From a virus: 27,318 nt of DNA. The position numbers and the translations under genes were made by a program. Positions within the stretch are counted from its first letter, which is position 1; the number at the start of each line of letters is the position of its first letter. Below, in pieces: positions 1 to 27,318 of the stretch. Location of the stretch: IMG/VR virus record IMGVR_UViG_3300017748_000102, positions 1-27,318 of that record, one strand, 5' to 3'. The notes under the pieces are model-generated. The model did not search any database and was not told where the DNA came from. It saw only the letters and a program-made list of their open reading frames with translations.

Positions 1-1
1 A

Positions 2-1084
2 CCTAAAGTTAACAACAAAACTAGGGGATATATAAAAAACGTACCCACCTACAAAATTAAAACCATACAGTTTAACCCAGGTAGTCGTTACCATGTAGCT
101 AACAGGCTTAAGACTCTACGTGGCTGGAAGCCAAAACATTTCACTAACGATGGTAAGCCTAAAGTTGATGAAAAAACTCTTTCTACCCTGCCTTATCCAG
201 AGGCAAAACTTTTGGTTGAATACTACACGATTATAAAACGCTTAGGACAACTTGGTGATGGAGCGCAGGCGTGGCTTAAAGTAGAACGAAACGGTCGTAT
301 ACACGGGAGCTGCAATACAAATGGTGCAGTAACAGGCAGAGCAACACATGCTTATCCGAATGTAGCACAAGTTCCATCCTGCAGTGCGCCCTATGGGAAG
401 GAGTGTCGTGAACTGTTCACAGTACCCAGAGGCAAGAAGCTAGTAGGTGTTGATGTGTCTGGCCTAGAGCTTAGATGCTTGGCTCACTACATGGCTAAGT
501 ATGATGGTGGAGCTTATGGTGACACTGTAGTTAACGGTGATATACACACAACAAATCAAAAAGCAGCGGGTTTAGATACACGCTCTCAAGCTAAGACTTT
601 TATCTATGGTTTTCTCTATGGAGCAGGCGTAGGAAAGCTGGGTGAGATTGTAGGTAAAGGCGCTGGGCATGGTGCTAAGTTGAGAAAGAGGTTTTTAGCT
701 AAGATACCTGCACTGGCAAAGCTGATTGATGCAGTACAGAAAGCAGCAGAGAGAGGATATTTGGTAGGACTAGATGGTAGAAAATTAAACGTCAGGTCAC
801 CACATGCTGCTCTAAATGTGTTACTTCAATCAGCAGGTGCATTGATATGTAAGCAATGGATGGTTGAGTTTGACAAAGCTTTGAATGATAGGGGTTTACA
901 GGGTGCATGTAAGCAAGTTGCTTGGGTGCATGATGAAATACAATTAGAAACAGAGGAAGGTATGGCTAATGAAATCGGAGAACTCGCAGTTGACTGCATC
1001 AAACGAGCAGGAGCATACTTCAACATCAGGTGTAAACTTGACGGGGAATACAACATTGGAAACTCATGGGCTGAAACCCACTAA
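2..1084 (+). CDS. DNA polymerase, family A, T7 gp5-like (5' truncated)
   Basis: C-terminal palm/fingers part of a T7-type replicative DNA polymerase. The frame is open from the first bases of the window, so the gene starts outside it; the TTG at 212 is not the real start. The three polymerase motifs are visible: motif A as DVSGLELR near nt 455-478, motif B as KTFIYGFLYGAG near 593-628, and motif C as VHDE at 926-937. The two metal-binding Asp are in motifs A and C, and the Lys and Tyr of motif B contact the incoming dNTP. The motif B segment reads almost exactly as in T7 gp5. The exonuclease domain lies upstream, out of view. The 3' end overlaps the next ORF. Family assignment is certain; whether thioredoxin is the processivity factor, as in T7, cannot be told. 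Confidence 0.97.
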   Translation, partial: PKVNNKTRGYIKNVPTYKIKTIQFNPGSRYHVANRLKTLRGWKPKHFTNDGKPKVDEKTLSTLPYPEAKLLVEYYTIIKRLGQLGDGAQAWLKVERNGRIHGSCNTNGAVTGRATHAYPNVAQVPSCSAPYGKECRELFTVPRGKKLVGVDVSGLELRCLAHYMAKYDGGAYGDTVVNGDIHTTNQKAAGLDTRSQAKTFIYGFLYGAGVGKLGEIVGKGAGHGAKLRKRFLAKIPALAKLIDAVQKAAERGYLVGLDGRKLNVRSPHAALNVLLQSAGALICKQWMVEFDKALNDRGLQGACKQVAWVHDEIQLETEEGMANEIGELAVDCIKRAGAYFNIRCKLDGEYNIGNSWAETH

Positions 1085-1511
1085 GAAAGATAGAAAGAAG
1101 TTTGATTTAGATTTAGCTTACGGCACTATGCACGAAGATAAAGTCCTTGCTATTTTAGAAAACAAAAAAATAGAAGTAAAAACAGAAAGAGGAATGTGGA
1201 CAGAGACAGGCAATATTGCTATTGAGTTTGAATCTTACGGCAAACCTTCAGGCATCAATGCAACTGAAGCTGACTATTGGTTTCATAACTTAGCTGTTGG
1301 TGATGACGTATATTGTACGTTAATATTTGAAACAGAAAACTTAAGAAAGATAGTTAAAAAACTAGACACGCATAACATTGTAAGGGGTGGCGATAATCGA
1401 GCATCAAAAATGTATCTAGTAAACCTTTCTAAATTGTTTTCCACTGACACGTTAAAGGTTTATAAACAACTAGCCAATGAGGTGACAGATGAAAAGAACA
1501 CTATTGATTGA
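969..1511 (+). CDS. putative PD-(D/E)XK-like nuclease, conserved phage protein
   Basis: A 180-aa ORF whose conserved core runs from about residue 40 (KDRKKFDLDLAYG) to the C-terminus. It contains an ExK motif (KIEVKTE), then TGNIAIE, KPSGI and ADYWFHNL blocks. I remember this pattern from proteins of marine T7-like phages that are annotated as endonuclease-like; the ExK strand fits a PD-(D/E)XK nuclease, but a matching upstream Asp is not obvious. The ATG at 969 has a good AGAGGAAGG Shine-Dalgarno about 8 nt upstream but would make a 116-nt overlap with the polymerase. The first ~35 residues are low-complexity and look unconserved, so a later non-ATG start (for example TTG 1056) is possible. 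Between polymerase and exonuclease, a DNA-processing role such as T7 gp3-like branch resolution is plausible but unproven. Confidence 0.6.
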   Translation: MKSENSQLTASNEQEHTSTSGVNLTGNTTLETHGLKPTKKDRKKFDLDLAYGTMHEDKVLAILENKKIEVKTERGMWTETGNIAIEFESYGKPSGINATEADYWFHNLAVGDDVYCTLIFETENLRKIVKKLDTHNIVRGGDNRASKMYLVNLSKLFSTDTLKVYKQLANEVTDEKNTID

Positions 1512-2211
1512 CGGTGATATAGTAGTTTACAGATATTCAACCACTGTTGAAAGAGAAGTAAATTGGGGCGATGATGTTTGGTCGCTTTGGTCTGATGCTA
1601 AAGAAGCAAAGCAGTTAATCCTACAATACATTGAACACTTAGTAGAAATGACAGAAGCTGATGATTTAATTTTCTGTTTCAGTGACAAGGATAACTTTAG
1701 GAAAAAAATACTTCCTACCTACAAATCTAATCGTAAAGGAAAACGTAAGCCTGTTTGTTATAAAGCCGTTAAAACTTGGATTGAATCTAAATATAATAGT
1801 ATTAGTATTCCCTCTCTTGAGGGTGATGATGTTATGGGCATTCTTGCTACTAACGAAAGCATTGAAGGTGAAACTGTTATAGTATCAGAAGATAAAGATA
1901 TGAAAACAATACCTTGTTTATTGTGGAGAAGTGCAGCCCTAGAAAAGATTACAAAAGAAGATGCTGATTATTTTCATTTGTATCAAACTTTAGTTGGAGA
2001 TAATACTGACGGTTACCCAGGATTAAAAGGTGTTGGAGATAAAAGGGCTAAGGCTCTTTTGAAAAAACCTACATGGGATACTGTAGTAAATGCTTATAAA
2101 AAAGCAGGACAAACAGAGCAAGATGCTTTGGTTCAGGCTAGGGTAGCCAGAATACTCAGAGCATCAGATTATAACGAAGAAAAACAGGAAGTAATATTAT
2201 GGAATCCGTAA
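1489..2211 (+). CDS. 5'-3' exonuclease, FEN/T7 gp6-like
   Basis: A 240-aa protein of the FEN/5'-3' exonuclease family. It would degrade host DNA into nucleotides and remove RNA primers. Acidic metal ligands are visible in order: LIDGDIVVYR at residues 6-15, the FSDKDNFRK segment with its basic DNA-contacting helix, EGDDVMG near residue 110, SEDKDM near 133, and GDNTDGYPGLKGVGDKRA near 170-187, which is the GD plus helix-3-turn-helix signature. Size is lower than T7 gp6 (about 300 aa) but the catalytic core is complete. The start at 1489 overlaps the previous gene by 23 nt and the next start is inside its last codons, so translation is probably coupled. Confidence 0.93.
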   Translation: MKRTLLIDGDIVVYRYSTTVEREVNWGDDVWSLWSDAKEAKQLILQYIEHLVEMTEADDLIFCFSDKDNFRKKILPTYKSNRKGKRKPVCYKAVKTWIESKYNSISIPSLEGDDVMGILATNESIEGETVIVSEDKDMKTIPCLLWRSAALEKITKEDADYFHLYQTLVGDNTDGYPGLKGVGDKRAKALLKKPTWDTVVNAYKKAGQTEQDALVQARVARILRASDYNEEKQEVILWNP

Positions 2212-2627
2212 AAGAAACTACTAAGCTACAAAATTTTTATAATCAAAGCAAGAGTTGGATAGAAGGTGTAAATGCGTCAAAAGCGCCCTCTAAAAAATGG
2301 AAAGACTCTAAAACGAAAAGTAACTTAAATACTTATCAACCTATTGTTTCTTTTAAGCTTCCAGTAAACCCTGAAGAACGTAAGGATATACCTATCTACA
2401 CAGGTTTTATTAACTACTTTCCTAGAGCTATAGCAGAAGTATCTAAAGTTTCTTTGTCTGGCGGGCTTCAGCATGGGCAAACAAAAGATACGCTTCACTG
2501 GGATAGAGAAAAATCTGGTGATGAACTAGACGCAATGATGCGACATATAATAGATAAGGATTGGGCGCAAGTAGCTTGGAGAGCATTAGCTAACTTGGAA
2601 AAACATTTAGAAAAAAAGGAGTTGTAA
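2199..2627 (+). CDS. dATP/dGTP diphosphohydrolase N-terminal-like (DUF5664-type) protein
   Basis: A 142-aa protein. Residues ~66-138 read like the phage dATP/dGTP diphosphohydrolase N-terminal family. A hydrophobic helix (RAIAEVSKVSLSGGLQHG) with the family's Gly-rich/H-G turn is followed by a DTLHWDR segment, then DELDAMMRH with the conserved Arg-His, and a final VAWRALANLE helix. The first ~50 residues are Lys/Ser-rich linker. A related dGTP/dATP-cleaving enzyme shapes the nucleotide pool in phages with 2-aminoadenine DNA, but no purZ-like gene is seen here. It sits directly before ribonucleotide reductase (ATG of the latter at its stop), which supports a nucleotide-pool role. The assignment is from remembered family patterns only; it could be a non-catalytic relative. 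Confidence 0.5.
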   Translation: MESVKETTKLQNFYNQSKSWIEGVNASKAPSKKWKDSKTKSNLNTYQPIVSFKLPVNPEERKDIPIYTGFINYFPRAIAEVSKVSLSGGLQHGQTKDTLHWDREKSGDELDAMMRHIIDKDWAQVAWRALANLEKHLEKKEL

Positions 2628-4504
2628 TGGAACAGTACCAAGAATTTATACACAAAAGCCGCTATGCTCGTTGGCTACCTGAAAAATTAAGAAGAGAAAC
2701 TTGGGAAGAAACCGTACAACGCTATGTAGATTTTTGGCTAAATAGAAAACAGATTACAAAAAAAGAAAGCAAAAAGTTATTTACTGCTATACACAACATG
2801 GATGTAATGCCTAGTATGCGGTGTTTGATGACAGCAGGACAAGCACTAGATAAAGATAACGTGGCTGGTTTTAATTGCAGCTATCTTCACATTGATTCTC
2901 CCCGCAGTTTTGATGAACTTATGTATGTATTAATGTGTGGCACAGGCGTAGGATTTTCAGTGGAACGTAATTTTATAAATAAACTTCCCATAGTAGCTGA
3001 GTCTTTTCACCCAACAGATACAGTAATTGTTGTGTCTGACTCTAAGATAGGCTGGGCATCAGCTTTTCGTGAGCTTATAGCCATGCTTTACGCAGGTAAA
3101 ATTCCTAAATGGGATACCACTAAAGTTAGAGCAGCAGGTGAAAGGCTTAAAACATTTGGCGGTAGGGCATCAGGACCACAACCTTTAATTGATTTATTTA
3201 CTTTCTGTGTTGAAGTCTTTAAAAAAGCAGAGGGCCGTAGGCTAACCAGCATCGAGTGCCATGATATTGTGTGTAAGATTGCTGAGGTGGTAGTAGTAGG
3301 TGGCGTTAGACGTTCAGCCTTAATTAGCTTGTCTAACTTATCTGACCCTCGCATGGCTAAGGCTAAGTCTGGTGACTGGTGGAGAAATGAAGGACAACGT
3401 GCTTTGGCTAACAACTCTGTGGCTTACACTGAGAAGCCTGACTTTGAGTCATTCCTATCTGAGATGCACACCATGTATGATAGTAAGGCAGGTGAGCGCG
3501 GTATCTTCAGCCGTGTAGCTGCACAAAAATTAGCCAAGAGAAATGGAAGGCGTGACCATGAGCGTGACTTTGGAACTAACCCATGTTCTGAAATTATTTT
3601 ACGAAGCAATCAATTCTGCAATCTATCTGAAATAGTTGTACGTCCCGAAGACACACTGGATACTTTAAAAGAAAAATGTGAAGTAGCAAGTATCATAGGA
3701 ACTTTACAGGCCACCCTTACTGACTTTCGTTACTTAAGAAATATATGGAAGAAAAACACAGAAGAAGAAGCGTTACTAGGTGTAAGCCTTACAGGTATAT
3801 GTGACCATTGGTTACTTGGTAACGATTCGCCTGATTTAGATAAATGGTTAGAGGAAATGAAAGATGTGGCTGTTAATACTAATAAGAAATGGGCTTATAA
3901 ACTTGGCATTAGCCAGTCAACAGCAATTACATGTGTTAAGCCAAGCGGGACTGTTTCGCAACTTGTTGATAGTGCTTCTGGTATTCATCCTCGTTTTTCA
4001 AATTATTACATCCGAAGAGTGCGCTCGGATAAAAAAGACCCCCTTGCTAAATATATGTCAGCAACGGGTTTCCCTGTTGAACAAGACGTAATGAATGAAT
4101 CAAGTTTAGTTTTTAGCTTTCCTATAAAATCACCTAAAGACAGTATTAAAGTTAATGATATCAACGCATTACAACAACTTAGATTATGGAAAAAATACCA
4201 AGACCATTGGTGTGAACATAAACCAAGCATTACTGTCTATTATACGGACGATGAATTTTTTGAGGTATGCCAATGGTTATGGACTAACTTTGATATGGTT
4301 AGTGGTATTAGTTTACTTCCTTATAGTGACCACGTATATCAACAAGCACCTTATGAAAACATTAATGAAGAAAAATTTAATGAGTTAAAAGAGGCAATGC
4401 CTACCGATATAAACTGGAAGGACCTAAATAATTTTGAACAAGAAGACAATACAACAGGTTCTCAGGAGTTAGCTTGTGTGGGCGGTGCATGTGAAGTTGT
4501 ATAA
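2627..4504 (+). CDS. nrdJ: ribonucleotide reductase, class II (adenosylcobalamin-dependent), monomeric
   Basis: Converts ribonucleotides to deoxyribonucleotides using adenosylcobalamin to form the radical. The 625-aa protein shows the hallmark residues of the Lactobacillus leichmannii-type monomeric enzyme. Cys84 (FNCSYL) and Cys331 (FCNLSE) fit the active-site disulfide pair, and NPCSE at 318-322 gives the thiyl-radical Cys320 and Glu322. The C320-C331 spacing of 11 equals C408-C419 in that enzyme. The C-terminal CVGGAC (617-622) matches its redox-shuttle pair, also five residues apart. CGTGVGF near 104-110 and the CVKPSGTVSQL phosphate-binding loop are also present. There is no class I small subunit or class III activase nearby. 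It is somewhat shorter than the 739-aa bacterial enzyme. The start is translationally coupled to the preceding stop. Confidence 0.95.
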   Translation: MEQYQEFIHKSRYARWLPEKLRRETWEETVQRYVDFWLNRKQITKKESKKLFTAIHNMDVMPSMRCLMTAGQALDKDNVAGFNCSYLHIDSPRSFDELMYVLMCGTGVGFSVERNFINKLPIVAESFHPTDTVIVVSDSKIGWASAFRELIAMLYAGKIPKWDTTKVRAAGERLKTFGGRASGPQPLIDLFTFCVEVFKKAEGRRLTSIECHDIVCKIAEVVVVGGVRRSALISLSNLSDPRMAKAKSGDWWRNEGQRALANNSVAYTEKPDFESFLSEMHTMYDSKAGERGIFSRVAAQKLAKRNGRRDHERDFGTNPCSEIILRSNQFCNLSEIVVRPEDTLDTLKEKCEVASIIGTLQATLTDFRYLRNIWKKNTEEEALLGVSLTGICDHWLLGNDSPDLDKWLEEMKDVAVNTNKKWAYKLGISQSTAITCVKPSGTVSQLVDSASGIHPRFSNYYIRRVRSDKKDPLAKYMSATGFPVEQDVMNESSLVFSFPIKSPKDSIKVNDINALQQLRLWKKYQDHWCEHKPSITVYYTDDEFFEVCQWLWTNFDMVSGISLLPYSDHVYQQAPYENINEEKFNELKEAMPTDINWKDLNNFEQEDNTTGSQELACVGGACEVV

Positions 4505-4509
4505 AATAT

Positions 4510-4532
4510 TAATACCCACCATATAAGAGGAC
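4510..4532 (+). promoter_or_regulatory. T7-like phage RNA polymerase promoter opening the virion genes
   Basis: TAATAC, then CCACCATATAA, then GAGGAC. The layout (6 + 11 + 6 nt) is the same as the T7 promoter, with an identical TAATAC upstream box. The first 19 nt from the preceding T (TTAATACCCACCATATAAG) recur exactly at 26108-26126. By analogy transcription would start at G4527, leaving a 10-nt leader in which GAGG doubles as the ribosome binding site for the ATG at 4537. It lies exactly at the switch from replication to structural genes, in a non-coding gap. Confidence 0.75.
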
Positions 4533-4536
4533 TATT

Positions 4537-4737
4537 ATGTCTAAGAACAAACAAATAGAAAGCTTACCCGTTAATGTTATGCAACTTATCGAAAGTCTTG
4601 ACTTGGTTTTTCCAGAACAGTCTGCTATTTTGCAGTGGACCGATAGAGAAGTTTGGTTTAAAGCTGGTCAAAGGTCAGTTGTGCGTTGGTTATTAGAGTT
4701 AAAAAGACGGGAAGAAGACCCTAACTCAGAGGATTAA
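4537..4737 (+). CDS. small protein of unknown function
   Basis: A 66-aa acidic/basic mixed protein with no family that I recognise. It is predicted mostly helical (PVNVMQLIESLDLVF, then a Trp-containing segment and VVRWLLELKRREED). It is the first gene after the promoter at 4510 and has the sequence GAGG six bases before its ATG. It ends five bases before the gp7.3-like gene. Position before the connector genes matches the T7 gp6.7/gp7 area, where small virion or host-range proteins lie, but no similarity is visible. It is a credible gene because of its start signals and the lack of a gap on either side. Confidence 0.75.
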   Translation: MSKNKQIESLPVNVMQLIESLDLVFPEQSAILQWTDREVWFKAGQRSVVRWLLELKRREEDPNSED

Positions 4738-4741
4738 TAAA

Positions 4742-5059
4742 ATGTGTGGACCAACACTACAAGCTGCTTTAATTATGGCAGGAACAACCGCAGCATCTGC
4801 GGGCTATCAAGCAAGCCAAAATAGAAAAGCAGAGCGAAGAGCTAGAATGGAGCGAGAAGAAGCGCGTAAAAGCGAGGCTGCTCAACTGAACGCTCAAAAA
4901 GGAAACCAGTTAAACGAGGCTTCACCTTTATTAATTAAAAGTGCTGGTCAATCCGCTAACAGGGGATTAGACAAACTTAAAGTATCTGGAAGAACCCCTA
5001 GTGGTTATAGCTCTTTAGGAATGGGTGGTAACAGCAACACTGGACTAAACATCGCATAG
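4742..5059 (+). CDS. T7 gp7.3-like tail assembly / host-range virion protein
   Basis: A 105-aa protein immediately upstream of the portal gene, the place of T7 gene 7.3. The N-terminus (MCGPTLQAALIMAG) is hydrophobic and Ala-rich; residues 25-50 are a charged Arg/Glu helix. The C-terminus ends in a Gly/Ser/Asn tail with GLNIA, resembling the Gly-rich GGGINI end of T7 gp7.3. It is 105 aa against 99 aa in T7. The MC start and Ala-rich beginning also recall gp14-type internal virion proteins, so distant kinship there is an alternative. AGAGGAT at the end of the preceding gene acts as its ribosome binding site. Confidence 0.55.
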   Translation: MCGPTLQAALIMAGTTAASAGYQASQNRKAERRARMEREEARKSEAAQLNAQKGNQLNEASPLLIKSAGQSANRGLDKLKVSGRTPSGYSSLGMGGNSNTGLNIA

Positions 5060-5069
5060 GATATAAGTT

Positions 5070-6614
5070 ATGTTAGAAGAAACTTCCTGCGCCAATCGTT
5101 ACAATAAACTTGCAGCTGACAGGGAGATTTATCTTGATAGAGCTAGAGAGTGTGCTGAATTAACACTGCCAGCTTTGATAACTCCTGAAGGGTTTAGTGC
5201 ATCCACTGATTTGTATCAGCCTTTTCAAAGCATTGGAGCTAGGGGTGTAAATAATTTAGCCTCTAAACTAATGTTATTATTACTGCCACCTAATTCACCT
5301 TTCTTTCGTCTTGCAATGGACACTAAAACTAAGCAAGAACTAGATGGCGACGGACAGCTTAGAGCTGAAATAGAACAGGGATTAGCGGGCATTGAGCGTG
5401 AGGTAATGGGCGAAATAGAAAGCCGAGCTTTGCGTGTTAATGTTTTTGAAGCATTAAAACACCTTATAGTTAGTGGTAATGTGTTAATACATCTACCAAA
5501 AAAAGGTGGCTTACGTGTATATCCTATGTCTAGTTTCGTTATAAAACGTGACCCTTCAGGTGCTTTGCTTGAAGCAATAGTTGAAGAGTCTGTATCACCT
5601 AAAGCATTGCCAGAAGGCATTGACAGTATTGATTATACAAGTGATAAAGATTTAAAAGTTTACACAAAAATTTATAGAGAGAACTCTGATTTTTATAGTG
5701 TCTACCAAGAAGTTGAGGGACAGATAATCCCAGGCTCTGAGGGGCGTTACAAAAAAGACTTAATACCTTGGATAGCACTAAGAATGGTACACCTTGACGG
5801 TGAAGACTATGGTCGCTCTTTCGTGGAAGAGTATCTTGGAGACTTAAAATCCCTTGAGGGATTGATGGAAGCATTAGTTAGCTCCGCAGCTGCTAGTGCT
5901 AAGTTGGTATTTATGGTGCGCCCTAATGCCAGCGTCCGAAGAACTGACCTAGCTAAATCACAAAACGGTGATGTCATCTTAGGTGACCCTAATGATGTCA
6001 AAGTTCTACAAACAGAAAAGTATCCTGATATGCGAGTTGTACTAGAAACCGTGCAGCGCATTGAAGATAGACTTTCTTATGCGTTTCTTTTAAACACAGC
6101 AATTCAGCGCAATGCTGATAGAGTCACTGCTGAAGAGATACGTTTTATGGCTCAAGAATTAGAAGCTGCCCTTGGTGGTGTCTATTCAATACTGAGTCAA
6201 GAAATGCAGCTACCTATAGTCAATATATTGATGAATAGAATGTCTGCTAGTAAGAAGATTCCTAAGCTGCCAAAAGGCACTGTTACGCCAGTGATTGTTA
6301 CAGGTGTAGAAGCTTTAGGCCGTGGGAATGATTTAAATAAACTACGCACTTATATCCAAGACCTAGTACAATTAGCTCAGGCAAACCCTGAGACATTGCA
6401 GCGTATTGATTTCGGTGACCTTGTTGCACGACTCGCGACAGGACATGGTATTGATACAGTAGGTCTGATTAAGACTGAACAACAACTACAATCTGAGATG
6501 CAAGCACAGCAAGAAGCTCAACAGCAACAGATGGTGCAAGAAGCACTTAAAGACTCTGCCCCTGGAGCTATTAGAGAAGCTGTAAAAGCTAATCAGTCAC
6601 AACAGGTACAATAA
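5070..6614 (+). CDS. portal protein (head-tail connector, T7 gp8-like)
   Basis: Forms the dodecameric ring at the capsid vertex through which DNA is packaged and ejected. At 514 aa it is close to T7 gp8 (536). The N-terminal block (RYNKLAADREIYLDRARECAELTLP at residues ~9-33, followed by LYQPFQSIGARGVNNLASKLMLLLLPP) is the typical podophage connector opening. Central RDPSGALLEAIVEE and WIALRMVHLDGEDYGRS segments are also typical. The C-terminal ~35 residues are a Gln-rich helix (QQEAQQQQMVQ) that would line the barrel/crown. It lies between the gp7.3-like gene and scaffold, as in T7. Confidence 0.96.
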   Translation: MLEETSCANRYNKLAADREIYLDRARECAELTLPALITPEGFSASTDLYQPFQSIGARGVNNLASKLMLLLLPPNSPFFRLAMDTKTKQELDGDGQLRAEIEQGLAGIEREVMGEIESRALRVNVFEALKHLIVSGNVLIHLPKKGGLRVYPMSSFVIKRDPSGALLEAIVEESVSPKALPEGIDSIDYTSDKDLKVYTKIYRENSDFYSVYQEVEGQIIPGSEGRYKKDLIPWIALRMVHLDGEDYGRSFVEEYLGDLKSLEGLMEALVSSAAASAKLVFMVRPNASVRRTDLAKSQNGDVILGDPNDVKVLQTEKYPDMRVVLETVQRIEDRLSYAFLLNTAIQRNADRVTAEEIRFMAQELEAALGGVYSILSQEMQLPIVNILMNRMSASKKIPKLPKGTVTPVIVTGVEALGRGNDLNKLRTYIQDLVQLAQANPETLQRIDFGDLVARLATGHGIDTVGLIKTEQQLQSEMQAQQEAQQQQMVQEALKDSAPGAIREAVKANQSQQVQ

Positions 6615-6617
6615 ATA

Positions 6618-6782
6618 ATGGCAAAAAAACCCAATATGACTTTGAAAAAAGATAACCCAAAGGTTACTTCAGTTAAGAAAAAATCTACAACTGAATACCC
6701 TTCGTGGCCTGGAGTTCAAACAGCTGAATTAGGTGTTAAGTATATTAACTCTAAAGGCAATATTATTCAGCGGGGTAAATAA
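6618..6782 (+). CDS. small basic protein between portal and scaffold, unknown function
   Basis: A 54-aa ORF starting with ATG at 6618 three bases after the portal stop and ending three bases before the scaffold ATG. It exactly fills the gap and keeps the operon spacing. The first ~24 residues are Lys-rich (MAKKPNMTLKKDNPKVTSVK); the rest is a short Tyr/Trp/Gly segment (EYPSWPGVQ ... YINSKGNIIQRGK) that may fold as a small beta unit. T7 has no gene here. I recognise no family; a minor head protein or DNA-binding peptide is possible. Support comes from spacing and lack of a competing frame. Confidence 0.65.
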   Translation: MAKKPNMTLKKDNPKVTSVKKKSTTEYPSWPGVQTAELGVKYINSKGNIIQRGK

Positions 6783-6785
6783 CCA

Positions 6786-7511
6786 ATGGTTGAACAAGTA
6801 CAGGTAGAAGGAAATGTCACAGGTAGTGAAGCACCAACTGAAGAAGCTACAGAAAATCGCCCTGAATGGTTACCAGAAAAGTTTAAGTCTCCTGAAGACC
6901 TTGCTAAAGGCTATAGTGAATTGGAAAAACAATTTACTCAGTCAAGGCAAGAGGCATCTGCAACTAAAGAAGAGACAGCTGAAGAAGAAACTAATTCTGA
7001 TGCTAGAGAAACTGTAGAAAAGGCAGGCTTAGATTTTGATTCTATGCAACAAGAGTTTGCTGAAAAAGGTAACTTATCAGCAGAAACTTACAGTGAATTA
7101 GAATCTAAAGGTATACCAAAAGAAATGGTGGATGCTTATGTAGAAGGTCAACAGGCCAAAGCTGACGCTTACACCAATGAACTATATGAGTTTGCTGGCG
7201 GTGAAGAGCCTTATAAAGAAATGTCTCAATGGGCTTCTGAAAATTTAACCAACTCAGAGATTGATGCTTTTAATGATTCAATCAGTTCTGGTAACCAATC
7301 TCAGGCAAGACTAGCTATTGATGGAATAATAAGTCGCTATAGAGCTAATGGTGGTGCAGAGCCTACACTTGTAGGTGGCAAAGCCTCTTCCTCTGTAGAT
7401 ATTTATAATAGTTGGGCGCAAGTTACCAAAGATATGGCAACACCTGATTATAAGAAAGACCCTGCTTTTAGGGATGCTGTCCAAAAGAAGCTCTCAAGAA
7501 GCAACATTTAA
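6786..7511 (+). CDS. capsid scaffolding (assembly) protein, T7 gp9-like
   Basis: A 241-aa acidic, highly helical protein between portal and major capsid protein. The N-terminus has the podophage scaffold signature: a Glu/Thr-rich leader, then RPEWLPEKFKSPEDLAKGYSELEKQF near residues 24-49. The middle is a long charged helix with many Glu and Ala. The C-terminus (KDPAFRDAVQKKLSRSNI) is basic and amphipathic, as in scaffolds that contact the coat protein. It should direct procapsid assembly and leave before maturation. T7 gp9 is longer (307 aa). A 16-nt inverted repeat begins right after its stop. Confidence 0.92.
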   Translation: MVEQVQVEGNVTGSEAPTEEATENRPEWLPEKFKSPEDLAKGYSELEKQFTQSRQEASATKEETAEEETNSDARETVEKAGLDFDSMQQEFAEKGNLSAETYSELESKGIPKEMVDAYVEGQQAKADAYTNELYEFAGGEEPYKEMSQWASENLTNSEIDAFNDSISSGNQSQARLAIDGIISRYRANGGAEPTLVGGKASSSVDIYNSWAQVTKDMATPDYKKDPAFRDAVQKKLSRSNI

Positions 7512-7512
7512 C

Positions 7513-7528
7513 CAGCCTATCTAGGCTG
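7513..7528 (+). other. inverted repeat (hairpin) after the scaffold gene
   Basis: CAGCCTA, TC, TAGGCTG: seven complementary bases around a two-base centre, realistically a 6-bp stem with an ATCT loop, starting two bases after the scaffold stop. It is followed only by TTAAC, not a T-run, so it is a weak terminator at best. An RNA 3'-end protector or a processing signal is equally possible. Confidence 0.5.
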
Positions 7529-7560
7529 TTAACAAAATTCTATTATCCCCAAAAAAACAG

Positions 7561-7640
7561 TAAGGCTCTCTGAGGAGAACACCCCTACCAATAAAGTAAG
7601 GCTCTCTGGAGGAGAACACCCCTACCAATAAAGTAAGGAT
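7561..7640 (+). repeat. 36/37-nt tandem direct repeat upstream of the capsid gene
   Basis: Two adjacent copies (7561-7596 and 7597-7633) of a unit beginning TAAGGCTCTCTG and ending CCCCTACCAATAAAG, differing by one extra G in copy 2. TAAGG at 7634 begins a third copy. Each copy can form a small CTCT/GGAG stem. They occupy the scaffold-capsid intergenic region (7512-7692), where T7 has promoter phi-10. The ACCnATAAAG part is loosely like the phage promoter at 4510 but lacks TAATAC. Function unknown. Confidence 0.85.
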
Positions 7641-7692
7641 TAGCGAATTAAAATAAACTTAATTTACTAAATCAAACTAAAGGAATATCATA

Positions 7693-8646
7693 ATGTCGAA
7701 TGCGACTATATCCGACCTTGGTAAGGTAAACAACACAGGAACTGCTGACGCTCTTTTTCTTAAGCAGTTTAGTGGTGAAGTCCTTACATCGTTTGAGCAA
7801 GCTACAGTTACCGCTGACAAGCATATGATTCGTACTATTGCTAACGGTAAATCAGCACAGTTCCCTGTTATGGGGCGTTCTAGCGCAAGCTATCACACGC
7901 CTGGTAACGAGATTACTGGTACTGCTCTAAATCACGCAGAAAAAGTTATTACTATTAATGACCTTCTTATCTCTAACCACTTCATTGCTAACATTTCTGA
8001 AGCGAAAAACCATTACGATGTTCGTAGTGTTTATTCTACTGAAATGGGTCGTGCGCTTGCTTTCCAAATGGATAAGCACGTACTTCAAACAATGGTTCAA
8101 GCTGCTGCTGCATCTGCTAACGTAGGTGATACAAGTTACGCAGCTGGCACAATTATTACTGATGCAGACTCAAATACAAATGCCGATTCATTAATTGGTT
8201 CTATCTTTGATGCTGCTGAAGCTTTAGATGATGCCTATGTACCTGCTGAAGGCCGTTTCTGCTTCTTGAAGCCTGAGCAGTATTACTTACTTGCTAATGC
8301 TACAAACGCAGTAAACTTAGACTTTAGCGGTAGTGGTTCTATTGCTGATGGTTCAGTAACACAAGTTGCTGGTATTAACCTTATCAAAACTCCACATCTA
8401 CCAACCAGTAATATAACTGGTACGGGTACTGATGCTGGTGGTGCAGGTGGCGCACAAGTTGTTAACGCTTCTAACACTACCGCTATTATTGCTCATACCT
8501 CTGCTGTAGGTACTGTGAAGCTAATGGACTTGGCTGTTGAGTCAGAATATGACATACGCAGACAAGGTACTTTAATGGTTGCTAAGTACGCAATGGGCCA
8601 CGGTGTCCTACGTCCTGAAGCTGCCGTTCAAGTCCAAACAGCTTAA
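7693..8646 (+). CDS. major capsid protein (T7 gp10-like)
   Basis: A 317-aa coat protein with the HK97-like fold typical of T7 gp10 (345 aa). The N-terminal arm contains ALFLKQFSGEVLTSFEQ (residues ~20-36). It is followed by IRTIANGKSAQFPVMG, the E-loop region with TPGNEI, and the long spine helix MGRALAFQMDKHVLQ. The end YAMGHGVLRPEAAVQVQ is characteristic of podophage capsids. AAAGGA lies about ten bases before the ATG. Codon choice looks more biased toward a few C-ending codons than in neighbouring genes (many AAC, TAC, CGT), as expected for the most abundant protein. It has its own terminator downstream. Confidence 0.97.
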   Translation: MSNATISDLGKVNNTGTADALFLKQFSGEVLTSFEQATVTADKHMIRTIANGKSAQFPVMGRSSASYHTPGNEITGTALNHAEKVITINDLLISNHFIANISEAKNHYDVRSVYSTEMGRALAFQMDKHVLQTMVQAAAASANVGDTSYAAGTIITDADSNTNADSLIGSIFDAAEALDDAYVPAEGRFCFLKPEQYYLLANATNAVNLDFSGSGSIADGSVTQVAGINLIKTPHLPTSNITGTGTDAGGAGGAQVVNASNTTAIIAHTSAVGTVKLMDLAVESEYDIRRQGTLMVAKYAMGHGVLRPEAAVQVQTA

Positions 8647-8653
8647 ACCTCAT

Positions 8654-8688
8654 AGCGGGAGTCCTTCATTGGGCTTCCGCTTTTTTTT
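8654..8688 (+). terminator. intrinsic terminator after the capsid gene (T7 T-phi position)
   Basis: An 11-bp stem, AGCGGGAGTCC (8654-8664) with GGGCTTCCGCT (8671-8681), allowing two G-T pairs, closes a TTCATT loop and runs straight into eight T (8681-8688). This is a textbook rho-independent terminator. It would also act partially on a T7-like RNA polymerase, raising capsid mRNA over downstream tail mRNA. Confidence 0.92.
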
Positions 8689-8706
8689 ATTTAAAAAGGA
8701 ATTCTC

Positions 8707-9315
8707 GTGGCTATAATTACACCTACGTCAGAACTAGAAGCTGTAAATGTGATGTTATCAGCCATTGGCGAAGCGCCTGTATCTAGTTTAGATGACCCTT
8801 CTTTAGTTGATGCTGCATTAGCTCAGTCCATACTTGGAGAGACTTCTGTAGAGATTCAGACTAGAGGTCTTCACTCAAACACAGAAATAAATTACCCACT
8901 TGTGCCTACAGTTGATGGTGAAATTTTAGTGCCTTCCAACTGCGCTAGAATAGACACAACAGATTTATCTAGGGATATTGATGTTACACAGCGGGGTAAC
9001 AAGTTATATGACCGTGGAGAAAGAAGTTACACATCTTTTACAGAAAAAATATTTGTAGATATGGTTTTATTGTTTAGTTTTGAAGAATTACCACAGCACG
9101 TAAAACGATATATTACTGTTAAAGCTGCAAGACGTTTTCAAGCTCGTCTTGTAGGTTCAGACCTTTTAGCTTCTTTTACTGCTTTAGACGAGCAAGAAGC
9201 ACTAATAGAATTTGAAAGAGGCGAAGCTATAAATGAAGATAGCAATATTCTTACTGATAGCTTTGACACTTTTAAAATTATTTCCAGAGGTTCATCTCGA
9301 AGAACAATAAGGTAA
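8707..9315 (+). CDS. tail tubular protein A (gatekeeper/adaptor, T7 gp11-like)
   Basis: A 202-aa adaptor that joins the portal to the nozzle and provides fibre attachment sites. The N-terminus (TPTSELEAVNVMLSAIGEAPVSSLDD, residues ~6-31) is the family signature. It is followed by ETSVEIQTRGLHSNTE and the Y-conserved R-RFQARLVGSD helix near residues 140-155. T7 gp11 is 196 aa. The start is GTG at 8707, with AAGGA six bases upstream; no ATG exists nearby that would keep the signature. It is the first gene after the terminator at 8654. Confidence 0.95.
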   Translation: MAIITPTSELEAVNVMLSAIGEAPVSSLDDPSLVDAALAQSILGETSVEIQTRGLHSNTEINYPLVPTVDGEILVPSNCARIDTTDLSRDIDVTQRGNKLYDRGERSYTSFTEKIFVDMVLLFSFEELPQHVKRYITVKAARRFQARLVGSDLLASFTALDEQEALIEFERGEAINEDSNILTDSFDTFKIISRGSSRRTIR

Positions 9316-9321
9316 TGAGTT

Positions 9322-11586
9322 ATGCCACTTGTAAGCGCCAGTATCCCCAACTTATTAAATGGGGTTAGTCAGCAGCCTTCATCGTTAAGGCAAATCACGC
9401 AGGGAGAAACTCAAACTAATGCGTTATCGTCAGTGATTGACGGGCTAATAAAAAGACCCCCAACAGAACACGTTGCAAAATTAATTAGCAGTTTTGGAGC
9501 AGGAACTACCGAAGCAGCCGTTCACTTAATAGACCGTGGTGAAAACAATAAACATATTGTAGTTATCACAGCAAGCGCAAGCGCGTCAAATTTATCAGTA
9601 TTTGATATAAACGGTACTTTAATAAGTAATAGCACTAATGATGCTTATTTATATTGCACTGAACCATCTAAAGAATTAAAGTTTTTAACTGTTGCTGATT
9701 TTACTTTTATTGTTAACACAACAAAGACTACAGCAATGAATGCTGCCACAGTAGCAGGCTCTTTAATAACTAGCGAAAAATATCAAGGGTTTGAAGATTT
9801 ACCTGTAGAAACTTCTACACACCATGTCGGTGACGGTACTACTACAAGATTTCCTGTAAGTTTTCGTTTTCACGACTCCGCTGATTTAACAGTAAAGAAA
9901 AGCGGTTTGACAATGACTTTAGATAGTGGATACTTTTTAGAGGACGATAATAAAACGATTAGATTTGCTGTTGCTCCTTTAAATAATGCCGCTGTAGTGT
10001 TTTCTTTAGACCCTACTGTAGGTGATATTTTTGAAGTTATAGGTGATTCTAATAATGCGTTTGATAGTTATTACGTTAAGTCAGTAGCTAAAAGTGCTTA
10101 CGAAGAGACAGCAAAGCCAGGCATAACTTATCAATTAAATGCTAGTACAATGCCACATACTTTAGTTCCAAACGCTTCTTCAAGCCCCACGGCTTTTACA
10201 TTAAGTGCAAGTACGTGGATAGAAAGAGAAGTAGGGGATTTAACTTCTGCTGCTAATCCGTCTTTTATTGGAAAAAGCATAAGTAATTTGTTTTTCTATA
10301 AAAATCGTTTAGGTTTCTTAAGCGAAGAGAATGTCATCTTTAGTGGTGCTGGAGATTATTTTAGATTCTTTCCTAAAACAGTAACTACCGTATTGGATGA
10401 TGGGCCTATTGACGTAACAGCAACGCATACTAAAACTTCTCTTTTAAATCATGCAATACCCTTTAATGAATCGCTTACTTTGTTTTCTAATCAATCACAA
10501 TTCAAAATAGAAAACTCTGGTAACTTAACGCCAAAAACAATTTCAATAATACCTAGCACTGAGTTTGAAAATGACTCTAATGTTGCTCCTGTAGGCGCAG
10601 GTAACTTTTTATACTTTGCATCTAAAAAAGGTGATTTCTCTAGTTTACGAGAATATTATATTGAAGCAGATACAATTATGTCGGATGCGTTAGAAGTAAC
10701 AGCGCATGTTCCTAAATATGTGCCTACTAACTTAATTAAATTAGCTACTTCTAGTAACGAAGATATTTTAGTAGCACTTTCTTCTAATGCAAGAAATAAA
10801 CTTTATGTTTACAAATGGTTTACTGACGGTGCTAAAAAACTCCAGTCTAGTTGGTCTACATGGGAATTTACTAGCGATACGTTTATATTTGATGTTGATA
10901 TTGTTGAAAACACAGTCTACTTAGTTTTAAAACGTGACAGTGAATTGTTTTTAGAAAAAATGGATTTGCAATACTTAGATGATACTGGTTTAGATTTTTG
11001 TGTAAGAGCTGACCGTAAAACATCTTTAACAGGAAGTTACAATGCTGGAACTAACATAACAACATGGACACTGCCTTATGCTTATACGGGCGCTGTAAAT
11101 GTTGTCAAATCAGGTTCATGGACTGCACGCAAAGGTGCAAACATAACTAGCACTAGGCCCACTACTACCACAGTAGCTGCAACAGGTGACTTTAGTTCAC
11201 AAGCAGTTCTTATTGGAGTGCCTTATATAATGACTTACGAGTTTTCTACTCAGCATGTCAAAGAAAAAGGCAGCACACAATCTATACTATCTGGTAGGTT
11301 GCAATTAAGGACCATGCGTATTAACTATGAAAATACTGGTTATTTTAGGGTTGATGTTACTCCAGAAGCCAGAACTACTTATAATTACGAATTTACAGGT
11401 GTAGTATTAAACCAAGCAGGTTCTACTATAGGTGATGTTATCCTAGACGATGGTACTTTTAGATTTCCTATTCAATCTAGGAATGACCGAGTATCCATCA
11501 AAATAGTTTCTGACAGTTACTTACCTTGCGCTATTCAAAATGCAGAATGGGAAGGTTTCTACATGATAAGGTCCAAAAGGATATAA
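9322..11586 (+). CDS. tail tubular protein B (nozzle, T7 gp12-like)
   Basis: A 754-aa nozzle protein (T7 gp12 is 794 aa). The start SIPNLLNGVSQQPSSLRQITQGETQ (residues ~7-31) is the universal gp12 opening. Central SNLFFYKNRLGFLSEENVIFSGAGDYFRFFP near 310-340 is also typical, and the C-terminus has the LQLRTMRINYENTGYF beta segments. Residues ~168-231 carry a GDGTTTRF ... DSADLTVK block. That block resembles the N-terminal anchor domain of the tail fibre encoded at 18523, which suggests a duplicated domain. The stop overlaps the next start by one base (TAATG). Confidence 0.96.
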   Translation: MPLVSASIPNLLNGVSQQPSSLRQITQGETQTNALSSVIDGLIKRPPTEHVAKLISSFGAGTTEAAVHLIDRGENNKHIVVITASASASNLSVFDINGTLISNSTNDAYLYCTEPSKELKFLTVADFTFIVNTTKTTAMNAATVAGSLITSEKYQGFEDLPVETSTHHVGDGTTTRFPVSFRFHDSADLTVKKSGLTMTLDSGYFLEDDNKTIRFAVAPLNNAAVVFSLDPTVGDIFEVIGDSNNAFDSYYVKSVAKSAYEETAKPGITYQLNASTMPHTLVPNASSSPTAFTLSASTWIEREVGDLTSAANPSFIGKSISNLFFYKNRLGFLSEENVIFSGAGDYFRFFPKTVTTVLDDGPIDVTATHTKTSLLNHAIPFNESLTLFSNQSQFKIENSGNLTPKTISIIPSTEFENDSNVAPVGAGNFLYFASKKGDFSSLREYYIEADTIMSDALEVTAHVPKYVPTNLIKLATSSNEDILVALSSNARNKLYVYKWFTDGAKKLQSSWSTWEFTSDTFIFDVDIVENTVYLVLKRDSELFLEKMDLQYLDDTGLDFCVRADRKTSLTGSYNAGTNITTWTLPYAYTGAVNVVKSGSWTARKGANITSTRPTTTTVAATGDFSSQAVLIGVPYIMTYEFSTQHVKEKGSTQSILSGRLQLRTMRINYENTGYFRVDVTPEARTTYNYEFTGVVLNQAGSTIGDVILDDGTFRFPIQSRNDRVSIKIVSDSYLPCAIQNAEWEGFYMIRSKRI

Positions 11587-12047
11587 TGTTAAAATTAATT
11601 AAAGCTGTTGAGCGTGATGCTATTAATTTAGCACCTCGTTTAAGAGCTATTGATGTACTAGAAGTAAAGGCTGTTGGAAGTACTCCTAAAAAAAGTTTAC
11701 TAAAAAGCTTTAGTCTACCTAACACAAAAGTGTTTTCAGGAATAGACCTTAAAACAAATGAAGTGGTGTTAATGTATGGTGTGTGTGACTCTATAGATGA
11801 CCCTAACACAGGTGTTATATGGATGTTAGCTTCCCCTTCTATACATAAACACAAAAAAGATGTATACAAATTATCTAAACCAACTATAGATGATTTATCT
11901 AAACCTTATAAAACTGTTTACAATTTTGTTCATAAGGATAACAAAACCAGCATTAGATGGCTAGAGTGGGCAGGTTTTACAGTAGATAAGTCTAAGGTTT
12001 TTGACCAAGGCGGGGAAGATTTTTATTTATTATTTAAGGAATCATAA
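11586..12047 (+). CDS. internal virion protein A, T7 gp13-like (DUF2833 / acetyltransferase-like fold)
   Basis: A 153-aa protein read from the ATG at 11586, which overlaps the gp12 stop (TAATG). A longer frame from 11526 would intrude 60 nt into gp12 and has no family support there. The end of the protein has the gp13/DUF2833 pattern: GVIWMLASPSIHKHKKDVYKL, then YNFVHKDNKTSIRWLEWAGFTV (residues ~112-133). This is the GNAT-like N-x-x-x-I-R-W-L-x-x-x-G-F stretch. T7 gp13 (138 aa) is needed for correct internal core assembly. Acetyltransferase activity is not implied by the fold. Gene order gp12-gp13-gp14 is conserved. Confidence 0.88.
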   Translation: MLKLIKAVERDAINLAPRLRAIDVLEVKAVGSTPKKSLLKSFSLPNTKVFSGIDLKTNEVVLMYGVCDSIDDPNTGVIWMLASPSIHKHKKDVYKLSKPTIDDLSKPYKTVYNFVHKDNKTSIRWLEWAGFTVDKSKVFDQGGEDFYLLFKES

Positions 12048-12049
12048 AG

Positions 12050-12694
12050 ATGTGTTCACCCGATGCAAGAGAGAATATACAACAAAGTTTAAAAGATAAC
12101 GCAAGCTTTGGGATGGCAGGCGCTCAGTTTGGGTCATCACTACTTGCACAAAAAGGCCAGGCTGATTTACAAGAAGCTGCTAACGAAGCAGCAAAAGAAT
12201 CGGCAAAAGAAGCACAGCAAGTTAATAACAGCATTCTTTTACGCAGAAGACAGGAAGAAGCTGATGCGTTTGCTCAAACTAATTTTGATAGGCAAAGAAG
12301 AGCTATGGAACTCCAAGCTCAAGCTAATGTTTCTGCTGGTGAGGCAGGTGTATCGGGAATATCTGTAGATAGAATCACTAGAGACATCGAAAGACAGTCT
12401 GGTGAAGTAGCACAAAGAACCAGAAGGTCTTTTGAAAATAGACTAGCAGCTCTTGACGACCAACAAACTAAGTCTATTAGTGCAATGCGGGCAAGGATGG
12501 CAAATTTACCCCCTATTGTTCAGCCTAACTTATTGGCGACAGCAATGAACGCAACCGCAGGGCTTATAGAAAGTGGTGCTATTGACGACCTTATGAAAAG
12601 ACAAAGAGAATATAATTCCGAAAAATCATCAACACCATTATCGACTGGGATTAACATTTCAAAAGTAGCACTATCATCAGAAAAAAACGCTTAA
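12050..12694 (+). CDS. internal virion protein B (T7 gp14-like)
   Basis: A 214-aa component of the internal core that is ejected to help form the DNA channel across the outer membrane. It starts with MC, as T7 gp14 does, and is Ala/Gln-rich and helical. Residues ~15-30 (ASFGMAGAQFGSSLLAQ) are the mildly hydrophobic segment. The central helix (FDRQRRAMELQAQANVSAGEAGVSGISVDRITRDIERQ) matches the gp14 pattern of a long helix, a GxSG turn and an Arg-rich helix. T7 gp14 is 196 aa. The start lies three bases after the gp13-like stop. Confidence 0.9.
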   Translation: MCSPDARENIQQSLKDNASFGMAGAQFGSSLLAQKGQADLQEAANEAAKESAKEAQQVNNSILLRRRQEEADAFAQTNFDRQRRAMELQAQANVSAGEAGVSGISVDRITRDIERQSGEVAQRTRRSFENRLAALDDQQTKSISAMRARMANLPPIVQPNLLATAMNATAGLIESGAIDDLMKRQREYNSEKSSTPLSTGINISKVALSSEKNA

Positions 12695-12724
12695 TCAAAA
12701 AAAATACAAATAGGAAAAAGTATA

Positions 12725-14929
12725 ATGGCTAGAAAACCTACAGATAACTTGCAGGGCTATGGTCAAACCAGCACACCCTCTGCTACTCCTATAGACACAT
12801 TCATAGGCGCACCTAGAATACCTCAAGTTACCCCTGCTACACAGCTTGCTGATGCACTAGGAACTTTAAGTAGTTCTGTTGCTAAAGAAAAAAGCAGGAA
12901 AAAAGTAGAGCGCCAAGAGCTTGAAGCAAAAAAAGCTGAAGGATATGCAGCACGTTTTCAAGGGGAACAAGGAGAGTTTATAGACGCTGTAAGGCTAGGA
13001 AAGATTTATGCTGACCTTTCAGAGTCCTCGGTTGCAAACATTGTCCAGAACAAATACTTTAACGAATATTATTATTCTACTTTAGCAGAACTTAATGCGC
13101 TAGACGATGACATTAAAGTTGATGTAGTAGCCCTAGAAAAAATATTTGATGACAAAATTTCTACAATTAATGAAGCCACTGCAGGTATGGACTTTGTTAA
13201 TGCAGGGGCTGTTACAGGGGCTAGGAACGCTATCACCGAGATAAGAAAGAGACACGCTGAGTTCCGTGATACAAGAACCAGAGATTTACATAAAGAAAAC
13301 ACAGAAGCTAATGTTTACCGAATACTTAGTAATGCTGCAGACACGGATGAAGGGATGGTGGCTGCTGTAAAGTCATTTAGTGATTTGTATCAAAAAAACT
13401 TTAAAACCTCTCCGTTAACAAAGGAACAAGATGAACAGCTGCTAGTAGATGCTGCTATTTCCTTCCAAAAGGAAAATCCCCAATTTGATTCAACTTTTTT
13501 AATAGAAAGTATTCCAGCCTTAATGACCGACGTGACTATGAAAAAGTTGGTGGAAGCTGTCCCCATTATAGGTGAAAAAAGCTTAAAACAAAAGGAGCAA
13601 GCAAACAGACAAAGGGAGTTATCATTACAAGATTACCAGATAACTAAGTCGGCTGAATGGAGTAATCTTATGATACAAAATCCAGAAGAGGGACGTAAGA
13701 CACTTGAAAAGATTTTACACACACCACTACCAGAAGACGCTACTCTTTTAGAAAAAAGACAATATAGTTGGCAAATAACATACATTCCAAATATTTTAGA
13801 CAAAAAGTATGTATCAGGAGGTGACAGTCAAGTAGAATTTAGTCGGTTCAAAACCAGTTTTAGTACGGCTGCTTATACAGGCAATTTTGAAGGCTTTTTT
13901 CCACATACAGGCCTTACCCTTAAAGATGGACAATTACCTACTATTGATGAGATAGCTTTAGAGCTTAGAGCCAATCCATATCTTAATCAAGAAGATACAG
14001 AAAACGCAATAAATAGTATTGGCACAGTGCTTGAAAGGTATTCCAATTACAATGAAGGCTCATTAAAAGATTATGCAATTAATCGATTTAAAGGCACACT
14101 TTCAAATGATGAGAAAAGTTTATTAAAATCCCGAGGAATACTAAATCCTCTAGAGGAAGTTGCAGAGGCTTATGCAAGCTCTTTTAAATTTTATCTTGAT
14201 GAATTTGTAGAAGACTCTGGCAATATGCCTTTACTTCAGGAATTTGACCGTGCTGATGGCATCAGAACAAAAGCTTTAAATGAAGCTACATCAACTATGG
14301 AACAAATAAAACAGTTAGCTGTGGCCGCGGATGACGTTCAAACCATTGAACAATTAATCGATGATATTCAACTGCAAGTAGGCGACACCGTAGAATCAAC
14401 AGATGCAGATGGAAACATAGCTACTTTTAGATACAACGGTGGCGGTGAGGGTGATAACAACAATTATACGCTAATATCTAGCGATAGTGATACTGATACA
14501 GGTTCACTTGAAGAAGAAGAAACGGATGTTGACCCTAAATATGCAGTTACCAAACCAGCAGAACAAAATGCTCAAAGGTTTGTTAGCGGTGTGCAAGGTG
14601 CAAATAGGGCGCGAATTCTAGAACGACAAGAAGAGGCAATAGAAAAAATATTTGATGAAGAAACAGCTACCTTAAATTTAGGCGATGATATGCTTTCTAC
14701 TTTAAATAGTTTAGTAAAAAGACGCTATGAAAGGCGAGCTAGGCTGCCAAGAAAAAATAAAGGTCCTAAAATAACTGAAGATACAATTATAGATTTAGTT
14801 CTTGACGCGCTAGAAATCGCAGGGCTTGAAAACTTTAGCTACGGTGGCGCTGACACAGCAGATACAGCAGGTGAGATTGCTGTTAAGAAACTTGTTGATT
14901 CCTTAATGCAACAGTATGGGACAGATTAA
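12725..14929 (+). CDS. internal virion protein C (T7 gp15-like)
   Basis: A 734-aa, largely helical, charged protein in the gp15 position (T7 gp15 is 747 aa). The N-terminus is a Pro/Thr-rich tail (TPSATPIDTFIGAPRIPQVTP). After it come helical repeats with a Lys/Glu/Gln-rich coiled-coil at ~60-80 and ESSVANIVQNKYFNEYYYS near ~100-118. In T7 this protein forms the periplasmic part of the ejection tube with gp16 and binds DNA. Direct sequence similarity is weak by eye, so the call rests on size, helical character and conserved order gp14-gp15-gp16. Residues ~590-605 are an acidic Asp/Glu-rich linker. Confidence 0.85.
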   Translation: MARKPTDNLQGYGQTSTPSATPIDTFIGAPRIPQVTPATQLADALGTLSSSVAKEKSRKKVERQELEAKKAEGYAARFQGEQGEFIDAVRLGKIYADLSESSVANIVQNKYFNEYYYSTLAELNALDDDIKVDVVALEKIFDDKISTINEATAGMDFVNAGAVTGARNAITEIRKRHAEFRDTRTRDLHKENTEANVYRILSNAADTDEGMVAAVKSFSDLYQKNFKTSPLTKEQDEQLLVDAAISFQKENPQFDSTFLIESIPALMTDVTMKKLVEAVPIIGEKSLKQKEQANRQRELSLQDYQITKSAEWSNLMIQNPEEGRKTLEKILHTPLPEDATLLEKRQYSWQITYIPNILDKKYVSGGDSQVEFSRFKTSFSTAAYTGNFEGFFPHTGLTLKDGQLPTIDEIALELRANPYLNQEDTENAINSIGTVLERYSNYNEGSLKDYAINRFKGTLSNDEKSLLKSRGILNPLEEVAEAYASSFKFYLDEFVEDSGNMPLLQEFDRADGIRTKALNEATSTMEQIKQLAVAADDVQTIEQLIDDIQLQVGDTVESTDADGNIATFRYNGGGEGDNNNYTLISSDSDTDTGSLEEEETDVDPKYAVTKPAEQNAQRFVSGVQGANRARILERQEEAIEKIFDEETATLNLGDDMLSTLNSLVKRRYERRARLPRKNKGPKITEDTIIDLVLDALEIAGLENFSYGGADTADTAGEIAVKKLVDSLMQQYGTD

Positions 14930-14932
14930 GTT

Positions 14933-17900
14933 ATGGGTACTATTAGTGATGGCATAATAAGAAGAAGGCGCTCTCAAAATAGAGGGAGTATTGCACAGGG
15001 GATAATAAGAAGACGGGGTCTACCTCAAAATACATCTTTTAATGCTGTTTTCCAAGATTCTGATGAAACACTATATGACTCAGATTTAAGAAATGATGTT
15101 AATTTTCAAAAAGCATCAGAAGTTATTTACAACATGAATAAAAGTGTAGATGCTGAGCGTTTAGAATCACCAGAAGATTACGCTAAGTATGGTATCGAGA
15201 CAATGGGTTGGTTTAACTGGAATCTTGGTAAAATGACTTTAGATGCTAACCGTATCTCTGGTGCTACTGAGGAACAGAAAAAAGCTTTTCTTTACATGAT
15301 GGAAGCTTATGACGAATTAGGCTTATCTTGGAATGGGACTAAGCGCCTTTTCAAAGGTATTTTATTAGACCCTACTACTTATGTTGGTTTAACTACATTT
15401 GGAATTGGACTAGCAGGTAAGGAGGCTACTAAACAAGTAGGAAAAGAAAGTTTTAAAGAATTGTTAAAAACATCTACAAGAGCAGGCGTTATTGCGTCAG
15501 TAGAATCTGGTGTATACACCTCAGTAGATGATATTAACAGGCAAGTGGTAGAAACCTCTGTGTCTGGAGAGGGAATAAACTTAGGTAGGGTTGCTAAATC
15601 AGCAGCAATAGGAGCAACTGTAGGGTTTGGTTTAGGAACTGGTATTGCCGCAGCATATAAAAAAGTAACAAATATTAGAAATAAAAATACTAAAGAAATA
15701 GCTAAAGAAGTTAATGAGCAAGAAATTGCTGATAAATTACCAACCATTGATGAAGGAAGACCAAAACAAACTGCACAAGAAACTCCTATAGATTTAATTA
15801 GAAGGGATTTTGATAGTGTAATACAGGCTATTAAGCGTACAGTCCCAACAGGTAAGACTGCATCTTTACGGCCTGACGGAACACAAGATTTAGATGACCT
15901 TGTACAATCTGTACAGCCAGTAAAAAAATTACTTATTAGAGCTGCTGGTGCTGTAGATGGTGTACGTACAAGAAACCCAGAAGACCTTGCTACTTATTTT
16001 GAGCAAATTGCAAAAACTGATGGTGAAGCGCAGTATCTTGAAGTAGCTACTACCCAAGCTGTTTCTGCATTAAAAGTTAAAGTTTATAACTTAAGACTTA
16101 AACAAAAACAACTAAACGGTGATGAAGCTGACGATATTGGTAAACAGATTGACACTATAGAATCTGTGATTGCACCTTTAGATGAAGTTGATAAAGCAAT
16201 GTCCACAGTTACAGGGAGGCGTTTACGCTCAAGACAAGCAAGCCTTAACACAGGAAAACTACGCGGAGAAACCATAACAGGTCTTGAGGCTAAGGGGATG
16301 ACTCGCGTAGAAGCTGAACGCCATTGGGAAGCTATTATAGAAGAGAAACTTATGAAAAAAGAGTTTCGTAATTTGTCTCTTGATTTTGATAACAAAATAG
16401 AAGAAGCAAGAAAAAGTGGAGACATTGAAAGCTTTTTAAAATTAAAACATGAAAAGAAAATAAAAGTAGATGAATTAAAAGAACAGACTTTAAAAGAAGA
16501 AGGCTCTTCTATTTATAGAGCAATTAATAAACCTGTAAAACTTTTAAATGAAGTTATGATTAGTTTTGTGTTTTCACCTGCTACTATAATTGTAAACCTT
16601 GTACCCTCCCTTGTTAAAACTTTATACAAACCTTTACTTAACAATTTAGTTCAAGAAGGTTTATCAGCTACATCAAGAAAAAAAATAGCAGCAGAATATT
16701 CCTCAATGACATCTATGATTCCTAGCGCAGCTAAGATGGCTAAAGCTGCATGGCGTTACGAAAAGTCTATACTTACAGGCGACTCTGCTAGGTTCTTAGA
16801 AGATTATACTGTCATTCCTAAAAAATTCGGTGGTGGAGTGTTACGTTTTTTCCCTAGAGCTTTGCTTGCTACCGATGCGTTTTTTGAAAGCATCCATTAT
16901 AGAGCTTACACAGTAGGTAACGCTACTGGTAAAGCTATGGAAGACGGTGTAGCTAAAGGTTTAAAAGGTAAGAAACTTGATGCTTTTGTTAAAAATGAAA
17001 CTCAAAAATCTTTAGATAAAGCTTATGCCCCTGAAGAAAACGCTATTGAAATTTTAATGCAAGAGGGCATCTCAAGAGGAAAAAGCGGTAAAGAACTAGA
17101 AGATTTTATAAACCAGGAATTATTAAACAACACAGATGTTTTTACAAAAGCCACAGACCAAGACGGGCGTGACTATGTGCAAGACATTTTATTTAAAAGG
17201 GACTTTTCAGGAAAAAGCACTATTTCTGAATTAGCCAAGGGCTATGAGGGCTTTGTAAACAGAAACCCCGTTATGCGTATTATGGGTCAACTTTTCTTCC
17301 GTACACCTGTGCGGGTCTTTGAAGAAGGCATTAGATTAACTCCAGGTGTTAATTTAATTAGCCCGAGTTTTATAAAAGATTTGAGAGGCATTAATGGTCC
17401 TATTCGACAAGCTAGAGCGAATGGAGAGGCTTTACTGTCGTATTCAATAGGTGGCTCAATACTATCTATGTATGCTACTGGTAATGTCACAGGTGCAATG
17501 GGACAAGATTATAAACAAACTAGACAAGGCGTAAACGCAGGTGGGCAAGAACCTTACACAATTAAATTTAGTGATGGGAGTACTTTTAATTACCGTAACT
17601 TTGACCCTTTTTCTACTCCAATAAAAATTATTGTTAATGCTTTGGAGCGTGCAGAAACATTAGCATACAGGGCAGAACAAGGAGAAGCTTTAGATAAGAC
17701 TGCAATGGATAAAGTACAAGCTAGTGTGTCTATAGCTATCGGCTCAATAGCTCAATCAATAAGAGATGCTAACTTAGCTTCTGGTGTAGATGCTGTAGCT
17801 GATTTTTGGGCTGACTTACAAGATGAAGAAGGCTCTGACCAGTTAATAAAATTTGTAGGAAAAAAGGTGCAATTATTTTTACCTAACACCTATTATAAAT

Positions 17901-18520
17901 ATCAATTACAAGATAATCCTTTTTTAAGCGACCCTGTTACTTTAGAACAGTTTTGGAGACAGCGTATTAATCCTGCTGACCCTCTTGTTCCTAAACGCTA
18001 CACGGCACTAGGTAGACCAGTGACGCTTGCAAATCCACCTGCCGTTATGTATTACTTTAATACAGCAACGGTTGAAGAAAGAAAAAGAGGTAAACCGCAA
18101 AAAGAGCTAGAAGTCGAACAATTTTTATACGAGTTAGCACAAGTAGGTGATACACATTTTACTGCTCCTTATAAATATAAAAAGTATATGGGCGATATAG
18201 ACCTTAGAACACAAGTAACTAAAGATGGAAAAGAATCATATTATGACAGATGGATGCGTTATACCTTTGAGTCAGGCCTTATTGAAGTTCTTTATAATTT
18301 AAAATCCTTACCTATGGGTACTGCTTCAAACCCTGGAATTGCTGAAATAGAGGCGAGAAAAACTATTAATTCGTTTAGAAAAAATGCGTTTTTAAAGCTG
18401 CTTTCTGAAGAGACTTTTATACAAAAAAAATATCAATCTCTTCTTCTAAACAAACTTTTAGATACATCAGGACAGCGTTCAATAGAAAACATACCACAAA
18501 ACATAACAGGAACTAGATAA
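14933..18520 (+). CDS. internal virion protein D (T7 gp16-like), without an evident transglycosylase domain
   Basis: A 1195-aa protein in the gp16 position (T7 gp16 is 1318 aa). It would line the ejection channel through the inner membrane. In T7 the N-terminal ~150 residues are a lytic transglycosylase; here I see no E-S catalytic block with its usual G-x-x-Q surroundings. Instead the first ~32 residues hold two copies of a short basic motif, [14 protein letters not shown] and [14 protein letters not shown]. Hydrophobic stretches are [18 protein letters not shown] (~225-243), rich in small residues, and [18 protein letters not shown] (~544-561). These could be membrane-interacting. The end shows [20 protein letters not shown], typical of marine gp16-like proteins. 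Loss of the muralytic domain is common outside the coliphages. Confidence 0.87.
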
Positions 18521-18522
18521 TC

Positions 18523-20706
18523 ATGTCTTATGCACTAACTAGACTTACTGGTGACGGTAGCACCACTACATTTACTATCGGCTTTACCTACAGGGACGAG
18601 GCAGATATAATAGTTAAGGTAGATGGAGTAACTAAAACCATTACTACTGACTATACTGTTGCGGCAGGTGGTACACAAATTACATTTACATCGCCACCAG
18701 CAGATACAACTGCAATTCTTTTTCAAAGAAGCACTAGTCAAACTACAAGATTAGTAGATTATACAGCAGGGGCTGTATTCAAAGAGTCAGACCTTGATAC
18801 TGACAGTATACAAAGTTTTAATATGTCTCAGGAAGCTATAGACATAGCTAACGAATCAATGGTAGTTGACTCATCTAATAGATTTGATGCACTCAACAAA
18901 CGTATAATAAAAGTTGCTGACCCTGTAGATAACACAGATGCTGTTAACAAGCAGTTTATATCTACTAATTTACCTAATATTACCACAGTAGCGGGTATAT
19001 CCAGTGATGTTACAACTGTAGCTGGAATCTCTAGTAATGTTACAGCTGTTGCTGGGGATGCTACAGATATTGGTACAGTAGCAGGTATCTCTAGTAATGT
19101 CACGACTGTGGCTGGAATATCCAGTGATGTTACAGCTGTTGCCGCAGATGCTACAGATATTGGTACAGTAGCTACTAATATATCTGATGTTCAATCAGCT
19201 GCAAACTTACTTGCTGCTACAGTATCAACAGGTTCTCCAGGCACTGACGTTACTTACAATGGAGCTACAGGTGTACTAACAGTACCTAGAGGTGCTACTG
19301 GTGCAACAGGAGCAACAGGACCTACAGGTTCTACAGGGCCAGCAGGACCTACGGGCGCTACTGGAGCTACAGGACCTACTGGAGCTACAGGGGCTGATTC
19401 AACGGTTGCAGGACCTACAGGTCCAGCTGGACCGACAGGACCTACTGGAGCTACAGGGCCTGCTGGTCCAACAGGTGCAGCAGGTGCTGATGGTGCTGAT
19501 GGAGCGACTGGTGCAACTGGTCCTACAGGTGCTACAGGGCCAACTGGAGCTACAGGTCCAACAGGCGCTACTGGGCCTGCGGGCGCGGATGGTGTTACGC
19601 AAGATGTTTCAGGTAAAGCTAATTTAGAAGGCGGTGTTGTTTTCAACGACAGTAGTGCTGACGTAGATTTCAGAGTTGAATCTAACGGCAATGCTAACAT
19701 GTTAGTTGTTGATGGTGGAAATGATAGGGTTGGAGTCGGCACAAATACTCCTGCTGTTGAATTTGAAGTTGACGGTGGAGCATCTAATCAACCTGCTCTT
19801 ATTACATCTTCAGATGCAACTTGTAAGCTAGGACTACGAGATGACTCAACAAGTAATACTTACTCCGTTACTGTAGGCGCAGTAGGCGATAATTTAGCAT
19901 TTACGTCTGGCTCTGGTGGTAGTGAAGGTATGCGTTTAACAAGCGCTTCAAAACTTTTAATAGCCACTACTTCAGATTCAACATCTACCACCAGTTTATT
20001 TGTGGATGGTACTATTGCACACGATGGTCGAGTACTTGCTAATAGCACGGCTGGTAATGGAAGTGCGTCTGTACCAGGTATGCCTGTAGGATTTGATTAT
20101 GATACTGGGTTTTATAGACCAGCATCCAACACCATAGGTATTACAACAGGTGCAACAGAACGCATGAGAATATCGGCTGATGGCTTGTTAATTGGAAGAA
20201 CAGACGCTCTTTCTAGTGCTGAGGAACAAGGTTGCGTATTTTTCCCAGAAGGGCTGGCAATACTTGCACGAGATGGTACAGCACCTACGAGTATGATGAT
20301 ATTTGTTAGAAAAACTGACACAACCGCTGCTACGGTTGGTAGCATTCTTGCAACATCTACAGCGACAACTTATAGCACATCTTCAGACTATAGGCTAAAA
20401 GAAAATGTTAATTACGATTGGGATGCTACAACAAGACTCAAACAATTAAAACCAGCTAGGTTTAATTTTATATCAGATTCAACTGACACTGTAGTTGATG
20501 GGTTCTTAGCACATGAAGTATCCAGTGTAGTTCCCGAAGCTGTAACTGGAGATAAAGATGCAGTTTTTACTGCTGAAGATGAGGCAAATAAATTAGGTAA
20601 AGAAGGTCAGCCAAACTATCAAGGTATTGACCAAGGTAAATTAGTACCGTTACTCGTCAAAACCATACAGGAACTTGAGGCGCGTATTACTGCTCTTGAA
20701 TCTTAG
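18523..20706 (+). CDS. tail fibre: T7 gp17-type anchor, collagen-like shaft and S74 self-cleaving chaperone
   Basis: Receptor-binding fibre of ~727 aa with four modules. Residues 1-110 are the T7 gp17 N-terminal anchor ([14 protein letters not shown] ... [13 protein letters not shown]) that docks on the tail tube. Residues ~154-224 are period-10 repeats ([10 protein letters not shown], with variants GDATDIG). Residues ~257-357 are a collagen-like G-X-Y run, mainly GPTGAT, with one short break at ADSTVA. After a beta-rich region (~360-610) comes an intramolecular chaperone of the peptidase S74 type (from SDYRLKEN). Its Ser ~620 and Lys ~625 are spaced five apart, as in the endosialidase dyad, so it should trimerise the fibre and cleave itself off. 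The S74 end carries a final coiled-coil ([13 protein letters not shown]). Host range would be set by residues ~360-610. Confidence 0.95.
18979..19590 (+). repeat. repetitive coding DNA in the tail fibre (30-nt and 9-nt periods)
   Basis: From ~18979 to 19190 there are about seven degenerate 30-nt units (GTAGCTGGAATCTCTAG-like). From 19291 to 19590 short near-identical 9-nt Gly-X-Y codon triplets alternate (GGACCTACA, GGTGCTACT). Such tracts can change copy number by slippage or recombination and so alter shaft length without breaking the frame. Confidence 0.85.
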
Positions 20707-20735
20707 TAAAAACTTAAACAAAAAAGGTAAGTAAC

Positions 20736-21083
20736 ATGGCAATAAATTTTACTTGGAATGTATCAAGAGTTGAAACATATCCAACATTAAATGGCAAATC
20801 AGATGTTATCGGCAAAGTTCATTGGGAGCTAAAGGGAGTGGATGATTCCAATAATGATGAAAATGGCGACCCTATTGATTGGGGTGAGGCAGGTACAGTG
20901 GATTTAGACACTTCTGATTTGTCAAGTTTTACAGATTTTTCAAGTGTTAACTCCTCTCAGGTTCAAGGGTGGGTAGAAGCTGCGTTAACAGCAGATGAAG
21001 TAACAAGAATTAAATCAAACATTGAAACGGTAATTAATGAACAAGTTACACCAACAACAGTAATGAAAACCATAGGAACATAA
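20736..21083 (+). CDS. conserved phage protein after the tail fibre, unknown function
   Basis: A 115-aa acidic protein starting MAINFTWNVSRVETYPTLNGKSDVIGKVHWELKG. I recall this type of protein, a short beta-rich opening followed by a DWGEAGTVDLDTSDLSSF segment and a C-terminal helix, next to fibres in many marine phages, without a known role. The C-terminal helix VQGWVEAALTADEVTRIKSNIETVINEQ is amphipathic. It could be a fibre tip, a fibre chaperone or an adaptor. AAAAGGTAAG precedes the ATG. No signal peptide or membrane segment. Confidence 0.8.
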   Translation: MAINFTWNVSRVETYPTLNGKSDVIGKVHWELKGVDDSNNDENGDPIDWGEAGTVDLDTSDLSSFTDFSSVNSSQVQGWVEAALTADEVTRIKSNIETVINEQVTPTTVMKTIGT

Positions 21084-21084
21084 A

Positions 21085-21354
21085 ATGTCTAGTAATTCGT
21101 GGCACTTAAATAAAAGCGTACCTTTGACTCTTGTGTTTGCTTTGATGGTACAAGCTATAGCCCTTGTTTGGTTTTTTGCAGAACTAAACAATAACATTAA
21201 TTCAAATCAAACTTTAGTTAATCAGCACGAAGCTCGTATAAAAAACCTTGAAACGCTCGTGCAAGGTCAAGCAGTTTCTCTAGGAAGGATAGACGAAAAC
21301 ATTAGTCATATTAGAGAGACAGTTGACCGTGTTCTTATGTTAGAAGAGAGGTAA
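21085..21354 (+). CDS. single-pass membrane protein with C-terminal coiled-coil, lysis-module candidate
   Basis: An 89-aa protein. Residues ~10-32 (SVPLTLVFALMVQAIALVWFFAEL) form one clear transmembrane helix. Residues ~38-85 (heptad-like, with RIKNLETLVQGQAVSLGRIDENISHIRETVDRVL) form a coiled-coil. Topology is probably N-in with the coil in the periplasm, like an inner-membrane spanin subunit, or it is a holin-associated regulator. No outer-membrane spanin partner with a lipobox Cys is visible. It starts one base after the preceding stop and ends with AGAGAGG, the ribosome binding site of the next gene. Confidence 0.8.
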   Translation: MSSNSWHLNKSVPLTLVFALMVQAIALVWFFAELNNNINSNQTLVNQHEARIKNLETLVQGQAVSLGRIDENISHIRETVDRVLMLEER

Positions 21355-21357
21355 TAA

Positions 21358-21978
21358 ATGCCGTGGGTATTTTTATTATTTATCTCTAGTTTTGCTTATG
21401 CAGATAACCAACAAGACGGCAGTTTGAACACTTACAACGGTTCAGATAGTAACTACAACTCCAACAATAGTACAGAAGATAAATCTGTAAGTAATACATA
21501 TAACGGAGCAGGCTCGTCTAGTGAAATGCCTGTTGGTTCAGCAATAACTCCAACTTATATGTCTAATGGTATAGAGACTTGTTTACAAGGTACAGGTGCT
21601 TCCATACAAACTGGAGTAATAGGTTGGTCTAAAGGTAAATATAAAGCAGATGAAAATTGTAATAGACGTAGAGATTCAAAAGTATTAAGTGATTTAGGCA
21701 TGAAGGTTGCGGCAGTAGCTAGAATGTGTGAGTCATTAGAGGTTTGGAAATCAATGTTTGTATCAGGAACTCCATGTCCTATCTTATCTAATGGTAAGCT
21801 AGTCGTGGGTAAACGTGCCTTTTTAGTTATGAAAAGACAGCCAGAAACTTATATACCTGACTACGGCCCAAAGACAGCTGTATGGTATAACACAATACTT
21901 AATATAGGGGGAGAAATTACAGATGAAGAAGATGATATTACTTCTGTTAGCGCTAAGTTCCGTAGCTCAATCAGATGA
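21358..21978 (+). CDS. predicted secreted protein with Asn/Ser-rich N-terminus, unknown function
   Basis: A 206-aa protein with an N-terminal signal-peptide-like segment PWVFLLFISSFAYA, likely cut after AYA (~residue 15). It lacks the usual positive charge before the hydrophobic core. The next ~45 residues are low-complexity Asn/Ser/Tyr/Gly with repeated TYNG and DSNYNSN words. Residues ~65-160 form the conserved-looking domain (PTYMSNGIETCLQGTGASIQTGVIGWSKGKYKADENCNRRR), with four Cys that may pair in the periplasm. I do not recognise a fold. The last 56 nt overlap the next gene in another frame. Roles in envelope modification, lysis or exclusion of other phages are possible; nothing decides between them. 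Confidence 0.8.
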   Translation: MPWVFLLFISSFAYADNQQDGSLNTYNGSDSNYNSNNSTEDKSVSNTYNGAGSSSEMPVGSAITPTYMSNGIETCLQGTGASIQTGVIGWSKGKYKADENCNRRRDSKVLSDLGMKVAAVARMCESLEVWKSMFVSGTPCPILSNGKLVVGKRAFLVMKRQPETYIPDYGPKTAVWYNTILNIGGEITDEEDDITSVSAKFRSSIR

Positions 21979-22753
21979 ATTAGATTCTTTAATAAATTCC
22001 GCTAACAATATAGTTGACCAAATTAACAAAGGTATATTGCTTAGTGGAGCTGCTTTAGAATATTCCTATGAAGGAGGTTACTTATCTAACGGTCAGTTGT
22101 CAACTTCAGCCCACATAACAAACCAGCAACTAGAAGCATACAATACTGCTTTGATAGCGATGAATAATTTTCAACCTTATGGCAACGTAGAGGATGTTTT
22201 ACAACTACACGCAGCAGAACAGTTAGAGCTTATGAACAACGCTGTGGATACTTTTACAGATGTAGTTGTCGAGATGATACAGGTAGTAGAAGTTGTTGAA
22301 ATAGCTTCAGAGGCATCTACGCCTGACGAAAAAGCTGAGGTACAAGAGTTTGTTGCTACAAATCAAGAAGTATTAACTATCTCACAAGAACAAGTAGAAA
22401 CGTATAATCAATCAGTAGATGACATAGAAATACACGCTAACAATGCCTCAGTATATCTAGGTGTTGCAGCAAATCAAGAAGCTGTAGATTTTCTACAGAC
22501 AGGAGCAGAAAACAATAATTCTAATGCTAACAATGCTGCTCTTTCATATAATGCAAGTATGCAACGAGTAAGTATGCAATGGGAAGGCACTAACAACGCT
22601 ACTGCTGTATACGTCAATGGAACTAACTTTGGTTTAGATTTTTATGTATCTGAAGCAGACATATTAACAGCAGGTGAAGAGTCAGAACTATATCTAACTG
22701 GACCTACATACTTAGGTTATCAATGTTTTATGTACGGACAGGAGTGTAATTAA
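21923..22753 (+). CDS. predicted secreted helical protein, unknown function
   Basis: A 276-aa protein with a canonical signal peptide: MKKMILLLLALSSVAQS, cut probably near VAQS-D. No lipobox Cys is present, so it should be periplasmic or exported. The mature part is acidic (many Glu, Asp, Val) and mostly helical, with Gln/Asn-rich stretches such as NNNSNANNAALSYNASMQR. Near the C-terminus are two Cys (YQCFMYGQECN), possibly a disulfide. A GGGGGAG stretch ten bases before the ATG and the intact signal peptide confirm the start, although it lies 56 nt inside the preceding gene. T7 has no equivalent. It is presumably co-expressed with the preceding secreted protein. Confidence 0.82.
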   Translation: MKKMILLLLALSSVAQSDELDSLINSANNIVDQINKGILLSGAALEYSYEGGYLSNGQLSTSAHITNQQLEAYNTALIAMNNFQPYGNVEDVLQLHAAEQLELMNNAVDTFTDVVVEMIQVVEVVEIASEASTPDEKAEVQEFVATNQEVLTISQEQVETYNQSVDDIEIHANNASVYLGVAANQEAVDFLQTGAENNNSNANNAALSYNASMQRVSMQWEGTNNATAVYVNGTNFGLDFYVSEADILTAGEESELYLTGPTYLGYQCFMYGQECN

Positions 22754-22755
22754 GC

Positions 22756-23232
22756 ATGAGCTTAGAAGATACAACATTAACTATAGGCGATACTTCATTC
22801 AAAGGTGTTTGGATAGCCATAGTTCTAGGCATAGGAAGCACTATAGGTGGTGGAGTTTGGACGGCCTCTAGCCTTTACTCAAGATTAGAAGCTGTAGAAG
22901 ATATACAAATTCCAAATATAATTCCTTTAGAAGAAAAAATATTACTTATAGAGCAAGAGCTAGAAGTAAATGATGTAAGTAAATTACAAGGTAAACTAGC
23001 AGAGCTAGGCACTAATCTCTTAGTTATTAAAGAACAGCAAACAGGATTGTTAGAAATACAAACTAAAGTTACTGAGTTAGAAAAAGAAATAGAATCTATG
23101 AAGTCTACTGTAAAACAAGCAGAACTAATTGCAAAAGACTTAAATGATGTAGATGAAGAAATGAATAAATTAACCAGAGAAATAGAAGACTTGTGGCAAG
23201 GTATGGATTACCTTAGTAACCCACTTAAGTGA
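22756..23232 (+). CDS. membrane-anchored coiled-coil protein, spanin/holin-module candidate
   Basis: A 158-aa protein. Residues ~16-42 (KGVWIAIVLGIGSTIGGGVWTASSLY) form a Gly-rich hydrophobic helix. From ~55 on there is a long coiled-coil with repeated Leu/Ile-Glu/Lys heptads (IPLEEKILLIEQELEV ... VTELEKEIESMKSTVKQ). The layout, short N-terminus, one membrane helix and long periplasmic coil, resembles inner-membrane spanin subunits, but no partner lipoprotein is seen and similarity to known Rz is not evident. It directly precedes the holin. An alternative is a minor structural or superinfection-exclusion protein. Confidence 0.8.
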   Translation: MSLEDTTLTIGDTSFKGVWIAIVLGIGSTIGGGVWTASSLYSRLEAVEDIQIPNIIPLEEKILLIEQELEVNDVSKLQGKLAELGTNLLVIKEQQTGLLEIQTKVTELEKEIESMKSTVKQAELIAKDLNDVDEEMNKLTREIEDLWQGMDYLSNPLK

Positions 23233-23238
23233 GGATTT

Positions 23239-23637
23239 ATGTTAGAAAATTTAATTGGCCCAGTTACAGGGTTACTAGATAAATTTATAGAAGACAAAGA
23301 TAAGAAGAGTGCTTTAGCTTACGAACTATCTACTATGGCTGAACGACACGCCCAGGAACTTGCTAAGGCTCAGATTGATGTAAACAAGCAAGAAGCTGCT
23401 CACAAAAGTTTATTTGTTGCTGGGTGGAGGCCTGCTGTAGGCTGGGTATGTGTCTTAGGTATGACCAGTAACTTTATGATAATACCAATGGCTAACTTTG
23501 GCCTTGCTTTAGCTGGCTCTACGCTTACTGTACCTATATTAGAACTATCAGAAATGTTGCCTGTGCTTATGGGTATGTTAGGATTAGGTGCAATGAGAAC
23601 AGTAGAAAAAGCTAAAGGTGTTCAAAGAGAGAAATAA
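23239..23637 (+). CDS. 3TM-type holin (gene transfer agent holin family)
   Basis: A 132-aa membrane protein with the signature HKSLFVAGWRPAVGWVCVLGM (residues ~55-75), characteristic of the three-transmembrane holin family named after gene transfer agents. Further hydrophobic segments lie at ~76-92 and ~103-120. The N-terminal ~50 residues are an amphipathic, charged helix (KFIEDKDKKSALAYELSTMAERHAQELAKAQIDV). It would permeabilise the inner membrane at lysis. The position just before the small terminase equals T7 gp17.5. GAGG lies before the ATG. No endolysin gene is visible in the window. Confidence 0.88.
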   Translation: MLENLIGPVTGLLDKFIEDKDKKSALAYELSTMAERHAQELAKAQIDVNKQEAAHKSLFVAGWRPAVGWVCVLGMTSNFMIIPMANFGLALAGSTLTVPILELSEMLPVLMGMLGLGAMRTVEKAKGVQREK

Positions 23638-23640
23638 AAT

Positions 23641-23856
23641 ATGAAACAAGATGAAAAACTAATAAAATTACACGATGTACTTGCTACTATTCTATTAGAA
23701 AAGGTAAAAGACCCTGAAGTTAAATCAGCAGACCTTAATGTTGCTAGGCAATTTTTAAAAGATAACGACATCACAGCTATACCTACTGATGAAAATGCCC
23801 TTGCTAAGTTACTTCAGGATTTACCGTTTCAGGAAGAAGATACACTTATGCAATAG
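23641..23856 (+). CDS. terS: terminase small subunit (T7 gp18-like DNA maturase A)
   Basis: A 71-aa protein resembling gp18-type maturases (T7 gp18 is 89 aa). The N-terminal helix KLIKLHDVLATILLEKVKDPEV is followed by SADLNVARQFLKDNDI (residues ~29-44), the conserved A-L-N-x-x-R-x-F-L-K-x-N-x-I stretch of this family. The C-terminus is acidic. It recognises concatemer DNA and stimulates the large subunit. It follows the holin by three bases, as T7 gp17.5-gp18, and is separated from the large subunit by three small genes instead of the T7 spanin genes. Confidence 0.85.
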   Translation: MKQDEKLIKLHDVLATILLEKVKDPEVKSADLNVARQFLKDNDITAIPTDENALAKLLQDLPFQEEDTLMQ

Positions 23857-23933
23857 GCAAGGCTTGCTACACTATAGAACGGCTCTTAGAAGAGCTTACA
23901 GAGGCTCTCAGAGCTATTAATAGAGGAACTTAA
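23857..23933 (+). promoter_or_regulatory. non-coding gap with competing inverted repeats
   Basis: 77 nt after the small terminase. GCTCT occurs at 23882-23886 and 23904-23908, AGAGC at 23891-23895 and 23910-23914, giving two neighbouring hairpins (1-2, 3-4) or alternative pairings (2-3, 1-4). A further GCAA/TTGC palindrome is at 23857-23867. There is no T-run, so a processing site or translational switch is more likely than a terminator. AGAGGAAC before 23934 is the ribosome binding site. Confidence 0.55.
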
Positions 23934-24083
23934 ATGTCTTTATATCGCAATATGCACATCCGTAAAAAGAAAGGTATTAGTCGTTCAAAGAAAAACAGTA
24001 CGATTGACCCTAAGACTTATGCGAAGATGAAAGCTAAGAAAGGTGGTTTTGCAGTTAAAAAGAAAAAGAAGAGGAGCAAATAA
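23934..24083 (+). CDS. small Lys/Arg-rich protein 1, unknown function
   Basis: A 49-aa, strongly basic ORF (MSLYRNMHIRKKKGISRSKK ... KGGFAVKKKKKRSK) with AGAGGA upstream of its ATG. Its stop shares bases with the next start (TAATG), so it behaves as an operon member. The composition suggests nucleic-acid binding or a DNA-packaging helper, but no family is recognised. The segment STIDPKTYAKMKAKKGGFAVK is the least repetitive part and would be the one to test for homologues. Confidence 0.7.
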   Translation: MSLYRNMHIRKKKGISRSKKNSTIDPKTYAKMKAKKGGFAVKKKKKRSK

Positions 24084-24178
24084 TGCCGTATGGAAAAGGA
24101 ACTTATGGTTCAAAAGTAGGAAGACCTGCTAAAAAGAAAGCAAAGAAAGTAATGAAGAAAAAACAAAAAAGGAAATAG
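24083..24178 (+). CDS. very short Lys-rich peptide 2, unknown function
   Basis: A 31-aa ORF (MPYGKGTYGSKVGRPAKKKA, then a Lys-rich tail) starting inside the TAATG of the previous gene. It ends two bases before the ATG of the next. The GTYGSKVGRP motif resembles the starts of short basic phage peptides. The tight coupling on both sides argues that it is translated. Function unknown. Confidence 0.6.
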   Translation: MPYGKGTYGSKVGRPAKKKAKKVMKKKQKRK

Positions 24179-24179
24179 A

Positions 24180-24437
24180 ATGGCTACCTATCGCGGTAAA
24201 AAGGTTACCCTTAACAAACCCTCAAGGGTTTCTAAAGGAGAGCCAGGATACGGTAGAAAGAAGTCTAAAGTTTATGTTAAAGATGGCGCAAAGATTAAGA
24301 AAGTAATGTTTGGTGACCCTAAGATGACCATTAAGAAAAATAATAAAGCTAGACGAAAAAGCTTCAGAGCCAGACACAACTGCGATAATCCAGGACCAAA
24401 AACAAAAGCTAAGTATTGGAGTTGTAAGGCGTGGTAA
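24180..24437 (+). CDS. conserved basic phage protein with Cys/Trp-containing C-terminus
   Basis: An 85-aa protein. The second half (KKVMFGDPKMTIKKNNKARRKSFRARHNC, then NPGPKTKAKYWSCKAW) is a pattern that I recall from many unrelated marine tailed phages, including myophages, always as an uncharacterised protein. Two Cys (~residues 68 and 82) could pair or bind metal. The first half is Lys/Gly-rich. It overlaps the large terminase start by 7 nt, so packaging or virion association is a guess from position only. Confidence 0.8.
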   Translation: MATYRGKKVTLNKPSRVSKGEPGYGRKKSKVYVKDGAKIKKVMFGDPKMTIKKNNKARRKSFRARHNCDNPGPKTKAKYWSCKAW

Positions 24438-26089
24438 TTAATGAACAGTTAAAAGACTTTAAAAACTTCTTGTATTTAGCTTGGAAACATTTAACATTAC
24501 CTAACCCTACGCCTATTCAATATGATATTAGCGATTACCTACAAGATACAAGAGAACGCAGGATAGTAATTGAAGCGTTTCGTGGTGTAGGTAAATCATG
24601 GATAACATCTGCCTTTGTCTGCCACCAGCTGTTACTAAACCCCCAAGAAAACATACTGGTGGTGTCAGCATCAAAGACGAGGGCAGATGATTTTTCTACT
24701 TTTACACTGCGTCTTATACATGAAATGCCTATTCTGGCACATTTAAAGCCTAAAGATGGGCAGAGAATGTCTAAGATTAGCTTTGATGTAGCCCCTGCAA
24801 AAGCCTCGCACGCCCCTTCTGTAAAATCTTTGGGTATTACAGGACAACTTACAGGCTCTCGTGCAGGGATAATCATTGCTGATGACGTAGAATCAGCTAA
24901 TAACTCCATGACTCAGATGATGCGAGACAAGCTTGCAGAGACTATTAAGGAGTTTGAAGCCGTACTTAAGCCAGGCGGTAGAATTATCTTTCTAGGAACA
25001 CCTCAGACAGAGATGTCTATCTATAATTTATTAGACGAAAGAGGCTATAAGACACGTATATGGCCTGCCAGATACCCTGATGATAGGCTTAAAACAGCTA
25101 TGGGGTACAAGTTAGCTGCTGTTATTGCAGATGAAGCAGATAAAGAGAATCAACCTACAGACCCTGATAGGTTTGATAGCGATGACCTATTAGAGCGAGA
25201 AGCATCTTATGGTAAATCAGGGTTTGCTTTACAGTTTATGCTGGATGTATCTCTATCAGATGCAGACAAGTACCCTCTAAAGCTCAATGATTTTATTGTT
25301 ATGTCTGGTCCTAGTAGCTGGTCAGAAGCCCCTGTAAGCGTTCAGTGGGCCTCTGGTAAGGAACAAATAGACTCTGTCAAGCAGTTACCTAATTTAGGCT
25401 TAAAGGCAGACTATTGGGCTGCACCTATGAATACCGCCACGGATACAGCTAAGTGGGATGGTTCAGTGATGTCTATTGACCCTGCTGGTAGAGGTAAGGA
25501 TGAGACTGCATACGCTGTAGTTAAGATGATTAAGGGACAACTGTACCTAACAGCAGCAGGTGGCCTTAAAAATGGTTACTCAGAAGATAGCCTTGAGGTT
25601 CTCTGTAGGGTGGCTAAAGAACAGAAGGTTAATAAGGTTGTAGTAGAGAGTAACTTTGGTGACGGCATGTTTACCCAACTGCTAAAACCTGTGTTAACTA
25701 GGGTTCACCCTGTCTCTATAGAAGAAGTAAGGCATAATATCTCTAAAGAGAAGAGAATGATAGATACACTAGAGCCTATACTAAATCAACATAGACTAGT
25801 TGTAGATGATAAGGTCATATTACAAGATTACCAGTCTGAAGTAGAACTAAAGTATAAACTTTTCTATCAACTTACTAGATTAACCAGGGATAAAGGCTCT
25901 CTGATACATGATGATAGACTGGATGCTTTATCTATGGCTGTAGGCTATTGGGTAGAAACACTCGATAGAGATATACAGAAGGCTATGGATGACCATAAGG
26001 AAGATATGCTAAGAATAGAGTTAGATAAGTTTATGGAATCTTCTATAGGAAGACCCCAAAAGAGAGATAATTGGATTAATCTTAAGTAA
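24431..26089 (+). CDS. terL: terminase large subunit (T7 gp19-like)
   Basis: The 552-aa packaging motor: ATPase plus nuclease that cuts concatemers at genome ends. Walker A is FRGVGKS (residues 50-56), and Walker B is IIIADDVE (148-154). The RNase H-like nuclease domain has Asp350 (MSIDPAGRGKDE), a VVVESNFGDG strand (Glu406) and DDRLDALSMAV with Asp495/Asp498. The FRGxGKS and DPAGRG spellings are typical of T7-like terminases (T7 gp19 is 586 aa). The start is GTG at 24431, overlapping the preceding gene; TTGGAG about nine bases upstream serves as ribosome binding site. Subgroup membership suggests packaging from direct terminal repeats. Confidence 0.97.
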   Translation: MVINEQLKDFKNFLYLAWKHLTLPNPTPIQYDISDYLQDTRERRIVIEAFRGVGKSWITSAFVCHQLLLNPQENILVVSASKTRADDFSTFTLRLIHEMPILAHLKPKDGQRMSKISFDVAPAKASHAPSVKSLGITGQLTGSRAGIIIADDVESANNSMTQMMRDKLAETIKEFEAVLKPGGRIIFLGTPQTEMSIYNLLDERGYKTRIWPARYPDDRLKTAMGYKLAAVIADEADKENQPTDPDRFDSDDLLEREASYGKSGFALQFMLDVSLSDADKYPLKLNDFIVMSGPSSWSEAPVSVQWASGKEQIDSVKQLPNLGLKADYWAAPMNTATDTAKWDGSVMSIDPAGRGKDETAYAVVKMIKGQLYLTAAGGLKNGYSEDSLEVLCRVAKEQKVNKVVVESNFGDGMFTQLLKPVLTRVHPVSIEEVRHNISKEKRMIDTLEPILNQHRLVVDDKVILQDYQSEVELKYKLFYQLTRLTRDKGSLIHDDRLDALSMAVGYWVETLDRDIQKAMDDHKEDMLRIELDKFMESSIGRPQKRDNWINLK

Positions 26090-26108
26090 TTGATTTATTA
26101 TAATTATT

Positions 26109-26131
26109 TAATACCCACCATATAAGGGAGC
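26109..26131 (+). promoter_or_regulatory. T7-like phage RNA polymerase promoter, phi-OR position
   Basis: TAATAC, then CCACCATATAA, then GGGAGC. It equals the promoter at 4510 over the first 17 nt and, compared with the T7 consensus, matches TAATAC fully and GGGAG at the same spacing. It lies 20 nt after the terminase stop, as T7 phi-OR lies after gene 19. The GGGAG start is closer to consensus than in the first copy. Confidence 0.8.
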
Positions 26132-26271
26132 TAGGGAAAAGATACTATAGATAAAACTTAAGATTACTAATGTAATTAGATTTATTAACTAATAATATAA
26201 GATAAATAATAATTAATAACTATAGATGAAACCTAAAGATAACCTAAAGATAACCTAAAGAGTAACTATAC
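26132..26271 (+). promoter_or_regulatory. AT-rich leader with CCTAAAG repeats; candidate replication origin / genome-end element
   Basis: A 140-nt non-coding stretch of about 20% GC (hand count). It ends in three tandem 11-bp units, ACCTAAAGATA at 26231-26241 and 26242-26252, then ACCTAAAGAG. T7 origins are promoter plus AT-rich DNA, and T7 carries CCTAAAG arrays beside its terminal repeats. The role here is inferred from these parallels. Confidence 0.6.
26231..26262 (+). repeat. three 11-bp tandem repeats containing CCTAAAG
   Basis: Units at 26231, 26242 and 26253, the first two identical (ACCTAAAGATA) and the third ending in GAG. The final AAAGAG may act as ribosome binding site for the ATG at 26272. 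Single CCTAAAG words occur elsewhere in coding DNA (for example 2, 158, 4133, 5598 and 24749), but nowhere else as an array. Confidence 0.85.
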
Positions 26272-26484
26272 ATGACTAACGTAACTAAACTTGTGACTAA
26301 ACTAGAAGGGGAGTTTGTTAGTCTACTGAAAGATGCCGAGTCGTTAGTGCTTATAGGTAAAACTGAAGATGATATTAAGCTGATGACTAACGTATCTAAC
26401 AGTGAAGCCATTATGATTATCGAAGCAATGAAACTAGAGATGCTTAGTGCCTACCTTGACGATGTACTGGAGTCCCAGAGTTAG
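26272..26484 (+). CDS. small acidic helical protein of unknown function (gp19.5 position)
   Basis: A 70-aa protein with two predicted helices (VTKLVTKLEGEFVSLLKDAESLVLIG and SEAIMIIEAMKLEMLSAYLDDVLES). It would be the first product from the promoter at 26109. The position between phi-OR-like promoter and genome end equals T7 gene 19.5, but T7 gp19.5 is a hydrophobic 49-aa peptide and shows no similarity. No family recognised. The start has only the weak AAAGAG upstream. Confidence 0.65.
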   Translation: MTNVTKLVTKLEGEFVSLLKDAESLVLIGKTEDDIKLMTNVSNSEAIMIIEAMKLEMLSAYLDDVLESQS

Positions 26485-26805
26485 CCTAAAAGTTTTGCTA
26501 AAAAAATCTGAGGGGTATACGTATATAGTCCTGTCGCCAGAAATCCCCGTATGCCTCCCAGCGCCCCAAAAAATCAAGGGGTAGGGGTGGTATGTCACAA
26601 AAAAAGGCACGCCAGCCAGCCGTAAGCGTTGCAACTTGTCACTAGCTAACAGATAAAGTATCTATTATGTATTACTTAACAAAGTATTTTTAAAAAGTAT
26701 TTTATTGTTTAGCTTTCTTTTTCTTGTGGCCTGTTTTTTTCTTTTGACATTCATGTGTAACTATGTCAGGATGTATTCTTTGAGTAATTAATTGAGGTTA
26801 TAACA
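26485..26805 (+). other. non-coding region, probable genome-end (terminal repeat) junction
   Basis: 321 nt with no credible gene. 26508-26640 is about 53% GC (hand count), far above its surroundings. It has a GAGG..ATACG / CGTAT..CCTC imperfect inverted repeat (26509-26520 with 26549-26558) and a CCCC/GGGG hairpin (26564-26567 with 26578-26581). 26641-26805 is AT-rich with a direct repeat AAAGTATTTT (26681 area) and poly-T tracts. It separates late, right-end genes from small early-type genes. Confidence 0.55.
26744..26779 (+). promoter_or_regulatory. possible host sigma-70 early promoter
   Basis: A perfect TTGACA at 26744-26749 in the AT-rich leader before the early-type genes. The best -10-like word, TATTCT at 26774, lies 24 nt away, too far; at 17 nt stands only CAGGAT. 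Early T7-like genes need host-type promoters and this is the right place, but the match is incomplete. Confidence 0.25.
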
Positions 26806-27027
26806 ATGAGTGAAGTAAGTGAATACCATGCTTTAACTGTAGATGTCAAAAACGGCAAAACATACTGGAATCAAAGTCAAAAGGATGTAAAAGCTGTACA
26901 TGCTCATCTTAAAAGATACTGCAACAGGCATTGCCACGTTTTTATTTTCACTAAAAATAATAATGAAGATGGCGACCTTATTTTGAAAGAGCATATCAAG
27001 AACTACAACGGCAAAAGGAGCATTTAG
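26806..27027 (+). CDS. small early-type protein, unknown function
   Basis: A 73-aa protein with GAGG about nine bases before its ATG. It is rich in His, Tyr and Lys (EYHALTVDVKNGKTYWNQSQKDVKAVHAHLKRYCNRHCHVFIF), with a Cys-x-x-x-Cys (CNRHC) and several His that could bind metal. Alternating beta and helix predicted; no recognised family. First gene after the probable genome end, a place where T7-like phages keep small host-takeover or anti-defence proteins. Confidence 0.7.
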   Translation: MSEVSEYHALTVDVKNGKTYWNQSQKDVKAVHAHLKRYCNRHCHVFIFTKNNNEDGDLILKEHIKNYNGKRSI

Positions 27028-27028
27028 A

Positions 27029-27196
27029 ATGAACTCAGCACTTAGAAAACTACGCGATAAACAAAAGAAATACCAAAAGCTTAAACAAATATTATATTTT
27101 ATAGCACAACTAACAGCGTGCGCATTTGGCGCTGTAATGCTTTATATCTTTATGGTTTTAATCTTAGCGATGCAACCAGTTAACGGGGGATTCTAA
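27029..27196 (+). CDS. small single-pass membrane protein, unknown function
   Basis: A 55-aa ORF with a very basic N-terminus (MNSALRKLRDKQKKYQKLKQ) followed by a long hydrophobic stretch, residues ~21-48 (ILYFIAQLTACAFGAVMLYI and on). This implies an N-in inner-membrane peptide. It begins two bases after the preceding stop; AAAAGGAG about 11 bases before the ATG is a good ribosome binding site. Early membrane peptides of phages often block superinfection or host functions; that is inference only. Confidence 0.7.
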   Translation: MNSALRKLRDKQKKYQKLKQILYFIAQLTACAFGAVMLYIFMVLILAMQPVNGGF

Positions 27197-27197
27197 A

Positions 27198-27318
27198 ATG
27201 AATAACTGGATAACATTAGCAGAATTTGAGATAGCTAACTGTAAAGCTTCTAGTATATTTGACAAATTTTGTAAAGACAAACAAGGATGCGAGTCAGATT
27301 GGGTTGAAATAGAAGTAG
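27198..27318 (+). CDS. start of a small early-type gene (3' truncated by the window)
   Basis: Forty codons are visible (MNNWITLAEFEIANCKASSI, then Cys-containing FCKDKQGCESDWVE). GGGGGA about ten bases before the ATG is the ribosome binding site. It is a soluble, mixed-charge protein with three Cys. Too little is present to name a family. Confidence 0.6.
   Translation, partial: MNNWITLAEFEIANCKASSIFDKFCKDKQGCESDWVEIEV

Follow-up and report, generated by a model that had tools for sequence, protein, structure and literature searches.

The region following terL in the DNA stretch analyzed here, a 27,318-base virus contig (the window), probably represents the right-end (concatemer-junction) replication and packaging module of a T7-type phage. 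We favor this reading because of a phage promoter located after terL in 39 of 39 close relatives and present three times per genome, a maturation cut signature, the ends of related contigs, and the enrichment of the short motif CTWWAG. The position of the promoter, the motif, its spacing and the cut signature are all conserved, and the elements follow each other in the order described below.

The window originates from a marine T7-like podophage and has kept the T7 gene order, with a DNA polymerase fragment followed by portal, capsid, tail and terminase genes. The gene terL (24431–26089, + strand; Pfam Terminase-T7_RNaseH-like, E 5e-40) encodes the terminase large subunit or DNA maturase B, which shows 65–67% amino acid identity to proteins of Pelagibacter phages, the nearest named relatives being Eistla, HTVC031P and HTVC019P (Pelagivirus). 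The terminase small subunit TerS (23641–23856, + strand) belongs to the T7 gp18 family (PF11123 DNA_Packaging_2, E 2e-19; phrog_891, E 3e-16), and a search for solved structures of this protein found none. Downstream of terL, at the position of T7 gene 19.5, lies a gene for a protein of 70 amino acids (26272–26484, + strand) without a Pfam or PHROG match, which is kept in close relatives and absent in L022 and L028–L037. Two further repeats in the window were a 37-bp direct repeat with two copies at 7559–7638, upstream of the major capsid gene, and imperfect repeats with a 9-bp period (CTACTGGTG-like, collagen-like coding) at 19286–19578 in the tail fibre gene.

A sequence-only reading of this DNA had placed a promoter immediately after terL, and this was borne out. 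The sequence TAATACCCACCATATAAGGGA at 26109–26129 (+ strand) is a phi-OR-like site of the phage RNA polymerase type, not of the sigma-70 type, with exact copies in relatives; within the window it recurs once, at 4510 with two mismatches, and shuffled sequences gave none. Sigma-70 promoters and intrinsic terminators were rejected as candidates, as the scans gave 7 promoter-like hits vs. 7.6 in shuffles and 0 terminators vs. 1.3 in shuffles. The 39 relatives, which are those with a terL identity of ≥ 78% that could be scored, all carry a TAATA(CCC/GGG)-type promoter no more than 200 nt from the terL stop codon. Four nearly full-length relatives contain exactly three perfect promoter copies per genome, all on one strand; the gene for the phage RNA polymerase lies outside the window. 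If the region were an ordinary leader, the promoter would merely drive the 70-aa gene, which is indeed located directly downstream and conserved in close relatives. In L022 and L028–L037, however, only the promoter and repeats are found between terL and the genome end: ORFs that start in this interval upstream of the cut have at most 7 codons in L022, L028, L029 and L032–L037, and the longest one in the related pair L030/L031 has 25 codons. As the promoter stays in this clade without the gene, driving the 70-aa gene seems not to be the sole reason for its retention, and the persistence of promoter and array makes the ordinary leader, already weakened by the gene-free clade, very improbable. 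Since its position is conserved in all 39 close relatives, including the gene-free clade, the putative promoter is a good analogue of phi-OR. At least three promoter types (TAATACCCACCATAT, TAATACCCCCTCACATA, and TAATAGGGTGCATA) occur after terL among phages 80–100% identical in terL, which suggests switches of RNA polymerase specificity.

The DNA behind the promoter had been described as about 20% GC with three 11-bp units containing CCTAAAG, and both statements agree with our measurements. The GC content is 19–21% (0.186 at 26085–26224 and 0.207 at 26120–26259), and three perfect 11-bp units span 26231–26263, with CCTAAAG at 26232, 26243, and 26254. Tandem Repeats Finder (TRF) reported a single 11-bp array (26230–26266, 3.3 copies, score 65). 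The self-match run at lag 11 comprises 21 bases, a length reached in none of 2000 shuffles of the region (maximum 15) and above the maximum of 13 obtained when the whole window was shuffled 60 times; three copies of CCTAAAG likewise occurred in 0 of 2000 region shuffles. The density of the more general motif CTWWAG peaks here, with 6 sites in 182 nt, whereas no other 182-nt stretch that was sampled had more than 3. The sites form cluster A at 26145–26162 (CTATAG at 26145, CTTAAG at 26157) and cluster B at 26220–26263 (CTATAG at 26220 followed by the three CCTAAAG units), both on the + strand, and the window contains no CCTAAAG downstream of 26263. We propose that the three CCTAAAG units arose by local tandem expansion of a CTWWAG element. 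The array stands upstream of the 70-aa gene and about 240–250 bp upstream of the predicted cut.

Comparison with relatives modified the idea of a conserved CCTAAAG array. Relatives with the same gene order that lack such arrays do occur (L004–L020, L040, and L041): the exact 7-mer is present in one copy in the leaders of L004–L011 and missing in those of L012–L020, L040, and L041. What persists is the motif CTWWAG (CTATAG/CTAAAG/CTTTAG) with a spacing of 10–13 bp. We counted CTWWAG in the noncoding DNA between terL and the cut in 35 phages, dereplicated only at 40% shared 8-mers so that some shared ancestry is left in the array counts; the motif was observed 104 times vs. 19 expected (z 22). 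Its density in the end regions was 14.2 per kb, compared to 2.5 per kb in shuffles and 1.5 per kb in other noncoding DNA; CTATAG and CTAAAG were among the most over-represented hexamers of the 35 end regions. All 33 spacings below 22 bp between neighboring CTWWAG sites fell within 10–13 bp. Counts of recurring 7-mers, which assume no motif, gave 186 vs. 22 at lag 11 and 147 vs. 21 at lag 12, the values for control DNA being 71 vs. 46 and 71 vs. 43. An independent set of T7-like phages (n = 19) showed the same lags (lag 12, 92 vs. 14) and, with promoters masked, 10 CCTAAAG vs. 0.8, and LUZ100-like phages showed the same lags with other letters. A coherent 10.5-bp phasing at long range was rejected: the best periods were 12.9–13.5, with no coherence at one helical period past neighboring units, and we therefore claim no single helical period. 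The possibility that CTWWAG sites are decoy promoter cores, corresponding to the -5 to +1 core of T7/T3 promoters, appeared unlikely, since the promoters of close relatives, CATAT(A/T)AG, lack that core. The best explanation is weakened by this lack of coherent long-range phasing and by three groups of phages: six loci in which the cut signature follows 9 bp after terL have no array (L048–L050, L053, L057, and L058), the HTVC019P-like group shows no significant repeat excess in 7 of 7 loci (L119, L124, L139, L142, L143, L164, and L180), and the CTWWAG motif is absent in P-SSP7-like cyanophages. The array is thus not universally required, as the six loci demonstrate, and of the conserved end-processing element that the sequence-only reading had suggested, the place of the promoter and the CTWWAG spacing stood, but the array is missing where the cut lies that close to terL.

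This reading had also proposed a candidate packaging end element here, but the end itself is predicted elsewhere, as the cut signature AAAAATCTGAGGGGTA (26502–26517, + strand) is found about 240 bp downstream. In T7, T3, and gh-1 an equivalent of this signature directly precedes the terminal repeat, and HTVC019P has a diverged form there; the signature followed by a C-run is present in 109 of 174 loci and is far more conserved than the array. The cut is predicted after 26517, between AAAAATCTGAGGGGTA and the following T. From the cut signature, the ends of the HTVC019P record, which begins and finishes at the predicted positions, and the contig ends, we predict a direct terminal repeat of about 215 bp at 26518–26732 with bounds good to about 3 bases. 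The nearest relative, contig L003, with 95.8% identity to the window in the part following terL, has its end at the equivalent of base 26734, and L023, L031, L137, L139, L151, and L165 also stop at the right-edge element. The ends of T3 were mapped by next-generation sequencing (PMC3896407) and those of P-SSP7 by Sanger end sequencing (PMC3350473); both begin with T right after TA, matching the prediction made here. As homologous mapped ends and contig ends agree, the genome ends of the window phage are predicted at 26518 and 26732. Because the predicted repeat ends at 26732, the contig would cross the genome junction and continue, at 26733–27318, into the beginning of the left (early) end of the following genome copy. 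At its right edge, the repeat carries a putative class II-type RNA polymerase pause or terminator-like element, CCTGTTTTTTT (26730–26740, + strand), which is TCTGTTTTTTT-like and occupies the same place as ATCTGTT in T7, T3, and Syn5. The class II consensus and ATCTGTT at the T7 junction have been described (PMC11617373); compared to the class II element (ATCTGTT, with a T-run for termination), the window has GCCTGTTTTTTT and relatives have TATCTGTTTTTTT or GTCTGTTTTTTT. Cut signature, terminal repeat and pause element thus follow each other in the order of a T7-type concatemer junction (26502–26740).

This layout is that of T7 and already known. T7 and T3 share with the window the succession of terL, promoter, small gene, cut signature (AAAAATCTGA), terminal repeat and ATCTGTT-like element, as well as CCTAAAG/CTWWAG units in the interval between terL and the terminal repeat. 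The CCTAAAG arrays near the terminal repeat that had been attributed to T7 are seen in its sequence. Their position corresponds to that in the window only as far as the interval is concerned: the window array is located between promoter and small gene, whereas the T7/T3 array lies between small gene and terminal repeat, and the T7 copies, after gene 19.5, adjoin the terminal repeat and occur inside and beyond it. In contrast to T7/T3, the window has no CCTAAAG run on the left-end side or within the terminal repeat and possesses a T-run after the pause element. Pseudomonas phage LUZ100, with nanopore-mapped ends and a mapped promoter phi8 after terL, resembles the window in the order of promoter, spaced CCTCAAG-type units, cut signature AAAAATGCGAGACGGTA and terminal repeat, but is GC-rich with another unit sequence; the start of its repeat is annotated about 12 bp further inward than the predicted cut. 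Eistla, HTVC031P, and HTVC019P have a slightly diverged cut signature and the same terminal-repeat layout as the window; unlike the window, they carry a lysozyme or peptidase gene after terL, and no CTWWAG array was seen in them.

By analogy with T7, we infer roles of the module in replication, pausing and packaging. The phi-OR-like promoter would fire rightward through the leader with its CTWWAG units 10–13 bp apart, and transcription would run over the maturation cut (after 26517) and through the 215-bp terminal repeat before reaching the class II-type pause near 26730. As described for T7, this transcription might provide primers for late replication close to the genome end and carry the polymerase to the junction that TerS and TerL would cut. 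The polymerase paused at the T7/T3 junction contacts gp18/gp19, which starts maturation (PMC3276506), and plasmids containing a replication origin and the T7 junction are packaged, according to the title of Chung and Hinkle (1990) as cited in PMC4281155. Judged from these T7 parallels, the most likely roles of the module are replication of the end and marking of the junction. The array may be a rapidly changing cis element, retained because of its spacing and CTWWAG core, and would most likely provide evenly spaced protein contacts or foldback arms upstream of the cut.

Three other explanations concern the array, two of which, protein binding and foldback, overlap with the best explanation. 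The 11–12-bp units might be a mutational by-product without function, gained and lost near the ends of T7-type genomes when slippage or unequal exchange occurs as these ends are processed. Indeed, L025, L026, and L027, with 99.7–99.9% identity in terL, possess 3, 4, and 2 units, so that almost identical phages differ in unit number by steps of 11 bp, and L029–L035 vary likewise. In addition, the far side of the terminal repeat carries arrays of the same spacing with other letters, such as the separate 12-bp-period arrays of other units (e.g., CACAAGCACCAC and ACTTAGGGTATAT) observed just after the terminal repeat in relatives including L083 (Eistla), L096 (HTVC019P), and L051. However, slippage alone leaves unexplained both the CTWWAG core shared by 29 of the 35 dereplicated loci and the compensatory pairs described below, and we regard this explanation as less probable than the leading one. 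The array might instead be a pac- or cosB-like binding site, in which the ring of the small terminase subunit contacts one CTWWAG per turn and thereby marks the junction. The even 10–13-bp spacing, the T7-type TerS encoded in the window and the general rule of recognition by the small subunit (PMC3896407) favor this role, whereas some families that share the cut signature lack the array and no word is common to both sides of the terminal repeat outside T7/T3, making it unlikely. Word sharing within the same phage between the two sides gave permutation p-values of 0.058 (same strand) and 0.28 (opposite strand), strong sharing being confined to T7/T3. One sequence-specific binder acting on both sides was rejected as word sharing was not significant, and a single sequence-specific binder is disfavored because the far-side repeats differ in letters without clear word sharing.

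According to the third explanation, clusters A and B are the arms of an inverted repeat, which would fold either as a hairpin in the RNA of the phi-OR leader or as a DNA foldback serving to copy the terminal repeat; the 11-bp repeats would then be a side effect of the palindromic CTATAG units. Sister clades have two CTWWAG clusters that form stems and usually lie 52 or about 61 bp apart. The arms were compared directly, because the MAFFT alignment of the leaders was too gapped for pair counts. In 5 of 6 lineages, the inner three bases, inside CTATAG, form perfect pairs whose letters differ between lineages (GGA/TCC, GTT/AAC, GTG/CAC, AGA/TCT, ATA/TAT), only 4 of 720 arm permutations reach the pairing total, and L012, L016, L024, and L026 fold strongly. 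In the window, however, the flanking CTATAG sites are kept but the stem is lost (folding z +0.3 and +0.9), palindromic units self-fold anyway, and folding across the 35 loci was not clearly above that of other noncoding DNA (p 0.08), so that a family-wide RNA structure was rejected. G-U pairs (11.6% vs. 10.2%) were uninformative with respect to RNA or DNA. We consider the inverted-repeat explanation rather improbable as an account of the array in its own right.

Short-repeat arrays are a described feature of T7, and a hairpin-end model with DNA foldback copying the terminal repeat exists for this phage; to our knowledge, the role of its CCTAAAG repeats is not established. Tentatively, and with clear reservations, T7-type phages might share a previously unrecognized cis element between phi-OR and the cut, consisting of CTWWAG sites at a spacing of about one turn, minisatellite-like in number and used by a trans factor or a foldback in concatemer processing. 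If so, the unexplained CCTAAAG repeats of T7 would acquire a general role. The completion of the second terminal-repeat copy in T7-type phages has been described as not fully understood (PMC3350473). In the comparative set, cut site, promoter and array vary independently, with array, gene or hairpin lost, which makes the question testable. As far as the covered literature shows, the generalization to CTWWAG with a 10–13-bp spacing, the clade with promoter and array but without the gene, and the predicted ends for the group are new; our literature search, which covered mainly open-access papers, yielded no paper on CCTAAAG in T7 or on these points.

The genome ends of uncultured marine podophages appear predictable from sequence, whereas assembly alone gets them wrong. 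The cut signature and, some 30 bp into the terminal repeat, a TTTCCCCCATAGGGG-like block are common from T7 to pelagiphages and together could predict genome ends in uncultured autographiviruses. The terminal repeats of relatives such as L040, L016, and L004 also contain a TGTCAC/GCCACA-type word pair, 12 bp apart, which is degenerate in the window at about 26592–26616.
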